A stretch of DNA of 64,000 nucleotides, taken from NCBI RefSeq assembly GCF_037040815.1, contig NZ_CP146232.1, positions 2,598,501 through 2,662,500 of the forward strand. Reading direction: 5' to 3'. The DNA comes from Pararoseomonas sp. SCSIO 73927 (GTDB lineage: Bacteria; Pseudomonadota; Alphaproteobacteria; Acetobacterales; Acetobacteraceae). Within the stretch, counting starts at the first letter, position 1; every line of letters starts with the position of its first letter. The position numbers were made by a program, and so were the translations under genes. The notes under the pieces are model-generated. The model searched no databases. It was not told the DNA's origin and was given only the letters and a program-made list of their open reading frames with translations. Positions 1-64,000 of the stretch are shown one piece after another.

Positions 1-78
1 ATCGTCACGGACGGGGGATCAGGGATCAAGACCCCCGCCCACCGTGCCAGGCGTCACCAGAACTGCCCAGGAGCCTTC

Positions 79-846
79 ATGCCCCGCTTCGCCGCCAACC
101 TGACCATGATGTTCAACGAGTGGGACTTCCTGGACCGCTTCGACGCGGCGGCGGAGGCGGGCTTCACCGCGGTCGAGTTCCTGTTTCCTTATGATCACTC
201 TCCGGAGGACGTAGCCGAGCGCCTCCGCCGGAACCGGCTCGAGCTTGCCCTGTTCAACCTGCCGCCCGGCGACTGGGCGGCGGGCGACAGGGGCCTGGCC
301 GCGCTTCCGGAACGCGGCCGAGAGTTCGAGGCCTCCCTCGACACGGCGCTGCCCTACATCCAGGCGACGGGAGTCCGCCGCGTTCATCTCATGGCCGGGC
401 TGGCAGACCCGGCGACTGCGGCGAACGTCGAGGCGTATCGGGCCGCTGTCAGGCACGCCGCTGCCTTCCTTGCTCCGCACGGGGTCGACCTGGTCATCGA
501 GCCGATCAACGGCCGCGACATGCCCGGCTATTTCCTGAACGACGTGGATGCCGCGGCCCGCCTGATCGGGGATCTCGCACTGTCGAACCTGCGCCTGCAG
601 TTCGACATGTACCATTGCCAGATCATCCACGGCGACGTGACCACCCGCCTGCGCGCGCTGCTGCCGCTCATTGGACATGTCCAGGTCGCCTCAGTTCCCT
701 CCCGCCATGAGCCGGACGGGGAGGAACTCAACTACCCGTTCCTCTTCGCGGAGCTGGACCAGCTGCGCTATGGCGGCTTCGTCGGCTGCGAGTACCGCCC
801 AGCTGGCAGGACCCTGGACGGCCTTGGCTGGTTTCCGGGCAGGTGA
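79..846 (+). CDS. hyi: Hydroxypyruvate isomerase family protein (OtnI/Hyi type)
   Basis: A 255-residue TIM-barrel isomerase of the AP-endonuclease-2 superfamily, a normal length for Hyi/OtnI (about 258). It opens with the family motif RFAANLTMMFNEWDFLDRF. The two metal-binding glutamates are visible in VIEPINGRDMPGYF (about residue 143) and near the C-terminus in CEYRPAG. The family interconverts hydroxypyruvate and tartronate semialdehyde, or 2-oxo-tetronate isomers, in the cytosol. The start is supported by AGGAG five bases upstream of ATG. No glyoxylate-pathway partners are visible downstream, and anything upstream lies outside the window, so the true substrate is open. Confidence 0.85.
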   Translation: MPRFAANLTMMFNEWDFLDRFDAAAEAGFTAVEFLFPYDHSPEDVAERLRRNRLELALFNLPPGDWAAGDRGLAALPERGREFEASLDTALPYIQATGVRRVHLMAGLADPATAANVEAYRAAVRHAAAFLAPHGVDLVIEPINGRDMPGYFLNDVDAAARLIGDLALSNLRLQFDMYHCQIIHGDVTTRLRALLPLIGHVQVASVPSRHEPDGEELNYPFLFAELDQLRYGGFVGCEYRPAGRTLDGLGWFPGR

Positions 847-1023
847 GGCGAAGGGCGGCGGCGCGCCATGTCTCTCAGGAAAGCCCCCCGCTACACGACT
901 TCTTGGGTCATGCGCCGAGGCTATCGAGCTATCGGTGCACGCGAGCCGCACGCCTGTGGAGCTGGCGTTCTTTGTGGATGGAGCGCCGCGCCAACACTGA
1001 TTGGCTCGTATCCAGGCCTACCC

Positions 1024-1255
1024 TTGAACCAATGCCAGTCCTGGCACGCGAGCGATGCTCTGGCAGGAGGCCGACACCCACGCTGTGGAGGGCCTGGTAG
1101 GTCTCCCTGGCATGGGCTGGGTGCAGTTTGACCAGAATTTTCCTGAGTTCAGCCGTCGAGAGGCAGGTCCCGATAAGGGACCAGCGGAAGGTGCCAGACA
1201 GCTCCCAAAGCTTCCGGCGCCGGTGGACGAAGAAGTAGGCGTTCTGCGCGCGCAT
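1024..1255 (-). pseudogene. Remnant resembling the N-terminal part of a DUF2325 protein
   Basis: The minus-strand reading gives about 75 residues containing RRRKLWELSGTFRWSLIGT, CLSTAELRKILVKLHPAHA and ALHSVGVGL. From memory this pattern (R-R-x-LWEL, IGTCLS-x-x-ELR) matches the N-terminal half of alphaproteobacterial DUF2325 proteins. The C-terminal DUF2325 domain does not follow: the reading becomes Arg/Ser-rich without family motifs. There is no convincing start or ribosome-binding site. It looks like a truncated, decaying copy. The family name is from recall and unchecked. Confidence 0.35.
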
Positions 1256-1466
1256 CGGCAGCGGCGCAGGCACCCGGGAGACCGCCAGCGCCCGCAGGGA
1301 CGACCCGCCCGGCCACCCTTCCGCACGAATACACGCCGCTCGCAGCAATCCCGTCCCACCAATCACTATATCCGTCCGGGAACAGCGACCCTGCCAGACC
1401 AGGGCTGGCGTAGGCAAGGCACCTCCGTAAGAAGGAGGAAACGTGGCGTCATGAACTATCAAACAA

Positions 1467-1484
1467 CCAAACAGCTGTTCATAT
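1467..1484. promoter_or_regulatory. Candidate metalloregulator operator upstream of mntP
   Basis: The imperfect inverted repeat CCAAACAGCTGTTCATAT has a perfect 10-base core AACAGCTGTT and a TGTTCATAT half-site. It resembles ArsR/SmtB-family operators (ATGAACA..TGTTCAT). It abuts the -35 element proposed for mntP, so a bound repressor would block RNA polymerase. No ArsR-type gene is in the window, so the regulator is unknown. Confidence 0.35.
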
Positions 1485-1485
1485 A

Positions 1486-1515
1486 TTGACTGTATCCGCC
1501 ACCATGACCTATGCG
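1486..1515 (+). promoter_or_regulatory. Candidate sigma70 promoter for mntP-CDF
   Basis: TTGACT at 1486-1491 is followed after 18 bases by TATGCG at 1510-1515. This places the start of transcription about 20 bases before the mntP ATG. It sits directly downstream of the AACAGCTGTT palindrome. Confidence 0.4.
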
Positions 1516-1538
1516 GCGGCCGACCTGCCGAGAAGCCC

Positions 1539-2111
1539 ATGACCCCGTCGACCATCGCCCTGCTGTCCCTGAGCATGTCGGCGGACGCCTTCGCGGCCTC
1601 GCTGGCGAAGGGTGCGGCCCTCGAGCGCCCGCGTGTCGTGGAGGCGCTCCGCACCGGCGCCATCTTCGGTGTGGTGGAGACGATCACGCCCATCCTCGGT
1701 TGGCTGCTGGGCTTCGCCGCGAGCGCCTACATAGCCGCCGTGGACCACTGGATCGCCTTCGGCCTCCTCGGTGTCATTGGCGGGCGGATGGTGCTCGGTG
1801 CGCTTCGGCCCTCGGCTGATGAAGGCGCCACGGCGCGCCCGCGACAGCACGGGGTGTGGGTGCTGGTTGCCACCGCCATCGGCACCAGCCTCGACGCCAT
1901 GGCGGTCGGCGTCTCGCTCGCCTTCCTGGACACGAACATCATGCTGGTCGCGGGCGCGATCGGCTTCGCCACCTTCCTGCTCGCCACCGCGGGCATGCTG
2001 GTCGGACGACTGGTCGGTGGCCGGATGGGCCGATGGGCAGAGGGGCTGGGCGGCATGTGCCTGATGGTGATCGGCCTGAGCATCCTCATCGAGCACCTGA
2101 CGGCCGTGTAG
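1539..2111 (+). CDS. mntP: Putative manganese efflux pump MntP
   Basis: A 190-residue protein with six hydrophobic segments in two repeats. The repeats carry the MntP signatures SMSADAFAASLAKG near the N-terminus and TAIGTSLDAMAVGVSLAF in the second half; the aspartates of these motifs are needed for Mn export in the family. It would act in the inner membrane to lower cytosolic Mn(II). It is followed after 22 bases by a CDF transporter on the same strand, probably one transcript. The length and motifs are normal. The ribosome-binding site (GAGAAG) is weak. Confidence 0.9.
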   Translation: MTPSTIALLSLSMSADAFAASLAKGAALERPRVVEALRTGAIFGVVETITPILGWLLGFAASAYIAAVDHWIAFGLLGVIGGRMVLGALRPSADEGATARPRQHGVWVLVATAIGTSLDAMAVGVSLAFLDTNIMLVAGAIGFATFLLATAGMLVGRLVGGRMGRWAEGLGGMCLMVIGLSILIEHLTAV

Positions 2112-2133
2112 CCGCCACCGCGGAGAGGATGCC

Positions 2134-3021
2134 ATGACCCGCACGGTCCGCTTCGGCCTTTATAGCATCGGCGTGGGTGTGGCCGTGCTCGCGACGAAGT
2201 TTGCAGCCTGGTGGGTAACGGGCAGCGTCGCCCTCTACTCGGACGCGCTGGAGAGCATCATCAACGTCGTCGCGGCCTGCGCGGCGACCCTGGCCCTCTG
2301 GGTCAGCAGCCGACCGGCCGACCAGGGGCACCCCTACGGCCATGGCAAGGCCGAGTACCTCTCGGCGGTGCTGGAAGGCGTGCTGATCATCCTCGCCGCC
2401 CTCTCCATCCTGCGGGAGGCCTATGCCGGGTTCCTGAACCCGCAGCCGCCCGACGCGCCGTTCCTGGGCATGGCGATCAATGCCGCTGCCACCGTTGCTA
2501 ACGGCATCTGGGGCGCCATCCTGGTCCGGTCGGGCCGGGCCGCCCGGTCCCCGGCCCTCGTCGCCAGCGGCAAGCACCTCTTCACCGACGTCTTCACCTC
2601 CGGCGGCGTGCTCCTGGGCTTCGCGCTGGTTCCCCTGACCGGCTGGCTCTGGCTTGATCCGGCCCTCGCCGCGTTGGTCGCCTTGAACATCCTCTGGAGC
2701 GGCGCGGGTCTCGTGCGGGAGTCGGTCGGCGGCCTCATGGACGCCGCGCCTGATCTGGTCACGTTGGCGCGGCTGCGCGGGATCATCTCCACCTCGGCCG
2801 AGGGGGCGCTCGAGGTGCACGAGCTGCGGGTTCGCCACGTCGGCCACACCACCTTCCTCGAGTGCCACGTGGTCATGCCGGGCGACATGCCGCTCCGCCA
2901 GGCGCACGCGATCTCGGACCGCATCGAGGAGGCGCTCCGGGCCGAGGTCGAGGACATGATGGTCACCATCCACATGGAGCCTGAAGACGAGGTTCAGCAT
3001 CGCGGCGTGCCGGTTCTCTGA
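2134..3021 (+). CDS. CDF-family divalent cation efflux transporter
   Basis: A 295-residue cation diffusion facilitator. It has six predicted membrane helices and a C-terminal cytoplasmic ferredoxin-like domain (from about residue 205) ending in HMEP. Helix 2 carries YSDALESIINVVAA. Helix 5 carries HLFTD, the His-x3-Asp metal pair. A short His-containing loop, GHPYGHGKAEYL, follows helix 2. CDF proteins exchange Zn, Fe, Mn or Co for protons. Position 5 of the helix-2 motif is Ser where FieF/YiiP has a second Asp, so the metal preference may differ. Co-transcription with mntP suggests Mn or Fe, but this is inference. Confidence 0.85.
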   Translation: MTRTVRFGLYSIGVGVAVLATKFAAWWVTGSVALYSDALESIINVVAACAATLALWVSSRPADQGHPYGHGKAEYLSAVLEGVLIILAALSILREAYAGFLNPQPPDAPFLGMAINAAATVANGIWGAILVRSGRAARSPALVASGKHLFTDVFTSGGVLLGFALVPLTGWLWLDPALAALVALNILWSGAGLVRESVGGLMDAAPDLVTLARLRGIISTSAEGALEVHELRVRHVGHTTFLECHVVMPGDMPLRQAHAISDRIEEALRAEVEDMMVTIHMEPEDEVQHRGVPVL

Positions 3022-3240
3022 GACGCGCCGCATCAGCCCACGGATGGCTCAATGACTGGTCCTCGCAGCCGTGTAGCGCTTGACCATCTCGGCCGCCTCG
3101 ACGTCCTCTCCGTCGAATGGGTGCCGTCACGAAATCAGGTGTGGGGGAGCAGGCGAGATGGCCTTCGACGACCGCCAGTCCCTGCGGCGCCCGTGTCCCG
3201 GACTGGGGTCCTCCGAACCAAGCTCGGGAAGCTGGCGGGT

Positions 3241-3858
3241 TCAGCTTGATCTGCTCAGGAGCAGCCTGAGCTTCGCCAACGCCACGTCCTGGCGCTCCTC
3301 GTAGTCGAGGGTTCCGGCGAACCGGCCCGCCGCGTCGAGCAGGAAGATGCTGGCGCTGTGGTCCATGGTGTAGCCGCCTCCCTCCAGGGGAACCCGGCGG
3401 TACTGCACCTGGAAGGACTCGGCCGCCCGGGCGACCTGGCGCTCCGTCCCCGACAGCCCGACGATGCGGTGGTCGAAGAGTGCCATGTACTCGGCCATCT
3501 TCGGCGGCGTGTCCCGCTCGTGGTCCACGCTGATCAGCAGCCAGTTGATGCGGTCGGCGTCCGCCCCGAGGGCATCGATGTGCTCCCCCATGCGGGCCAG
3601 CGTCGTCGGGCAGACGTCCGGGCAGAAGGTGAAGCCGAAGAACACGGCCGTCGGCTTGCCCAGGAAGTCGCGCTCGGTCACCGCCCGGCCCCGGTGGTCG
3701 GTGAGGAAGAACGGGCCGCCGATGGCGGGCAGGCGGGCCTCCCTCCCGCCGAGCGGGCCGTCCGTCACGAGCCATCCCGTCGCGGTGCCCACGACGAGGA
3801 AGCCCAGGACGGCGACGGCCGCCCACGCGGCACGCCTGATCAGCTTCAGGATCCGCAT
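3241..3858 (-). CDS. SCO1/SenC family copper-binding thioredoxin-like protein
   Basis: A 205-residue protein anchored by one N-terminal membrane helix (about residues 10-30) with a periplasmic thioredoxin fold. The copper ligands of the SCO family are present: Cys79 and Cys83 in FTFCPDVCP and His167 in TMDHSAS. SCO proteins deliver copper to the CuA centre of cytochrome oxidase or act in thiol redox chemistry. It is the last gene of the minus-strand metal operon, 37 bases after lspA, so a role in metal or envelope stress is also possible. No cytochrome-oxidase assembly gene is adjacent. Confidence 0.85.
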   Translation of the reverse strand: MRILKLIRRAAWAAVAVLGFLVVGTATGWLVTDGPLGGREARLPAIGGPFFLTDHRGRAVTERDFLGKPTAVFFGFTFCPDVCPTTLARMGEHIDALGADADRINWLLISVDHERDTPPKMAEYMALFDHRIVGLSGTERQVARAAESFQVQYRRVPLEGGGYTMDHSASIFLLDAAGRFAGTLDYEERQDVALAKLRLLLSRSS

Positions 3859-3895
3859 CCCCCTCAGGCCCCTATCCGCCCGCCGCAGTGGCCCA

Positions 3896-4429
3896 TCACC
3901 CGTCGGCGCCCGTCGTCGCGGCGGCCTTCCGCTCCGGCCGGAAGGAACCCAACAGCAGCAGGGCGACGCCGCACACGATACCGATGTCCGCCACGTTGAA
4001 GGTCGGCCAATGCCAGCCCGCGTAGTGGGCGTCGATGAAGTCCGTCACGGCGCCCCGTCGCAGGCGGTCCACCACGTTGCCGACGGCCCCGCCGATGACC
4101 AGGCCCAGCGACGTGGCCTCCAGACGCGACCGGGTTCGCCACATCCAGGCCAGCAGCCACGCCGTGATGACTACCGCGACGCCGACGAGGAGCCAGACAC
4201 CGGAGGCCGAGCCGCCCGAGAACATCCCGAAAGTGGCGCCGGTGTTGAAGCCGAGCCGCCAGTTCAGAAAAGGCATGACCGGGTGCGGCATGTGCGGCGG
4301 CCAGAGCGCGGAGAGCGCCCAGGCCTTGGTCACCTGGTCCAGCGCGAGGACGGCCGCCGCCGTGACGAGGCCGAGGCCCAAAATCCCGGTCGCGTGCCCA
4401 CTGCCGGTGCTGGCGTCGGTCCGGGTCAT
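3896..4429 (-). CDS. lspA: Lipoprotein signal peptidase LspA
   Basis: A 177-residue inner-membrane aspartyl peptidase with four predicted helices. The conserved blocks are visible: ALDQVTKAW near the N-terminus, FNTGATFGMF, and the two catalytic-aspartate boxes GNVVDRLRRG and VTDFIDAH. It cleaves signal peptides of prolipoproteins. The start is the ATG that overlaps the zntA stop codon (ATGA), showing tight translational coupling. An LspA-like gene next to a Zn/Cd/Pb P-type ATPase is a known arrangement in lead and cadmium resistance loci (for example pbr genes). This copy may therefore serve metal resistance rather than housekeeping. Confidence 0.92.
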   Translation of the reverse strand: MTRTDASTGSGHATGILGLGLVTAAAVLALDQVTKAWALSALWPPHMPHPVMPFLNWRLGFNTGATFGMFSGGSASGVWLLVGVAVVITAWLLAWMWRTRSRLEATSLGLVIGGAVGNVVDRLRRGAVTDFIDAHYAGWHWPTFNVADIGIVCGVALLLLGSFRPERKAAATTGADG

Positions 4430-6693
4430 GCCGCGGGCTTCCAGGCGAGCAGGCGGAGAGCGTTCAGCGTGACCAGGACGGTTGCCCCAGTGTCCGCCAT
4501 GATCGCGGGCCACAGGCCGGTGACGCCGATCAGGGTCGTGACCAGGAAGACCGCCTTGAGGCCGACCGCGATGGCCACGTTCGTCCTCACGTTCGCCATG
4601 GTGGAGCGCGACAGGCCGACCAGCTCCGCCACGCCCGTGACGCGGTCCTTGAGGACCGCGGCATCCGCCGTCTCCAGGGCAACGTCGGTGCCGCCGCCCA
4701 TGGCGACGCCCACGGAAGCGGCGGCCAGGGCCGGGGCGTCGTTGATGCCGTCGCCGACCATGACGACGGACCCCGCCGACCTGAGGGCGCCGATTTCCCG
4801 CAGCTTGTCGTGCGGCAGGAGTTCCGCCTTCACGTCGAGGCCGAGATCCCTGGCGATCGCCGCCCCGGTCCGGGCGTTGTCGCCCGTCAGCATGACCGAG
4901 CGGACGCCCAGCCTTGCCAGGGCCGCAACCCCGGCGGCGGCATCGCCCCGCGGCTCGTCCCGCAGGGCCAGCACCCCCGCGACAGCGCCATCGGCCAGGA
5001 CCACGATGGCCGTCTTGCCCTCGTTCTCCAGGCGGGTGATCGCGGCCACCAGGCCGCCCAGATCGGCTCCGGCCTCCGTGGCATGGCTCGGACTGCCGAC
5101 GCTGACCCGGCGCCCGTTGACGGTCGCGGTGACGCCCTTGCCGGGCACGGCGGCCTGATCGGAGACGGGCGGGGTCGCGATGCCACGGCTCTCGGCCATG
5201 ACCATGACCGCCTTCGCCAGGGGGTGGGACGACCCCTGCTCGACGCCCGCCGCCAGGGCCAGGAGGTCGGTCTCGGCCATGCCCCGGGCGGGCAGGATGT
5301 CCGTAACCCTGGGGCGGCCCTCCGTCAGCGTGCCCGTCTTGTCCAAGGCCACGACCTTCGCGGCGCCGATCTCCTCCAGCGCCGCGCCACCCTTGATGAG
5401 CAGGCCGCGCCGGGCGCCTGCGGACAGCCCGGAGGCCATGGCGGCGGGCACCGAGATGACCAGTGCGCAGGGACAGGCGATCAGGAGGATGGCCAGCCCG
5501 CGGTAGACGCTGGTCCACCAGTCCCATCCCAGCAGGAAGGGCGGCACGAGGATGACCAGGAGGGAGACGATCATCGCCCCCGGGGTCCACCAGTTCGAGA
5601 AGCGCTCGATGAAGCGCTGGGTCGGTGCCCGCGAGGCGGTGGCCTCCTCGACCATGCGGATGATGCGGGCGATGGTGTTGTCGGCCGCCGCCCGGGTGAC
5701 GCGGACGCGCAGGGCGCCGTCCGCGTTGATGGAACCCGCCACGACGGCCTCGCCCGGGCCGCGGGACACGGGCACGCTCTCTCCGGTCACCGGGCTTTCG
5801 TCGAGGGCGGACTGCCCCTCCTCGATGGTGCCGTCGCAGGGCACGCGGTCGCCGGGCCGGACCAGGACGAGTTCGCCGACGGAGAGGCGGTCGGAGGGAA
5901 CCCCCTCGGTCGAACCGTCGGCTCGCACACGGAGCGCCGTCCGAGGCATCAGGGTGGCCAGCGCCTTGATGCCCGCGCGAGCGCGCCCGGCCGCCACGTT
6001 CTCCAGCAGCTCGCCGAGGGCGAAGAGCAGGACCACCACGGCCGCCTCCTCGGCGGCTCCGATGATGGAGGCGCCGATGGCCGCCGTGACCATCAGGGTC
6101 TCGATGGAGAAGGGCGTCCCGGCCCGGGCCAGGGCAAAGGCGCGGCGGCCGAACGGCACCAGGGCCACGAGGGTCGCCGCCAGGAAGAGCGGGTAGGTCA
6201 GCCGGGCCGGGAGGGCCAGCGACAGGGCGTAGGCGCCGAGGACCAGGGCCCCGAGGAGCCAGACCAGGCGCGCCTTGCCCGTGGCGTACCAGGGCTTGGT
6301 CGCGTCCGCCGGGTCGTCGTGGTCGGCATGCGAATGGCCAAACGCACCGCCATGGCCGTGGTCATGTCCGGCGTGATCGTGGTCCTCGTCGCCGTGGTCG
6401 TGGCTAGCTTGGTCGTTGGCCGCATGCGGGGCGACCTTCGCGGCGGCGGTCGCGGGGAGTGGGCGGGGCGTGTAGCCAATGGCGGAGATGGTGCGCTCGA
6501 CGGCGGCCGGGTCAGTCTGGCCCGGCTCCAGACGCAGGGTCAGCCGCTCCGCCATCAGGTTCACCGCGACGTCCGAGACGCCGGGCAGGCGCTTCACGGC
6601 GCCCTCGACCTTGGCGACGCATGAGGCGCAGTCCATGCCCTCCACGCGCCAGGACACGGACTGCCCCTGGCTGCCGTTCCGTGTGCCGTCCAC
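4426..6693 (-). CDS. zntA: Zn/Cd/Pb-translocating P1B-type ATPase
   Basis: A 755-residue P1B-2 ATPase exporting Zn, Cd or Pb at the expense of ATP. In order: an N-terminal HMA domain with GMDCASC (Cys22, Cys25), a His/Asp-rich linker (HDHGDEDHDHAGHDHGHGG), eight membrane helices, the CPC motif (about residue 406), DKTGT with phospho-Asp451, the SSHPL nucleotide-domain motif and GDGINDAPAL. The late-helix Lys (GLKAVF, about 712) and Asp (MADTGAT, about 733) that define the ZntA group are both present. A longer reading to 6858 would overlap czcD. GTG at 6693 is chosen because AGGAG sits eight bases upstream. Confidence 0.95.
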   Translation of the reverse strand: MDGTRNGSQGQSVSWRVEGMDCASCVAKVEGAVKRLPGVSDVAVNLMAERLTLRLEPGQTDPAAVERTISAIGYTPRPLPATAAAKVAPHAANDQASHDHGDEDHDHAGHDHGHGGAFGHSHADHDDPADATKPWYATGKARLVWLLGALVLGAYALSLALPARLTYPLFLAATLVALVPFGRRAFALARAGTPFSIETLMVTAAIGASIIGAAEEAAVVVLLFALGELLENVAAGRARAGIKALATLMPRTALRVRADGSTEGVPSDRLSVGELVLVRPGDRVPCDGTIEEGQSALDESPVTGESVPVSRGPGEAVVAGSINADGALRVRVTRAAADNTIARIIRMVEEATASRAPTQRFIERFSNWWTPGAMIVSLLVILVPPFLLGWDWWTSVYRGLAILLIACPCALVISVPAAMASGLSAGARRGLLIKGGAALEEIGAAKVVALDKTGTLTEGRPRVTDILPARGMAETDLLALAAGVEQGSSHPLAKAVMVMAESRGIATPPVSDQAAVPGKGVTATVNGRRVSVGSPSHATEAGADLGGLVAAITRLENEGKTAIVVLADGAVAGVLALRDEPRGDAAAGVAALARLGVRSVMLTGDNARTGAAIARDLGLDVKAELLPHDKLREIGALRSAGSVVMVGDGINDAPALAAASVGVAMGGGTDVALETADAAVLKDRVTGVAELVGLSRSTMANVRTNVAIAVGLKAVFLVTTLIGVTGLWPAIMADTGATVLVTLNALRLLAWKPAA

Positions 6694-6718
6694 CGAGCGA
6701 TCTCCTGCTGACGGCCCG

Positions 6719-7723
6719 TCAGATAGGACCTCCAGTGGCTGGAGGTTCAAGGGGGAATTTGCGGGCGTCTCGGAGGAACGCTCGACAGGGGTGCCCGTCA
6801 GTGGCGGTGACCCGCTCCGGCGGCACCCCAGATGTCCGTCGTGATGCCCCGTGGGCACCTGCCAGTTCCGCCTGGACGGTCACGTGGGTGATGCCGAACC
6901 GCCCGGCGAGCATGGCGCCCAGGGCATCCTCAAGGCGGTCCTCCCGGGCCAGGGAAGCCTCCACCACGACGTGGGCCGACAAGGCCACCTTGCCGCTGGT
7001 CAGGGACCAGACGTGGAGATCGTGAATGTCCTGCACCCCCGGCGTCTCCCGCATCGCCGTCTCGACGGCGTCGAGGTCCAATCCGCGTGGCACGCTCTCC
7101 AGCAGCACGTCGATGACCTCGGACAGGAGGGTCCAGGTCCGGGGCAGCACCCAGAGCGCGATGCCGATGCCGAGCACGGCATCCACCCAGGTCCAGCCCG
7201 TGGTCCAGATGACCCCCGCCCCGGCGATGACGGCAACCGAACCAAGGAAGTCGCTCCAGACCTCCAGGTAGGCGCCCTTCACGTTCAGGCTGCCCTCGCT
7301 GCCGCCCGCGAGGAGGCGCATGGAGATCCAGTTCACCAGCAGGCCGAAGGCGGCGACGGCCAGCATGCCGACGGTGCCGACTTCGGCAGGCGCGCGGAAG
7401 CGCTGGTACGCCTCGTAGAGGATGTAGATCGCCACCAGGAACAGCAGCGAGGCGTTGAAGGCGGCCGCGAGGATCTCCAAGCGGTGGTAGCCCCAGGTCC
7501 GGCGCCTGTCCGCGGGACGGCGGCCGACCTGGATGGCGACGAGGGCCACGGCCAGCGCCAGCGCGTCCGTCAGCATGTGCGCCGCGTCAGACAGGAGCGC
7601 CAGGCTGTTGAAGGCGTAGGCGCCCGCGACCTCCACCAGCAGGAAGGAACCCGTCAGGGCAAGCGCCTTCGTCAGTGCCGCGGAGTTGGCGTTGCCCGCT
7701 CCGTGGTCGTGTCCCTGTCCCAT
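6719..7723 (-). CDS. czcD: Cation efflux protein, CzcD/ZitB subfamily of CDF
   Basis: A 334-residue CDF transporter with six helices and a His-containing N-terminus (GHDHGAG). Helix 2 has the metal motif HMLTD. In helix 5 the usual His-x3-Asp pair reads EVWSD, i.e. Glu replaces the His, a variation that could change metal preference. The chosen ATG at 7723 has GGAGG five bases upstream. The last 45 or so residues (from GAHGASRRTSG) are Arg/Pro-rich and unlike CzcD tails, so the 3' end may have been extended by a frameshift. It exports Zn, Co or Cd from the cytosol and lies between the czcCBA genes and zntA in one operon. Confidence 0.9.
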   Translation of the reverse strand: MGQGHDHGAGNANSAALTKALALTGSFLLVEVAGAYAFNSLALLSDAAHMLTDALALAVALVAIQVGRRPADRRRTWGYHRLEILAAAFNASLLFLVAIYILYEAYQRFRAPAEVGTVGMLAVAAFGLLVNWISMRLLAGGSEGSLNVKGAYLEVWSDFLGSVAVIAGAGVIWTTGWTWVDAVLGIGIALWVLPRTWTLLSEVIDVLLESVPRGLDLDAVETAMRETPGVQDIHDLHVWSLTSGKVALSAHVVVEASLAREDRLEDALGAMLAGRFGITHVTVQAELAGAHGASRRTSGVPPERVTATDGHPCRAFLRDARKFPLEPPATGGPI

Positions 7724-7767
7724 TCGGACCTCCGGATGCGAGCGGCTGACGCCCATGGACCGTTGTG

Positions 7768-7808
7768 GGCCCGGGCGCCCCGCGGGAGCCCGGCGGGGCG
7801 CCCGGGCC
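7768..7808. repeat. 16-bp perfect stem-loop between two cistrons
   Basis: GGCCCGGGCGCCCCGC at 7768-7783 pairs perfectly with 7793-7808 across a 9-base loop. It lies just after the stop of the small His-rich gene and 45 bases before czcD, inside the operon. No T-run follows on the minus strand, so it is more likely a pause, partial terminator or RNA-stabilising element than a full terminator. Confidence 0.7.
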
Positions 7809-7814
7809 GCGGGT

Positions 7815-8192
7815 TCAGAAGCGCGCCTGGCCGCTGCGCCCGGCGGGGTTCTTGATCTGCAGCGTGACGGAAGTCCCGCGGGCGACCGCGCTGGCGGTGG
7901 TCCCGGTCATCGTGTTCTCCGCACCGGGTGCCAGCTGGACCACCTGGCGCGACTGGCCCGAGCCAACCAGGGCCGAGGCCGTGTAGCCCGCCGCCGGGAC
8001 AGGCTTCCCGGCCTCGTCGTAGAGGTGGACCGTCAGGGTCCGATCGGCCGTCAGCAGCTCGGCGTGGATGCCCACCACGTCCTGCATCTTGCCGCCGTGG
8101 GGTCCCTGGTCGCCGTGGCTGTGGCCCTGCTGGGCGACTGCGCCGGTGGAGAGTGCGGCGGCCGCGATGGCCGCGAGGATGGTCCTGCGCAT
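7815..8192 (-). CDS. Small His-containing periplasmic protein of the czc operon
   Basis: A 125-residue protein with a clear Sec signal peptide (MRRTILAAIAAAALSTGAVA, cleavage after AVA-Q). The mature N-terminus is rich in metal ligands (GHSHGDQGPHGGKM), followed by a small beta-rich domain. No named family is recognised. Its place between czcA and czcD, and the His cluster, suggest a periplasmic Zn/Co-binding accessory such as a metal buffer. That function is inference. It is separated from both neighbours by strong hairpins. Confidence 0.75.
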   Translation of the reverse strand: MRRTILAAIAAAALSTGAVAQQGHSHGDQGPHGGKMQDVVGIHAELLTADRTLTVHLYDEAGKPVPAAGYTASALVGSGQSRQVVQLAPGAENTMTGTTASAVARGTSVTLQIKNPAGRSGQARF

Positions 8193-8227
8193 CGTATGAA
8201 TCCTTGCTGACTGGGGTTGGTCGAACC

Positions 8228-8255
8228 CGGTGGCCGCCGTTCCGGGCGGCCACCG
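8228..8255. repeat. 11-bp stem-loop following czcA
   Basis: CGGTGGCCGCC (8228-8238) pairs with 8245-8255 around the loop GTTCCG. It begins 7 bases after the czcA stop on the minus strand and precedes the small His-rich gene. There is no T-tract, so it is probably an intercistronic RNA element. Confidence 0.6.
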
Positions 8256-8261
8256 ACACGC

Positions 8262-11200
8262 TCACTCGGCCGGGGCGTGGCCCGCCCCGGCGGGCGCCTC
8301 CTCGGACGCGGGCGCCTGCACCCGGCCGAACATCACGTAGAGGGCTGGCAGGACGAGCAGGGTGAGCAGCGTCGCGGTGATCAGGCCGCCGATGACGACG
8401 GTCGCCAGCGGCTTCTGGACCTCGGCCCCCGGCCCGGTCGCGATGGCCATGGGCACGAAGCCCAGGGATGCGACGAGCGCGGTCATCGCCACGGGCCGGA
8501 GCCGGGTCATGGCGCCCTGGTAGACCGCGTCCCGCAGGGACAGGTGCCCGCGGAGGATGAGGTCCTTGATGGAGGTCGCCATGACGAGGCCGTTCAGCAC
8601 CGCCACGCCGGAGAGCGCAATGAAGCCGACGGCCGCAGGCACCGAGAAGGGCATGTCCCGCAGCCACAAGGCGAGCAGGCCACCAGAGAGCGCCAGCGGC
8701 ACGCCGCTGAACACCACCAGCGCGTCCCGAACCGAACCGAGCGCGGCGTAGAGCAGCACCAGGATAAGGACGAAGCACGCAGGAACCACGACGCTCAGCC
8801 GCTCGCGCGCCTTGGCCAGGTTCTCGAACTGTCCGCCCCAGGTGATGGTGTAGCCGGGCGGTAGCTGCACCTGCTCCGCGACCTTGGCCTGGGCCTCGGC
8901 CACGATGGAGCCGATGTCGCGTCCGCGGGCGTTCGCCTGGACGACGACACGGCGCCGCCCCTGCTCGCGGCTGATCTGGTTCGGCCCTTCGACCACGCGA
9001 AGGCTCGCCAGCTGCTGGAGCGGCACCGATGCCGCAGGACGCCCAGCTACGGGCGGCAGCGGCACGGGCAGGCTCCGCAGCGTCTCGAAGTTGCCCCGCA
9101 GGTTCTCGGGCAGCCGCACCACGATGGCGAAGCGCCGGTCGCCCTCGTAGACCATCCCGGCCTCGCGGCCGCCGATGGCGGTCGCCACCACGGCCTGCAC
9201 GTCGGCGATGCTCAAGCCGCGGCGGGCGACCTCGGCCCGGTTCACCGTGATCTCCAGGAAGGGCAGGCCCGTCGCCTGCTCCACCTTCACGTCCTCGGCG
9301 CCCTCGATACCGTTCAGGATGTTGGAGATCTGCCCGGCCACCTGGAGCATGGGGCCGTACTCGTCGCCGAAGACCTTCACGGCGAGGTCGCCGCGCACGC
9401 CCGCCAGAAGCTCGTTGAAACGCATCTGGATGGGCTGGCTGAACTCCATGGCGTTGCCGGGAATGCCCGCGACCGACGCCTCGATACGCCGGACCAGCTC
9501 CGCCTTGGACAGCGACGGATCCGGCCACTGCTCGCGCGGCTTGAGGATGATGAAGGTGTCCGAGGCGTTGGGCGGCATCGGGTCGGAGGCGACCTCGGCC
9601 GTGCCGGTCTTGGAGTAGATGACCTGCACCTCGGGCAGGCGGGAGATGCGGCGCTCCAGCACCGACTGCATGGCCTGGGACTGCTGCAGGGAGGTGCTGG
9701 GGATTCGCAGGGCCTGCATGGCGAGGTTGCCCTCGTCCAGCGTCGGGATGAACTCCTGCCCGAGCCGGGAGAACAGGCCGAGGCAGGCGACGAAGATGAT
9801 GGCGCCCGCCGCGACGACAGGGAAGGGGGCCCGCAGCGCGCCGCGGAGGGCCGGGGCATAGGCGTGCTTGAGGCCGCGGACGATGGCGACGTCCTTCTCC
9901 TGCACGCGTCCGCTGATCCAGATGGCGATGAGCGCCGGGACCAGCGTCAGGGACAGGACGAAGGCGCAGGCCAAGGCGATGATGACGGTCAGCGCCATGG
10001 GGATGAACATCTTGCCCTCGACCCCCGTGAAGGTCAGGAGCGGGGCGTAGACGAGGATGATGATGGCCTGCCCGTAGAGGGAGGGTCGGATCATCTCCCG
10101 GGCGCTGTCCGCCACGGTCCGGAGGCGCTCCTCCAGCGTCAGGAGCCGCCCTCTCTCGTGCTGGCGCTCGGCCAGGTGCCGCAGGCTGTTCTCGGTGATG
10201 ATGACGGCGCCGTCGACGATCAGGCCGAAGTCGAGGGCACCCAGCGACATCAGGTTGGCCGAGATCCCGCCCCGCACCATGCCGAACGAGGTGAGAAGCA
10301 TGGTCACCGGGATGACCATGGCCGTGATGATGGCCGCCCGGATGTTGCCGAGCATCAGGAACAGGATGACCACGACGAGGAGCGCGCCCTCGCCGAGGTT
10401 CTTCGCCACCGTCGTAATGGTGGCGTCCACCAACACGCCGCGGTCCAAGACCACGACCGCCTCGACGCCCCTCGGCAGGGTCCGCCGGAGCTCGTCCACC
10501 TTGGCGTGGACCGCCTCGGCGACGATGCGGCTGTTCTCGCGGATGAGCATGAGGGCGGTGCCGACCACCATCTCCTGCCCGTTGCCGCTGGCGCTGCCCG
10601 TCCGGGGCGCCTGGCCGATGGTCACGCGGCCGACGTCACGGAGCAGGATGGGCACGCCCTCCCGGGTGGCGACGACGATTCCCTCCAACTCGGCGACACT
10701 CGTCACGCGCCCGCCGGAGCGGACCACCAGCCCCTCGCCGCCACGCTCCACGTAGCCCGCCCCGGTGGAGACGTTGTTGCGCTCGATGGCGGTGGAGAGG
10801 TCGGCGAAGCTCAGCCCGAGGCCGATGAGGCGGGCCGGGTCGGGCTGGACCACGTACTGCTTGGTGTAGCCGCCGATGGCATCCACCCCCGCGATGCCCG
10901 GCACGTTCCGGACCTGCGGGCGAATGATCCAGTCCTGGACCGTGCGGAGGTAGGTCGCCCGGTCCGCCTCGCTCACCAGCCGCTCGCGCTCGGGCGTCAG
11001 GTAGCTGCCGTCGGCCTGCCAACCCGGCTGCCCGTCCGGCACGGTGTCGCCCGGGCGGCGGGCGGCGAAGTTCACCGTCCACATGGTGACCTCGCCGAGG
11101 CCGGTCGAAACCGGCCCCAGGCGCGGCTCCACCCCCTCCGGCATGGCCTCCCGCGCCTCGATCAGCCGCTCCAGCACCTGCTGGCGGGCGAAGTAGATGT

Positions 11201-11504
11201 CGGTGCTTTCCGTGAACACCGCCGTGACCTGGCTGAAGCCGTTGCGGCTGATGGAGCGCGTGCTCTCCAGGCCCGGGATGCCCGCCAGCGCCGTCTCGAT
11301 CGGGAAGGTCACCTGCTTCTCGATCTCGTAGGGCGAGAGCGAGGGCGCCAGCGTGTTGATCTGTGCCTGGTTGTTGGTGATGTCGGGCGTCGCGTCGATG
11401 GGCAGGCGCAGCAGCGCGAAGGCGCCGATGCAGGCCGCGATGACGGCCAGCAGCACCACGGTCCATCGGTTGCGGACTGAGAAGTCCAGTATGGGTCCGA
11501 TCAT
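8262..11504 (-). CDS. czcA: Heavy-metal efflux RND transporter CzcA
   Basis: A 1080-residue RND pump, normal length, with 12 predicted membrane helices and two large periplasmic loops. Helix 4 contains the heavy-metal-efflux signature DFGLIVDGAVIITENSLRHL, including the two Asp and one Glu needed for proton coupling in CzcA. This matches the Zn/Co/Cd (HME) group rather than the Cu/Ag group. It forms a tripartite complex with CzcB and CzcC and exports metal from the periplasm or cytosol. The C-terminus is short and Ala/Glu-rich. The start is ATG at 11504, 13 bases after the czcB stop. Confidence 0.95.
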   Translation of the reverse strand: MIGPILDFSVRNRWTVVLLAVIAACIGAFALLRLPIDATPDITNNQAQINTLAPSLSPYEIEKQVTFPIETALAGIPGLESTRSISRNGFSQVTAVFTESTDIYFARQQVLERLIEAREAMPEGVEPRLGPVSTGLGEVTMWTVNFAARRPGDTVPDGQPGWQADGSYLTPERERLVSEADRATYLRTVQDWIIRPQVRNVPGIAGVDAIGGYTKQYVVQPDPARLIGLGLSFADLSTAIERNNVSTGAGYVERGGEGLVVRSGGRVTSVAELEGIVVATREGVPILLRDVGRVTIGQAPRTGSASGNGQEMVVGTALMLIRENSRIVAEAVHAKVDELRRTLPRGVEAVVVLDRGVLVDATITTVAKNLGEGALLVVVILFLMLGNIRAAIITAMVIPVTMLLTSFGMVRGGISANLMSLGALDFGLIVDGAVIITENSLRHLAERQHERGRLLTLEERLRTVADSAREMIRPSLYGQAIIILVYAPLLTFTGVEGKMFIPMALTVIIALACAFVLSLTLVPALIAIWISGRVQEKDVAIVRGLKHAYAPALRGALRAPFPVVAAGAIIFVACLGLFSRLGQEFIPTLDEGNLAMQALRIPSTSLQQSQAMQSVLERRISRLPEVQVIYSKTGTAEVASDPMPPNASDTFIILKPREQWPDPSLSKAELVRRIEASVAGIPGNAMEFSQPIQMRFNELLAGVRGDLAVKVFGDEYGPMLQVAGQISNILNGIEGAEDVKVEQATGLPFLEITVNRAEVARRGLSIADVQAVVATAIGGREAGMVYEGDRRFAIVVRLPENLRGNFETLRSLPVPLPPVAGRPAASVPLQQLASLRVVEGPNQISREQGRRRVVVQANARGRDIGSIVAEAQAKVAEQVQLPPGYTITWGGQFENLAKARERLSVVVPACFVLILVLLYAALGSVRDALVVFSGVPLALSGGLLALWLRDMPFSVPAAVGFIALSGVAVLNGLVMATSIKDLILRGHLSLRDAVYQGAMTRLRPVAMTALVASLGFVPMAIATGPGAEVQKPLATVVIGGLITATLLTLLVLPALYVMFGRVQAPASEEAPAGAGHAPAE

Positions 11505-11517
11505 GTCAGGGCGGGCC

Positions 11518-12774
11518 TCAGTGCGCGTGCCCGGCTTCGGACTTGCTCAGCTCGGCCCGGAGCGAGAAGGCGTTGGCCACCGCGATCTCCGTCCCGGCAT
11601 CCAGCCCGAAGATGACCTCATAGCCGTTCGCGTCCTCGCGCCCGGTTTCCACCTCCCTCAACTCGAAGCCCTCCTCGTTCCTGACGAAGACGACCTTCTT
11701 GCCCTCGACCTCCTGCACGGCGTCGCGGGGCACCAGCACGTCGACCTGCTGCTCGGCGGTGGAGAGGTGGGCGGTGACGAAGCCGCCCGCCCGCCAGATG
11801 CCTTCCCCGTTCGGGATCTCGGCCACGGCCCGGGCGGAGCGGGTCTCGGGGTCCAGGACCGGGCTGAGGAAGACGATCTTGCCTTCCGTTCGGGCGTCAC
11901 CTTCCCCGGTGACGAGAACCGTCTGGCCCTGCCGGGCCATGGGGAGGTCTCGGGGCGGGATAGCCAGCTCCACCCAGAGAACAGAGAGGTCGGCGACCGC
12001 GAACACCTCGGCGTCCGCGGCCACCGATGCTCCCAGCACCGCGTTCCTGGCCGTGATCCTCCCGGGCATGGGCGCCCGTAGCTCGAGGCGGCGGAGAGTT
12101 GCCGCAGGCTGGCGGGCGAGGGCTGCGACTTCGCCGTCCGACAGGCCCAGGGCGGCCAGCCGGGCGCGGCCGAGGTCCACCTTGATGCGGGCCTCCTCGG
12201 CCGCGGTCCGCGCCTGCAGGAACTCCTGCTGGGCCGAGATGCGCTGCTGCCAAAGGCGGGCCTCGCGGGCCAGGGTGGTTTCGGCCAGCGCGGCGGACCG
12301 GGTCGCTGCCAGGAACTCGCCCTTGGCATCCGCAACCTCGCGGCTCTCGAGGACAGCCAGCACGTCGCCCCGGGAGACCTCGTCACCCAGCGTCTTGCGA
12401 ACCTCGGCCACGATGCCGCCGAGGCGGGCCGTCACCCGGGCCTGGCGATCCTGACTCGCGGCGAGGACGCCGGGGACGGCGGCCCGGGTCACCAGGGTGC
12501 CGCCCTGGACGGCGGCGAGCCGGATGCCAGCGGCCTCGACCTGCTCGGCCGTCATCTTGATGCGGCCTTCCTCGCCGTGCTCCTCGCCCTCGGCGTGGCC
12601 ATGGCCGTCGCCACCCGGCTTCAAAGCTGTGGCGGGAGCAGCAGCCCGCGCCGCTCCGGCGGAATTGGAGGAAAGGCCAAGCAGTCCGCGAGCAGTCTCG
12701 GGAATGGATGGATAGGCGACGGCCAGGGCCAGGCCGCCGATGGCGGCGCCCGCCATCAGGGTCATGCGGAGCAT
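11518..12774 (-). CDS. czcB: Periplasmic adaptor subunit CzcB
   Basis: A 418-residue membrane-fusion protein. It has an N-terminal membrane anchor or signal (to about residue 20), a His/Glu-rich segment GHGHAEGEEHGEEG (about 58-70) typical of CzcB, a lipoyl/barrel-sandwich domain, an alpha-helical hairpin (about 150-215) and beta-barrel and membrane-proximal domains. It ends in KSEAGHAH. It links CzcA in the inner membrane with the CzcC channel and can bind Zn itself. Its ATG shares one base with the czcC stop (TGATG), showing coupled translation. Confidence 0.93.
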   Translation of the reverse strand: MLRMTLMAGAAIGGLALAVAYPSIPETARGLLGLSSNSAGAARAAAPATALKPGGDGHGHAEGEEHGEEGRIKMTAEQVEAAGIRLAAVQGGTLVTRAAVPGVLAASQDRQARVTARLGGIVAEVRKTLGDEVSRGDVLAVLESREVADAKGEFLAATRSAALAETTLAREARLWQQRISAQQEFLQARTAAEEARIKVDLGRARLAALGLSDGEVAALARQPAATLRRLELRAPMPGRITARNAVLGASVAADAEVFAVADLSVLWVELAIPPRDLPMARQGQTVLVTGEGDARTEGKIVFLSPVLDPETRSARAVAEIPNGEGIWRAGGFVTAHLSTAEQQVDVLVPRDAVQEVEGKKVVFVRNEEGFELREVETGREDANGYEVIFGLDAGTEIAVANAFSLRAELSKSEAGHAH

Positions 12775-14096
12775 CAGCGGGCACTCCCGTTGGGGGCGTT
12801 CACGGGCTGGGCGGAGACGGCGGGAAGATCGCCGCGCAGGCGCTGCACCTGGGCACGCAGGGCATGGAAGGCCTGGATGGCCTCCACCAGCTGGGCGCGG
12901 GTGTCGGAGAGCGCCCGCTGGGCGTCGAGCACCTCCAGGAAGCTGAAGCGGCCCTCGCCGTATCCGAGGGTCGCGAAGCGGGCGGCCTGCTCCGCAGAGG
13001 GTAGCGCGGTCCGGCGCAGCGTCTCCACGGATCGCCAGGCCAGGGCCAGGCGCTGCTCGGCAGCGACGAGGGTGGCGACCAGGACGCTGCGCCCGCGCTC
13101 GGCCTCGGCCTCCGCGCGGGTCACCTCCGCCTGGGCGCGGGCGATGCCGCCCTGGTTGCGGTCGTAGAAGGGCAGCGGGATGGAGGCGCCAGCGACGAAG
13201 GCGGTCTCGCCGCTCTCGCCGTATCGGCGCACGTCGCCGGAGATGGTCACGTCAGGAACTGCGGTGGCCCGCTGCAGGGTGAGGTTCGCCCGCTGCTGGG
13301 CGATGGCCGCCTCCAACCGGGCCAGCTCGGGGCTTCCCGAGAGGCGGGCCAGCGGGTCCGCCGGGACCGGACGGCCGGGATTGGGGCCGATGTCGTCGAA
13401 CCAAGGCTGGCGCGGTGCCAGCTCCACCCGCGGCACGCCGATGAACACGGCGAGGTCGGCGAGGGCGATGTCCACCTCGCGCTGGGCGCGCTCGGCCGCG
13501 ATGTCGGCCGTGGCGCGCACCACCTCGGCCCGCTCGGCCTGCAGCAGGGGATCTCTGCCCGCCTCCACCCGGGCGCGGGCGGCCCTGAGGGTCTCGGCCG
13601 CCAGGCGGGCGCGCTCGCGCTCCACCTCGACGAGCCGCCGGGCGGCCTCGGCGGTGGCCAGGGCGGTCACGACCTCTCTGGCGATCTCCAGCCGGGCGCC
13701 GGTGAAGTCGAGCGCCGCGACCTCGCCGCTGCGGGCGGCCAGCCCGATCCGGGCCGAGCGCTTGCCGCCCAGCTCGATGCGCTGGGCCAAGCCAACGTTG
13801 CTCTCGGGCGCCCGGAAACCCCGGCTCTCCTGGCGGCCGCCGAAGCCGCCGAAGTTCTCGAAGCTGCCCCTCAGCTCCGGGTTCGGCCGCAGCCGCGCCT
13901 GGAGCGCGTCGGCCTGCACGGCCTGTTGGGCCGCACCGGCGCCGCGGAGGGCGGGGGAGACGGTGAGGGCTGCCTCGACGGCCTGCTGGGGCGAGGTGAC
14001 GGTGAGCGGCGCGACGGGCGGACGGGCGTCCTGCGCGAGGGCCAGGGCCGGGACGACGGCGAGAACCGCCGCGAGCCGGGGAACGCGGAATGGCAT
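12774..14096 (-). CDS. czcC: Outer-membrane channel protein CzcC (TolC family)
   Basis: A 440-residue outer-membrane efflux protein with a signal peptide (LAAVLAVVPALALAQDARPP; cleavage after ALA). Two tandem OEP repeats with long coiled segments follow (about 60-230 and 260-430), as expected for TolC-like trimers. It completes the CzcCBA efflux duct. Gene order C-B-A matches czcCBA of Cupriavidus, and the overlap with czcB confirms the operon. Confidence 0.92.
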   Translation of the reverse strand: MPFRVPRLAAVLAVVPALALAQDARPPVAPLTVTSPQQAVEAALTVSPALRGAGAAQQAVQADALQARLRPNPELRGSFENFGGFGGRQESRGFRAPESNVGLAQRIELGGKRSARIGLAARSGEVAALDFTGARLEIAREVVTALATAEAARRLVEVERERARLAAETLRAARARVEAGRDPLLQAERAEVVRATADIAAERAQREVDIALADLAVFIGVPRVELAPRQPWFDDIGPNPGRPVPADPLARLSGSPELARLEAAIAQQRANLTLQRATAVPDVTISGDVRRYGESGETAFVAGASIPLPFYDRNQGGIARAQAEVTRAEAEAERGRSVLVATLVAAEQRLALAWRSVETLRRTALPSAEQAARFATLGYGEGRFSFLEVLDAQRALSDTRAQLVEAIQAFHALRAQVQRLRGDLPAVSAQPVNAPNGSAR

Positions 14097-14185
14097 GAAG
14101 GCACCTGGGATGACGGACCGCGAGCGGGCCGGGCACCGCCCCCGTCAGGGGTAGGCGGGCCGGACCAACGGGAAGGCTTGTTCCG

Positions 14186-14551
14186 TCAGGCGCGGGGTGG
14201 TCTGGGCGGCAGTTCCGTCACGCCGGACAGCAGCACCCGGCCAGGCGCCGGAACCGGCTTGAACCCCGGGTGGACGACGGCAGGAACAACGGCGGCGAGG
14301 ACCGGCGGGAGCGGCGTCACCTTGCCGCAAAGGTGGTGCGCGGAGTGACACGGCAGGGATTCGGAGGGAACTGGCTCACCGCCGGACCTTTCCCCCGTGA
14401 CCACGAACTCGTGCTGCCCGGCCGGTCCGGCCACCGGCGATGCCGCGGCCTCGCCCAAGCCCGCCGCCGACATGAGCATGAGCGCGCACATCACCACCGA
14501 GAGGATTCGGCGGAAGGACCGGGCGGCCAGCGATGTCGTCAGGGCGAGCAT
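14186..14551 (-). CDS. Small secreted protein at the head of the czc operon (CzcI position)
   Basis: A 121-residue protein with a long hydrophobic N-terminus ending near GEAAASPVAG, a likely signal peptide. The mature part has a Cys/His cluster, LPCHSAHHLCGK, that could bind metal, and a Pro-rich tail. No named family is recognised. It occupies the place of czcI in czcICBA operons of Cupriavidus, so a regulatory or periplasmic metal-binding role is possible, but sequence similarity to CzcI is not evident. The start is uncertain: the predicted promoter leaves almost no leader. Confidence 0.6.
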   Translation of the reverse strand: MLALTTSLAARSFRRILSVVMCALMLMSAAGLGEAAASPVAGPAGQHEFVVTGERSGGEPVPSESLPCHSAHHLCGKVTPLPPVLAAVVPAVVHPGFKPVPAPGRVLLSGVTELPPRPPRA

Positions 14552-14560
14552 GCTGGCCGA

Positions 14561-14589
14561 AGTCTAACCCGGGTGTAATGCGATGTCAT
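14561..14589 (-). promoter_or_regulatory. Candidate promoter and operator of the czc operon
   Basis: On the minus strand ATGACA (14584-14589) and TAGACT (14561-14566) are spaced by 17 bases. The palindrome ACCCGGGT (14567-14574) lies in the spacer next to the -10. MerR-type activators bind such spacer dyads, but 17 bases is shorter than the usual 19-20 of that class. A second weak dyad, ACCTTCC..CGAAGGGT, lies at about 14628-14651. Confidence 0.35.
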
Positions 14590-14725
14590 CGGGCGAAGGT
14601 GGGACATCTTGTCTCATCCACGGTCCGACCTTCCTGCCGCCCTCGAAGGGTGGGCGTTGAGCGTTGGGCGGCACGGCGCTCCGGCAAGCCCCATATGGCA
14701 GGGCACGCACTGACCAGGAGGCACA

Positions 14726-15181
14726 ATGGCGGGAATGACGATCGGCGAGCTGTCCGGGCTGACCGGGGTCAAGGCGACGACGATCCGCTGGTACGAGTCC
14801 GAGGGGTGGCTGCCTCCCCCGGCGCGGACCGAGGGCGGGCATCGCTCCTACGGCGACGCCCACCTGCGGCGGCTCGGCTTCATCCGGCACTCCCGGGAGC
14901 TCGGCTTCTCGATGGAGGACATCCGCTCGCTCCTGAACCTCGCGGACCGGCCGGGGGACGACTGCTCGGCGGCGCACGCCATTGCGGTGGCCCACATCGC
15001 CGAGGTGGACGCCCGGATGCGCCGCCTGGAAGCACTGCGGGGGGAGCTGGAGAGGATGGCCAGCCAGTGCGCCGGGGGACAAGCGGGCGAGTGCCGCATC
15101 ATCGAGACCTTGGCCGACTTCGGGCACGGCCACTGCGAGGTCCCTGACCACGGGCACGCAGTCGATCGCCGGAGTTCCTGA
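14726..15181 (+). CDS. MerR-family metal-responsive regulator
   Basis: A 151-residue regulator. An N-terminal winged helix with TIGELSGLTGVKATTIRWYE binds DNA; a dimerisation helix spans about residues 80-118. The C-terminal loop has metal-ligand residues: Cys81 in GDDCSAA, then CAGGQAGEC and a His/Cys-rich end GHGHCEVPDHGH. This layout fits the ZntR/CadR/PbrR group of Zn, Cd or Pb sensors. The start has AGGAGG five bases upstream. It is divergent from the czc operon and is the obvious candidate to activate it. Confidence 0.88.
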   Translation: MAGMTIGELSGLTGVKATTIRWYESEGWLPPPARTEGGHRSYGDAHLRRLGFIRHSRELGFSMEDIRSLLNLADRPGDDCSAAHAIAVAHIAEVDARMRRLEALRGELERMASQCAGGQAGECRIIETLADFGHGHCEVPDHGHAVDRRSS

Positions 15182-15333
15182 ACATCCCCCGCGCGCCCCG
15201 GAGGGCCTGGCAAACCTGAGTTAAGCCAGGGGTCATGTTCACCAGACTGCCACTCCGGGTTCACGGCCCTGTCCCGGGCCGCCCCTAGGCAAGCCCCGGA
15301 TCCGCGCTCTCGGGCGCAGTACGGGGCAGCGAC

Positions 15334-17583
15334 ATGACGCAATTCACGACCACCACCGCCACGACCTCGACCGGGCAGGTCAAGAACGTGATCGTCATGA
15401 TCGCGGACGGCGCAGGCTTCAACACCCTGGAGGCCACCCGTCAGTACCTGGCGAACCTGCCCGAGGGCGATCCGCGCCACGGCCTTGTGGACGGCCTGGT
15501 GGTGGACGGCGAGGGCTTCGTCTCCACCGCTCAGTCCACCTATCCGCTGAGCACGCGCTCCTCCCCGGTCGCGGGCGAGGCCGGGCTGCAGCAGGACCCG
15601 AACACGGTCTACGACCCCGCCAAGAACTACGACCTCGACCCGGTGGCCGGGAACACCTCCAGCGGCTACCCGCGCGGCTTCGACGGCTACGAGTGGAACC
15701 GCGCCACGGCGCCGGACTCCGCCAACACCGCCTCGTCCATCTTCAACGGCGAGAAGAGCTACAACAACGCCATCAACGTCGACGGCAACGGCAACCCGCT
15801 CTTCACCCTGGCGGAACTGGCGCACGAGATCGGCAAGACGGTCGGCGTGGTCTCCACGGTGCAGATCAGCGACGCCACCCCGGCGGCGGGCGGCGGCGCC
15901 CACAACGCGTCGCGTGCGAACCGCACCGACATCGCCCAGGAGATGTTCGCCAAGGGCATCCTCGACGTCATCGCCGGGTCGGGTAACCCCGACTACAACG
16001 ACAACGGCCAGCTGCTGAACACGCCGAACAACACCTGGATCGGCAACGAGCTGTGGAACGCCCTCAAGGCCGGGACCTTCGAGTCCGAGGACGGGGTGAG
16101 CTGGAACCTGCTGCAGGACCGCGCCGACATCGTGGCCGCCATCGACGCCGCGCCGTCCGAGCAGCGGCTGGCGATGATCATCGAGTCCTTCACCGGCGCC
16201 AACTCCTACCGCAGCAGCCCGGACCCGGTGAACGAGGACCCGTTCACCATCCCGCGCCTCGAGACCTCGCCCACGCTGACCGAGCTGTCGCTCGCCGCGC
16301 TGAACAAGCTGAACCAGAACGCCGGGGCCGGTGCCGACGGGCTGGTCGTCACCATCGAGGGCGGCGAGGTCGACCGCGCCATGCACTCGAACTACTTCGG
16401 CCGCATGATCGAGGAGTACATCTCCTTCAACGACGCGGTGAAGTCGGTGATGGACTGGGTCTCCTCCGAGGAGAGTCTGGCGACCTGGGACGACACCCTC
16501 CTCATCGTCACCGCCGACCACGACCACCTGCTCTTCGGGCCGGACGGCGAGACGGTCCCCTACCAGCCGGTCCAGCCCGACGCGGACGGCGACCTGGTGC
16601 CGGAGTACCAGTGGTTCGGCAACGGCCACTCCAACCAGTTGGTCCCGCTCTACGCCTACGGGGCCGGATCCACGGGCGTGCTGGAGCTGGCCGACCAGGT
16701 GGACACCGCGACCACCGCCACGGGCGAGACGGTCGGCAGCGGCCGGAACTACACGGACCAGGCCGAGCTCGGGAACTACCTGCAGGAACTGGTGAGCGGC
16801 GGCGGCACCAAGGGCAGCGACCGCGCCCTGGGCTCGAACGCGGGTGACGTGATCCACGGCCTGGCCGGGGACGACGCGCTGATCGGGAACGGCGGCGACG
16901 ACCAGCTCTTCGGCGGCGTCGGCAACGACCGCCTCCTGGGCAAGGCCGGGGCCGACACCATGACGGGCGGTGTGGGCGACGACGGCTACGAGGTGGACGA
17001 CGCCGGTGATGTGGTGGTCGAGCTGGCGGGCGAGGGCTACGACCGTGTCACGGCTCTCATCGACTACACGCTCGGCGCCAACGTCGAGAAGCTGATGCTG
17101 GCCGGGACGGCCATCCGCGGCACGGGCAACGAGCTCGGCAACCGCATCATCGGCAACGAGCTCGGCAACGTCCTTTCGGGCGGCGCCGGGGACGATGCCC
17201 TGCTGAGCGGGGCGGGCAACGACACCCTCATCGGTGGCACCGGTTCGAACCGCCTCTTCGGCGAGGACGGGGCAGACACCTTCGTCTTCGACGCCCCGGG
17301 CGGCCGCGGCAACCTGACCCGCCTGATGGACTTCGTCTCCGGCGAGGACCGGATCGAGCTGGTCGGCACCGTGTTCACGGCGCTGGGCGGCGAGGGCCAG
17401 CTCTCCGCGGCGAGCTTCGGCCTGGGCCGCACGGCGACCACCGCCGAGCAGCACGTCCTCTACGACCAGGCCTCTGGCGACTTCCTCTACGACGCCGATG
17501 GCCTGGGCGGGGCGGCTGCGGTCCGCATCGGCACGCTGGTGGCCGGTACGGCGCTGACGGCCCAGGACGTCTGGGTCGCCTGA
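15334..17583 (+). CDS. Secreted alkaline phosphatase with RTX calcium-binding repeats
   Basis: A 749-residue protein without an N-terminal signal peptide. Residues 16 to about 480 form a PhoA-type alkaline phosphatase. Metal ligands and nucleophile are visible: Asp25 (IADGAG), Ser129 in APDSAN, Asp347 and His351 (EVDRAMHSN), Asp395 and His396 (VTADHDH) and His432 (GHSNQL). Two clusters of glycine-rich nonapeptide RTX repeats follow (about 497-545 and 611-650; for example GGVGNDRLLG, GAGNDTLIG), then a type-I-secretion-like C-terminus. It should be exported by a type I system, fold on Ca2+ and release phosphate from organic esters outside the cell. No T1SS genes are in the window. Confidence 0.9.
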   Translation: MTQFTTTTATTSTGQVKNVIVMIADGAGFNTLEATRQYLANLPEGDPRHGLVDGLVVDGEGFVSTAQSTYPLSTRSSPVAGEAGLQQDPNTVYDPAKNYDLDPVAGNTSSGYPRGFDGYEWNRATAPDSANTASSIFNGEKSYNNAINVDGNGNPLFTLAELAHEIGKTVGVVSTVQISDATPAAGGGAHNASRANRTDIAQEMFAKGILDVIAGSGNPDYNDNGQLLNTPNNTWIGNELWNALKAGTFESEDGVSWNLLQDRADIVAAIDAAPSEQRLAMIIESFTGANSYRSSPDPVNEDPFTIPRLETSPTLTELSLAALNKLNQNAGAGADGLVVTIEGGEVDRAMHSNYFGRMIEEYISFNDAVKSVMDWVSSEESLATWDDTLLIVTADHDHLLFGPDGETVPYQPVQPDADGDLVPEYQWFGNGHSNQLVPLYAYGAGSTGVLELADQVDTATTATGETVGSGRNYTDQAELGNYLQELVSGGGTKGSDRALGSNAGDVIHGLAGDDALIGNGGDDQLFGGVGNDRLLGKAGADTMTGGVGDDGYEVDDAGDVVVELAGEGYDRVTALIDYTLGANVEKLMLAGTAIRGTGNELGNRIIGNELGNVLSGGAGDDALLSGAGNDTLIGGTGSNRLFGEDGADTFVFDAPGGRGNLTRLMDFVSGEDRIELVGTVFTALGGEGQLSAASFGLGRTATTAEQHVLYDQASGDFLYDADGLGGAAAVRIGTLVAGTALTAQDVWVA

Positions 17584-17917
17584 TCCAGCCGATCCCGGAC
17601 ACAGCTACGGATTCGTTGGGGGCCGCCGCTCGAAGGAACGGCGGCCCTCAGCGTGCAGAGGCGGTCGCAAGTCGCACCTTGACCCGTCGTGTTCCTACCC
17701 TCGCGGCTCGACTGACGTCACAGAAACAGCCACAAACTTGGAAGGGGATGTACAGGCCGATCTTGCCTGATGGTACTTCGGAAGCGTGGAGCTGGCGCCC
17801 CGGCGGCATTGCTCATCTCGTTCGGTGCCCAAGGAGGTCCTCGAGAGATCCATGGTCAAGATTCTGCAAGCGGACATCGCCTGCTAGACGCCGAGTGGTG
17901 GGATGGGGGGAGAGTCG
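17584..17917. other. Gene-free stretch after the phosphatase gene
   Basis: About 330 bases with a stem-loop near its start (listed) and the upstream region of the YqaA-family gene. No further gene or RNA was recognised. Confidence 0.5.
17620..17647 (+). terminator. Probable terminator after the RTX phosphatase gene
   Basis: GGGCCGCCG (17620-17628) pairs with CGGCGGCCC (17639-17647) around a 10-base loop, 37 bases after the stop codon. The T-tract is missing, common in very GC-rich genomes. Confidence 0.5.
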
Positions 17918-18355
17918 ATGGGCGAGCTGACCGCCTACGGGAGTCTCTTCGCGGCAGCCTTCATCGCCGCGACCCTGCTCCCGGCGCAGTCGGAGGCCGT
18001 CATGGTCGGCCTGCTTCTCACGGGCGACTACTCCCCGATGCTCCTCGTCCTGGTGGCGAGTGTCGGGAACGTCGGCGGCGCGGTCCTCAACTGGACGCTT
18101 GGGCGCGCCGTCGAGCGGTTCCGGGGGAGGCGATGGTTCCCGGTTCCTGACAAGGCCCTCGACCGCGCGCAGGCGTGGTTCACTCGATTCGGCATCTGGT
18201 CCCTGCTGCTGTCCTGGCTCCCGATCGGTGGCGGTGCCCTGACGGTGGTTGCCGGAGTGCTCAGGGTGCCCTTCTGGCGCTTCGTCGTCCTGGTCGCACT
18301 GGGAAAGGTCGGCCGCTACGTCGTGCTGGCGCTCGTGACGCTGAGGCTGGCCTGA
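17918..18355 (+). CDS. YqaA-family (VTT/DedA superfamily) membrane protein
   Basis: A 145-residue integral membrane protein with four to five hydrophobic segments. It has YqaA features: ATLLPAQSEAVMVGLL near the N-terminus, SVGNVGGAVLNWTLGR in the middle and a Pro/Gly-rich block WLPIGGGALTVVAGVLRVP. The superfamily is linked to lipid scrambling and flipping at membranes; the role of YqaA itself is undefined. ATG 17918 is preferred over an ATG 15 bases upstream because GGGGGAGA lies just ahead of it. A strong stem-loop follows. Confidence 0.8.
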   Translation: MGELTAYGSLFAAAFIAATLLPAQSEAVMVGLLLTGDYSPMLLVLVASVGNVGGAVLNWTLGRAVERFRGRRWFPVPDKALDRAQAWFTRFGIWSLLLSWLPIGGGALTVVAGVLRVPFWRFVVLVALGKVGRYVVLALVTLRLA

Positions 18356-18399
18356 AGCCCTGGGCGGAGGCCAGGCCGACCGACACGCCGGGCCGGTGA

Positions 18400-18425
18400 G
18401 GGAGCCGGGCCGAAGCCCGGCTCCC
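18400..18425. terminator. Bidirectional terminator hairpin
   Basis: An 11-base perfect stem, GGGAGCCGGGC (18400-18410) and its complement (18415-18425), with the tetraloop CGAA. It lies between two convergent genes (ends at 18355 and 18431), so it probably serves both. Confidence 0.7.
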
Positions 18426-18430
18426 CCATC

Positions 18431-19153
18431 TCAGATCTCCTCGTCGAAGGAACCTGCGTCCTCGTACCCACCGGCGTCGGCACCCGCAGGGTCCGTCCAC
18501 GGCGACGAGGTGGGCGTCGCGACCGCCTGCTCGCCGAAGGCACCCGCAGCGCCCGAGACAGCATCGGACGCCGCCCCGGTCGCCGCCGTGGCAGCCTCGG
18601 CTGCACCGCCGGAGAACATGCCCATCAGCGCGTTGCCGAGCACCATGCCGCCTGCAACGCCCGCCGCCGTGGTCAGCGCCGTGCCGAGGAAGCCCGACCC
18701 GCGGCCCTGCTGCTGCATCATGGCCGGGTTCATCGCGCCCGGCGGCGGCTGGATCGGCTCAGGCCGGGGCGTGTAGGGCACCTGCTGGCGGTTGCCGCCG
18801 CCGAACATGCCCCCAAGGAACCCGCCCCCGCTCTGCTGGGCGGCCTGGGCCTGGCGCTGGGCGTTCTCCAGCTGCCACTCGAGGTCCTGGATGCGGTTCT
18901 GCGCCTGCACCAGCGCCGCTTCCTGCACGAAGGCGGTCTGGGTAATGCGGTAGCGCGCCTCCGGGTGGCGGGAGAACAGGTCGGAGATCAGCCGGTCGGC
19001 CTCCGGATCCACGGGGGGCAGGTCGGGGCGGACTACCGGCGTGCCGGGCGCGCCCCCTCCCCAGGCGCTGGACGACGTCGCAACCGGCTGTGGTGCGACG
19101 CCCGCGACGCGCTCCACGTAGCCGGTGATGATGCGGCGCTCTTCCTCGTTCAT
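18431..19153 (-). CDS. DUF2076 domain-containing protein
   Basis: A 240-residue protein of the DUF2076 family. It begins MNEEERRIITGYVERVAG and has a helical segment (about 60-110) with RYRITQTAFVQE and LEWQLENAQRQ. A Gly/Pro-rich linker (GGGFLGGMFGGG), a hydrophobic glycine-zipper-like segment (GTALTTAAGVAGGMVLGNAL) and an acidic C-terminus follow. The family is described as periplasmic or membrane-associated with unknown function. A longer reading is possible, but the ATG at 19153 preceded by AAGGA matches family starts. Confidence 0.82.
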   Translation of the reverse strand: MNEEERRIITGYVERVAGVAPQPVATSSSAWGGGAPGTPVVRPDLPPVDPEADRLISDLFSRHPEARYRITQTAFVQEAALVQAQNRIQDLEWQLENAQRQAQAAQQSGGGFLGGMFGGGNRQQVPYTPRPEPIQPPPGAMNPAMMQQQGRGSGFLGTALTTAAGVAGGMVLGNALMGMFSGGAAEAATAATGAASDAVSGAAGAFGEQAVATPTSSPWTDPAGADAGGYEDAGSFDEEI

Positions 19154-19356
19154 GGGTCCTTGCAGCTCCTTGTTGCGGGCGGATGCCCGCAGCGGCGCCA
19201 GATGGCGACCAGCCGCGTACATTGCAAGTGGTTAATCTTATCGTCAGGTGGCCGTAAGCTCCCATTGCGAATGTGTCGGGTCGAGGACCGTGGGTTCTCG
19301 TTGTCGGGCAGGTCGGGAATGCGCATCTCGGCCACTCGCATCAACTGGAGGTTGTT

Positions 19357-20682
19357 CTGCTAGAAATCGTCATCGTCCTCGTTCTCGTGGTCCTGAACGG
19401 GGTGTTCTCCCTCTCCGAGCTCGCGGTGGTCTCGGCCCGCCGCCCCAGGCTCAGGGCGATGGCGGAGGAGGGACGGCCAGGAGCGAAGACAGCGCTGGCC
19501 CTTGCCTCCGATCCTGGCCGCTTCCTGTCCACTGTGCAGATTGGGATCACCCTGGTCGGCGTGCTGGCGGGTGCATTCTCCGGCTCTGCGCTCGGCGGGC
19601 GGCTCGCGGCTTGGCTGGTCGGGCTGGGCGTGCCCCAGTCCGTGGCCGACCCGGCTGGGTTCGGCGGCGTCGTGGCCGTGGTGACCTACCTCTCCATCGT
19701 GGTGGGCGAGCTGGTGCCGAAGCGCCTCGCGCTGAGCAACGCCGAGGGCCTCGCCTGCACCATGGCACCCCTGATGAACGTGGTGTCCAAGGTCGCCGCC
19801 CCGCTGGTCTGGCTGCTGGACAACTCTACGGGCCTCATCTTCCGCCTGATGGGGCGCGGCGATGAGCCGGAGGAGAAGGTGACGGAGGACGACGTGCGCT
19901 CCCTCGTTGCGGAAGCGGAACGGCACGGCTCCATCGAGACAGTGGAACGCCACATGATCGCGGGCGTGCTGCGCCTGGGCGACCGTCCGGTGAAGGGCGT
20001 GATGACGCCGCGTGGCGAGGTGGACTGGATCGACGCGGCCGGGAGCCTCGATGCCATGAAGGAGGTGCTGATGCGAACGGCGCACTCGCGCCTGCCCGTG
20101 ATCGACGGCTCCCCGGACATCGTCATCGGCGTGGTGCAGTCGCGCGAGCTGTTGGCGGCCATGCTTCGCGGCGAGGCGCTCGACCCGCGCGCCCTGGCCC
20201 GGACTGCGCCCATCGTGCCGGACACGGCGGAGGCGTTGGACATCCTCTCGACCCTGAGGGATGCCGAGGTGCCGATGGCCCTCGTGCACGACGAGTACGG
20301 CCACTTCGAGGGCCTGGTGACGCCGACGGACCTGACGGGGGCCATCGTCGGCGGCTTCCGCTCCGACGAGGAGCATGAGCAGGCGGCGGTCCAGCGCGAT
20401 GACGGCTCCTGGCTGCTCGCGGGCTGGATGCCCGCCGACGAGATGGTGGAGACACTTCGCCTCACCATCCCGGCGGAGCGTGGCTACCAGACGGTCGCGG
20501 GCTTCCTGCTGGACGCCATGAAGCGCCTGCCGCAGGTGGGCGAGGCCGCCGAGGTGGATGGCTGGCGCTTCGAGGTGGTAGACCTCGACGGGCGGCGGAT
20601 CGACAAGGTGCTCGCCGCGCCGGTCAAGGCGGCCTCCGTGCTGGCCACGCACCGGCCCGGAAGCGGATCGCCCGTGCGATAG
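19357..20682 (+). CDS. CNNM/CorC-type (hemolysin C family) membrane transporter with CBS domains
   Basis: A roughly 441-residue protein. Residues 1 to about 170 form the CNNM (DUF21) membrane domain with LNGVFSLSELAVVSARRPRL. A CBS pair follows (about 190-310; PVKGVMTPRGEVDWID, RLPVIDGS, LVHDEYGHFEGLVTP), then a CorC/HlyC C-terminal domain (to the end). Such proteins export or sense Mg2+ or Co2+. No ATG fits the family start. GGAGG at 19347-19351 lies exactly five bases before CTG at 19357, which is chosen; a GTG at 19273 would give 28 extra non-conserved residues. Confidence 0.88.
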   Translation: MLEIVIVLVLVVLNGVFSLSELAVVSARRPRLRAMAEEGRPGAKTALALASDPGRFLSTVQIGITLVGVLAGAFSGSALGGRLAAWLVGLGVPQSVADPAGFGGVVAVVTYLSIVVGELVPKRLALSNAEGLACTMAPLMNVVSKVAAPLVWLLDNSTGLIFRLMGRGDEPEEKVTEDDVRSLVAEAERHGSIETVERHMIAGVLRLGDRPVKGVMTPRGEVDWIDAAGSLDAMKEVLMRTAHSRLPVIDGSPDIVIGVVQSRELLAAMLRGEALDPRALARTAPIVPDTAEALDILSTLRDAEVPMALVHDEYGHFEGLVTPTDLTGAIVGGFRSDEEHEQAAVQRDDGSWLLAGWMPADEMVETLRLTIPAERGYQTVAGFLLDAMKRLPQVGEAAEVDGWRFEVVDLDGRRIDKVLAAPVKAASVLATHRPGSGSPVR

Positions 20683-20761
20683 GCCCGGGACTTCCCTTCC
20701 GGCCGGATGGCCGGACATGAACTCCGTGACATGTGGAGGCGCAGCATGGTAGCGCCCGCCC

Positions 20762-21406
20762 ATGTTCGAAGACCTGGCGACGGCCGTCGCGACCTGGGTG
20801 CAGGCCAACACGGCATGGGCGGCACCCGCCACCTTCCTCATCGCGTTCCTGGAATCCTTCCCCGTCATCAGCATCGTCGTGCCGTCCACGGCGCTGCTCT
20901 TGGCGATGGGCGCCCTAATCGGCAGCGGACTCGTGGACCCGTGGTCCGTGCTCATCGCCTGTGCGGTCGGCGGCATCCTGGGCGACGCGGCGGGGTACTG
21001 GCTGGCCCGGCTGATCGGACCGCAGGCCATCCGGCGCCGCCTGCCGCGCTCGTGCTGGCGCGCCTACGCCTGGTCCATCGCGGTGTTCCGGCGCTGGGGC
21101 TGGTGGGCGGTGGTCGTCGGGCGCTTCATCGGCCCGATGCGGGCCGTGACGCCGCTCGCGGCCGGGGTCACCGGCATGCGGAACCTCCCCTTCCAGACGG
21201 CCAACATCCTCTCCGCCCTCGTCTGGGCGCCGGTGGTGCTGATGCCGGGAACCGTCGGCGGCTGGATCGCTCAGCGGCTCGGAACGCAGCCCAGCGCGAC
21301 GGCCCTGGCCGCCCTGGCCGGTGTCGCCGTCCTCCTCTGGCTCGGGTACGGCCGCCTGCGTCCGCTGCTCACGTCAGGCGTCACGCGCTCCCGGGACAGC
21401 GGCTGA
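20762..21406 (+). CDS. DedA family membrane protein
   Basis: A 214-residue VTT-domain protein with about five membrane segments. The family core is visible: ATFLIAFLESFPVISIVVPS near the N-terminus, GGILGDAAGYWLAR, and the signature GRFIGPMRAVTPLAAGVTGM (about 120-140). DedA proteins recycle undecaprenyl phosphate or other lipid carriers and affect membrane potential and antimicrobial tolerance. It is 79 bases downstream of the CNNM gene on the same strand and is the second VTT-superfamily gene within 3 kb. Confidence 0.88.
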   Translation: MFEDLATAVATWVQANTAWAAPATFLIAFLESFPVISIVVPSTALLLAMGALIGSGLVDPWSVLIACAVGGILGDAAGYWLARLIGPQAIRRRLPRSCWRAYAWSIAVFRRWGWWAVVVGRFIGPMRAVTPLAAGVTGMRNLPFQTANILSALVWAPVVLMPGTVGGWIAQRLGTQPSATALAALAGVAVLLWLGYGRLRPLLTSGVTRSRDSG

Positions 21407-21782
21407 CGCGGATCCTGGAAGGAAGCCGGTGTCAGACCATTCGACCATATAGGGCGGTGCCAGGCAGGAGCACCATGGGCGCGTCGCGCCAGGGCAGCCG
21501 CCGGATCCTCGCCACCGTCTCCACGACCAGCATGACGATCCAGGCCCCCGACTATCCCGGAAATCACGGTGAACCCCGCCGTCAGAGGGGGCCCGTTCGG
21601 ACGCCGATCACCCCTCCAACGTGGTCTCTGTTCCACGCCTATCTACATCCGAGACCTCGGAGTTTGAGCCTGCCGAGGACCGCTGATCCGCACTTGGGCA
21701 ATCCATGGAGCCATTCGCCGTTGCTCCATGGCACAGCGTCCTTGAGCCACGACAGCATTCTCCGTGGCAGGGGAGGGCAGCA
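21407..21782. other. Gene-free stretch with a possible frameshifted remnant
   Basis: About 375 bases. On the minus strand two frames join into a membrane-protein-like reading: TAGFTVISGIVG then, one frame over, AWIVMLVVETVARIRRLPWR and APMVLLPGTALYG, ending at 21432. The switch falls at a run of five G's. It may be a small decayed membrane gene. No family is recognised. Confidence 0.25.
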
Positions 21783-22688
21783 TCAGGAGGGGGCAATCCC
21801 TGGGTAGCGCATCGTCTGGATCAGGCGTCGCCAGCTTGCGACGAGTGGCGATTGGTCGTCCGCACGCCAGACCGCCAGCAACTCGACACATTGGTCGTCC
21901 GCGATGTGGCTCAGGCTTCGGAAGGCCACACCCTGAATGGCATGGCGCCTGGCGGAGGCGGGAACGAGCGCCACCCCGATCCCGGCAACGACGAACGAGA
22001 GCAGGGTCGGCATGACAGCCCTCTGCACGATCCGGGGCTGTACGCCACCGCTCCGCAGGACAGACAGGATCAGTCGAGACAGGTATGGCGAGGCCTCCTC
22101 GGAGAAGGCGACGAGCGGCTCGCCCGCCAGATCCGGGATTCCGATCAGGCGCCGTGCCGCCAGTGGATGGTCACTCGGCAGGACCAGCATCAGCTCCTCG
22201 CGCCGAACGACGCATGTGCTGATGTCGGGCCCCTCCAGCAGCGGCCGGACCAGGGCGACGTCGAGCGATCCGGAGCGCAGCCCGGCCAGCAGCGGGATGG
22301 ACGTCATCTCCCGCAGGTCAAGCTCGACGCCGGGATGGGCGGCGCGGAAGGCGCGGATCATCTCGGGCAGGAAGTCATAGGCGGTGCTGGCGGTGAACCC
22401 GATCGACAGGCGCGATGGCCCCTCCTCGGCCGCCCGGCGGGCCGCCTGCGCGGCGAGGTCCACCACCTCCGGAACGGAACGGACCTTCTCGAGGAAGGCT
22501 CCACCTGCCGGTGTCAGCGAGACGGACCGGGTCGTGCGGCTCAGCAACGGCGTCCCGACGAGGTGCTCCAGCTGCCGGATGATCTGGCTCAGCGGCGGCT
22601 GGGTCATGTTCAGGCGCCGTGCGGCCCGGCCGAAATGCAGTTCTTCCGCAAGGGCCATGAAAGCCTGGATGTGCCGCATCTCGATCAC
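21783..22688 (-). CDS. LysR-family transcriptional regulator
   Basis: A 301-residue LTTR. The N-terminal helix-turn-helix contains FMALAEELHFGRAARRLN and MTQPPLSQIIRQLEHLVG. The co-inducer domain runs from about residue 90 (IGFTASTAYDFLPEMIRAF). GTG at 22688 is chosen over the ATG three codons later because GGAGG sits five bases before it and the reading M-I-E-M-R-H is typical of the family. It is divergent from a TctC receptor and amidase and probably controls them in response to their substrate. Confidence 0.88.
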   Translation of the reverse strand: MIEMRHIQAFMALAEELHFGRAARRLNMTQPPLSQIIRQLEHLVGTPLLSRTTRSVSLTPAGGAFLEKVRSVPEVVDLAAQAARRAAEEGPSRLSIGFTASTAYDFLPEMIRAFRAAHPGVELDLREMTSIPLLAGLRSGSLDVALVRPLLEGPDISTCVVRREELMLVLPSDHPLAARRLIGIPDLAGEPLVAFSEEASPYLSRLILSVLRSGGVQPRIVQRAVMPTLLSFVVAGIGVALVPASARRHAIQGVAFRSLSHIADDQCVELLAVWRADDQSPLVASWRRLIQTMRYPGIAPS

Positions 22689-22732
22689 CCCACCCTCCAG
22701 CCCCGATTGAGTGCGCCTTCCACCTAATGGGG

Positions 22733-22744
22733 TCGCAATTGCGA
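22733..22744. promoter_or_regulatory. Palindrome in the LysR-tctC divergent region
   Basis: The perfect 12-base palindrome TCGCAATTGCGA sits 45 bases upstream of the regulator start and 80 bases before the TctC gene. LysR-type operators are short AT-centred dyads, so this is the likely regulator site. Confidence 0.4.
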
Positions 22745-22823
22745 TTGGAAGGGTCCGAATGAAGCGGGTAGGTGTTCGGCAAGGAAAACGGCACACGAGC
22801 CCACGTCCAGCAGGGGTGTCCCC

Positions 22824-23798
22824 ATGCAAGCCTTGTCCCGTCGCGGCCTTCTCGGCGCGGCTGCCCTCCTGTCCTGCGCCTCAGCTTCCCTGGCGCAGGA
22901 GAATGCCTACCCCACACGTCCGATCCGCCTGATCGTTCCCTTCGGTCCGGGCAGCACTACCGACATCCTCGCCCGCCTCGTGGCGCAGAAGCTGACCGAC
23001 GAGCTCGGCCAGCCGGTCGTCGTGGAGAACCGGGTGGGAGCGGGTGGCAACATCGGCACGGAGGTCGCGGCGCGCGCCGCGGCGGACGGCTACACGCTCC
23101 TCCTCGGGGCGGCGAGCACCAACGCCGTCAACCCGAGCCTCTACAGCAACCTGCGCTTCGACCCGATCCGGGACTTCGCGCCCGTCATCCACGTCGCCTC
23201 CGTGACGAACGTGCTGGTTGTCCATCCGGACCTGCCAGCGAGGACCGTCCCTGAGCTGATCGCCCTCGCGAAGCGGCAGGACCTCTCCTACGCCTCCGGC
23301 GGTGCGGGCGGCACGATCCATCTCTCGGGCGAGCTGTTCAAGAATCTCGCGGGCGTGGACATGGTGCACGTGCCCTATAACGGCAGCGCCGCCGCCTATC
23401 CGGACCTGCTCAGCGGCCGTGTCCCGGTGATGTTCGACTCCATCGCCACGTGCCTGCCCCATGTCCAGGGTGGGCGTCTCCGCGCGCTCGCGGTGACGGC
23501 GCCCTATCCGTCCCCGCTGCTTCCCGGCCTGAAACCGATTGCCGAGGCCGGGCTGCCCGGCTACGCGGTCGAGGGGTGGTACGGCCTCTTCGCACCCTCC
23601 GGCACGCCCGGGCCGATCGTCGCCCGGCTGAACGCCGCGCTGGTCCGGGCGCTGTCCGAACCGGCGACCCAGCAGGTGCTGCTGCAGCAGGGTGCCCAGC
23701 AGAAGGCGGACACGCCGGAAGCGTTCCGCGCCTTCGTGCTATCGGAGCGTGACAAGTGGGCCGCCCTGATCAAGGCCGCGGGCATTACCCAGAACTGA
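22824..23798 (+). CDS. Bug/TctC-family periplasmic solute receptor
   Basis: A 324-residue tripartite tricarboxylate transporter receptor. It has a twin-arginine-like signal (SRRGLLGAAALLSCASASLA, cleavage near SLA-QE) and the family entry YPTRPIRLIVPFGPGSTTDI. Also typical are VVENRVGAGGNIGTEVAARA and the ligand-loop stretch ASGGAGGTIHLSGELFKNLA. It binds an anionic organic acid or amide in the periplasm. No TctA/TctB membrane genes are nearby, as is common for the many orphan Bug proteins of this group. It is followed after 46 bases by the amidase. Confidence 0.9.
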   Translation: MQALSRRGLLGAAALLSCASASLAQENAYPTRPIRLIVPFGPGSTTDILARLVAQKLTDELGQPVVVENRVGAGGNIGTEVAARAAADGYTLLLGAASTNAVNPSLYSNLRFDPIRDFAPVIHVASVTNVLVVHPDLPARTVPELIALAKRQDLSYASGGAGGTIHLSGELFKNLAGVDMVHVPYNGSAAAYPDLLSGRVPVMFDSIATCLPHVQGGRLRALAVTAPYPSPLLPGLKPIAEAGLPGYAVEGWYGLFAPSGTPGPIVARLNAALVRALSEPATQQVLLQQGAQQKADTPEAFRAFVLSERDKWAALIKAAGITQN

Positions 23799-23844
23799 GG
23801 CGGGCGCCGCGCTGCTCGGCCCCCGTTCGCCGGAAGGAAGCATC

Positions 23845-25467
23845 ATGAGTGCCGACGAACTCGCCTTCCTCACGGTCGCGGAAGCCGGGCGGCTGATGGC
23901 CCGACGCGCCCTCTCGCCGGTCGATCTGGTGAAGGCACTGACCATGCGGGCCGAAGCGCTGGAGCCGCAGTTGCACGCCTATCTGCGCCCGACCTTCGAC
24001 GCGGCGCTGGAGCAGGCGCGGCGTGCCGAGGGGGAGATCCTGTCGGGCGGTGCCCGAAGCCCGCTGCACGGCATCCCCTACGGGCTGAAGGACGTCGTGG
24101 ATGCGGCCGGGCTGCCGACCACCGGGCAATCGCGTGTCTATGCTGATAGCGTTGCGCGGGAGGACGCCGAGGTCACGGCGCGGCTGCGCGCGGCCGGGGC
24201 CATCCTGCTCGGCAAGCTCACCACGCATGAGGGGGCGCATGGCGGCCCCTCCTTCGACCTGGCCTGGCCACCCGCACGCAATCCCTGGAACACCGCGCAC
24301 TTCACGGGCGGCTCCTCCTCGGGCTCCGGCGCGGCGGTGGCGGCGGGGCTCATGCCGCTCGCGATCGGCAGCGACACGGGCGGGTCCATCCGGAATCCTG
24401 CGGGGTTCTGCGGACTGGTCGGCCTGAAGCCGACCTCGGGCCTCGTCAGCAGGCGCGGGGTGATGCCCAACTCGTTCAGCCTCGACCACGTCGGCCCGCT
24501 GACCTGGACGGTGGAGGACTGCGCCATCGCCCTCCAGGCCTTGGCCGGGCACGACCCGCGCGACCCGGCGAGCGCCGCCGTTGCCCCGTCGGACTACCGC
24601 GCTGCCCTGACGGGCGACATCCGCGGCCTGCGCGTGGGCGTGCTGCGGCATCTGTATGAGGAGGAAGGCGGGGCGGCCCCTGCCACGGCGAAGGCGCTGG
24701 AAGAGGCGTTCGACGTGCTGCGCGGTCTCGGCGCGCGGCTGGAGGAGGTCCGCATCCGCCCTTCCACGGCCTACAACGACGTGAAGATCGTCATCGGCGA
24801 GAGCGAGATCCACGCCGTGCATGCTCAGGCACTCCGAGAGCGGCCCGGGGACTTCGGAGAGGATTTCCTGGCGCGCATCCTGCCTGCCATCCTGTTCCGC
24901 GGCGCGGACTACGTGCAGGCGCAGCGGCTGCGCCGGATGATGATGGAGGAGTTCGGCCGCCTCTACGAGCGGTTCGACGTGCTGATCACCGCCGCGCCGA
25001 GCCTCGCGCCGCGCCTGGACGCCTACCGGCCGATCCAGTTCTGGCGCAAGACGACCTCGCTGGTGACGCCCTTCAATATCCCGACCGGCCCGGCCCTGGC
25101 GCAGTGCATCGGCTTCCACGAGGGCCTTCCCCTCTCCATGCAGGTCGCGGCCCGACCCTTCGCCGAGGCGACGGTGCTGCGGGTGGCCCACGCCTATGAG
25201 CGGGCGACGGACTGGCGCTCTCTTCGGCCCCGACTGGATCTGCAGGCTCCGCCACCGGGCGTCCCTGCGGTGCCAGATCCTGAGCCGTCGTCGCTCACCA
25301 CGGCTGAGGAAGAGGCCTTGCGCGGGGTCGTGCATGCCGCTGGGCTAGGCCTGCCGGACCGCGCCTTCCGACACCTGTGCTCGGCGGCGCCCTACGCACA
25401 GGCCATGGTGGAGCGGCTCCGGGTACCGATGCTGCTGGAGCAGGAACCAGCGTTTCAGCTCGGCTGA
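23845..25467 (+). CDS. Amidase (amidase signature family)
   Basis: A 540-residue amidase-signature hydrolase. The Ser-cisSer-Lys triad is visible: Lys82 (YGLKDVV), cis-Ser157 (TGGSSSGSGAA) and nucleophile Ser181 (GSDTGGSIRNPAG). The family hydrolyses amide bonds of amino-acid amides, nitrile-derived amides or ureido compounds. About 70 residues beyond the typical amidase core (after SLRPRLDLQ) form an extra C-terminal domain resembling AtzF/allophanate-hydrolase-linked tails only loosely. With the upstream receptor it suggests uptake and hydrolysis of an amide. The substrate is unknown. Confidence 0.88.
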   Translation: MSADELAFLTVAEAGRLMARRALSPVDLVKALTMRAEALEPQLHAYLRPTFDAALEQARRAEGEILSGGARSPLHGIPYGLKDVVDAAGLPTTGQSRVYADSVAREDAEVTARLRAAGAILLGKLTTHEGAHGGPSFDLAWPPARNPWNTAHFTGGSSSGSGAAVAAGLMPLAIGSDTGGSIRNPAGFCGLVGLKPTSGLVSRRGVMPNSFSLDHVGPLTWTVEDCAIALQALAGHDPRDPASAAVAPSDYRAALTGDIRGLRVGVLRHLYEEEGGAAPATAKALEEAFDVLRGLGARLEEVRIRPSTAYNDVKIVIGESEIHAVHAQALRERPGDFGEDFLARILPAILFRGADYVQAQRLRRMMMEEFGRLYERFDVLITAAPSLAPRLDAYRPIQFWRKTTSLVTPFNIPTGPALAQCIGFHEGLPLSMQVAARPFAEATVLRVAHAYERATDWRSLRPRLDLQAPPPGVPAVPDPEPSSLTTAEEEALRGVVHAAGLGLPDRAFRHLCSAAPYAQAMVERLRVPMLLEQEPAFQLG

Positions 25468-25729
25468 CGCCCACTTCGGGAGCGCCATGCCTGACCAATG
25501 GCATGGGCGGAGTTGCCGCCTGCTACCCGGGTCGTCAAGCGGGTGACCAAGGCCAGGTGCCCGCTCTCGGCAATCGTGGCCATGCACCAGCAGCAGCGGC
25601 CAGACGAGATCTCGAGAATTCCCGCAGGCGGGCATCGCCCGCTACCTGCCCGAGACCAGTACCTCCCGACAGGACGCCGGTATGGAAAGCTCCTGACCGG
25701 CATGAACGAGGTCCACCCGGATTCCCGCT

Positions 25730-28700
25730 TCAACCGCGGCCTCTGAGGACGGCAAGCAGCGCCTGGGCCGGATGCAGCAGGGCCGTGTTCTCCAGGCGCT
25801 TGACCTGGGACCGGCACGAATAGCCGGTGACCAGCAGGCCATCCTGGCCCGGAGCCACGTGCTGCTTCCAACTCAGTCCGTAGAGGTGCTCGGACATGGC
25901 GCGGTGCTCGGCCTCGTGGCCGTAGGTGCCCGCCATGCCGCAGCAGCCCGCCGCAAGGACGTCCAGCTGCAGGCCATGGCGCGCGAACACTGTCTGCCAC
26001 TCGCGTGGAGAGGCCGCCGCGTTGGTGCGCTCGGTGCAGTGCGACAGCAGACGAAAGGCACCCGGGGCAAGTGCCTGCGGCACATCGCCGTTCTTCCGGG
26101 CCAGCCACTCCTGCAAAAGCAGCACAGCTGGGACCTCAACGCCCGCCTCCCGGTACTCGCCACGGTAGGCCAGCGTCATCGAGGGATCGATCCCGACGAG
26201 CGGAACCCCGGTGCCCGCCAGCTCCGCCAGCATCGCCGCGTTTGCCTCGGCCGCCCGGCCGAAGGCGCCGAGGAAGCCGTGAACGTGGAGCGGCTTCCCG
26301 TTCGGCCGGAACGGCGCGACCCAGGGCCGGGCGCCGAGCGCCAGCATCAGGTCCAGCACGTCGAGCAGGAGCCGGGTCTCGTTGAAGCTCGTGAAGGCGT
26401 CCTGGACGAGGATGACGGAGCGGTCGCGCTCGGCGTCCGGCAGGTCCCGCAGCGCCCCCGGTGCGGCCAGCGCGATGCCGCGTGCGGCGAGCGCCGCCGG
26501 GAGGTCGATGCCGGAGACGGGCGGGCTGTCCACCAGCCCAAGGGCGCGCAGCGCGGCGCGGCCCGGGGCGCTGCCCACCGCGGCGTTGTAGAGGCGAGGG
26601 AACCGCGCCGCGCGGGGCAGGGCGCGCTCCACCCCGGCGACGAGGTGGTGGCGCAGGGGCCGCAGGTAACGGCCGTGATAGAGCTCCAGGAACCTCGCCC
26701 GGAACCCCGGCACGTCCACCTTGATCGGGCAGCCGCCGGTGCAGGACTTGCAGGCGAGGCAGCCGTCCATCGCCTCCTTCACCCCGTGGGAGAAGTCGGC
26801 CTCGCCACGCCGCCGCGCCAGCGTGTTCCGCAGGCGGGCGAGGAAGCCGCGCAGGGGAGGGGCGGCGCGCAGGGTGCGGGCCTCCGCCACCGGGTCCACC
26901 CCGGCCTCGCTCAGCCGCCGCAGCCATTCCCGCACCAGCATCGCCCGGCCCTTGGGGGAGTGCCGCCGTTCCCGCGTGCCCTTCCAGGAGGGGCACATCG
27001 CCGTGTCCGTGTCCCAGTCGAAGCAGACGCCGTTGCCGTTGCAGTGCATCGCGGTGTCGTAGGGGGCGCGCACCGCTTCGGGGATCGCGCGATCCGCCGC
27101 ACCGCGGGTCGGCACGCCGTCCACCCGCAGCAGCTCGCCGCCCTCGGGCGGTGTGGCGATCTTGCCGGGGTTGAGCTGGTTGTGCGGGTCGAAGGCGCCC
27201 TTCACCGCCTGCAGCAGCGGGTAGAGCGGGCCGAAGAAGCGCGGGGAATACTCGGAGCGCACGCCCTTGCCGTGCTCGCCCCAGAGCAGGCCGCCGTAGC
27301 GTTGAGTGAGAGCCGCGACGGCGTCGGAGACCTCGCGGATCAGCCGCTCCTGCGCGGGGTCCTTCATGTCGATGGCCGGGCGGACATGCAGCACGCCCGC
27401 ATCGGCGTGCCCGAACATGCCGTAGTCCAGCCCGGCGCCGTCCAGCAGTGCGCGGAACTCGGCGATGTAGTCCGCCAGGCGCTCCGGCGGAACGGCGGTG
27501 TCCTCGACGAAGGCGATGGGGCGCCGCTCCCCCGCCATGTTGCCGAGCAGGCCGACGGCGCGCTTGCGCATGTCCCAGACGGCGCCCACCGCCGCCTCGC
27601 CGCGGGCAACCGTATAGCCCAGTCGGGTTCCGGCCAAGCCCTCCGTGTCCAGCATCGCGGTCAGGCGCCCGACCGAGGCCTCGACGGCGGCCTGGGCGTC
27701 GCCCACGAACTCCACCAGCAGCACGCCCCGCACCGGCCGTCCGGCATCTTCCGGGAAGAAGGCGCGCACGCCCTCCCAGACGATGTCCTGCTGCGCCAGG
27801 GCAAGAACCTTGCTGTCCACCGTCTCGACCGAGGCGGCCCCGAAGGCCATCAGCGCGCCCGCGTCGCGCAGCGCCGCGTCGAAGCTGGCGTAGCGCAGGT
27901 TTACCAGCGCGACGTGCCGGGGGATGGGCAGGATGTTGAGCGTGGCCTCCGTCACCACGCCGAGCGTGCCCTCGGCGCCGCAGATCACGCTGTTCAGGTC
28001 GAAGCGGCCCCCGGCGTCCCGGATATGGGCGAGGTCGTAGCCGGTCAGGCAGCGGTTCAGCTTCGGGAAGCCTGCCTCGATCTCGGCCGCGTGCTCGCGT
28101 TGGATGGTGTCCACCGCCCGGTGGACGGCACCCACCAGGTCAGGGCGACGCTGGATGGCATGAAGGACCTCGTTCTCCAGTGGGCGGGAGTCCCAGGCCG
28201 TCCCGTCGGTCAGGACAGTGGTGAGCCCCAGCACGTGGTCCCGCGTCTTGCCGTAGAGGCAGGAGCCCTGGCCGGAGGCGTCGGTCGATATCATCCCGCC
28301 GATCGTGGCGCGGTTGGAGGTGGAGAGCTCCGGCGCGAAGAACAGGCCGTGCGGCGCGAGGGCGGCGTTGAGCTGGTCTTTCACCACCCCCGCCTGCACG
28401 CGCACGCGCCGTCCCGCCGGGTCGATCTCCAGGACGCGGTTCATGTGGCGGGACAGGTCGAGCACGATGCCTGCCGTGAGGGACTGGCCGTTCGTGCCCG
28501 TGCCGCCGCCGCGCGGCGCCAGCACCACCCTGCGGAAGCGCTCCTCCGCCAGCAGGCGCATCACGCGCGCCACGTCCGCCGTGTCGTGCGGGAAGAGCAC
28601 GGCCTGGGGCGGGACGCGGTATATGGAGTTGTCGGTGGCGAAGACCATCCGGTCCGCGTCGCCTGCCGACATATCGCCTGCGAACCCGGCCGCTCGCAGC

Positions 28701-28762
28701 GCGTCCAGGAAGGCACGGGTGAGCGCCTCGGGCGGAGGTGCCTCGGGGATGCGCGGGATCAT
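25730..28762 (-). CDS. ydiJ: FAD/Fe-S D-2-hydroxyacid dehydrogenase, YdiJ type
   Basis: A 1010-residue protein, close to E. coli YdiJ (about 1018), a D-2-hydroxyglutarate dehydrogenase. Domains: FAD-binding type 4 (about 40-260; APRGGGTGTNGQSLTAG), FAD-linked oxidase C-terminal domain (about 270-520), then a ferredoxin-like region with CNGNGVCFDWDTDTAMCPSW (about 571) and CLACKSCTGGCPIKVDVPG (about 670), and a CCG-type C-terminal domain (LLSHCTERTNA, AAGCCGMAGTYGHEAEH). It oxidises D-2-hydroxyacids and passes electrons through Fe-S to a membrane carrier. It is the last gene of a LysR-linked catabolic cluster. Confidence 0.9.
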   Translation of the reverse strand: MIPRIPEAPPPEALTRAFLDALRAAGFAGDMSAGDADRMVFATDNSIYRVPPQAVLFPHDTADVARVMRLLAEERFRRVVLAPRGGGTGTNGQSLTAGIVLDLSRHMNRVLEIDPAGRRVRVQAGVVKDQLNAALAPHGLFFAPELSTSNRATIGGMISTDASGQGSCLYGKTRDHVLGLTTVLTDGTAWDSRPLENEVLHAIQRRPDLVGAVHRAVDTIQREHAAEIEAGFPKLNRCLTGYDLAHIRDAGGRFDLNSVICGAEGTLGVVTEATLNILPIPRHVALVNLRYASFDAALRDAGALMAFGAASVETVDSKVLALAQQDIVWEGVRAFFPEDAGRPVRGVLLVEFVGDAQAAVEASVGRLTAMLDTEGLAGTRLGYTVARGEAAVGAVWDMRKRAVGLLGNMAGERRPIAFVEDTAVPPERLADYIAEFRALLDGAGLDYGMFGHADAGVLHVRPAIDMKDPAQERLIREVSDAVAALTQRYGGLLWGEHGKGVRSEYSPRFFGPLYPLLQAVKGAFDPHNQLNPGKIATPPEGGELLRVDGVPTRGAADRAIPEAVRAPYDTAMHCNGNGVCFDWDTDTAMCPSWKGTRERRHSPKGRAMLVREWLRRLSEAGVDPVAEARTLRAAPPLRGFLARLRNTLARRRGEADFSHGVKEAMDGCLACKSCTGGCPIKVDVPGFRARFLELYHGRYLRPLRHHLVAGVERALPRAARFPRLYNAAVGSAPGRAALRALGLVDSPPVSGIDLPAALAARGIALAAPGALRDLPDAERDRSVILVQDAFTSFNETRLLLDVLDLMLALGARPWVAPFRPNGKPLHVHGFLGAFGRAAEANAAMLAELAGTGVPLVGIDPSMTLAYRGEYREAGVEVPAVLLLQEWLARKNGDVPQALAPGAFRLLSHCTERTNAAASPREWQTVFARHGLQLDVLAAGCCGMAGTYGHEAEHRAMSEHLYGLSWKQHVAPGQDGLLVTGYSCRSQVKRLENTALLHPAQALLAVLRGRG

Positions 28763-28801
28763 GGCAGGAAGTCGTCCCTCTTCCCTGTCGCAGGTGATCC
28801 C

Positions 28802-28862
28802 GCCCAGGACGGAGCGTCCCGGGGCGTGGCGTGCCGTCCGGCCAGGCTGCTCCGTCCTGGGC
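28802..28862 (-). terminator. 14-bp stem-loop after the second TctC gene
   Basis: GCCCAGGACGGAGC (28802-28815) pairs perfectly with 28849-28862 around a 33-base loop. It starts 7 bases after the TctC stop on the minus strand and ends 40 bases before the ydiJ-like start. It is probably a partial terminator or mRNA end-protector separating the abundant receptor message from the enzyme. Confidence 0.55.
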
Positions 28863-28868
28863 AGGTTC

Positions 28869-29858
28869 TCAGTTCGCGGTGATCCCGGCGTCGCGGATGA
28901 TCGGCTCCCACTTCTGGAGCTCCTCCTGCAGCCAGGCCCTGGCGCTCTCCGGCGTGCTGTCCGAACGGGTCTGCATGGTAAGGTCCTGCAGACGCTGACG
29001 CACGGCCGGGTTCGCCATCACGCCGTTTATGGCCCTGTTGATCGTCTGGACGGTAGCCGACGGCGTGCCGGACGGCGTCAGCACCATGTGCCAGGTGTAG
29101 GCCTCGTATCCGGGCAGGCCTGCCTCCTGGAACGTCGGCAGGTCAGGAGCCTGCGGGATCCTCGCCGCGGAGGAGACGGCCATGCCCTTCACCTCGCCCC
29201 GCTGCACGAAGGGCAGCGCGCTCGCGGCGACGTCCAGCATCATGCTGAGATTGCCGTTCAGCAGGTCCGGCATGGCAGCGGCCGATCCACGATAGGGAAC
29301 GTGGCTGGCCTTCAGGCCGCCCGCCTTCAGCAGGAACAGCTCGGCCGCGAGGTGCAGGGCGCCTCCTGCGCCGGAGCTGCCGTAGGTGTACTCGCCGGGC
29401 TTCTCCCGGATGGCCGCGATCACTTCCCCGAGGTTCGCACCCGGCATGTTCCTGCCCGTCATCAGGATCATGGGGATGACGCCGGTCAGCGCCACCGGCG
29501 TGAAGTCGCCGACCGGGTCGAAGGGCAGGTTCCTGAAGATGGCCCGGAGCGTGGCGTGCGAGATGGTGGTGTAGAGGAGCGTGTGGCCGTCCTTGGGTGC
29601 CTTGGCGACCGCGTCCGTGCCGATGACCACGCCCGATCCCGTGCGGTTCTCCACGACGACACGCTGCGGCAAGGATTTCGAGAGCTCGTCGGCGATCAGC
29701 CGGGCGGGCACGTCGGTCGGGCCGCCTGGGGCGTAGGGCACCACGAGCCTCACGGGCTGGACGGGCCAGCTCGGCTGCGCGTTCGCGGCGACAGGGTGAA
29801 GGGCGCCGGAGGCAGCAAGTCCGGCAGAGGCGCCGAGCACGTGGCGGCGTGAGAACAT
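28869..29858 (-). CDS. Bug/TctC-family periplasmic solute receptor
   Basis: A 329-residue receptor with a twin-arginine-like signal (FSRRHVLGASAGLAASGAL, cleavage near ANA-QP). The family entry is WPVQPVRLVVPYAPGGPTDV; VVENRTGSGVVIGTDAVAKA and GSSGAGGALHLAAELFLLKA follow. It would capture the organic acid metabolised by the surrounding enzymes. No transporter membrane subunits are present. Confidence 0.9.
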   Translation of the reverse strand: MFSRRHVLGASAGLAASGALHPVAANAQPSWPVQPVRLVVPYAPGGPTDVPARLIADELSKSLPQRVVVENRTGSGVVIGTDAVAKAPKDGHTLLYTTISHATLRAIFRNLPFDPVGDFTPVALTGVIPMILMTGRNMPGANLGEVIAAIREKPGEYTYGSSGAGGALHLAAELFLLKAGGLKASHVPYRGSAAAMPDLLNGNLSMMLDVAASALPFVQRGEVKGMAVSSAARIPQAPDLPTFQEAGLPGYEAYTWHMVLTPSGTPSATVQTINRAINGVMANPAVRQRLQDLTMQTRSDSTPESARAWLQEELQKWEPIIRDAGITAN

Positions 29859-29936
29859 CCCTGGATCTCCTTGTCTTCTTGTTGTCGGCAGTCGTGGTGG
29901 CCGTAGGTCTGAGGCCCTCGAAACGTCGGGATGGGG

Positions 29937-30950
29937 CTAGTCGGCTTCCGGCGGGATGACGTTGGTGGTCAGCCCGTCGAGCAGGACGTCCCGCATGGTC
30001 TCGGCGCCCTTGACCCTGATGTCGTGCAGGGATTCCGGGGCATGGAAGGCACTATGGGGGGTGATGACCAGGCGCCCGCGCAGCCACTCCTCCCGCGCGC
30101 GGTAGGCACGCACGAGGTCCGGCTCCGGCTGCGGGACCGGCTCGATCGGAAGGACATCCAGTCCTGCCCCGGCCAGGTGGCCGTCCCGGAGACATCGCTC
30201 CACAGCGCCGAGATCCAGCACCGGCCCACGTGAGGTGTTCACCACGACAGCATCAGGCGGAAGCTGGCGCAGTTCCGCCTCGCCGATCATCCCGCGCGTC
30301 TCGGGCGTGAGCAGGCAATGGAGGGAGAGGACGTCGCTCTGCCGCAGCAGCTCAGGCAGCGTCCGTGCTCGCCCTATGCCGATCGCGCGGTCTACCCCGT
30401 TGGGCAGCTTGGGGTCGAAGAACACGACCCTGAAGCCGAACGCCTTGGCGCGAAGGGCCGCCGCCGTGCCGATGCGGCCGAGCCCCACGATGCCGAAGGT
30501 CTGTACCGAGGACCGGCGGATCACCGGGTGGTCGATATAGGCCCAGGGTGGAGGCGGCTCGGCACGCTGGACGTCGTGCTGCAGCAGCAGGCCGCGCCGC
30601 AGCGCCAGCGCCATGGCCACGGCATGGTCGGCGATCTCCGCCGTGCCGTAGTCCGGCACGTTGCAGACCTGCACGCCCCGCTCGGCGCAGGCCGCCCGGT
30701 CCACCCGGTCGTAGCCGACGCCAAGTCTCACCACCGTCCGCAGCCGTGGGAAGAGGTCGAGGTCCTCGGCCCGTAGCCAGTTGCGGAACACGAAGAGTCC
30801 TTCGGCCCGCGCCCGCAGCTCGGGCGGGAGGGTGTCGTAACGCCCCATCCCGCCGCCCCGAACCAGCTCGACGCCCGGCCCGAAGATCGGGCGCTCGAGC
30901 TCGTCGCCCTCGTAGAGCCCCTCCGGCTCGAGGATCGTCACCTGCGGCAT
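29937..30950 (-). CDS. D-isomer-specific 2-hydroxyacid dehydrogenase (CtBP-like)
   Basis: A 337-residue NAD(P)-dependent dehydrogenase. The Rossmann motif is GIVGLGRIGTAAALRAKAFG (about 152-171). Catalytic Arg is in VVNTSRGPVLDLG; the Glu is in a divergent region (about 270); the His is in VITPHSAFHAPES. The NVPDYGTAEIADHAVAMALA signature is that of the C-terminal-binding-protein-like subgroup. It interconverts 2-oxoacids and D-2-hydroxyacids and is encoded 13 bases after the SDR gene, forming one operon with it. Confidence 0.88.
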   Translation of the reverse strand: MPQVTILEPEGLYEGDELERPIFGPGVELVRGGGMGRYDTLPPELRARAEGLFVFRNWLRAEDLDLFPRLRTVVRLGVGYDRVDRAACAERGVQVCNVPDYGTAEIADHAVAMALALRRGLLLQHDVQRAEPPPPWAYIDHPVIRRSSVQTFGIVGLGRIGTAAALRAKAFGFRVVFFDPKLPNGVDRAIGIGRARTLPELLRQSDVLSLHCLLTPETRGMIGEAELRQLPPDAVVVNTSRGPVLDLGAVERCLRDGHLAGAGLDVLPIEPVPQPEPDLVRAYRAREEWLRGRLVITPHSAFHAPESLHDIRVKGAETMRDVLLDGLTTNVIPPEAD

Positions 30951-30963
30951 CGGCTGGTCTCCC

Positions 30964-31749
30964 TCACACGCTGGCGATCAGGCCACCATCCACACGGATG
31001 ATGGAACCTGTGATGTACGAGGCTCGCGCGGAGGCCAGGAAGGCGACGGCGTCCCCGTACTCCTCTGGATCGCCGTAGCGTCCGACCGGGATCGACCCCG
31101 TGCTCTCGGCGGTGACCTCCTCCACCGGACGGCCTTCCCGCTTGGCCTTCTGCTCGTCCAGGAAGCGGATGCGGTCTGTGGCGACACGGCCGGGCAGGAT
31201 GATGTTGGAGGTGATGCCATCGCGCCCCACCTCGCGTGCCAGGGTCTTTGACCAGCCCACCAGGGTGGAGCGCAGGGCGTTGGACAGGCCCAGGTTCGGG
31301 ATCGGCGCCACCACGCCGGAGGAGGTGCTGGTGACGATGCGGCCCCAGCCCGCATCGCGCATGCCGGGCAGCACGCGATCAGTGATGGCGATCACCGAGA
31401 GCACCATGGCGTTGAAGTGCCTGGCCCAGGCGGCTGGTTCCTGTCCCGAGACCGGCGTGGGAGGCGGGCCGCCCGTGTTGTTTACGAGGATGCCCACCGG
31501 GCCGTGGCGTTCCTCGACCGAGCGGACGTGGCCGTCCACGGCGGACAGGTCGGCTAGGTCCCACACCAGCGTCTGTATGGTACCGCCGACAGCGGACACG
31601 GCCTGCCGTGTCCCTTCCAGGGCGTCCGCGCTGATGTCCGCCGCGGTGACCTTCGCGCCCTCTCGTGCCAGCGCGACGGAGATGGCGCGGCCGAGCCCGC
31701 CGCCGCCGCCCAGCACCAGGGCGGAGCGGCCTTCGATTCCGAGATCCAT
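30964..31749 (-). CDS. SDR-family protein lacking the catalytic tyrosine
   Basis: A 261-residue short-chain dehydrogenase/reductase-fold protein. The N-terminal motif is LVLGGGGGLGRAISVALARE, with NNTGGPPPTPVSG and the catalytic-region Ser in VTSTSSGVVAPIP. Where classical SDRs have Tyr-x3-Lys, this protein has LSNALRSTLVGWSKTLA: the Lys region persists but the Tyr is gone. This matches a known BKR-like SDR subgroup with an atypical active site. The start at 31749 gives a normal N-terminus. It is co-transcribed with a hydroxyacid dehydrogenase and a DapA-family enzyme. Confidence 0.85.
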   Translation of the reverse strand: MDLGIEGRSALVLGGGGGLGRAISVALAREGAKVTAADISADALEGTRQAVSAVGGTIQTLVWDLADLSAVDGHVRSVEERHGPVGILVNNTGGPPPTPVSGQEPAAWARHFNAMVLSVIAITDRVLPGMRDAGWGRIVTSTSSGVVAPIPNLGLSNALRSTLVGWSKTLAREVGRDGITSNIILPGRVATDRIRFLDEQKAKREGRPVEEVTAESTGSIPVGRYGDPEEYGDAVAFLASARASYITGSIIRVDGGLIASV

Positions 31750-31762
31750 GGTTCGTCCTTCC

Positions 31763-32704
31763 TCAGGCCGCCAGCTTCTCTGCGCGCCGGTCCTGGCGCG
31801 CGAGGCGGGCGAGCAGGTACTCGACTTCGGCCTTCGCCTTGACGGTAAGCGAGGCGCCCGGCTTGCGCTGCGCATCGGAGGCGATGATGCCGCGCCTGGC
31901 CATGACGTACTTCCTCACGGCAAGTCCGGTCGGCCCCTGCTGCTGCTCGTAGCGGAGCAGCGGCAGGTGGGCGTCGAAGAGGTCGTGCGCCTCGTCGCGG
32001 CGCCCATCGGCCTGCAGGCGCACGACATCCACCAGCATGTCGGGGAACGCGTAGCCGGTCATGGCGCCATCGGCGCCGCGCTCTACCTCGAAGTCGAGGA
32101 ACAGGCCACCGTTGCCGCAGAGGATGGAGATGGGCCGCATGGAGCCGTCCTCCTGGAAGCCGCGCAGTGTCGAGATCTTCTCGAGGCCAGGCCAGTCCTC
32201 ATGCTTCAGCATGACGCAGGCAGCGTTGTCCTGCACGATGCGGCGGATCACGCCCGTCGTCATGACGACCGAGAAGGTCTGCGGGAAGTCCTGGATGACG
32301 AAGGGCACGTCCTCGCCGATCGCCTCGGAGGCCTGGCGGTAGTAGGTCACGATCTGGTCGTCGGTGCGCAGCGTGTTGGGCGGCGCGATCATCACCCCGG
32401 CCGCACCCGCGTCCATGGCGGCTCGCGCCAGGCTGCGCATGGCGGCAAAGCCGGGGGCGGAGACGCCCACGATGACCGGCAGCCCCTCGGCCCTGCGGAC
32501 GAAGCGGGTTGCGAGCTCGAGCGCCTCCGCCCCGTCCAGCTTGGGCGCCTCGCCCATGACGCCGAGCACCGTCATGCCGGTGGCGCCGACCCCACGGTAG
32601 AAGTCGGTCATGCGGTCGACCGAGGCGAAGTCGACGCGGCCATCCGCGTGGAATGGCGTCGGCGCGATCGGGTAGACGCCCCGGGCGCTGTGATTCAGGG
32701 GCAT
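31763..32704 (-). CDS. Dihydrodipicolinate synthase family (DapA-like) lyase
   Basis: A 313-residue class I aldolase-type TIM barrel. The Schiff-base lysine is Lys167 in CVMLKHEDWPG, and the pyruvate-binding loop reads GVMGEAPKLDGAEAL. At the position of the DapA catalytic Tyr (LYNVP in DapA) it has VIQDFP, so it is not a true dihydrodipicolinate synthase. Relatives act on 2-keto-3-deoxy sugar acids or similar aldol substrates. It is the first intact gene of the minus-strand cluster downstream of a divergent LysR gene. Confidence 0.87.
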   Translation of the reverse strand: MPLNHSARGVYPIAPTPFHADGRVDFASVDRMTDFYRGVGATGMTVLGVMGEAPKLDGAEALELATRFVRRAEGLPVIVGVSAPGFAAMRSLARAAMDAGAAGVMIAPPNTLRTDDQIVTYYRQASEAIGEDVPFVIQDFPQTFSVVMTTGVIRRIVQDNAACVMLKHEDWPGLEKISTLRGFQEDGSMRPISILCGNGGLFLDFEVERGADGAMTGYAFPDMLVDVVRLQADGRRDEAHDLFDAHLPLLRYEQQQGPTGLAVRKYVMARRGIIASDAQRKPGASLTVKAKAEVEYLLARLARQDRRAEKLAA

Positions 32705-32811
32705 CGGGTTCCTCCGGCTCTTGTCGTCCCGAATGCTAGCGTCCCGACATAAGCGAGGAGAACCGTACCCTTTCCGCTTTCAGAAGACGGATTTTCCGGT
32801 ATGTCCCGATG

Positions 32812-33192
32812 TCATGTGCCGACCACCGGGGTCCGCAGTTCGGGCAGGGTGCCGATACGTGCCGCCATCAGGGCGCCCGGTCCCACCCTGCCGACACTGT
32901 TGGGCGTACCCGTACAGATCAGGTCCCCCGCAGCCAGGCCGAAGGTGGCCGAGAGATGGCTGATGATCTCGGGAACGCTCCAGTTCATGTCCTTGAGGTC
33001 TCCTTCGGTGGCTACATTGCCGTTCGCTGTCAGAACCAGGCGGCCTTCCCTGGGATGGCCGCTCCTGGCCACGGGCATGATGGCCGAACACGGCGCCGAC
33101 TGGTCGAAGGACTTCGCAGCCTCCCAGCGATGGCGTTTCTCCTTGGCGACTGTCTGCAAGTCGCGCCGTGTCATGTCGAGACCGACGGCGTG
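32812..33192 (-). pseudogene. Truncated fumarylacetoacetate hydrolase family gene (3' part)
   Basis: About 126 residues match only the C-terminal half of FAH-family hydrolases: GLDMTRRDLQ, WEAAKSFDQSAP, GDLKDMNWSVPEIISHLSA, LAAGDLICTGTPNSVG. The N-terminal half, including the metal-binding Glu residues of the family, is missing. Upstream it runs into a signal peptide read in another frame (33171-33284). It therefore looks like a deletion scar in which the 5' part of one gene was joined to the 3' part of this one. Confidence 0.75.
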
Positions 33193-33284
33193 CTGTCGAG
33201 TGGCATCCCTGCCTGCGCCGGAGCGAGGCCGAGGGCACCCGTCGTCCCCGCACCGGCCACCAGGAGACTGCGTCGTCCATGCAT
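33171..33284 (-). pseudogene. 5' fragment of an exported protein gene (signal peptide only)
   Basis: ATG at 33284, preceded by AAGGA six bases upstream, starts a 37-codon reading: MHGRRSLLVAGAGTTGALGL followed by APAQAGMP. This is a textbook twin-arginine/Sec signal such as heads Bug/TctC receptors. It then enters the FAH fragment out of frame and stops at once. The good start signals show this was once an expressed gene, now cut off after its signal peptide. Confidence 0.6.
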
Positions 33285-33378
33285 GCTCGATCCTTTCCGT
33301 GCCTATAGCCGTCGCGTCGCGGTCGTCGCTCGCCGTCTCGCAGGTGCGACATGGATGGTTCGACAAGGGGTGAACCCT

Positions 33379-33409
33379 GGATTACCCTGCTTCAGAAGAA
33401 GGATAATCC
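33379..33409. promoter_or_regulatory. Inverted repeat just upstream of a LysR gene
   Basis: GGATTA (33379-33384) and TAATCC (33404-33409) form an inverted repeat six bases before the LysR start codon. It is a candidate autoregulatory LTTR site between the regulator and the divergent remnant and cluster. Confidence 0.35.
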
Positions 33410-33414
33410 TTTGG

Positions 33415-34278
33415 ATGAACACGCGGTTCCTTACCACCTTCTGCGCAGTGGCCGAGGCCGGGTCGGTCGCGGCTGCCGCGCGCCAGCTCAATCTCGCCAC
33501 GGCTTCGGTCAGCGAGCAGATGCGCAGCCTCGAGAAGGAGGTCGGCGTGCCCCTGGTCATTCGGCAGGGACGTGGGATCGTGCTGACGGAGGCGGGACAG
33601 GCGATCCTCCAGTGCGCCAAGGAGATCCTGGTGCAGGTCGATGACCTCCGGCACATCGCCCAGGTCGGCCGCGTGAGCGGCCAGCTGCGGATCGGCTCGA
33701 TCTCGACGGCGCTGATCACCATCATGCCACCGGCGCTGCGTCGCATGGCAGAGCAGCACCCCGGCGTCGAGATCAAGGTGGTGCCAGGGACTTCGGCGCT
33801 TCTCTACCGCATGCTGGAGAACGGCGATCTCGACTGCGCGCTTGCCGTGGAGCCACCGTTCACCCTGCCCAAGGGGCTACGCTGGGAGGAGGTCCGCAAG
33901 GAGCCTCTCACGCTCGTCGCCCCGGCGGCAGTCAAGGGCGCCACGCTCGAGGAGGTGCTGCAGTTCCTGCCCTTGATCCGGATGGACCGGGATGCCTGGA
34001 CCGGGAGGCTCATCACCGCCTTTCTGACCGACAGCAATCTCCGGCCGCAGGAGCTCTTCGAACTGGATGCCCAGGAGGCCATCGTCATGCTGGTCGCTCA
34101 GGGCCTGGGGGTCAGCCTGCTGCCCGACTGGGGCATCGTCTCGCCGGGCACAGGGCCCATCCGCAAGCTCACCATCCCCAGCCAGCGGTACGCCCGGTCC
34201 GTCGGGCTGACCTCACGCCGGGGCGGGCGGGACACCATCGTCGGCCGCTTCACGGAAGCGCTCCGGCACGGTCTTTAG
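33415..34278 (+). CDS. LysR-family transcriptional regulator
   Basis: A 287-residue LTTR. The DNA-binding part is FCAVAEAGSVAAAARQLN and TASVSEQMRSLEKEVGVPL. The effector domain (from about residue 90) starts LRIGSISTALITIMPPALRR and ends in a conserved GRFTEAL. ATG at 33415 is preceded by AAGGA. A much longer in-frame upstream extension lacks any family similarity and is rejected. It is divergent from the FAH remnant and the DapA-SDR-dehydrogenase-TctC-YdiJ cluster, which it probably regulates. Confidence 0.88.
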   Translation: MNTRFLTTFCAVAEAGSVAAAARQLNLATASVSEQMRSLEKEVGVPLVIRQGRGIVLTEAGQAILQCAKEILVQVDDLRHIAQVGRVSGQLRIGSISTALITIMPPALRRMAEQHPGVEIKVVPGTSALLYRMLENGDLDCALAVEPPFTLPKGLRWEEVRKEPLTLVAPAAVKGATLEEVLQFLPLIRMDRDAWTGRLITAFLTDSNLRPQELFELDAQEAIVMLVAQGLGVSLLPDWGIVSPGTGPIRKLTIPSQRYARSVGLTSRRGGRDTIVGRFTEALRHGL

Positions 34279-34728
34279 GGCGGCAGTACCGGCTGTGTGC
34301 AGGCCTTACCTGGACCACGTTCATCCTCGGTCCTGGAAGTCAGCCCGACTGCCGTATCTGCCTTCGATCCTGCAGTACTGAATGCCTCCTTCACGAGGCG
34401 CCTTCCGACCTGGCCTCCGGGCTGTCACTCTCTACTTCGATGGCCGGTCACGAGAGACGAGCGTGGGCCATCGGACGACAGGTGCGGCAGACACCGGTCC
34501 ACACTACATGGCCGTCATGGTGTCATGAGCGTGGTCCTCGTGGCGCCTGGCTGTTCGGAATGGGGCCACACCGTTCTGCCGGGCAGGAAAGCGATGCCGT
34601 CCCGTGCTCCGGCAGCGGGACAGGGTGGGCACCTGACGAGGTGCTCCCGGCTGCCGCCCCGACGCCTGATGGACCGGGCTGACCGACGATGGCGTGATCG
34701 CTCTCGGCAGCCGCGTGCAAGGCGCGGG
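34279..34728. other. Gene-free stretch
   Basis: About 450 bases between the LysR gene and the 3' end of the histidine kinase gene. No protein-like reading, repeat or RNA structure was recognised in either strand. Confidence 0.4.
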
Positions 34729-37563
34729 TCAGGATGGGACGTCCGCACCCCTTGTCGCAGCAGCCTTCGAGATGACCCGCTGCAGGGCACGCCCAACCTG
34801 ATCTGCCGAGTAGGGCTTGTGCAGCAGCTCGAAGCCATGGTCGGCCTCCTGCGCGAGCACGTGGCTGTAGCCTGAAGTCAGGACCACAGGCAGGCCGGGC
34901 AGCCGCTCGCGCAGGGTCTGCGCCAGGACAATGCCGCCCATGCCAGGCATGACGACGTCGGAGAAGACCACGTCGAAGCCGTGCCCGTCCGCGCCCAGGC
35001 GCGCCAGCGCCTCTTCGGCATTGGCGGCCCAGGCAGTACGGTAACCAAGGTCCTCCAGGATCTGCGTGCAGAACCGCCCGACCTCGATGTTGTCCTCGAC
35101 GACCAGCACGCACTGTCCTGTTCCGGCCGGGGCTGGCGCCCTTCCCGTGTCGTCGCTGTCTGCCGCCCCACCCTCGGCCCTCTCCTCCGGCAGGTAGAGC
35201 GTGAACGTCGTGCCGTCGCCGACCACGCTTCGCACGTCCACGTCTCCGCCCGACTGCTTGGCGAAGCCGAACACCTGGGACAGGCCGAGGCCGGTGCCCT
35301 TGCCGACCTCCTTGGTGGTGTAGAATGGCTCGAAGATGCGCGAGATCTGGCCGGGCGCGATGCCGGAACCGGTGTCGGTGACCGACACCGCGACGAAGCG
35401 GTCCTGCGATCCCGCATGCCCCCGGATGCCGGGAAGCGGTCCGGGAGCCGCCAGGGCGAGGGTCAGCCTGCCTTGGCCCTCCATGGCGTCGCGGGCGTTC
35501 ACCGCCATGTTGACCAGCGCCGTCTCGAACTGGCTTACGTCGGCGCGCGCGAAGCAGGGTTCGTCCGGCACCTCGATGGCAACGTGGATGCGGGATCCCG
35601 TCACCGTGTCGAGCATCTCCCCTACCGCTCGCAGGCGGGCACCCACGTCGAACACCTCCGGCTTCAGTGCCTGCCGCCGGGCGAAGGCCAGGAGCTGGCC
35701 GGTGAGCCTCGCGGCTCGGTCGACCGTGTCCGACACGGCTTCGACGTAGCGCTGCCTGCGTTCCTCGGGCAGACCGGGACGGCGCAGGAAGTCGACCGAG
35801 GAGCGGATGATGGTCAGGAGATTGTTGAAGTCGTGGGCCACGCCACCCGTGAGCTGGCCGACGGTCTCCATCTTCTGGCTCTGCCGCAGGGCGTCCTCGG
35901 TCTTCTGCAGCGCCTCGGCCTGCTCCTTCTCCCGCTGGATGTCCCGGCCTACCGCGAAGATCCGGCCATCTTCGGGCCGGGCCGCCCAGGCAATCCAGCG
36001 ATGGCTGCCGTCCTTGTGACGGAACCGGTTGTCGAAACGCCAGGGCGCCTCGCCGCTCTCCAGCGCAGCGATGCTCTGGATCGAACGCTCCAGATCGTCG
36101 GGATGGACCAGCTCGAGGAGATCGCGCCCGAGAAGCTCGGCCTCGGTCCAGCCGAGCACCGCCTCCCAGGCCGGGTTGGTCGCCGTGACGGTTCCGCCGA
36201 AGCCCGCGACGAGCATGATATCGGTCGAGAGGCGCCAGATGCGGTCGCGGTCGCGTGTCCGCTCCTCCACCTGGGCCTCCAGGGAGGCAGTCAGGTCGAG
36301 GAGGGCATCTTCCGCCTTCCTGCGCTCGGTGATGTCGTTGAATAGGATCGCCACACGCCGCGCGGCCGGATCGCCGATCCGGAGTGCCTGGACATCGTAC
36401 CAGCGTTGGAAGGGCTCGGCCGCGTTCTCGAAGCGGACAGGTTCGCCGGTCAGCGCCACGGATCCATAGGCCTCGAACCAGTGTGCCTCCAGGTTCGGAG
36501 CGAAGTCGCTGACCCAGCGTCCTGTCACACCGGACTGGCCAGTCAGCCGCTCGAAGGCAGGGTTAGCCTCCACGATGCGGTAGTCGACGGCCTTCTCGCC
36601 CTCGAACCGAAGCTCGATGATGCAGAAGCCGCTCTCGACCGTCTCGAAGAGCGTCCGGTAGCGCGCCTCGCTCGCGGCCAGGGCTACCTCGCCAGCCTTC
36701 CGGTCTGTGACGTCGGTGCCCTCGACGAAGATCCCGGTGACCTCTCCCTGGCGGTCCCTGATCGGCTGGTAGACGAAGTCCAGGTAGCGCTGATCGGCGT
36801 CTCCCCCCGGCTCTGCCTGCACGGCGTAGGATGCGCCAGACGCGAAATAGGTCTCTCCGGTCTCGAAGACGTGGTCCAGCAGCTCGAGGTAGCCTTGCGC
36901 CGCCGCATCCGGGAGAGCCTCGGCGATCGGCCTGCCGAGTACCTCCCGATGCCCGATGAGCTTCAGGTAGCTCCCGTTCGCCAGCTCGAACCGGTGGTCA
37001 GGTCCACGGAGCAGGGCCATGAAGCTCGGTGCCTGGGCGAACATCTCGGCGAGGCCGTCGCGCTGTGTCCGGAGGGCCAGGTTGCTATCGTAGACGCCCT
37101 GGGCGCGGCCAAGGATCTCGCTCCCGACGGGAGGGATGCCCAGCGCGGAGGACAGGCCCGAGCGCTCGATCGCTTCCTGGAGGTGGCGGAAGCCAGTGAC
37201 GTCCACCGGATGCTGGAGGATGAACTCGACCTCCCCCGCGGTGTCGAGGACCGGTGCGTGGGTGATGCTCCAGTACCGCTCGATGAGGCCACCCACTTCC
37301 ATCTCGGGTCGGGGCACATCGAAGCGGAGAAGGGCCATGGTGTCGGGCTGCCTGGTCCGGACCACCCGATCGAGGGAGGCGTCGACCTGCCGTCTGGTCT
37401 CCTCGGAGGCCGGGAAGGCGTCCCAGACCCACCGGCCGGTGATGTCGGACAGCTGTCGACCGGAGCTGGCAAGGTAGGCGCGGTTCGCCCCGACGACGTG
37501 GGACCGTCGATCGAGGACGAGATAGGGGTTCGGCGAGGTCTCGAAGAGACTCTGGTAGTTCAT
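34729..37563 (-). CDS. PAS-domain hybrid sensor histidine kinase with receiver domain
   Basis: A 944-residue soluble hybrid kinase with no obvious membrane segment. Four PAS domains lie in order at about 1-125, 165-290, 300-410 and 430-545, the last followed by [20 protein letters not shown]. The HisKA box has His577 in [13 protein letters not shown]. The HATPase domain shows [13 protein letters not shown] [20 protein letters not shown] and [15 protein letters not shown]. The C-terminal receiver begins VLVVEDN, with phospho-acceptor Asp869 ([10 protein letters not shown]) and Lys in LLHKPYS. The signal is unknown; a cytosolic redox, light or metabolite cue is likely. Its ATG overlaps the stop of a degenerate receiver gene upstream. 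Confidence 0.9.
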
Positions 37564-37937
37564 CAGGAGGAGATGAACCCCCTGATGCGGCCGGGCAGGG
37601 CGTCCCCCGCGAAGGGCCTGGAGATCACGTGCATGCCGGGCCTGCGGTGTCTCCTGCCGACGACGGTGTCCTCCGCAAGACCCGGGGCGAACCTGTCACT
37701 CAGTTCCGCGAGGAGCGCCAGCGCCGTGTCCGCCAGCTGGCGCTCGTTCATGCTACCGGAAAGGCCGACATCCGTCACCACGAGGCCGGTCCGGGGGACA
37801 TTCGGTCGCGGGACGCCGTCGACCGCCCCGACAGCCGCGTAGCCCGGCTCCCCCGACACCTCGGTCACCGACATGCGGATGGTCGCATTGGCGGCACGGC
37901 TATCCTGGACCACGTTCCGCATCTCCGCCCCGGCCAC
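37563..37937 (-). pseudogene. Degenerate response-regulator receiver gene
   Basis: A 124-residue reading that still follows the receiver fold: IRMSVTEVSGEPGYAAVGA, LVVTDVGLSGSMNERQLAD and PGMHVISRPFAGDALPGRIR. The phospho-acceptor Asp remains, but the N-terminal acidic pair is gone. The usual phi-x-TGYAEN strand reads DRFAPGLAED, and the invariant Lys is Arg (SRPF). It overlaps the kinase start by one base (TGATG), so translation coupling may persist. It is best seen as a decaying receiver, although a phosphate-independent role is possible. Confidence 0.6.
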
Positions 37938-38437
37938 CTATGCCAGACGGTCACGACCGAACATCCGCCAGGCGGCATCCCCCGTTGACCCTCATCAAGA
38001 CCGCCCCGGTCCGGCTCAAGGACGGTCGTCGGCCAGCAGGCGAAACCGCGCGGCATGTCGCGGGTGCCAAGGTCAATCCCTGCGTTGCTCCGCTGGTGCT
38101 TCGCAGTCACGGCATGGACAGCAGTCAGGCGCTCCTGCTCCTTCGAGGACGGCCGGACTCCCGGGACTGCCAAGCCGCCTCTCGTCGGAGCGGCCCTGGT
38201 CAGCAGGGATGGACCGACCGGGAGATCCCGGCTCCGGACTTGGCAGCGTCCGAAGGCGGCCTGCCTCCCGACGAAGCGGTGCAGCTCCGTCGCGAGCGGG
38301 ACGAGCAGGGGATCGCCGGAAGGCATGTCCTAGGCTAGCAGGTGTCCGACAGGTGTGAAATCCGCACCTCCGCACTGCAAGTGCCTTGTCGGCTTGGGGC
38401 GTACGGCAGGTTCGGCCTGCAGCGATCGTCCAGGTAC
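37938..38437. other. Gene-free stretch
   Basis: About 500 bases upstream of the decayed receiver gene. All frames give low-complexity Arg/Pro/Gly readings with no family motif. It should contain the promoter of the kinase pair, but none was resolved. Confidence 0.4.
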
Positions 38438-38701
38438 TCAGCCTCTCGCCGGGGCTGATGAACATTCGTCCTCGGGTGTAAGCAGGCCATCGCGGACCAT
38501 ACTGATCATCATCTGCAGCATCTTGGGCAGGACCAGGCGAGTCCGCCCGGCCGTCAGGGCAGGATCCGGCATCCAGCGGCAGTGGACCTGTCCACGCCCG
38601 TCACGGATGAGCAACTCCCATCTGTCGCCATGACGGTGCGCCTCCGCGGTCATGAGCTGATCGGAGTGGGTGAAGAGTTCGGTGTGGACCGCCTCGCCCA
38701 T
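38438..38701 (-). CDS. Hypothetical protein
   Basis: An 87-residue reading starting MGEAVHTELFTHSDQLMTAE, with WELLIRDGRGQVHCRWMPDP and LPKMLQMMISMVRDGLLTPE. Composition and predicted secondary structure (beta-strands then helix) look like a real small cytosolic protein, but no family is recognised and the ribosome-binding site is poor. It lies in a region with decayed genes, so it may itself be a remnant. Confidence 0.35.
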   Translation of the reverse strand: MGEAVHTELFTHSDQLMTAEAHRHGDRWELLIRDGRGQVHCRWMPDPALTAGRTRLVLPKMLQMMISMVRDGLLTPEDECSSAPARG

Positions 38702-39340
38702 AACGCCGGGTACTCCGCTGCTCCACCGGACAGGACCAGGAGCCACCGCCAGACATGCAGCTGCCGACCCGACGATGGCTCCCATCCGGCTCCCCCTAGA
38801 GCCGGGTCGCGAGCTTCTACCTGGAGGACCTGGAGGAAAGTGTTGCGATTCCAGCGTGCCAGACGGCGTCCGCCGCATGGCTCGTGGCATTGCAGGCGTA
38901 CCTGATGCCGACCAGGAGGCTTCAAGCCTCGACGGCCATACGATCCGGCCGTGGGGCTGCGGTCCCGGACGACGCCGGGCGCATGCAGTCCTCCAGACAG
39001 GAGGCAGCCTCGATCAGCTCGCCGATGGTGTCCTTGCACGGTCCAGGAAATAGGCCGGTCATGTGGTACGGACTGTGGCTCGGTCAGAATTGGGGGAGGT
39101 CGAGATGTGCTTGCCGGACCTGCATGCCACCGAAGGCCCGTCCAGCCCCGGAGATCCCAGGTTGCTGTCGCTGGCGGGCATCCTGCAGAGGGCACGTTCT
39201 TCAAGCGGCCCAGCGCCTCCGGAGACGCTGCTCAGGCGGTAGCTCGAAGCCGTCTGCCACCAGCACCCCGGCGAGGACCTCCCGCACGCGTTCCTCGTCT
39301 TCGTGACCATCGAAGATCCGGCCATGGGCGACCCTGCAGA
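38702..39340. other. Gene-poor stretch with a possible 3' gene fragment
   Basis: About 640 bases. At 39201-39320 on the minus strand a coding-like tail reads DGHEDEERVREVLAGVLVAD then GFELPPEQRLRRRWAA and stop, with no start of its own. It directly follows the transposase remnant. The rest shows nothing recognisable. Confidence 0.3.
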
Positions 39341-39541
39341 GGAGGGGGCAGCAATGGCCAGGTGGACCATGGCTCGGGGAACGTCGGCGTGTCGTTCGTA
39401 GCCGTGGACCAGTTGCCACCGGCGAACCATCCAGCCGGAGGTCCTCTCCACTACCCAGCGAAGCGAAATGGTCCGGAGCCGGGCATTCGGCTCGAACAGC
39501 TGTCGTGTAGCTGTCCATCCACGGGGCGCTCTCCATGCCCT
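39341..39541 (-). mobile_element. IS5-family transposase remnant (C-terminal fragment)
   Basis: The minus-strand reading contains FEPNARLRTISLRWVVERTS, GWMVRRWQLVHGYERHADVP and RAMVHLAIA. This is the conserved C-terminal block of IS5-type DDE transposases (RWVVERT-GW-x3-RRL-x2-DYE-AM-H-AM), including the catalytic Glu of the VVER motif. The N-terminal two thirds are missing: the fragment abuts the 3' end of the AraC gene. No terminal inverted repeats were found, so the element is dead. Confidence 0.7.
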
Positions 39542-39559
39542 CCTGTCTGGACAGTCCGG

Positions 39560-40468
39560 TCAGGACCACCCTGTCTGCCACGCGTGCAGTGTGGCGGAGG
39601 GTAGCTCACCGAAGACGTCGCGGTAGTCCGCGGCGAAGCGGCCGAGTTCGAAGAAGCCGTGTTCTGTCGCAGCCTGGGTTACGCTGGCGGCCAGGCCCTC
39701 CCGCAGCGCACGATGCACGGCATGAAGCCTGCGCCGCCTGAGATAGCGGGATGCGTTCATGCCTAGGACGTCCTGGGCGGAGGTGTTCAGGGTTCGCAAC
39801 GAGACCCCCAGCGCTCTGCAGATGTCGGCCAAGGCCAGCGGTTGTCCTTCCGAGGTGTCCGCCAGTGCGACGAGTCCGGCGGCGAGGTTCCGGCGTCGGA
39901 CCGCGGTAGGTTCGGGGGGCCGTCCTGAAGGAAGGGAGGAGACGATCCCTTGAAGCACAGCCCCGACCAGGGGCGGCCTGAGCTCCGTCGTTCCGTCCAT
40001 GACCAGCTGCAGTGCGGTCATGATCCCCCGCAGGATTCCTGGTTCCGGCGAGAGGAGCATAGGGTCGCCTGCTGCGGTCATTTCCTGCCCCAGAAGAGCA
40101 TGGACGGCAGTGGTGAAGTCCTCGCGGGCGAAGGAGAGCGACCAAGCGCGCACCTCCCCAGGATCCCGGTAATGGATCTCGATCCCGCCCGGGATCCACA
40201 GGATGGTGCCGTGCGGATAGGCGACGCCGTTCAGGACCAGGGATCGTGGTCCTGCATCGCAGAAGGCGAACACCTCGCGTGCTGGGGTGAGAGCGCGCGC
40301 CGTGTGGGCGAGCGTGGTCTTCGCCGCGACGGCGAGAAGACCACAGCCCCGCACCCGGCTGACCTGGGCACCGAAGGTTCCTCGGGCTTGCAGCATGACG
40401 TTTGCCGACAGTCCCGGAGCATGAGCGGCATAGGCTTCGAAAGAGGCGAAGCCGATCCGCGTGCGCAT
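39560..40468 (-). CDS. AraC-family transcriptional regulator
   Basis: A roughly 302-residue regulator. An N-terminal sensing domain runs to about residue 190. The C-terminal AraC DNA-binding pair has LALADICRALGVSLRTLNTS (first helix-turn-helix) and SVTQAATEHGFFELGRFAAD with FGELPSATL (second). This type (cupin-like N-terminus, FGxLPSxTL end) is common in Acetobacteraceae. The chosen ATG at 40468 starts MRTRIGFASFEAYAAHAPGL; a longer reading to 40564 is possible. The final residues HAWQTGWS may derive from the neighbouring transposon junction. Confidence 0.85.
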   Translation of the reverse strand: MRTRIGFASFEAYAAHAPGLSANVMLQARGTFGAQVSRVRGCGLLAVAAKTTLAHTARALTPAREVFAFCDAGPRSLVLNGVAYPHGTILWIPGGIEIHYRDPGEVRAWSLSFAREDFTTAVHALLGQEMTAAGDPMLLSPEPGILRGIMTALQLVMDGTTELRPPLVGAVLQGIVSSLPSGRPPEPTAVRRRNLAAGLVALADTSEGQPLALADICRALGVSLRTLNTSAQDVLGMNASRYLRRRRLHAVHRALREGLAASVTQAATEHGFFELGRFAADYRDVFGELPSATLHAWQTGWS

Positions 40469-40695
40469 GGGAGTCCACGCAGCCTCGGTACTTCCCTCGA
40501 TCACGTTCCCGACGCCGACAGGAGGGAGCTCCTCGCGAGGGCCTATGACGCGCACCTGTCCCACTCCACATCCCGGCCTGCGGCCACAGCTTCCGTCTCG
40601 CTACATGAGACAGCGGACGACCGTTTTCGCATATCGAACCGTTCCGCTGTACGCCAGTTTCGCGGTCGAGAATCGATGCGGCTGGAGCAGAACGT

Positions 40696-41037
40696 TTGGA
40701 GGAGAACTCGGGCAGCCCCGAGGGGCTGGAAGTGGTCGTTGCCTGCGGCCCTCTTCGCGGGCCGAGCTACCGCTACCGGAGTGCAGCGGTCGACAGCGAC
40801 CCAGCGGGGCACCTTTTCCGCATCGGTCTCCCGGGCCTTCCGATCGATGGCTGGATGGGGCTCTGCCAACTCTCCGACGCGCTGGCCCTTGTCGACGCGG
40901 CGCTACGCACCGTGCCGACGGCGAACGCTCCCGCAACCGTCACTGCCACTGGGCCTCGACATCACCGTTGTTCGGTGGCCGGGTCCGCGCAAGGAGACGG
41001 CCCTGATCCTCAGGCGCCCGAGACGCCTGAGGCGTAG
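40696..41037 (+). CDS. Hypothetical protein
   Basis: A 113-residue reading from a TTG start, with GEPLRG-like LEVVVACGPLRGPSYRYR, HLFRIGLPGLPIDGWMG and LSDALALVDAALRTVPT. Codons are strongly G/C in third position for the first 85 or so residues, unlike the surrounding non-coding DNA, which supports a real gene. The tail becomes low-complexity. There is no family match, and GGAG lies nine bases upstream of the TTG. It may be a small cytosolic protein or a remnant. Confidence 0.35.
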   Translation: MEENSGSPEGLEVVVACGPLRGPSYRYRSAAVDSDPAGHLFRIGLPGLPIDGWMGLCQLSDALALVDAALRTVPTANAPATVTATGPRHHRCSVAGSAQGDGPDPQAPETPEA

Positions 41038-41689
41038 CCGTGTTCGGCATGGTCGACGGCCGCTCTGCAGTCCGTCCGGGCACAGTAGCCCGCCTTCGCC
41101 GTGCCTGGAACGAAGGAGGGCAGTCGCCTCCGGCATGTGACGTCTGCACGGGCGCAGGGAGCATCAGCCTTGCGCCTGTACGGGACGTGTGCGCCTTGGC
41201 CCGCGGAGGAGCGCAATTCCGGTAGGCATCGTGGACCGCTCTGACGGGTCAATGTACCATCTCCAGCGTGCCAGGAAGCCGAGCGAGGAGATGGGACCAC
41301 CACGCGTTCCCGGCAGCCTTCTCGGGCTGTCCAGGCCCAGCCTTCCAGGGAACTGCGTAGCCTTGCTGGCCGGGACCTCACAGGTGCGGATCTCGAAACC
41401 CTGCGTACGGGATCAAGCATCTCACGCTCGTCCCACCCAGACGCCGACGTACCTCCCTGGCTTCCCTCGTCCCCTCGTCGGCTGTCCCGACCGACATGCC
41501 ACCGAGAAGCTGAGGCCTGCACCATCCCAGGGCGGCGCAGATGAGTGATCGAGAAGCGGCCGGACTCCGCGACCCGGTCTGCCCGGATACCAGCACGAGG
41601 TATAGCCATTCAGCAGTTCGCGTGCGGCGCCAGGGACATGCGACTGTCAAACCGGCGCCTGATTAACCAATTGTTGCAGTGCACAATAA

Positions 41690-41808
41690 CGCTTGCTGAG
41701 CACGCAGAGGCACTGCATGGTGGCGATGGCAGCCGGTGATCCCGGATGCTGTTTTCTTGGACGTTTCCTCCCTAGACTCGGCGGCGCCTTCGGGCGCCGC
41801 CTCTTTTT
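41690..41808 (+). ncRNA. Candidate small RNA ending in an intrinsic terminator
   Basis: There is no coding gene upstream of the very strong terminator at 41780-41808. A promoter-like TTAACC-N17-ATAACG precedes it at about 41663-41691, overlapping a dyad TTGTTGCAGTGCACAA. Transcription from there would give an RNA of about 115 nt. TTGCAGTGCAA-like dyads are bound by PhaR at phasin promoters, so a lost phasin gene is an alternative explanation. Confidence 0.3.
41780..41808 (+). terminator. Strong rho-independent terminator
   Basis: GGCGGCGCC (41780-41788), loop TTCG, GGCGCCGCC (41793-41801), then TCTTTTT. The UUCG tetraloop with a nine-GC-pair stem and T-run is the best intrinsic terminator of the window, yet no gene precedes it on the + strand. 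Confidence 0.85.
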
Positions 41809-42643
41809 GCGCAGGATGCCGAGCGGTGCCGTCTGTGCCCACATGCAACGGGGCGCCTCCTTGCAGATCGCAGTTCCAGCCATGGCTGACCACCTGGACC
41901 AGCGCAGAAGGGAATGCATAGGTGCGGCCGCTCGAGTCGACCTCGCGAGACATGGAGTGACGGCCACCACGTGCCGGGCACTGCTGGAGAGTGTGGCGTC
42001 GTGCCAGGCGACCCTCCCTGTCGAATGAGGCTTCCGGCATGGTGCCGACCTCGAGGTGATCACGGACGGCGGTTCCTGGCCTCGGGAATCCCGATGCACC
42101 TGGCAATTTCCCGGCCGAGTTCCAGGCACCTCACGGGCTGCCGATGCCGCTCATGACCGTCCAGTCGCCCTGGAAGGGCACAGTCCACATCGTCTGGCTG
42201 TTCGACCGGCCCCTGTGGAAGCGGTGCGAGAAGCAGGTGCGGCTCCGCAAGGGCATCTCGCGGGGCCTGGCCGTCACGTTCGGGGCAACCCGCCGGACAG
42301 GGGGGACAGGACATCCTGGGCCGGACGAGATCGATCTCGCGATACCCTGGTAGGGGGCTGCCGGGACCGGCCAGCAGCGGCTGGCTGGTGTCCCGCAACC
42401 GCGCCGACGCAACGCCCGGCAACGCCGTCACGACCGGAACGGGTCGCTCGGCCTGCTGTTGGTCGACGAGCTTCAGACCCGCGGCCCGCCCGGCGGATGA
42501 GCAGGTGGGGCGTCCGCACCACCCGATGGCCTTCAGGCAGCGCAGCTGCTGCCTCGACCGGCTCGAAGGCGCCGGTTCCCTCGTCAGGCATCCGGCCCGA
42601 TGCCACCCAGGGTGACCTCCGCGGCCACCCAGGCCTGCCGCCA

Positions 42644-42889
42644 TCAGTCCTTGCTGCCCGGCACCGTGACGCGCAGGGCGGCCGCGAGGGCTGCCCGGAT
42701 GCGCAGCATCCCGACGGTGTCCTGTCCCGTGCAGGGCGCCCTCGACAGCACCTGGCCAAGCTGGACCCGGAGCCGCAGCAGGTAGGGGTCGCGCTGGCTG
42801 GCGGGAAGGGCACGGAGCGTCTTCCGGAGTGCCTGCTCGGCAACCCGCACGATCTCGTCCGTGTCCCTGTCACGCCCGTTCACCCGCAC
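42644..42889 (-). CDS. Hypothetical small protein
   Basis: An 81-residue helical protein from a GTG start: IVRVAEQALRKTLRALPAS, DPYLLRLRVQLGQVLSRAP and TVGMLRIRAALAAALRVTVP. Codon use is typical of real genes here. It lies 25 bases after the DASS permease stop on the same strand, so it may be the last gene of that operon. No family is recognised. Confidence 0.5.
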   Translation of the reverse strand: MRVNGRDRDTDEIVRVAEQALRKTLRALPASQRDPYLLRLRVQLGQVLSRAPCTGQDTVGMLRIRAALAAALRVTVPGSKD

Positions 42890-42914
42890 ATGCCGCCACG
42901 TCGAGTGGACCCGC

Positions 42915-44420
42915 CTACCAGAAGCCCAGCAGCCGCCACCAGAGGGTTCCGAGCAGGGCGAATACCAGCAGCTCGCCGACGCACATCAGGAACCCCACCC
43001 GCCACCAGCTGCCCAGGGTGACGTAGCCGCTGCCGAAGATGATCGGCGACGTCCCGGTGGCGTAATGGGTGAGCGTCATCATGATGGACGACCCGGCCGC
43101 CATCATCAGCAGGAAGGGCGCGTGGTACTCGGGCGGCACCAGCTGCACGCCGACGGTGAGGAAGGCGAGCATCATCGCGCTGACATGTGCCGTGGTGCTG
43201 GCAAAGAGGTAGTGCGAGAAGACGAAGAGCAGCACCAGGAGCGCGGCGGCCGCCTCCCATCCCATGCCCGACGAGGCGATGCCGCTCCGCAGGGCTTCGG
43301 AGAACCACCCGATCACGCCAACCTTGTTCAGCTGCTCCGCCATCATCACCAGCGCGCCGAACCAGACCAGCGTGTCCCAGGCGCTCTTCTCCGAGAGCAC
43401 ATCGTCCCAATCGATGGTGCCGGTGATGATGAGGGCGAAGAGCCCCACGAAGGCCACGGCGGTCGGGTCCAGCGTGAAGGCGGGTCCGAGCAGCATGGCC
43501 GGGACGTTGGCCCAGAGGACCAGGAGCAGCGCGAAGGTGCCGATCATCACCTTCTCGCCTCCCGTCAGCGGCCCCATGCGCGCGAGCTCGCCGCGTGCGT
43601 ATTCCACCGCGCCCGGCGTGGACTTCACCTCGGGCGGGGACAGGAGGGCGATCGCGAGCGGCATCAGCGCGAGGCAGGCAAGGCCAGGGACAAACATGCA
43701 GGCCGCCCAGGTGGTCCAGGACAGCTGGAAGTTCCCGCCGGTCACCCGCGCCACATAGTCGACGACGAGGGGGTTGGGCGCGGTGGCGGTGACGAACAGG
43801 CCCGAGGTGATGGTGTTGGCGTGGATGTTCACCAGCGCGAGATAGGTGCCCATCTTCCGCTCGGTCCCGGCCGCAGGGTCCGAGCCGAATGCGGTCGCGA
43901 TCGACTTCATGATGGGGTGCACGATGCCGCCGCCGCGGGCGGTGTTGCTGGGGGTGAACGGCGCCAGCACCAGCTCGCAGACGGCCAGGCCGTAGCCGAT
44001 CCCGACGGTCCGGCGGCCGAGGAGCGAGATGAACAGCAGCCCGATGCGGCTGCCGAGCCCTGTCTTCTTGAGGCCTCGCGAGATCAGGATGGCCACCACG
44101 ATGAGCCAGATCAGCGGGTTGGAGAAGCTGGCAAGCGCGTCGGCGACGGCGCCCTTGGATGAGGTGGAGGTGACCTGGGACAGCGACACGATGACGATCG
44201 CCATCATAGCCATCACGCCGATGGGCATGACCTTGAGGATGATGGCCACGATGGTCGTCAGGAAGATGGCGACCAGCCCCCAGGCCTTGGGCGTCAGCCC
44301 CGCCGGGACCGGGACCGCCAGCAGCGCGAGGAGCACCAGGGTCGTGATGATGGCTGGCTTCAGCCGAAAGGGGACGGCGCCCTCGAAGTACCGGAGCGTC
44401 GCCCGGATGCGGTCGTACAT
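42915..44420 (-). CDS. DASS/SLC13-family dicarboxylate (anion) transporter
   Basis: A 501-residue permease with about 12-14 membrane segments. The two SLC13/CitT substrate motifs are visible: LAPFTPSNTARGGGIVHPIM and, in the second half, LTHYATGTSPIIFGSGYV. Members carry succinate, fumarate, tartrate or citrate, either by Na+ symport or exchange. It is encoded 76 bases after the NuoF-like gene, in the same direction as the flavoprotein operon, suggesting it supplies or removes the dicarboxylate that the flavoprotein acts on. Confidence 0.9.
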   Translation of the reverse strand: MYDRIRATLRYFEGAVPFRLKPAIITTLVLLALLAVPVPAGLTPKAWGLVAIFLTTIVAIILKVMPIGVMAMMAIVIVSLSQVTSTSSKGAVADALASFSNPLIWLIVVAILISRGLKKTGLGSRIGLLFISLLGRRTVGIGYGLAVCELVLAPFTPSNTARGGGIVHPIMKSIATAFGSDPAAGTERKMGTYLALVNIHANTITSGLFVTATAPNPLVVDYVARVTGGNFQLSWTTWAACMFVPGLACLALMPLAIALLSPPEVKSTPGAVEYARGELARMGPLTGGEKVMIGTFALLLVLWANVPAMLLGPAFTLDPTAVAFVGLFALIITGTIDWDDVLSEKSAWDTLVWFGALVMMAEQLNKVGVIGWFSEALRSGIASSGMGWEAAAALLVLLFVFSHYLFASTTAHVSAMMLAFLTVGVQLVPPEYHAPFLLMMAAGSSIMMTLTHYATGTSPIIFGSGYVTLGSWWRVGFLMCVGELLVFALLGTLWWRLLGFW

Positions 44421-44495
44421 CGCCTGTTCTCGCTGCTTGGCCGCGCGCGGCGGCCCGTTGTGTCCTGTGTCGCGGAAGGTCGCGGGGAGGGGGCG

Positions 44496-45737
44496 TCAGC
44501 GCTGCCCGAGCGCCCGCTCGTACTCGCCCCGGAAGGTGCGGAGGGAACTGGCCAGCACCGTCGCCGCGCCGTCCACGAGGCCGCACCGGCCGCTGCCCGG
44601 CAGGAGCTCCGCCAGGTTCTCCAGCGCCTCCAGGTCGCCGGGCCGCCCGGCGCCCCCCTCCAGCCGTTCCAGGATGCGGGACACCTGATGGGTCCCCACC
44701 TTGCAGGGCGGGCACTGGCCGCAGGAACTGGCGGCGAAGAAGGCCACGTACTCCGCCGTCTTGCGGAGGATGCTCGTCCCCTCTCCCACCACGATCATCG
44801 CCCCCGTGCCGAGGCGGGAGCCGCGGGCGCGCAGGCTGTCGAAGTCGAGCGCCACGTCGAGGTCGGCGGCGGTCAGCAGCGTGTTGGACGGCCCTCCGGT
44901 AAAGACCGCCTTGAAGGCCCGATCCGCCAGCATGCCGCCCCCGCAGCCGAAGACGAGGTCCCGCAGCGGGGTTCCCATCGGCAGCTCGTGCAGCCCCGGC
45001 CGCAGCACGTCGCCGGAGAGGGAGAAGAGCTTCGTGCCCGCCGCCCCGCCGAGACCCATGCCGCGATACCAGTCCGGCCCCTGGCGCAGGATGTGCGTCG
45101 CGTGGGCGAAGGTCTCGACGTTGTTCAGCAGGGTCGGCGCGCCATGCACCCCGGCCTCGGCCGGGAAGGGCGGCTTGAGCGACGGGAAGGGGAAGCCGCC
45201 CATGACGCTGGCGACCGCCGCCGTCTCCTCGCCGCCGACGTAGAGACCGGAGCTCTCGACGACCCCGATGCTGACTGCCCCGCCCAGCGCCCCCGCGAGC
45301 CGGGTCATCAGCGGATGCCCGCCCCAGGCGTCCACCGCAGCCCGGGTCGCAGCCACGGAGGCCGTCTCGCGCGGGTTCACGTACAGCGCGACGTTCGTCG
45401 CGCCGACCGCGAGCGCTCCGATCAACGCGCCTTCGATCACCTGGTGCGGCGTCCGGGACAGCAGGAAGCGGTCCTTGAAGGTGCCGGGCTCGTCCTCGTT
45501 GCCGTTGCAGACCACCCACTTGCCGCCCTCGGGCCGGGGCTGGGCGGCAACGGCGGACCACTTGCGGTGGGTCGGGAAGCCCGCACCCCCCAGGCCGCGC
45601 AGCCCGGCGGCCTCGATCGCGGGGATGATCGCGTCGGGGTCGGCCAGGGCACGGGACAGCCCGTCCCCGCCCCCGGCCGCCAGCCAGGCATCCAGGTCGG
45701 GGCCGACGCAGACCCTCTCGGCGGTCAGCACGGTCAC
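44496..45737 (-). CDS. NuoF-like NADH-binding flavo-iron-sulfur protein
   Basis: A 413-residue relative of complex I subunit NuoF. The FMN/NADH region has RGLGGAGFPTHRKW (about 47-60), CNGNEDEPGTFKDR (from Cys77), GGEETAAVASVMG and HGAPTLLNNVETFAH. The [4Fe-4S] site has SCGQCPPCKVGTH (about 338-350) and the fourth Cys in GRCGL (about 385). All NuoF cofactor ligands are kept, so it should oxidise NADH or reduce NAD+. There is no NuoE or NuoG partner. Its ATG overlaps the stop of the flavoprotein gene (ATGA), so the two proteins are probably made in equal amounts and form one complex. Confidence 0.88.
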   Translation of the reverse strand: MTVLTAERVCVGPDLDAWLAAGGGDGLSRALADPDAIIPAIEAAGLRGLGGAGFPTHRKWSAVAAQPRPEGGKWVVCNGNEDEPGTFKDRFLLSRTPHQVIEGALIGALAVGATNVALYVNPRETASVAATRAAVDAWGGHPLMTRLAGALGGAVSIGVVESSGLYVGGEETAAVASVMGGFPFPSLKPPFPAEAGVHGAPTLLNNVETFAHATHILRQGPDWYRGMGLGGAAGTKLFSLSGDVLRPGLHELPMGTPLRDLVFGCGGGMLADRAFKAVFTGGPSNTLLTAADLDVALDFDSLRARGSRLGTGAMIVVGEGTSILRKTAEYVAFFAASSCGQCPPCKVGTHQVSRILERLEGGAGRPGDLEALENLAELLPGSGRCGLVDGAATVLASSLRTFRGEYERALGQR

Positions 45738-47347
45738 GCTGCCCTCCCTCGCGCCGGTGCGATGTCGAAGTTGCCGTATGCGGGGAAGATGACCGGCGCT
45801 TTACGGCCGAGTGGCAGTCCCTGGACGATCAGGGCGCGCCTCCAGTCCGCGAGATGGGTCAGCCCGACATTGCGGGGGCGCTCGCCCCTGGCATCGGCGG
45901 CGGCGCTTGCCCCGGCGCGGCGCCCGAAGGCGACCAGCTCCAGCAGTGCGTTGCCCATCATGCGGTTGCGGCCGTGCAGCCCGCCCGTCACCTCGCCCGC
46001 GCAGAGCAGGCCGGGCACGACGGTCCGGCACGCCGGGTCGATCGCCACGCCCCCGTTCTGGTAGTGCAGGGTCGGGCGGACCAGGAGCGGCTCGGCCGCC
46101 GCGTCGATCCCGGCGCGCCGGGCGAGGTGCGTGAGCGTGACGAGGCTCCTGCCGAGGATGCCGGGCGTGGCCTGCTCCAGCGAGGGTGTGTCGAGGAAGA
46201 CGCCCGTGCACCCGTCCCGCTCCACCCCGCGTCCCTCGGCGATCTCCCGCAGGATGGCAGCGGCCACGACGTCGCGCGGCCGCAGCTCCTCCACGAAGCG
46301 ATGGCCCAGCGCGTTCACCAGGGCGGCACCGGAGGAGCGTGCGGCCTCGCTCACCAGCGCCCCTTCCAGGTGGCGCGGCCAGGCAATGCCCGTGGGGTGG
46401 TACTGGAAGCTGTCCACCTCCCGCAGCGGCGCGCCGAGGCGGTAGGCCAGCACCAGCCCGTCGGCCGTGGCACCGTAGTGGTTGGAGGTGGGGAAGCCCG
46501 CGACGTGGAGCCGTCCGGACCCACCGGTGGCGAGCACGGTCGCCCCCGAGCGCACCAGCACCGTGCGGCCGCGGCCGAGGTCCTGCAGCGCGGCCCCGGC
46601 GCAGCGGCCGCGGTCGTCCGTCAGCAGCTCCACCGCGGGGTGGCGGTCCAGGGTGACGATGCCCGGCTGCAGCAGGGTGGCCTCCCGCAGTGCCCGCATC
46701 AGCTCCAGCCCCGTGAAGTCGCGGTAGGAGAGCAGCCGCGCCGCGCTCGCGCCGCCGGGCGTCTTGCGCAGCAGCGTGCCGCCCATGCGCTGGGCGCCCT
46801 CCGCCAGGTCGAAGCTCATTCCCTCCTGGATCAGCCAGCGTATGGCGTCCGGCCCGTCCGAGACGAGGGCGGCGACGAGCGCCTTGTCGGCCGCGAAGTG
46901 GCCCGCCCGCAGAGTGTCCTCGAAGTGGCGCTGGAGGCTGTCCTCCGCTCCCACGGCGGCCTGGATGCCGCCCTCCGCCATGACGGTGTTGCTGTCCCCG
47001 ATCCGCAGCTTCGTGGCGAGCAGCACCCGTGCCCCGGCGCGGGCGGCCGTCAGCGCCGCCACGCAGCCCGCGCCGCCGCCGCCGATCACCAGTACGTCGG
47101 TCTCCAGCATCGGCGCACCGGCGATGTCCACGTCCTCAAGGGGCGAGTCTGCCTGAAGGAGGTCCGCCAGCTCCGCAGGGCAGGGGGACCCCGCGCTGGC
47201 CCCGGCGCGCAGCACGCGCATCCCCCCTGGCCGGTGGTCCGGGTGGAAGCCGCGCAGCAGTTCGGGAACGGCCAGCGCGCAGGCCTGCGGTGCGGCGGGC
47301 GCCGCGGCGCGCCAGGCATCGATCGCCCGGGCGTAGGGGATCCCCAT
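45734..47347 (-). CDS. Fumarate reductase/succinate dehydrogenase-type flavoprotein
   Basis: A 537-residue flavoprotein of the SdhA/FrdA/NadB family. An 80-residue N-terminal extension precedes the FAD motif VIGGGGAGCVAALTAARAG. Dicarboxylate and catalytic residues are kept: His317 (QYHPTG), Arg337 (SEAARSSG), His428 (LHYQNGG) and Arg462 (HGRNRMMGN). At the position of the covalent flavin His of SdhA/FrdA (RSHTVAAEGG) it has Asn120 (GDSNTVMAEGG), so FAD should be non-covalent. It should interconvert fumarate and succinate or close analogues. It is flanked by Fe-S and NuoF-like subunits and no membrane anchor, implying a soluble complex. Confidence 0.88.
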   Translation of the reverse strand: MGIPYARAIDAWRAAAPAAPQACALAVPELLRGFHPDHRPGGMRVLRAGASAGSPCPAELADLLQADSPLEDVDIAGAPMLETDVLVIGGGGAGCVAALTAARAGARVLLATKLRIGDSNTVMAEGGIQAAVGAEDSLQRHFEDTLRAGHFAADKALVAALVSDGPDAIRWLIQEGMSFDLAEGAQRMGGTLLRKTPGGASAARLLSYRDFTGLELMRALREATLLQPGIVTLDRHPAVELLTDDRGRCAGAALQDLGRGRTVLVRSGATVLATGGSGRLHVAGFPTSNHYGATADGLVLAYRLGAPLREVDSFQYHPTGIAWPRHLEGALVSEAARSSGAALVNALGHRFVEELRPRDVVAAAILREIAEGRGVERDGCTGVFLDTPSLEQATPGILGRSLVTLTHLARRAGIDAAAEPLLVRPTLHYQNGGVAIDPACRTVVPGLLCAGEVTGGLHGRNRMMGNALLELVAFGRRAGASAAADARGERPRNVGLTHLADWRRALIVQGLPLGRKAPVIFPAYGNFDIAPARGRAA

Positions 47348-47358
47348 CGGACGGGTCC

Positions 47359-48045
47359 TCACGGCGCCACCAGGGGGTTTGCGCCGGGCGCGTCGGGGTC
47401 GATGGGCTGCCGCCCCTCCTCGATCTCGTGGAGCCGCATGATCAGGTCCGACGGCCGTAGCGTCAGCGACGCCGTCATGCGCCGCACGAACTGCCCGAGA
47501 TGGGCGGGATCGATGTGCTCCGGGCAGGCGGCGACGCAGAGGTTGCACATCACGCAGTGGTCGAAGAGATCCGCCGCCGCGAGGGCCTGGCCTGCCGCGG
47601 CGAGGTTCACCATGCGCTGCACCTCGATGCCCTTGGGACAGGCGCGGTCGCACCCGCTGCAGTGGCGGCAGTTCTTCGCCTCGGGGAATACGGCATCGAT
47701 CCGGTCGATCGCGGTCCAGCTGTCGGTGAGGGCGCGCAGGTCGTAGGCGTGGGGACGGCTCGCCGGGAAGTGGTCGAGGAAGGAGACCTGCATGCCCGGC
47801 TCGGCGAGGGTCTCGCAGGCCAGGGCTGTGCAGGCCAGCCGCTCCCCCGCCCGGCGCACGAGGACCCGGCAGGCGCCACAGACGCCCTGCCCCATGCAGC
47901 CGACGTTCTCCGTCAGCGGCAGCCCGGCCCCGACCCAGGCCTGCAGCAGGGACGTCCTGACACCTGTCTCGATCGCATGGCCGTCGAAGACGAAGCGCAC
48001 AGGCTCCGCCAAGGTCGAGATGTCCGCCATTCCAGGAACCCCCAT
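47359..48045 (-). CDS. SdhB/FrdB-like iron-sulfur subunit with two [4Fe-4S] motifs
   Basis: A 228-residue electron-transfer protein. An N-terminal ferredoxin domain has Cys50, Cys56, Cys59 and Cys72 (GCMGQGVCGAC then RLACTALAC); the first spacing is five residues where SdhB has four. A C-terminal domain has two complete CxxCxxCxxxCP motifs, Cys126-136 (CRHCSGCDRACP) and Cys164-174 (CVMCNLCVAACP). It therefore carries two 4Fe clusters, as in thiol:fumarate reductase or HdrC-type subunits rather than SdhB with a 3Fe centre. It would wire the NuoF-like protein to the flavoprotein encoded 11 bases downstream. ATG at 48030 is an alternative start. Confidence 0.87.
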   Translation of the reverse strand: MGVPGMADISTLAEPVRFVFDGHAIETGVRTSLLQAWVGAGLPLTENVGCMGQGVCGACRVLVRRAGERLACTALACETLAEPGMQVSFLDHFPASRPHAYDLRALTDSWTAIDRIDAVFPEAKNCRHCSGCDRACPKGIEVQRMVNLAAAGQALAAADLFDHCVMCNLCVAACPEHIDPAHLGQFVRRMTASLTLRPSDLIMRLHEIEEGRQPIDPDAPGANPLVAP

Positions 48046-48098
48046 GATGGTGCCGCCCTCAGGCAGGGCCTTTGGAGCACCCTGGGCGGCATCCAGCC

Positions 48099-48112
48099 TT
48101 GATCTCGGTCAA
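48099..48112 (-). promoter_or_regulatory. FNR-type box upstream of the Fe-S/flavoprotein/NuoF operon
   Basis: TTGATCTCGGTCAA fits the FNR/ANR consensus TTGAT-N4-ATCAA with one mismatch. Its centre is 60 bases upstream of the first ATG. If it activates from -41.5, the transcript would start near 48064 with a 20-base leader. The same form occurs upstream of hemN, and an fnr gene is in the window. Confidence 0.6.
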
Positions 48113-48334
48113 ACCTTGGCCCGAGCAGCCTCGCTGCATGCGATCGGGCAGCCACGTCTGGCCGGAAACTGCCAGTCCGGTTCGGAAAGGTTCAGGCGGC
48201 AGGGCAGACGCTGCTTTCTCCTGACGCGACCTTGCCCAGCCTTCCCCAAGCTACTCAGCGGGGTAGTGTGGCCTGCATCATAGGTTAATGTGGGCTGTCT
48301 GCTGCGTCCCCTGGGCGCCGAATCCGGAGGGATC

Positions 48335-49366
48335 ATGAGCACACGCGCGCGCGTCATCGTCGTCGGCGCCTCCGCGGGTGGTGTGCCGAGCCTGCAGGCG
48401 CTGGTCGCGGGCCTTCCGGCCGATCTGGACGCCGCCGTGTTCGTCGTGCTCCATATCGGTCAATACTCCACAAGCAACCTGGCACGTATCCTGGAGCGCC
48501 ACGGCCCGCTGCGGGCCGCGCACGCGCGGGACGGCGAGGAGATCCGCCGGGGCCGGATCTACGTCGCCTCGCCCGATCACCACCTCCTGGTGGAGGGGAG
48601 CCGTGTCCTCGTGAAGCGCGGTCCCAAGGAAAACCGCTTCCGCCCTTCCATCGACGCCCTGTTCCGTTCGGCCGCCTATACCCACAAGGAAATGGCGATC
48701 GGCATCATCCTGTCGGGCCTGCTCAATGACGGCACCTCGGGGCTGTGGAGCATCAAGCGCTTCGGCGGGACCGCCATCGTGCAGGATCCGGCTGAGGCAG
48801 CCGTCGACAGCATGCCCCGCGCTGCTCTCGACGAGGTCGAGGTAGACTACGTGCTGCCAGCCGCCGAGATCGGATCGCTCGTCGCACGCCTGGTTCAGGA
48901 GCCGGTCAGCGCGGCCGTGCAGGTGCCGCAGGAGGTCTCCGAGCGCATGGAGACGGAGGTCGCCCTCTCTCGCGCCGAGAACGCCTTCCAGCGGGGGATC
49001 CTGAGGTTCGGTGAGCGGACGGCCTTCACCTGCCCCGAATGCCATGGAGCGCTGTCGATGATCGTGGAAGGACCGATCAGCCGGTTCCGCTGCCACACCG
49101 GTCATGGCTTCACGGCTGACGCGCTGCTGTCCGGCATCGCCGAGACGACCGAGGAGGCGCTCTGGAACGCGACCCGGGCCTTGGAGGAGGGGACGATGCT
49201 GCTCGACTCCATGGCCCAGCAGCTTGAAGAAGCGGGGAAGCCCGACGACGCGGCCCGGTTCCGCCAGTCGGCGCGCGAAGCGGAGCAGCGTGCGAAGGAC
49301 CTGCAACGTCATGCGACGGAGCACAACCTCACCGACAGATCCGGTTCGATAGAGCGGGCGGGCTGA
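48335..49366 (+). CDS. cheB: CheB-type protein-glutamate methylesterase with C-terminal zinc ribbon
   Basis: A 343-residue protein without a receiver domain. The methylesterase domain (about 1-190) has the catalytic triad Ser13 (VGASAGGV), His40 (VVLHIG) and Asp132 (GLLNDGTSG). After a linker, a zinc-ribbon-like segment carries CPECHGALS and RFRCHTGHGF (about 240-265), then a helical tail. It would deamidate or demethylate glutamates on a chemoreceptor-like partner. No cheR, cheA or receptor gene is near, so it may serve a non-chemotactic sensory system. ATG 48335 has GGAGG four bases upstream. Confidence 0.88.
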   Translation: MSTRARVIVVGASAGGVPSLQALVAGLPADLDAAVFVVLHIGQYSTSNLARILERHGPLRAAHARDGEEIRRGRIYVASPDHHLLVEGSRVLVKRGPKENRFRPSIDALFRSAAYTHKEMAIGIILSGLLNDGTSGLWSIKRFGGTAIVQDPAEAAVDSMPRAALDEVEVDYVLPAAEIGSLVARLVQEPVSAAVQVPQEVSERMETEVALSRAENAFQRGILRFGERTAFTCPECHGALSMIVEGPISRFRCHTGHGFTADALLSGIAETTEEALWNATRALEEGTMLLDSMAQQLEEAGKPDDAARFRQSAREAEQRAKDLQRHATEHNLTDRSGSIERAG

Positions 49367-49500
49367 GCGAGAGGTCGCTGGCCCGGGCGATCGGTTGAAC
49401 GGCCTCTGGGCCAGTCGTTGCCCACGCCCTGGCGCGCGCAAACCCCGCCAGTGCACGCCGACTGTGACCGGTCCGCGGGTGGCTCCTTTGGAAAAGCACT

Positions 49501-49860
49501 CTATCCCCTGGGCGGGTCCGGCCAGCCCCGGTTGATGAGGCCTGCGACCACCTTGGCCTTCACCTCGATCTCCTGCTGCAACTCGACCCAGTAAGCTTGG
49601 CCGCTAGGATCGCCCGTCCGGCCAGCGGCGTCAGCGAACTAGCTGCAGAGAAGAAGCCGCTCGTCCAGCGCGCGCAGCGCCGCACTCAGGGCCGTGTCCA
49701 TCGCCGCTGTCGTCCATACGTCCATGTCTGCCGCCGAGAACTCGTGCCCGACGTGGCACTGGAACCATGGCCCGAGTTCTTCCTCACCATTGCGCATCGA
49801 TCCGCCGCAGACGGGGCAGGTGTAGGCAAAGGGGCGGGCTGGCCTCACCAGGTCCGGCAA
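49501..49860 (-). pseudogene. Stand-alone CheB-tail zinc-ribbon gene with an internal stop
   Basis: From a TTG start (49860, GGAGAG six bases upstream) 73 residues read AYTCPVCGGSM and GPWFQCHVGHEFSAADMDVW, matching the zinc-ribbon and helical tail of the nearby CheB. TAG at 49639-49641 interrupts it. In the same frame the similarity resumes (FADAAGRTGDPSGQAYWVEL then QQEIEVKAKVVAGLINRG) to a stop at 49501. The stop lies in the middle of the aligned helix, so an amber mutation of a Gln codon is the simplest reading. The truncated 73-residue form may still fold. Confidence 0.65.
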
Positions 49861-50107
49861 GACGTGCTCTCCGGCGCGATGGCACTCAGGATCTTACTGT
49901 CATCCATAGCCCGCCCTCACTCACCTCCAGCAACTTTCCGGCCCCGACCGACGCCTCACTGCTCCCATAGGTGCAACCACAAGAACCTTCATGGGTTAGA
50001 CCGACTCCGGTGCGGTGGGCATGGAGGTATGCTCCGCAAGCCTGCTTCCCCTTGGGGTTACTCCCCAGCACGAGCACGGCCGCACCCAGCCACCCTCGAG
50101 GGCTGCC

Positions 50108-50488
50108 ATGTGCGACGTCCTGGTTCTCGAGGACAATGACCTAGTTCGGGAATTCCTGATCAAGGTCCTGGAGACGGAGGGCTTCGAGGTAGCGGCCTTC
50201 GCTACCCCGCAGGGGGCGCTAGGTCGCATGGGATCTGCGCCGCCATGTCGGATGCTCGCGACGGACGTCGATCTCGGGGTCGAAGGCCTTGACGGTTTCG
50301 CGGTGGCCAGCAAGGTCCGATCGTCCTACCCGAACCTTCCCGTTCTCTATTTCAGCGGCCGTCCTTACCACTTCAACGACCACCCTCTCGGACCGTGCGA
50401 GGACTTCCTCACCAAGCCTTTCCGGGTATCGGATCTGCTCGGCAAGCTTCATGCGCTCGGCGTCGGCCCTGGCTTGGCTGGCCGCTGA
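50108..50488 (+). CDS. Single-domain response regulator
   Basis: A 126-residue receiver with no output domain. The acidic pocket is VLVLEDND, the phospho-acceptor is Asp53 (ATDVDLG) and the switch Lys103 is in FLTKPFR. The Thr/Ser position is Ser in LYFSGRP. Such proteins relay phosphate in phosphorelays or act on protein partners. The start is supported by GAGGG five bases upstream. The neighbouring CheB and the hybrid kinase 13 kb away are possible partners. Confidence 0.85.
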   Translation: MCDVLVLEDNDLVREFLIKVLETEGFEVAAFATPQGALGRMGSAPPCRMLATDVDLGVEGLDGFAVASKVRSSYPNLPVLYFSGRPYHFNDHPLGPCEDFLTKPFRVSDLLGKLHALGVGPGLAGR

Positions 50489-51167
50489 ACTGACCCACAT
50501 TTCGGTGGTCCTGGGCTTGCGATGCTTGTCACACTGCCCGACGCACGGTCCGGCACTGTCCGGGCCATGATCCGCGATCGGGAAGCTGCTTCCGATTGGG
50601 CTGAGTCCTGCCCACTCCTACGCTGCCTCGCGGTACGGCACGAGCACTTCCTCGACCTTGTGTCCCTGCCAGCGCGCCGTGCACAGACCCAGACCCGCCA
50701 CAGGGAAGCTGATGGACGAGGCTTCGGGATGCCGCACCCGCCGGATGTGCCGCAACAGGTTATCGTCCAGTTCGCCCGTGTCGACCGGAGCAGCCGCATC
50801 CCTCTTGGCCAAGGTCACGCAGGGACGCACCCGCACACGGCTCTTCTCGTCCTCGCCTCCGAGTGTTGGAGGGCTGCCCCGCCGCAGCCGCCGACGGACC
50901 TGAACTCGGGCGCCCACAGCGCACGAAACCATCTACGAGACGTCACTCAACGGAGGCAGGATGGCGGGAGAGAGCGCCAGTACCTCCCGCTCGTCCATAG
51001 CGTGCGGGCGCCCAGATCTTGGACCTCTGGAAGTTCGTCTGGTACTCGCGCGCATTCAGGGCGCAACGTCTCTTAGTATCTGCGGGCAGAGGCCTCGCTT
51101 CATGTCTCGGCACGCCTGCTGCTGGCCGACCGACGCGGCTCGGAGATACGATCGCGGTGCTATTGCC
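50489..51167. other. Gene-poor stretch, possible small hypothetical gene
   Basis: About 680 bases. On the minus strand a coding-like reading ends at 50618 (LDDNLLRHIRRVRHPEASSI then SFPVAGLGLCTARWQGHKVE), with a plausible GTG start near 50853. It is up to about 80 residues and has no known family. The rest of the stretch shows nothing recognisable. Confidence 0.3.
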
Positions 51168-51413
51168 TCAGGGGCTCCGGCGGCCGGTCATGGCATGGTA
51201 GATCCAGAGCACGACGACGGCCCCGACGATGGCGACGAGCATGCTGTAGATGTTGAAGCCGGTGACGCCCACCGCGCCGAACGTGTTGAACACGAAGCCG
51301 CCGACGACGGCGCCGATAATGCCGAGGATGTTGTCTACAACGGTACCTTGACCGGAACCCGCATGGATCCTGCCCGCGATGAGGCCAAGGATGAGCCAAC
51401 CGATGATTGACAT
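51168..51413 (-). CDS. GlsB/YeaQ/YmgE family stress-response membrane protein
   Basis: An 81-residue protein with three hydrophobic segments typical of the transglycosylase-associated family: IGWLILGLIAGRIHAGSGQG, VVDNILGIIGAVVGGFVFNT and a C-terminal membrane helix ending HAMTGRRSP. The family is induced by envelope, acid or general stress; function is undefined. AGGAGA lies just before ATG. It is the last gene of a minus-strand stress cassette. Confidence 0.88.
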   Translation of the reverse strand: MSIIGWLILGLIAGRIHAGSGQGTVVDNILGIIGAVVGGFVFNTFGAVGVTGFNIYSMLVAIVGAVVVLWIYHAMTGRRSP

Positions 51414-51493
51414 GGTCTTCTCCTGACTAGGTTCAGCCAGGACGGACGTGAGGGCGGCAGGGCTGCTGGAGCGGCCCTGCCACTCGTCATACC

Positions 51494-52132
51494 TCAGCGC
51501 TTGCGGGGGTTGGCGCCGCTGATGTTGGTGCCCAGCGTCTCGTCGACCTCTCGGCTGGCCATCGTGCCGGGCGGGTTGCTGGCCGTGGTGCCGGACGCCG
51601 CTGCAGTACCCGTCGCGGTGCGGGCTGCGTCCGGGGTGGTGTCGTCGACCTCCACCTCGGTGCGGCGCACGGTGTCGTTGACCGTCTCGGTGCGCTCGGT
51701 CGAGTCCTTGCGGATGACCAGCTCCTCCGTCACCCGCGCCTCCTTGGCGACGACCGCCTCCTCGGTGTGCTCGGTGGCGTCGATGATGTGCTCGCGGAAG
51801 GCGTCGTCGGCGTCCGTCAGGGGGCGGTCCACCGACCGGCGCTGGACGTCCACATGCTCCTCGCGCAGCGTCACCTGCTCGGTCACAGGCGTCTCGACGA
51901 TGTAGGAGCGCACCCGCACCCGGCCCCGCTCGACGTCGCGCTTGCCGACCCGGATCTGCTCCTCGACGATCGGAATGACCTCCTCGGCCTCCGTCCGGGC
52001 CGTGCTGGCCGCCGCGCCGGTAGTCATGCCCGTCGCCATCCCGGCAGTCGGGACGGTCCCGGTCGTGGCAACCCCCAGCCCGGTCGCAGTGGTCGAGCTG
52101 GCCACGGTCGTATCCGCGGACTGGCCAGGCAT
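51494..52132 (-). CDS. DUF2382 (YsnF/AvaK-like) stress protein
   Basis: A 212-residue protein. A Thr/Ala-rich N-terminus (about 1-45) precedes the DUF2382 domain: VIPIVEEQIRVGKRDVERGR, VRVRSYIVETPVTEQVTLRE and EEAVVAKEARVTEELVIRKD. The C-terminus is Thr/Ala/Gly-rich. DUF2382 is the conserved domain of general-stress proteins such as YsnF. It is the second DUF2382 gene of this cassette; the other lies 360 bases upstream. Confidence 0.87.
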   Translation of the reverse strand: MPGQSADTTVASSTTATGLGVATTGTVPTAGMATGMTTGAAASTARTEAEEVIPIVEEQIRVGKRDVERGRVRVRSYIVETPVTEQVTLREEHVDVQRRSVDRPLTDADDAFREHIIDATEHTEEAVVAKEARVTEELVIRKDSTERTETVNDTVRRTEVEVDDTTPDAARTATGTAAASGTTASNPPGTMASREVDETLGTNISGANPRKR

Positions 52133-52156
52133 GGTGCCGGTCCAGCCGGACTGGCG

Positions 52157-52498
52157 TCACTCGGCCTCACGGCTGTCGAGGTCGACGGCGCCGTTGTTCT
52201 CGAGGATGTCCATGGCGTGGTCGAGCATGCCCTCGTCGACCTGGGCGGAGACGATGACGGCGCCGCGGCGCACGCCCTCGGCATAGGCAGTGCGGTCCTC
52301 CTCGGGAACGAAGAGGTCCTTCAGCGACCCCCAGAAGCCGCGGTCGTCGGCGGCGACCGAGGCGGTCGTGGTGGTGGCTGCGTCGGCCGCATAGACCCGG
52401 ACGAGGTCCTGGCTCAAGCCGAGTTCCTGTGTCAGCTGCCGGACGGCGGCATCGGCGTGAGCGCGGTCGTCGAACATCGCGGTGATCGTGCGCGTCAT
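52157..52498 (-). CDS. YflT-like general stress protein
   Basis: A 113-residue cytosolic protein beginning TRTITAMFDDRAHADAAVRQ, with LGLSQDLVRVYAADA, SLKDLFVPEEDRTAYAEGVR and RRGAVIVSAQVDEGMLDHAM. The order (an alternating alpha/beta start, FVPEED.R.YAEG..RG) fits the heat-induced/YflT-like family found beside DUF2382 proteins. It sits between the two DUF2382 genes, and its ATG overlaps the stop of the upstream one. Confidence 0.7.
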   Translation of the reverse strand: MTRTITAMFDDRAHADAAVRQLTQELGLSQDLVRVYAADAATTTTASVAADDRGFWGSLKDLFVPEEDRTAYAEGVRRGAVIVSAQVDEGMLDHAMDILENNGAVDLDSREAE

Positions 52499-53007
52499 GA
52501 TGTAGGCTCCTCTGTGTTGCGGATGCTGTCACCGTTCCATTCCACCGCCCCGGGGGGCGTCGCGGTCCCGGGTGGCAGCCTTTCGACCGTGGCACGTTGC
52601 AACCGCCGCTCGACGGGTTGCTCCACGGTCTCCTCGCTATCGACGAAGCGTAGGCGGATCTCCTCGCGGAGGATCAGGCGCTTCTCGACGACCAGGATTT
52701 CCTCGACCACGGGGATGACGAGGACGCCATCCTCCTCGCGGGTGGACGGCGCCTCGGCCACCTCCCGGTCCATGGTCACACGCTCCACCTCGGCGCGGCG
52801 GGTGCGCAGGGTCGCACGCACCGTCTCCTCGGCCGCCTCGGTCGTGATCGAGACGCGGAGGCGCCCGGTCTCGACGGCCCGCTTGCCGATGCGGACCGTC
52901 TCCTCGACCAGAGGAATGATCTCCTCGATCACCCCTCCGGCGAGGCGGTCTTCTGCGGACCCGGTGGGGCTCTTACCCCGCCCTCCATGAAAGGGGTCAG
53001 GCGACAC
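52495..53007 (-). CDS. DUF2382 (YsnF/AvaK-like) stress protein, second copy
   Basis: A 170-residue protein with the DUF2382 pattern: EEIIPLVEETVRIGKRAVET, GRLRVSITTEAAEETVRATL and VIPVVEEILVVEKRLILREE. It lacks the long Thr/Ala-rich tails of the other copy. The two copies are clearly divergent rather than recent duplicates. Its start overlaps the 3' end of the upstream membrane-protein gene, showing an operon. Confidence 0.85.
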   Translation of the reverse strand: MSPDPFHGGRGKSPTGSAEDRLAGGVIEEIIPLVEETVRIGKRAVETGRLRVSITTEAAEETVRATLRTRRAEVERVTMDREVAEAPSTREEDGVLVIPVVEEILVVEKRLILREEIRLRFVDSEETVEQPVERRLQRATVERLPPGTATPPGAVEWNGDSIRNTEEPTS

Positions 53008-53941
53008 GGGTGCCCCGGAGCATGAGCAGGTCGCGGGTGCCGCGACGTGCCCCGAGGACCGAGGCGATGGCGCCGAGCAGCATGATCCCGAAGATCGAGA
53101 AGGAGGCGATCGACGTGCCGGACGCGGCGGTGTCCGCGGCGCGGCGGGCAGTCTCCTCGGCCTGGCGCGCGGCCTGGGTGGCCTGCTGCTCGGCCTGCGT
53201 AACGCGGGCCTGCGCGTCCTGCGGGCTGATATTGTACTCGGCCGCCACCAGCCCGTTCAGGCGATCACGATCCTGCTGGCTGAGCTGGCCGTCCGTCACC
53301 CGCCTGGTGACGAGCTGCCCCATCTCGGCCTTGCGCTGGTCGGAGGTCATGGCCGCCGGGTTGCCACCGGTGCCGCTCAGGGCGCCCTGTACACGGTCGG
53401 TCACGCTCTGGGCCGCGGACTGCAGGGTGCCCGTGCTGGTCCGGTCGGCGACCTGCTGGCCAGCGGCGGAGGCCACGGAACCCGCGCCTGAGGCGACGCC
53501 GCCCAGCAGGCTGGAGGCGCCCGAGGTCGCGGTGGAGGCGATCCCCGAGACGAGGTTGCCCAGCAGCACAGCGGAGATGAGGAAGGTGGTGCCCCACACT
53601 GCCAGACCGTGCAGCGTGCCGTCGGTGTTGTCCGCAGTGCCCGAGAGACGGGCTGCGACGTAGCCGCCGACCGCAAGCCCGATCAGGTTGGACACCAGCA
53701 GCCAGATCGCCGCGCCGATGCCGAAGGACGAGGCGGAGGGCGAGCTGCGGGCGGCGGCATCGACCGTGGTGGCACCGACCCCGGCGCCGAGGGCGTTCAG
53801 CATCAGCCCGATGGTCAGCGCGACCACGGCGCCCGCGATCACGGCGCCCCAGGACACGCGTGAGGGCAGCGAGGGGGCACCTTCCGGCAGGACTGCCGCG
53901 GCCGCCCCGGAGTAGCCACCTGTTGGGGTCTGAGTCGACAT
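52997..53941 (-). CDS. Membrane protein of the stress cassette (PhnA-like annotation)
   Basis: A 314-residue protein with three membrane segments in the first 150 residues (WGAVIAGAVVALTIGLMLNA, IWLLVSNLIGLAVGGYVAAR, GLAVWGTTFLISAVLLGNLV). A long Ala/Thr/Gln-rich periplasmic or coiled stretch follows (TSDQRKAEMGQLVTRRVTDG, QATQAARQAEETARRAADTA), then a last helix IFGIMLLGAIASVLGARR. Similar proteins are often labelled PhnA-like without functional evidence. It probably acts in the envelope under stress. Confidence 0.7.
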   Translation of the reverse strand: MSTQTPTGGYSGAAAAVLPEGAPSLPSRVSWGAVIAGAVVALTIGLMLNALGAGVGATTVDAAARSSPSASSFGIGAAIWLLVSNLIGLAVGGYVAARLSGTADNTDGTLHGLAVWGTTFLISAVLLGNLVSGIASTATSGASSLLGGVASGAGSVASAAGQQVADRTSTGTLQSAAQSVTDRVQGALSGTGGNPAAMTSDQRKAEMGQLVTRRVTDGQLSQQDRDRLNGLVAAEYNISPQDAQARVTQAEQQATQAARQAEETARRAADTAASGTSIASFSIFGIMLLGAIASVLGARRGTRDLLMLRGTRVA

Positions 53942-54074
53942 GATCAAGGTTCTCTCGTTCTGGTGGCTAGGCTGGAGTGGGCACCGGCAACCGGCGCCGT
54001 ACTCCATGGATTGGCAGGTGACGCGTCGGGCGATCCGGGCGTGCGCCGGATGTCTCGCTCCCGCGCGCCCCGGG

Positions 54075-54236
54075 CTACTTGTCCTCGGTGTCCCGGAGGG
54101 CCTTTTCGGCCTGGCCCTCTGCCTTCTCGGCAGCGCCCTCGGCCTGCACCTTGGTGTCGCCGGTGAGCTTGCCGATGGCCTCCTTGACGGAACCCTTCAC
54201 CTGCTTCGCGGCGGCCGCGACGCGATCGCTGTCCAT
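54075..54236 (-). CDS. CsbD-family stress protein
   Basis: A 53-residue CsbD-like protein: VAAAAKQVKGSVKEAIGKLT followed by GDTKVQAEGAAEKAEGQAEK, the hallmark amphipathic repeat of the family. CsbD proteins are small, abundant and induced by general stress; their molecular role is unknown. ATG at 54236 is preferred over an upstream ATG because the family starts there and AGGA lies upstream. Confidence 0.87.
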   Translation of the reverse strand: MDSDRVAAAAKQVKGSVKEAIGKLTGDTKVQAEGAAEKAEGQAEKALRDTEDK

Positions 54237-54457
54237 CTGAACTTGTCCTGGGGCGCCTCTGGCCCGGGCCGAGATCGGCTCGGTCATGACGTCGGCCACA
54301 CAACTGCGGCAGGCACAGAGAGTTCCGACCTCCTGCCCACCAGCGGCTCAGTAAGGGGGTACACCTGCACTAGTCATGGGGTGGTAGGACACTGGGTGGG
54401 CAGCGAACTGTCCGGGAAGCCGTGGTTGGGGTGGCAGGATGGTGTCTGCCTTGAAGC

Positions 54458-55969
54458 TCAGTTCGGCTTTCGCGGAGGCTGCAGTGTCTTGGGCGGTGGG
54501 CCGCCGTCGAAGCCGCGCTCCCGGGCCCAGATCACCAGGGCCGCCCGGCTGTTCACTCCGGTCCTGCGGTAAAGCCCGGTGACGTGGTTGCGCACGGTGT
54601 TGCGGGAGATACCGAGCTTGTTGGCGATGGACGCGTCCTCCATCCCGCGACACACCATTGTCAGGACGTCCCGTGCCCGATGCGGCAGGTCCGCCAGCTC
54701 GGCCACGGCGCTGTCCTGGGTGTCGGCTCGACGAAGCTTGGCGAGCTTCTCCAGGACGACCCTGCTGAACCAGGCGGTGTCCTGCATGACGGCCTCGATT
54801 GCCGTGACGATCTCGATCTCCGTGCGGCGGCGTTCGGCGACGTTCTGGGCCATGACCAGAACGCAGGGCCGGTTGCCGAGCGTCACGGCCTCGGCGGAGA
54901 CAAGAAGGTCGAGGACGCTGCCGTCCTTGGTCCGCAGCCTCATGTCGACATCGCGAACCGTGCCGGTCCGCTGGAACTGCCGCTCGAGCGCCTGTCCCGC
55001 CTCTCGGTCTGCCCACAGCCCGATCTCGACGGCACCCCGTCCAACCAACTCCGTCTCGGCGTAGCCGCTCTCGCGGACGAAGGCGTCGTTGGCCCGGAGG
55101 ATACGGCCCCCCTCCCGCAGTGCGATAAGGGTCGGCACGGGGGACAGGAGGAAGGCGACCTCGAAGTTCTCCTCGCTCTGGCGGAGAGTCTCCTCGGTCA
55201 GCTTGTGGTGCTCGAGATCCACGAAGCTGAACAGCATGCAGGCGGCGTCGCCGACCTCGATGGGCTGTCCGGCGACGACGACCCGCTTCTCGCCCCCACC
55301 CGGGAGCTGGAGAAGACCCTCCATCTGGGGGATGGTCCGCCCCTCCTGGAGGCGCTCGATGGCGAACTCCCGTCGGGCCGCGCCCTCGAGCACGTCGATT
55401 TGGTATGCGGAGCGGCCGAGCACCTGCTCCTCCGTGTAGCCCGTCATCTCCAGGAACCCTCGGTTGACCTTGACATGGCGGTGGTCGGAGAGACGCAGGA
55501 TCACCGCGGGCGCCGGGTTGGCCGAGAAGGCCGCCTCGAAGCGCTCCTCGGCGTCGAAGCGCTCGCTCTCGTCGTTGAGGATCAGCACCAGGCAGTCCGG
55601 AATGCCGGACGCGTCGTTGAGGACGAGGCTGCGGATGCGGTGGGTCCACTGCGCCTTGTTCTCACCCGCTGGGGCTACCTCGACCACGACCTCATCGAAG
55701 GCTTCGCCCGCGAGGACCCGTTCCATCGGGTAGTTGCCTTCGGCCAGGCGGTGCCGGTTGCGGTAGCGCAGCTCGAAGCGCTTGCGGTACTCCGACACCG
55801 TTGCGCCGAGATCCGTGATGGCCTGCACCCCATGCATCCGCAGTGCGGCCTTGTTGGCCCAGGAGATCCTCTGGTCCGGCTCGATCAGGATCACGCCGTC
55901 CTGCAGGGCTGCCAGGATCAGCCGGAGCTGCTGGTGGTCGGCGTGGTCCTGTGAAGGAAGGTCGGACAT
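54458..55969 (-). CDS. Multi-PAS transcriptional regulator with LuxR-type output
   Basis: A 503-residue protein with three PAS domains (about 12-130, 140-260 and 270-390) and a C-terminal LuxR helix-turn-helix. The latter contains LPHRARDVLTMVCRGMEDAS and IANKLGISRNTVRNHVTGLY. There is no kinase or receiver, so it is a one-component sensor-regulator reading a cytosolic cue through PAS ligands. It lies upstream of and in the same direction as the stress cassette and may control it. A short Pro-rich tail follows the DNA-binding domain. Confidence 0.87.
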   Translation of the reverse strand: MSDLPSQDHADHQQLRLILAALQDGVILIEPDQRISWANKAALRMHGVQAITDLGATVSEYRKRFELRYRNRHRLAEGNYPMERVLAGEAFDEVVVEVAPAGENKAQWTHRIRSLVLNDASGIPDCLVLILNDESERFDAEERFEAAFSANPAPAVILRLSDHRHVKVNRGFLEMTGYTEEQVLGRSAYQIDVLEGAARREFAIERLQEGRTIPQMEGLLQLPGGGEKRVVVAGQPIEVGDAACMLFSFVDLEHHKLTEETLRQSEENFEVAFLLSPVPTLIALREGGRILRANDAFVRESGYAETELVGRGAVEIGLWADREAGQALERQFQRTGTVRDVDMRLRTKDGSVLDLLVSAEAVTLGNRPCVLVMAQNVAERRRTEIEIVTAIEAVMQDTAWFSRVVLEKLAKLRRADTQDSAVAELADLPHRARDVLTMVCRGMEDASIANKLGISRNTVRNHVTGLYRRTGVNSRAALVIWARERGFDGGPPPKTLQPPRKPN

Positions 55970-56214
55970 CGCGGTAGTCCCTTATCGAACGGATCGCTCC
56001 TACGAGGGGCGATCATCGTAATTACCGCAGTTCGGGCGTCCGCGGGTGGAGGCCGACAAGGAAGCCCTCCGAAAGGCGGTGTGTCACTGCGGCCAGAGCG
56101 CTGAAGCCAGTCTGGCGGGATGGACTGCCAGAACCTGGGTAACCGTCCTCACGACTTTGATGCCTTCCTCGAAGACAGACGGCGTCAGAGCAGCATTCTC
56201 CCGCCCGTCGACCA

Positions 56215-56598
56215 CTCTATCCGGAGATCGAGCTGGGCCTGATCCCCGCCGTTCAATTCGCTCACCTGCCGCGCATCATCGGTTGCGACTGGGCCTTCGA
56301 CCTCCTCTTCACGGGACGGCGCTTCGAGGCAGTGGAGGCCGCGGCCATGGGGCTGGTCAGCCGGGTCGTGCCCGACGACGCTCTGGAGGCGGCCCGTGCC
56401 TTGGCCGCCGACTTCGCCAGTAAGCCGCCGGTCGCGATGCGCCTGGGCCAGACCGCCTTCATGCGCGCCAACGACCTGGACTACCGGCGCAGCGTGGCCA
56501 GCGCGGTCGAGGACTTCTGCTATCTAGCGACCACCGACGAGGCCCAGGAGGGCCTCTCCGCCTTCCTGGAGAAGAGGGAGCCGTCCTGGCGGCGCTGA
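56215..56598 (+). pseudogene. Truncated enoyl-CoA hydratase/isomerase (C-terminal part)
   Basis: About 128 residues start abruptly at YPEIELGLIPAVQFAHLPRI and continue LLFTGRRFEAVEAAAMGLVS, VPDDALEAARALAADFASKP to a normal C-terminus. This is the second half of a crotonase-family protein. The oxyanion-hole half with the first catalytic Glu is missing, and no start codon or ribosome-binding site precedes it. The sequence immediately upstream reads as another frame without family similarity, so the 5' half was lost by deletion. Confidence 0.75.
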
Positions 56599-56816
56599 CC
56601 AGCGCGGTGGAGCTTCTCCAGCCCCGCCGGTCGCGTCGCGGGGACGGCTGCGCGTCCAAGGCCTGCGGCTGAGGCACCCCGCGGAGCTGCACCCGGACCG
56701 GATCCGCGACACTGCCGCGTGAGGCGGACTGCCTCCATCCGATTCCCGGCGGGAGTGGTCTTCACCTTGGCGGTCCGGCGTGGCCCTATGCTGTGAAGGT
56801 CCATGGAGGAGGAAAC

Positions 56817-57299
56817 ATGAAGCTGCTTGCTGCCCTAGCCATCGCATTGATGCCCACAATGGCCATGGCGAACTGCATCCCGCCCTGGCAGACCCAGTTC
56901 GCTTGCAACATCCCTGAGCGTAACGCGCGCGTGGAATTCTGCCGCATCGCCGATGCGCGGCTGCGTGCGGGCCGGACGGAAGTCTACTACACCTTCGTGA
57001 CGGGGACCCAACCTGCGGAGCTGTACTTCGAGGCCGACCACTACATCTTCTCGACCAAGGAGATGGGGGCCGATCGCTCCTCCGAGATCACCAGCGGCAT
57101 CGGCTATCCACGTGGGACCTACGTCTACAGCTTCTTCATCACCGACGATCGCCGCAGGCCCGGCAATGTCAGGGGTGCCGAAGTCCGGGCCTACAGCTCG
57201 ATCGAGGCCTTCACGAACAGCAAGCGAGGCAACGAGATCGTCAGGCTCCGCTGCGATCCGTCGTCGATCGTGGCCGACATGGACAGCATTGCACCATGA
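56817..57299 (+). CDS. Exported hypothetical protein
   Basis: A 160-residue protein with a Sec signal peptide (MKLLAALAIALMPTMAMA, cleavage before NCIPP). The mature domain has four Cys residues (NCIPPW, QFACNIPE, VEFCRIAD, LRCDPSS) that could form two disulfides in the periplasm, and is rich in beta-strand. GGAGG lies four bases upstream of ATG. No family is recognised. It is an isolated gene. Confidence 0.75.
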   Translation: MKLLAALAIALMPTMAMANCIPPWQTQFACNIPERNARVEFCRIADARLRAGRTEVYYTFVTGTQPAELYFEADHYIFSTKEMGADRSSEITSGIGYPRGTYVYSFFITDDRRRPGNVRGAEVRAYSSIEAFTNSKRGNEIVRLRCDPSSIVADMDSIAP

Positions 57300-57824
57300 T
57301 CCCGTAGACTGCGCGGTATCCCCTCCTGATCCGACGGCCTTTCCGGGATGCCACGTCAGACCCGACGCAGGGTGCTCCTGGAGCGCACAGTCCTGACTGC
57401 CCCTTGCCCTGAGACATCACGAGGACGACGCCGACCCGCGTCAGCGTGACGCCATCGGACCTGGTGTGACCGGTCTTTCCTCCCTGCCCGAGGAGATGGC
57501 GTGACCAGTATCTCGCGGCGTCTCCTATGTCCCGAACATCGAGCACGGCCTTTCCAGGCGATGGACAGCCACTTCGAGCGCACCCGCCTGGCGGCCGAAC
57601 GCGATTGGCGCGGTTAGCTGACCGGGGCCGGTCAGTCTCCGGTAGCCTGGTGGCCTCGCCTTGCAGGTCGCGGTGGCAGACGGCGTGGGTAAGGCCTGGA
57701 GCCGGGAAGCGCTATCGAGGGCCGTCATTCCCGTCTTCTGATCTACGAAGAGGCGATGCTGCGAACCGACACTGGATACCAGGGGAGGTGGCCCGTGGCG
57801 CCATCCCGCCCCGAGCCCGATCAG
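57300..57824. other. Gene-free stretch
   Basis: About 525 bases. A short codon-biased end (HFERTRLAAERDWRG then TAG near 57620, + strand) may be the tail of a lost gene. No other feature was recognised. Confidence 0.35.
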
Positions 57825-58577
57825 CTAGCGTCCCTGATAGGCCGCAAGGTCGTAGATGCCGGTCCTTTCCAGCCGGACCCGGCGCAGGTCGGTGACGGGC
57901 GCGGCAAGGAGTGCAAGGACCCGTGTGCGTGCTGCGGAAGTGGCGAGACGAACAGGACCGGCGCCCCGTGGTGGACGTTCGGCCGACAGGATGCCCCTGC
58001 CGTCCCAGGAAAGCGCCTCCTGCCATCGCTCGCGATGTGGCCGACCGCGCCAGCGGAAGCCGCATTCGCCGCGCCTCCGGTGGAAGGAGGCTGACAGGCG
58101 AAGTTGTCCAGCCGAGGCCTCCGAGACCGTGCCACGCAGGCTGGCCTCGCTCTCGCAGGTGGTGGAGTCCAGGATCTCCAGGTTCTCGATGCCGATCACC
58201 CGCAGGCGGCCGCTGTCATCGACCCCGACTAGTACGCCGATCTTCTGGGAGATGCCGGTCCCGCCATTCCCGTCCATCTCCGCCAGCAACACTTCCCGCC
58301 CACGGAGGGAAAGGACCCTCAAAGGAACCGTTCCACCATACCGGGTGGGGATGACCACCTCGCCAGTCGGGGCGCCTGGGCCGGAAAAGCGCAGCCGGAC
58401 GAGGCGGTCGGGATCGTCCTCCACAACCGAATGGACGGTGAGTGGTGCTCCGTCACGAAGAAGGCGTGCCGTCAGCACGGGAGCGCTCCCGCCGCTGGGC
58501 TGCCCCGTGGCCTGCCCGGCGAGCAGCAAAGGAGCAGCGAGCATGAAGCGCCGCACGAGGAGGCTCGATGGTACCAT
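57825..58577 (-). CDS. Exported hypothetical protein
   Basis: A 250-residue protein with an N-terminal signal peptide (LVRRFMLAAPLLLAGQATG, cleavage near ATG-QPSGG). The mature part is beta-rich with TARLLRDGAPLTVHSVVEDD, VVIPTRYGGTVPLRVLSLRG and a Cys pair (TTCESEAS, GECGFRWRG). No family is recognised. Its ATG overlaps the stop of the preceding gene (TGATG), so the two are one operon and probably act together in the periplasm. Confidence 0.7.
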   Translation of the reverse strand: MVPSSLLVRRFMLAAPLLLAGQATGQPSGGSAPVLTARLLRDGAPLTVHSVVEDDPDRLVRLRFSGPGAPTGEVVIPTRYGGTVPLRVLSLRGREVLLAEMDGNGGTGISQKIGVLVGVDDSGRLRVIGIENLEILDSTTCESEASLRGTVSEASAGQLRLSASFHRRRGECGFRWRGRPHRERWQEALSWDGRGILSAERPPRGAGPVRLATSAARTRVLALLAAPVTDLRRVRLERTGIYDLAAYQGR

Positions 58578-59113
58578 CACCGGGGACGCCTGATGGGTTT
58601 GGCTTGCTCGGACCGGGGCACCGTCTCTCCCTCGACGCAGGCCACTCCCGCAGGGCTGTTTCCGTTGGCACGCCAGGTCATCCGGTAAGTGCCGCGCAGG
58701 TTGCGCCAGCTGGAGGAGCGGGCGCTGTCGACGATGAAGCCGTTGTCGCCCTCGACATGGGTCTCGCAGGCAAGGACCCACCGGCCCTCCCGGCGGGTCA
58801 GGATGCGGGCGACGCAGCCAGCGCTGCCGCAGTAGGGCAACAGATCGGCGTAGAGGACCAACTCGGGCTGTCGGTCGCCGTCGAGGTCAACCCGCAGCAT
58901 GCTCAGGTCGAGGCGTGGCCGGAAGCGATGGCGCCGGGCATCCTGCCGCAGGGAGCTGTCCTGCTGCAGCAGGCCGTCCCACGCCCGAAGCGCCTCCGCG
59001 TCCGCTGGGCGGAACTGGTGCAGCTGCTCAGTGGCACGGGCATCCGGGGGCATTCCCATTCCGATGGCCGTCAACGCTATCGCCAGACACAGCAAGCCTG
59101 ACCGCCCGAACAT
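58577..59113 (-). CDS. Exported hypothetical protein with a VCBS/FG-GAP-like segment
   Basis: A 178-residue protein with a signal peptide (LLCLAIALTAIGMGMPPDARA). The central segment MLRVDLDGDRQPELVLYADL resembles the Asp-rich calcium loops (D-x-DGD) of FG-GAP/VCBS repeats. Cys pairs CGSAGC and ACETH suggest periplasmic disulfides. GTG at 59125 is an alternative start. It is co-transcribed with the downstream exported protein by a TGATG overlap. Confidence 0.65.
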   Translation of the reverse strand: MFGRSGLLCLAIALTAIGMGMPPDARATEQLHQFRPADAEALRAWDGLLQQDSSLRQDARRHRFRPRLDLSMLRVDLDGDRQPELVLYADLLPYCGSAGCVARILTRREGRWVLACETHVEGDNGFIVDSARSSSWRNLRGTYRMTWRANGNSPAGVACVEGETVPRSEQAKPIRRPR

Positions 59114-59221
59114 CCGCCGTCCCACCCTGCTGCCACCTCGTTGACCTCGAGGTAAAATTGTACAAACGATGGGAACATTGCTCTCACGGCTCGAACCGGG
59201 TCGTCAACCAACTGAGGATCC

Positions 59222-59557
59222 ATGTCCGTCCGACGCCTGCTTCCCGCCCTTGCTGTCGGCCATCTCGTGGCCGGAGCCTTCCTGCCCGCGGCCGCCCAGA
59301 GCAACAACCCGGACTTCCGGCTCAACAACCGGACTGGCAGCACGATCAACGAGGTCTACGTCTCCTCCTCGTCGCGCAGCAGCTGGGGCCAGGACCTCCT
59401 CGGGAACAACACTCTGCCTTCGGGGCAGAGCTTCAGCGTAGTGCTGCCAGCGGGCCAGTGCATGAACGACATCCGGGTCGTCTATGCCAACGGGGCCTCG
59501 CAGGAGCGGCGGCAGGTGAACACCTGCGGGATCACGGACTTCAACTTCACCCGCTGA
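59222..59557 (+). CDS. Small exported hypothetical protein
   Basis: A 111-residue protein with a signal peptide (MSVRRLLPALAVGHLVAGAF, cleavage near AAA-QSNN). The mature domain reads NPDFRLNNRTGSTINEVYVS, WGQDLLGNNTLPSGQSFSVV and GQCMNDIRVVYANGASQERR, with two Cys that can pair. This asparagine-rich beta pattern recurs in small periplasmic proteins of alphaproteobacteria without assigned function. It is divergent from the exported pair at 57825-59113. Confidence 0.7.
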   Translation: MSVRRLLPALAVGHLVAGAFLPAAAQSNNPDFRLNNRTGSTINEVYVSSSSRSSWGQDLLGNNTLPSGQSFSVVLPAGQCMNDIRVVYANGASQERRQVNTCGITDFNFTR

Positions 59558-59672
59558 CAGGCACCAGGGCAGGCACCGTGGATGCCCCTGCTTCCGCCAC
59601 CGACGAACTCCGGGAAGACGGGGCGGATTCCCGGGACGGGGTGGCGGTTCGCAGGCCCGCCAGTGGCCCGGT

Positions 59673-61034
59673 TCAGACCGTGGCGGTGTGCTGGCCAGCC
59701 GCCGGATGCCAGTATGCATCGAAGCAGGCCGCGACCTGCCGCACGAAGCGCCGCCCCGCCGGAGTGACGCAGAGCCGCCCGGCGTCCCGCCGCACCAGCC
59801 CCGCCCGTTCGAGGGGTGCCATCCGGACGAGCGCCTGCCCCAGGACCTGCTGTGCCGCCGGGTCCGTGACGCCCAGGTCCAGCGCGAAGTCACACATGAG
59901 CCGTTCGATCAGCCGGGCGCGGAGTCTATCCTCCTCGGTGACGGCGATGCCCCTTGCCACTGGCAGGCGCCTCGCCATCACGGCCTCGGCGTAGCGCCCC
60001 TCGTCCACGACGTTCCCGGCGTGACCGCCCGGCAGGCTCCCGATCGAGGAGGCACCGAGACCGAGAAGCACCGGGGCCTCGTCCGTGGTGTAGCCCTGGA
60101 AGTTGCGCCGCAGGCGACCCGCAGCGGCTGCCTGGGCCAGGGGGTCCTCCGGCCGAGCGAAGTGGTCCAGGCCGAGCGCCTTGTATCCCATGCCCGTCAG
60201 CACCTCCTCCGCCGCCTCGGCCTGCTCCAGCCGTGCCAAGGCACCAGGCAGGGTGGAGGCGTCGATGGCTTTCTGGTGCGGCTTCATCCAGGCGACGTGG
60301 GCGTAGCCGAACACCGCCAGTCGGTCGGCGCCGAGCCCGGCGGCAAAGCGCGCGCTCGCCGCCACATGCGCGGCGGTCTGGGTGGGCAGCCCGTACATGA
60401 GGTCGATGTTGATGCCGCCGATCCCGGCGCGGCGCAGGCGCTCCACCGCCAGCTCCACCAGGGCCGCGGGCTGCGGGCGGCCGATGCGGGCCTGCACGGC
60501 AGGGTCGATGTCCTGCACGCCGAGGCTGGCGCGGGTGAAGCCGAGCTCGCCGAGTGCCTCGGCCGTCGTCTCGTCCAGCACGCGCGGGTCCAGCTCGATC
60601 GCGATCTCCGCACCGGGGCGGAGGCCGAACTCCCGCCGCAGGACGCCCATCAGCTCCCGCAGCCCGTCCGGGCCAAGGATGGAGGGCGTGCCGCCGCCGA
60701 GATGGAGGTGGGAGACCCCGGCATGGGCGGACAGGGCAGCGGCCAGCAGCGCCGCCTCGGCATGCAGGGCGGCAGCATAGGCGCCGATGCGCCCCGCCGA
60801 CCGCGTCGGCTTGGCGTGGCAGGCGCAGTACCAGCAGAGGTCGCGGCAGAAGGGGACGTGGACGTAGAGGGACAGGGTGTCGGACGGACGAACTCCCTTG
60901 CGAAGCCAGCCGCGATAGGTGGCCTCGTCCACCGGCCTGAACTGCGCCGCGGTGGGGTAGCTGGTGTAGCGCGGTACCCGGGCCTCGGCGAGCGCGAGAG
61001 AGGTGCGGCAGGGGAGGGTGGCCTGGTTCGACAT
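59673..61034 (-). CDS. hemN: Oxygen-independent coproporphyrinogen III oxidase
   Basis: A 453-residue radical-SAM enzyme, normal HemN length. The [4Fe-4S]/SAM motif is YVHVPFCRDLCWYCACH (CxxxCxxC plus the extra Cys typical of HemN). YPTAAQF near the N-terminus, LHLGGGTPSILGPDGL and GINIDLMYGLPTQT follow, then a HemN C-terminal domain. It converts coproporphyrinogen III to protoporphyrinogen IX without oxygen. ATG at 61034 is chosen. An FNR-type box is centred 41.5 bases upstream, consistent with induction at low oxygen. It follows fnr. Confidence 0.93.
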   Translation of the reverse strand: MSNQATLPCRTSLALAEARVPRYTSYPTAAQFRPVDEATYRGWLRKGVRPSDTLSLYVHVPFCRDLCWYCACHAKPTRSAGRIGAYAAALHAEAALLAAALSAHAGVSHLHLGGGTPSILGPDGLRELMGVLRREFGLRPGAEIAIELDPRVLDETTAEALGELGFTRASLGVQDIDPAVQARIGRPQPAALVELAVERLRRAGIGGINIDLMYGLPTQTAAHVAASARFAAGLGADRLAVFGYAHVAWMKPHQKAIDASTLPGALARLEQAEAAEEVLTGMGYKALGLDHFARPEDPLAQAAAAGRLRRNFQGYTTDEAPVLLGLGASSIGSLPGGHAGNVVDEGRYAEAVMARRLPVARGIAVTEEDRLRARLIERLMCDFALDLGVTDPAAQQVLGQALVRMAPLERAGLVRRDAGRLCVTPAGRRFVRQVAACFDAYWHPAAGQHTATV

Positions 61035-61068
61035 GCCGCCACTCTGGCCCGCAGGCGGGCGCCCGGCC

Positions 61069-61082
61069 TTGATCGAGGTCAA
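61069..61082 (-). promoter_or_regulatory. FNR-type box upstream of hemN
   Basis: TTGATCGAGGTCAA matches TTGAT-N4-ATCAA with one mismatch. Its centre lies exactly 41.5 bases upstream of the hemN ATG, the class II activation distance measured to a transcription start. That would make the hemN message leaderless unless translation starts further in. Confidence 0.65.
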
Positions 61083-61107
61083 GGCCCGCTGGATGCGATG
61101 GCGTGGT

Positions 61108-61830
61108 TCAGGCCGCCTCGCTGCGCTCCTGCAGGCTCCCGCGGTCGCGGATGGTCACGGCGCGGCCGGAGGGCAGGTCGATGAGCCCGTCCCGTTTCAG
61201 CTTCGTCATCTGGCGGCTGACCGTCTCGATCGTCAGGCCCAGCACGTCGGCGATCTGGGCACGGGTCAGGGGCAGGTCGAAGGTGATCCCGCCCCCAGGC
61301 CGGGTACCCCCTTTCGCGAGGTGACCGGCCATCTCGAGCAGGAAGCTCGCCACCTTCTCCTCGGCTGACTTCCGCCCAAGCATCAGCATGCGCGCCCGCG
61401 CCTCGTCGAGCGCGGCCAGGGTGCGGCGGAGCAGCAGGCGCTCCATGCGGACGTGGTTCTCCAGCACCTCCTCGAAGGGCTTGCGTGGGAACACGCAGAG
61501 CTCGGCATCGGTCAGCGCCGTGACGCTGTGCTCCACCTCCTGCGCGAAGGGGCGGCCGACGAAGTCGGAGGGGTAGAGCAGGCCGACGATCTGCTCTCGC
61601 CCGTCCGCGGTGGAGGCGCTGAGCTTCAGCACGCCGGAGAGGAGGTTGGCGCAGAGCACGGCCTCTTCCCCCGCCCAGGCGAGGGTCTCGCCCCGGGCCA
61701 GCTCCCGCTTTCGGCCAAGCGTGTTGAGCGCGGACAGCTCCTCGTCGCTGAGGCTGCCGCAGAGGGTGCGATCGCGGACCATGCAGTCGGAACAGACCTG
61801 GGTGATGGCGGCGACCCTCCCCGTGACCAG
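61108..61830 (-). CDS. fnr: FNR-type oxygen-sensing transcriptional regulator
   Basis: A roughly 240-residue CRP/FNR regulator. N-terminal cysteines CSDCMVRDRTLC plus a fourth Cys in EAVLCANLLSG provide the four ligands of the oxygen-labile [4Fe-4S] cluster. The cyclic-nucleotide-type domain contains EQIVGLLYPSDFVGRPF; the C-terminal helix-turn-helix is LTRAQIADVLGLTIETVSRQ, with the ETVSRQ recognition element that reads TTGAT half-sites. No ATG, GTG or TTG fits upstream of the Cys cluster. CTG at 61830 is given as a provisional start. It is encoded between cydX and hemN. Confidence 0.9.
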   Translation of the reverse strand: MVTGRVAAITQVCSDCMVRDRTLCGSLSDEELSALNTLGRKRELARGETLAWAGEEAVLCANLLSGVLKLSASTADGREQIVGLLYPSDFVGRPFAQEVEHSVTALTDAELCVFPRKPFEEVLENHVRMERLLLRRTLAALDEARARMLMLGRKSAEEKVASFLLEMAGHLAKGGTRPGGGITFDLPLTRAQIADVLGLTIETVSRQMTKLKRDGLIDLPSGRAVTIRDRGSLQERSEAA

Positions 61831-61890
61831 GGCCCGAACATAGGGTGCCCGGGTCGGGAAAGGGACCGCTCTGTTTCGATGAGGGGCCTG

Positions 61891-61913
61891 CGCCGCCGGA
61901 ATGCCCGGCGGCG
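61891..61913 (-). terminator. Probable terminator hairpin after cydX
   Basis: CGCCGCCGG (61891-61899) pairs with CCGGCGGCG (61905-61913) around a five-base loop, 12 bases after the cydX stop on the minus strand. It separates cydABX from fnr. There is no T-tract. Confidence 0.55.
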
Positions 61914-61925
61914 TGGGGAGGGGGG

Positions 61926-62042
61926 TCAGGCGGCCGGGTGGTCCCGGTCGTCGGTGGGCAGGTGGAACTCGTGCCAGATGCCGTTCAGCACCCCGAAGGC
62001 GACGGCCAGGCCGAGGCCGAGGACCCAGGCGAAATACCACAT
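61926..62042 (-). CDS. cydX: Cytochrome bd oxidase small subunit CydX
   Basis: A 38-residue one-helix protein beginning MWYFAWVLGLGLAVAFGVLN and then GIWHEFHLPTD. It has the CydX hallmarks: an N-terminal M-W-Y-F-x-W, one membrane helix and an acidic tail. It stabilises the haem pocket of cytochrome bd. AAGGA lies upstream of ATG, and it starts 17 bases after the cydB stop. Confidence 0.88.
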   Translation of the reverse strand: MWYFAWVLGLGLAVAFGVLNGIWHEFHLPTDDRDHPAA

Positions 62043-62058
62043 GGCGGGGATCCTTCTC

Positions 62059-63207
62059 TCAGTAGAAGTGGGGGTTGCGCCCCACCTCCTCGGTCGTCAC
62101 CCGGCCCCAGAGCACCTTGTAGACCCAGGCGGTGTAGGCGAGGACGAGGGGCAGGAAGATCACAGTCACCACGACCATGATGAACAGCGTCCTCTGCGAG
62201 GAGGAGGCGTTCCAGACCGTGAGGCTGGAGGTGGCATCCACCGAGCTGGGCAGGATGTAGGGGAACATCGACAGCCCGACGGTCGCGATGATGCCGAAGG
62301 CGGAGAGGGCGGAGCCAGCGAAGGCCGGGACCTCCCACTTCGCCCGGATGCCCAGCAGGGCGAGGGCCGCGCCGAGGAAGCCCAGGGCGGGGGCGACCGT
62401 CATCCAGGGATAGGCCCTGTAGTTCGCCAGCCAGGCCCCGGCCTCCTGCACCGAGGTGGTGCGCAGCGGGTTGGAGGCGCCCACTGGATCGATCGGGCTG
62501 GTGATGCGGAACCCGACCCCACCCCAGGCCACGTAGGCCCAACCCAGCGCGAAGAGGACGAGGGAGGCCACCGCCGCCCAGGTCCCGAAGCGCCGCGCGC
62601 GGTCATGCACCGGCCCGCGCTCGATGCGGACGGAGAGGAAGGCCGCGCCGTGCAGCACGATCATCGCGACCGAGAGCAGGCCGCAGAGCAGGCTGAAGGG
62701 CGTGAACAGTCCGAAGAAGCTGCCCTCGTAGAAGGCGCGCAGGTTGCCATCCAGCCGGAAGGGCACGCCCTGCAGGACGTTGCCCACGGCCACGCCGAAG
62801 ACGAGCGAGGGCACGAAGCCGCCCACGAACAGGGCCCAGTCCCAGCGGGTCCGCCAAGCAGGATCGGGCTTCTTGGAGCGGTACTTGAAGCCCACGGGCC
62901 GCAGGATCAGCGAGGCCAGCACCACGAACATGGCGAGGTAGAAGCCCGAGAAGCTGACGGCGTAGACGAAGGGCCAGGCGGCGAAGATGGCGCCGCCGCC
63001 GAGGATGAACCACACCTGGTTCCCCTCCCAGGTCGGGCCGATGGCGTTGATCACCATCCGCCGCTCCACGTCCGTCCTGCCGACGAAGGGCAGCATGGCC
63101 GCGACGCCGAGGTCCCATCCGTCGGTGAGGGCGAAGCCGATGAGCAGCACGCCCATCAGGCCCCACCAGACTACCCTGAGGGTGGCGTAGTCGTATGCCA
63201 GGTCCAT
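62059..63207 (-). CDS. cydB: Cytochrome bd ubiquinol oxidase subunit II
   Basis: A 382-residue membrane protein with eight to nine helices. It has the CydB signature near the N-terminus (LTDGWDLGVAAMLPFVGRTD, followed by RRMVINAIGPTWEGNQVWFI). With CydA it forms the high-affinity terminal oxidase that reduces oxygen to water and lets the cell respire at low oxygen. It is encoded 14 bases after cydA. Confidence 0.95.
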   Translation of the reverse strand: MDLAYDYATLRVVWWGLMGVLLIGFALTDGWDLGVAAMLPFVGRTDVERRMVINAIGPTWEGNQVWFILGGGAIFAAWPFVYAVSFSGFYLAMFVVLASLILRPVGFKYRSKKPDPAWRTRWDWALFVGGFVPSLVFGVAVGNVLQGVPFRLDGNLRAFYEGSFFGLFTPFSLLCGLLSVAMIVLHGAAFLSVRIERGPVHDRARRFGTWAAVASLVLFALGWAYVAWGGVGFRITSPIDPVGASNPLRTTSVQEAGAWLANYRAYPWMTVAPALGFLGAALALLGIRAKWEVPAFAGSALSAFGIIATVGLSMFPYILPSSVDATSSLTVWNASSSQRTLFIMVVVTVIFLPLVLAYTAWVYKVLWGRVTTEEVGRNPHFY

Positions 63208-63221
63208 GACCTTGTTCCTCT

Positions 63222-64000
63222 CTAGCCGACCATCGCGGGGGTGGCGGGAAGCGTGCCGGGGGCGGGGCTGGGGTCCTCATGCCCGGCGAAGGGGCCCTTC
63301 CGCACCGTGCGGACAATGAGCCCGACCTCGATCACCGCGAGCACGCCGTAGACGAGGGTGAAGCCCGCCAGCGTCAGCCAGAGTTCGGTGCGGCTGAGCG
63401 AGGAGGCGCCGAGGAAGGTCGGCAGCACGCCCTCGATCGCCCAGGGCTGGCGGCCCATCTCGGCCAGCACCCAGCCCAGTTCCGTCGCGATCCACGGAAG
63501 GGGGATGGCGACGACGGCCAGGCGCAGGAACCAGCGCTGGTCGAACTTCCTGAGGCTGCAGAGCAGGAAGGCGGTGGAGAAGAGCGCGATCATGGCGAAG
63601 CCGATGGAGGCCATGATGCGGAAGCTCCAGAACATCAGCGGCACGTTCGGCACGGTGTCCCAGGCCGCCTGCTGGATCTGCTCCGGCGTGGCGTTCCGGG
63701 GGTCGACGACGTAGCGGGTCAGCAGCAGCCCGTAGCCGAGGTCGCGGCCGTGGCGGGCGAAGACCTCGCGAGCGGCGGCATCGTTCGGGTTCGCCTTCAG
63801 GGCCTCCACCGCGCCGAAGGCAATCCGGCCGCTCTCGATGCGCTCCTGCGCGAGCAGCACCAGCTCGCTCATGCCCGTTACCTCCTTGTCGAGGCTGCGG
63901 GTGGCGATGACGCCGAGCACCCAGGGGATGTTCACGGCGTACTCGGTCTCGCGGGTCGTGCTGTTGGGCAGGCCGAACAGCGTCAGCCCGGCGGGCGCCG
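63222..64000 (-). CDS. cydA: Cytochrome bd ubiquinol oxidase subunit I (3' part)
   Basis: The C-terminal ~258 residues of CydA; the 5' end lies beyond the window edge. Visible are LFGLPNSTTRETEYAVNIPW, the conserved MFWSFRIMASIGFAMI (with the haem-domain Met and Arg), ELGWVLAEMGRQPWAIEGVL and the tail LIVRTVRKGP. The W-x-E-x-GRQPW block is diagnostic of CydA. The gene leads the cydABX operon. The quinol-binding Q-loop cannot be judged. Confidence 0.95.
   Translation of the reverse strand, partial: APAGLTLFGLPNSTTRETEYAVNIPWVLGVIATRSLDKEVTGMSELVLLAQERIESGRIAFGAVEALKANPNDAAAREVFARHGRDLGYGLLLTRYVVDPRNATPEQIQQAAWDTVPNVPLMFWSFRIMASIGFAMIALFSTAFLLCSLRKFDQRWFLRLAVVAIPLPWIATELGWVLAEMGRQPWAIEGVLPTFLGASSLSRTELWLTLAGFTLVYGVLAVIEVGLIVRTVRKGPFAGHEDPSPAPGTLPATPAMVG

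Follow-up and report, generated by a model that had tools for sequence, protein, structure and literature searches.

Bacterial fumarate reduction is usually tied to membrane quinols. In a stretch of 64,000 nucleotides from Pararoseomonas sp. SCSIO 73927, referred to below as the window, an operon of four minus-strand genes encodes an iron-sulfur (FeS) subunit, a flavoprotein, a NuoF-like subunit and a DASS carrier, and the question is which reaction such a set of proteins could perform. We consider it quite probable that the operon specifies a soluble three-subunit NADH:fumarate reductase serving at low oxygen, together with a dicarboxylate carrier. This proposal is built on sequence comparisons: the conserved catalytic residues and an Asn replacing the FAD-binding His in the flavoprotein, twelve invariant Cys residues in the FeS subunit, the NuoF motifs, the lack of an anchor candidate nearby, the conserved gene order, the pathway genes adjoining the pair in relatives, and the FNR-type box that precedes the operon.

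Operon layout and predicted regulation

The coordinates of the genes and regulatory elements are collected in Table 1. An earlier note on this DNA had described four same-strand genes in tight order. Strand and positions, the gap of 11 bases and the overlap of 4 bases were reproduced, but the last gap is 75 bases and not 76 (spacings 11, -4 and 75). The family assignments of that note were borne out: Fer4-type motifs with weak SdhB/FrdB similarity, FAD_binding_2, Complex1_51K with NADH_4Fe-4S, and Na_sulph_symp/DASS. The absence of a haem-anchor subunit, NuoE and NuoG, also claimed there, agrees with our searches, in which nuoE, nuoG, sdhB and sdhE gave no match in the window at E 1e-4 (one Nitrospirota query each). 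Between 39.5 and 51.1 kb, no ORF of at least 80 aa other than the carrier has two or more hydrophobic stretches, so that no candidate for a haem or membrane anchor was seen in that interval. The carrier is also the sole recognised metabolic neighbour of the enzyme genes in the window; none of the four ORFs tested at 41.0-42.9 kb matched a Pfam family, and scans for promoters and terminators at 42.6-48.3 kb were negative.

Table 1. Genes and predicted regulatory elements of the locus (window positions)
Feature	Position	Strand	Remark
FeS subunit gene	48045-47359	-	228 aa ORF
Flavoprotein gene	47347-45734	-	537 aa ORF
NuoF-like gene	45737-44496	-	413 aa ORF
DASS carrier gene	44420-42915	-	501 aa ORF
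FNR/FixK-type box TTGACCGAGATCAA	48099..48112	-	palindrome, 53 bases upstream of FeS start
Second FNR-type box	61069..61082	-	upstream of hemN
FnrL-like Crp/Fnr regulator gene	61108..61935	-	NF045989 FnrL 229.6 bits, under cut-off 300

The low-oxygen role suggested at first reading is supported by the predicted FNR box, a type of box that hemN and cydAB of this genome also have. The 5.6 Mb genome contains just four perfect FNR boxes, all within 27 kb: one precedes the operon, two lie upstream of hemN and cydAB, and the fourth is unassigned. The FnrL-like regulator is likely to bind these boxes and would turn the operon on when oxygen is low. The end coordinate given in the earlier note, 48112, coincides with the edge of the palindrome, which is unmentioned there. 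An FNR regulon extending across the whole family was rejected: of 61 stretches upstream of NuoF-linked loci, only 7 contain a box with no more than one mismatch, and our claim of low-oxygen control is therefore restricted to the window's genome. A stricter scan (TTGAT-N4-ATCAA, 250 bases), again allowing one mismatch, found a box in 5/61 stretches versus 1.2% in shuffles, related loci being counted separately, and in none of 22 from Nitrospirota.

The three subunits, the carrier and the predicted electron path

In the flavoprotein, residues His317, Arg358, His428 and Arg462 align with the catalytic residues of SdhA (7d6v) and are invariant in 41 of 41 family members. In the same alignment Asn120 occupies, again in all 41, the position where SdhA has the FAD-binding His of the SHT motif, a residue present in the genome's own SdhA; the FAD is presumably non-covalent. 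The protein carries an N-terminal extension of its own type (~80 residues) and has no match to PF02910.

The FeS subunit appears to be an FrdB-like linker, its best solved match being E. coli FrdB (E 1e-7). Cys 50/56/59/77 form a [2Fe-2S]-type motif, and Cys 126/129/132/136 and 164/167/170/174 form two [4Fe-4S]-type motifs; all twelve are invariant in 31/31 sequences. The third motif reads CxxCxxCxxxC in each of the 31, which suggests a [4Fe-4S]-type cluster in place of the [3Fe-4S] cluster of complex II.

The NuoF-like subunit is of the NADH/FMN/[4Fe-4S] type, with the loop NGNEDEPGTFKD and the G(L/M)GG signature. A motif count covered 58 linked NuoFs, 8 orphans and 8 selected proteins of the complex I type; Asn was found in all 58 linked NuoFs where 8/8 complex I-type comparison proteins have Asp. 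The linked NuoFs formed one clade, outside the complex I-type rows, in a tree of 58 rows (31 linked, from 29 of the 57 scan loci plus 2 Roseomonas; 26 Nitrospirota; the genome's own complex I copy). This tree and that of the flavoproteins (74 rows: 32 NuoF-linked, 8 of 23 Nitrospirota, 17 of 20 sucCD loci and 17 outgroup) were quick searches with SH-aLRT support only and midpoint roots. One extra Nitrospirota NuoF row (L141), on a long branch, groups beside the eight orphans.

Among solved structures, the NuoF-like subunit is best matched by bifurcating subunits named HydB, NfnB or HoxF (E 1e-86 to 5e-80), and korAB, whose products require reduced ferredoxin, adjoins NuoF-linked loci of the Gallionella type and of symbionts (13/57). 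The FMN might accordingly split the electrons of NADH between fumarate and ferredoxin, or work in the confurcating sense, as in HydB/NfnB-type enzymes. We regard this as improbable, since complex I NuoF chains score nearly equally (8e9g, E 3e-84), the 413 residues cover only the NuoF-like core of most of the HydB/NfnB/HoxF-named chains, which span 584-630 residues, Pfam detected no ferredoxin domain other than the NuoF one, and the nuoE search of the window was negative.

In the preferred reading, that of an NADH:fumarate reductase, the three proteins would form one complex. NADH would be oxidised at the FMN of the NuoF-like subunit, and the electrons would pass through that subunit's [4Fe-4S] cluster to the FeS subunit. 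Within the latter they would run from the [4Fe-4S] clusters to [2Fe-2S] and on to the FAD of the flavoprotein, the order that an FrdB-like docking of the FeS subunit would imply; at the flavoprotein, fumarate would be reduced to succinate. In the heterotroph Pararoseomonas, NADH would in this way be re-oxidised with fumarate when oxygen is short.

The carrier passes TIGR00785 (356.3 bits, cut-off 198.6) and is therefore a member of the DASS family. The solved structures closest to it are those of chloroplast DiT1 and DiT2.1 and the bacterial DASS entries 6wu1/6wtw. DASS proteins of the DiT1 and LaINDY type are exchangers working by dicarboxylate antiport. The carrier likely exchanges dicarboxylates, and may import a C4 acid in return for succinate. 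Its linkage to the enzyme genes is frequent and optional (16/57 loci).

Gene order in other bacteria and the choice of substrate

The order FeS-flavoprotein-NuoF on one strand was found in 55 of 57 non-Nitrospirota loci, which come from proteobacteria and from single Actinomycetota, Chloroflexota and Myxococcota contigs. The arrangement is thus more than chance, and the check proposed in the earlier note, whether the three enzyme genes stay linked in other genomes, came out positive: the order is not unique to this strain. We did not meet the trio in the open-licence literature searched, and do not claim that it is absent from print. At the strict threshold of E 1e-135, a search for the linked NuoF in 200 genomes of the phylum returned only the window's own.

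Three separate activities that are merely co-transcribed, with an L-aspartate-oxidase-like flavoprotein, would be a very improbable explanation of such an order, held in several classes and phyla. The flavoprotein is named L-aspartate oxidase in some sources, and NadB likewise has no covalent FAD; on the other hand, the NCBIfam nadB model gives 276.9 bits against a cut-off of 452.75, on which ground membership in NadB was rejected, and genes of the reductive TCA cycle are frequent neighbours.

These neighbours also bear on the substrate. In Nitrospirota the FeS-flavoprotein pair is followed by succinyl-CoA synthetase (23/23 loci) and usually preceded by ATP-citrate lyase, aconitase and isocitrate dehydrogenase; sucCD follows the pair in 20/20 further genomes, once in the order mdh-fumAB-FeS-flavoprotein-sucCD-korAB. 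No NuoF lay beside the pair in the 20 genomes examined of 30 other flavoprotein carriers. Since genes of the fumarate-to-2-oxoglutarate pathway adjoin it in relatives, fumarate, the acceptor initially suggested, is supported as substrate. It is nevertheless conceivable, if unlikely, that the complex reduces another unsaturated dicarboxylate, such as a methylated fumarate or a plant or soil acid taken up by the DASS carrier, and that fumarate is the substrate only in the reductive-TCA relatives. The carrier stands alone as recognised metabolic neighbour here, carriers of different lineages fall into three identity classes relative to that of the window (75-83%, 52-55% and 35-37%), which could mean different substrates, and the flavoprotein fold is common to urocanate reductase. 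Against this, the catalytic residues are identical in the reductive-TCA-linked and NuoF-linked members, class I fumarase is paired with the NuoF-linked form in Neisseria (4/57 loci), and korAB adjoins others (see above).

With fumarate as the substrate, the same FeS-flavoprotein core would be responsible for the fumarate step of a TCA cycle running reductively in Nitrospirota and in other bacteria. A wider scenario, which we offer only tentatively, is that the pair, for which NCBIfam may have no separate model, is a soluble and portable core for fumarate reduction serving the reductive TCA cycle in Nitrospirota and the sucCD bacteria, that a dedicated NuoF was added to it on a single occasion, and that the resulting NADH:fumarate reductase spread to heterotrophs living at low oxygen, to iron oxidisers and to symbionts of animals. 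An mdh-linked orphan NuoF would then drive the step in Nitrospira, making fumarate reduction there NADH-driven rather than quinol-driven. The Nitrospirota NuoF most like that of the window lies ~1.2 kb or less from mdh on the same strand in all eight genomes searched (of 23 loci), and is nearest to the Frd-linked clade in the NuoF tree, a weak placement. Our confidence in this scenario was lowered slightly because the Nitrospira orphan NuoFs (8 rows) lack both signatures of the linked ones.

A compact soluble NADH version of the enzyme would be practically irreversible, would give aerobes a low-oxygen redox valve and pull the reductive TCA cycle forward, and would offer a small three-gene enzyme for succinate production.

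Comparison with known systems

Complex II (FrdABCD, SdhABCD) shares with the proposed enzyme the flavoprotein fold, the His/Arg/His/Arg of the dicarboxylate site and an FrdB-like FeS protein. It differs in the FAD-binding His, replaced here by Asn, in PF02910, in the [3Fe-4S] cluster, instead of which a second [4Fe-4S]-type motif is found here, and in the membrane anchor; the NuoF-like partner is a further difference. Membership in complex II was rejected on the missing His, the CxxCxxCxxxC motif and the lack of an anchor candidate at 39.5-51.1 kb. Complex I was rejected on the missing nuoE and nuoG matches in the window, the position in the NuoF tree and the score against TIGR01959, the model of complex I NuoF (358 bits, cut-off 558.65).

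Thiol:fumarate reductase TfrAB is similar in that, of the NCBIfam models, TfrA scores best with the flavoprotein. It was rejected because the scores fall far under the cut-offs (TfrA 320.7 of 718 bits; TfrB 23.6 of 385 bits, aligned only over model positions 53-178 of 488), and the FeS subunit has only 228 residues. Reductive TCA clusters of tubeworm symbionts with putative tfrAB appear in a section of PMC6315080. In Nitrospira moscoviensis, an isolated SdhA/NadB-like flavoprotein, NITMOv2_0695, and a single nuoF are both described as highly transcribed in parts of PMC6606698, which name the flavoprotein SdhA or NadB and do not there join the two into one enzyme. NITMOv2_0695 appears to belong to the FeS-linked flavoprotein family, and our proposal would give the two proteins a testable identity.

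The closest known activity is the NADH-dependent fumarate reductase FrdABCDE of Hydrogenobacter thermophilus (KEGG K18556-K18560), likened here by description and not by sequence. Miura et al. 2008 (J Bacteriol 190:7170) are said to have described it as a soluble enzyme that reduces fumarate with NADH in the reductive TCA cycle; it reportedly has five subunits, encoded by genes far apart in the genome, and its activity is presumably that of EC 1.3.1.6. The subunit names FrdABCDE are found in a passage of PMC11508158. In place of five dispersed genes, the enzyme proposed here would be specified by three linked ones.

Linkage and classes of the operon proteins

The window covers C1:2598501-2662500 of its genome. 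The genes for the FrdB-like linker (FeS), the flavoprotein (Fp), the NuoF-like NADH/FMN subunit and the DASS dicarboxylate carrier are consecutive on the minus strand, with spacings of 11, -4 and 75 bases, respectively. The general classes of the proteins were backed by Pfam and NCBIfam. FeS, Fp and the NuoF-like subunit scored below the cut-off of every NCBIfam model listed: among the best 25 of 53 models, Fp obtained 320.7 bits with TfrA (cut-off 718), 276.9 bits with NadB (452.75) and 269.2 bits with SdhA/FrdA (567.3), and the values were 358 bits for the NuoF-like subunit with NuoF (558.65) and 30.1 bits for FeS with SdhB (228). Apart from the operon, the host genome encodes a succinate dehydrogenase flavoprotein (L158) in which the usual SHT motif is present, and a single further NuoF match, which shares 37% identity with the NuoF-like subunit and has an NCDESEPG loop, so the operon comes on top of complexes I and II.

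Positions of the operon genes, the divergent gene and the FNR/FixK-type boxes (window coordinates unless marked)
Feature	Position	Strand	Remark
FeS	48045-47359	-	ORF in window
Fp flavoprotein	47347-45734	-	ORF in window
NuoF-like	45737-44496	-	ORF in window
DASS carrier	44420-42915	-	ORF in window
CheB-type methylesterase gene	48290-49366		divergent from operon
TTGACCGAGATCAA box	48099-48112		53 bases upstream of FeS start
Box	61069-61082		upstream of hemN
Box	37985-37998		no clear target
Box	genome C1:2663386-2663399		upstream of cydA, beside divergent CydDC-like ABC gene

The conserved linkage of the three enzyme genes, which the earlier note had singled out for a search, was borne out by one scan of genome contigs that yielded at least 80 loci (57 non-Nitrospirota and 23 Nitrospirota among the matches listed). 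Fp was flanked by FeS on its upstream side and NuoF on its downstream side, all on one strand, in 55 of these 57 non-Nitrospirota loci; of the two exceptions among the matches listed, L050 has NuoF and its contig ends on the FeS side, and L052 has neither gene beside Fp. Hosts among the matches listed were Roseomonas, Comamonas, Cupriavidus, Paraburkholderia, Pseudomonas, Neisseria, Gallionella, tubeworm and other animal symbionts and, with single contigs, an Acidimicrobiia MAG, Chloroploca and a Myxococcales MAG. Seven of the 15 genomes searched in the window's genus encode a close flavoprotein, all seven with the same gene order. In two gammaproteobacterial MAGs a second flavoprotein, only distantly related (34% identity), lies just upstream of FeS-Fp-NuoF (L060 6665-8308 and L065 1775-3457).

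A branch of support 100 divides the Fp tree into 57 family rows and 17 SdhA/NadB-like rows; within the family the NuoF-linked side (32/32) had support 94 and the sucCD-linked side 88. The NuoFs adjoining FeS-Fp are marked by two substitutions: in the N(G/A)NEDEP loop they carry Asn (58/58) at a position occupied by Asp in eight of eight complex I-type proteins chosen for comparison, and they have Leu or Met (58/58) for the GRGG Arg of the same eight proteins. Each of the four cluster cysteines is conserved in 57 or all 58 sequences, one row being truncated. In a NuoF tree of 58 rows, a branch of support 100 sets the 31 linked NuoFs apart from all other rows.

Neighbouring genes of the FeS-Fp pair

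Among the matches listed, sucC was the next recognised gene after Fp in all 23 Nitrospirota loci, and genes for ATP-citrate lyase (15/23), aconitase (16/23) and isocitrate dehydrogenase (16/23) were found upstream of Fp, several contigs being too short to judge. ATP-citrate lyase is our reading of succinyl-CoA-synthetase-like and citryl-CoA-lyase-like matches; the names acn, icd, sucC, sucD, korA and korB were assigned by search of the neighbour proteins. L070 and L078 have the lyase, with neither aconitase nor isocitrate dehydrogenase between it and the pair, and L091 has aconitase, with neither lyase nor isocitrate dehydrogenase in the fetched stretch.

In a sample of 200 genomes from the window's phylum, FeS (E 1e-15) was detected in 30 and Fp (E 1e-150) in 31, the window's genome counted in both. 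Fp was followed by sucC and sucD in all 20 regions fetched from the 30 others, and also by korA in 19, L186 being cut. By similarity, one locus (L170 3842-13540) carries mdh, a two-part fumA (fumAB), FeS, Fp, sucCD and korAB in one row, which would take oxaloacetate all the way to 2-oxoglutarate along the reductive branch.

Among the 57 NuoF-linked loci listed, korAB adjoins 13, sucCD one and class I fumarase four, all Neisseria. A protein of about 820 residues that has no NCBIfam match at E 1e-30 follows FeS-Fp-NuoF-korAB in L043 (15752-18223), L044, L046, L051 and L067.

Putative electron path, carrier and low-oxygen boxes

We infer that the NuoF-like subunit uses NADH to reduce its FMN, from which electrons would pass through the [4Fe-4S] cluster of that subunit and the FeS subunit to the FAD of Fp, where fumarate would be reduced. 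Invariant in 31/31 relatives, the 12 cysteines of FeS make up one [2Fe-2S]-type motif and two of the form CxxCxxCxxxC. Among solved structures FrdB matches FeS best (E 1e-7); the predicted FeS model (pLDDT 86, pTM 0.75) reached only low TM-scores. FrdB-like docking would place the [2Fe-2S] cluster toward FAD and a [4Fe-4S] cluster toward NuoF; the reverse docking, with [2Fe-2S] toward NuoF and [4Fe-4S] toward FAD, is also conceivable. The NuoF-like subunit aligns with the cores of both NuoF and HydB-type proteins; since it lacks the additional domains found in most HydB-type chains, electron bifurcation by the complex is improbable.

The carrier most closely resembles DiT1, DiT2.1 and bacterial DASS proteins of solved structure, which makes it plausible that it swaps an external C4 acid for succinate. 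A DASS gene was present within the fetched stretch (E 1e-20) in 16 of the 57 NuoF-linked loci among the matches listed, or in 17 if a fragment matching at E 1e-8 is counted. Identities to the window's carrier were 75-83% (five loci), 52-55% (four) and 35-37% (seven), and the genes occupy differing sides and strands; these identity classes and arrangements suggest that the carrier joined the loci repeatedly, not as one inherited block.

The pattern TTGAYNNNNRTCAA, searched after the first copy was spotted by eye, had three matches in the window versus 0.01 expected, and the only four perfect boxes in the 5.59 Mb genome all lie within C1:2636485-2663399. By our own estimate, four random sites would fall within 27 kb with a chance of about 4e-7, a value for a pattern picked once one copy was already known. 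Because a reversed control pattern was about equally frequent genome-wide (3 per strand), the argument rests on clustering and neighbours, not on box number. An FnrL-like regulator gene adjoins hemN; cydB was assigned by search, and we read its neighbours as probable cydA and CydDC-like genes. The 27-kb region with the four boxes, the fnrL-like gene, hemN, cydAB and the operon is a predicted low-oxygen island. The box is mostly absent in relatives (at most one mismatch in 7/61).

Relation to Nitrospira and to known enzymes

Among the matches listed, NuoF was beside the FeS-Fp pair in none of the 23 Nitrospirota loci. In all eight Nitrospirota genomes searched, the NuoF most like the window's lies on the same strand as, and within about 1.2 kb of, a malate dehydrogenase gene. 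These NuoFs are nearest to the linked clade in the NuoF tree (deep branch, midpoint root) and have neither signature of the linked NuoFs, with Gly or Ser for the Asn and Arg in GRGG (8/8). A passage on the N. moscoviensis transcriptome (PMC6606698) describes high transcript levels for a lone nuoF and for a flavoprotein gene whose annotation is SdhA or NadB. We propose that these two gene products may be parts of one enzyme. Besides the FeS-Fp pair, one Nitrospirota genome (G047) carries a gene row encoding SdhB, an SdhE/HdrB-like subunit, malate dehydrogenase and NuoF (L152 3425-7773), possibly a second, different NADH-linked fumarate reductase.

Hydrogenobacter thermophilus has a soluble NADH-dependent fumarate reductase, the five subunits of which are listed in PMC11508158, and the enzyme name is used for vent-snail symbionts in a passage that omits gene details (PMC7580541). 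The H. thermophilus enzyme has five subunits, whereas the window's operon has three enzyme genes with a dedicated NuoF. A three-gene enzyme with a dedicated NuoF, its core common to Nitrospirota reductive TCA cycle operons, was not found in the open-licence papers searched. Thus soluble NADH-dependent fumarate reduction is already known, and the widely spread three-gene form with a dedicated NuoF, as predicted from sequence, may be new.
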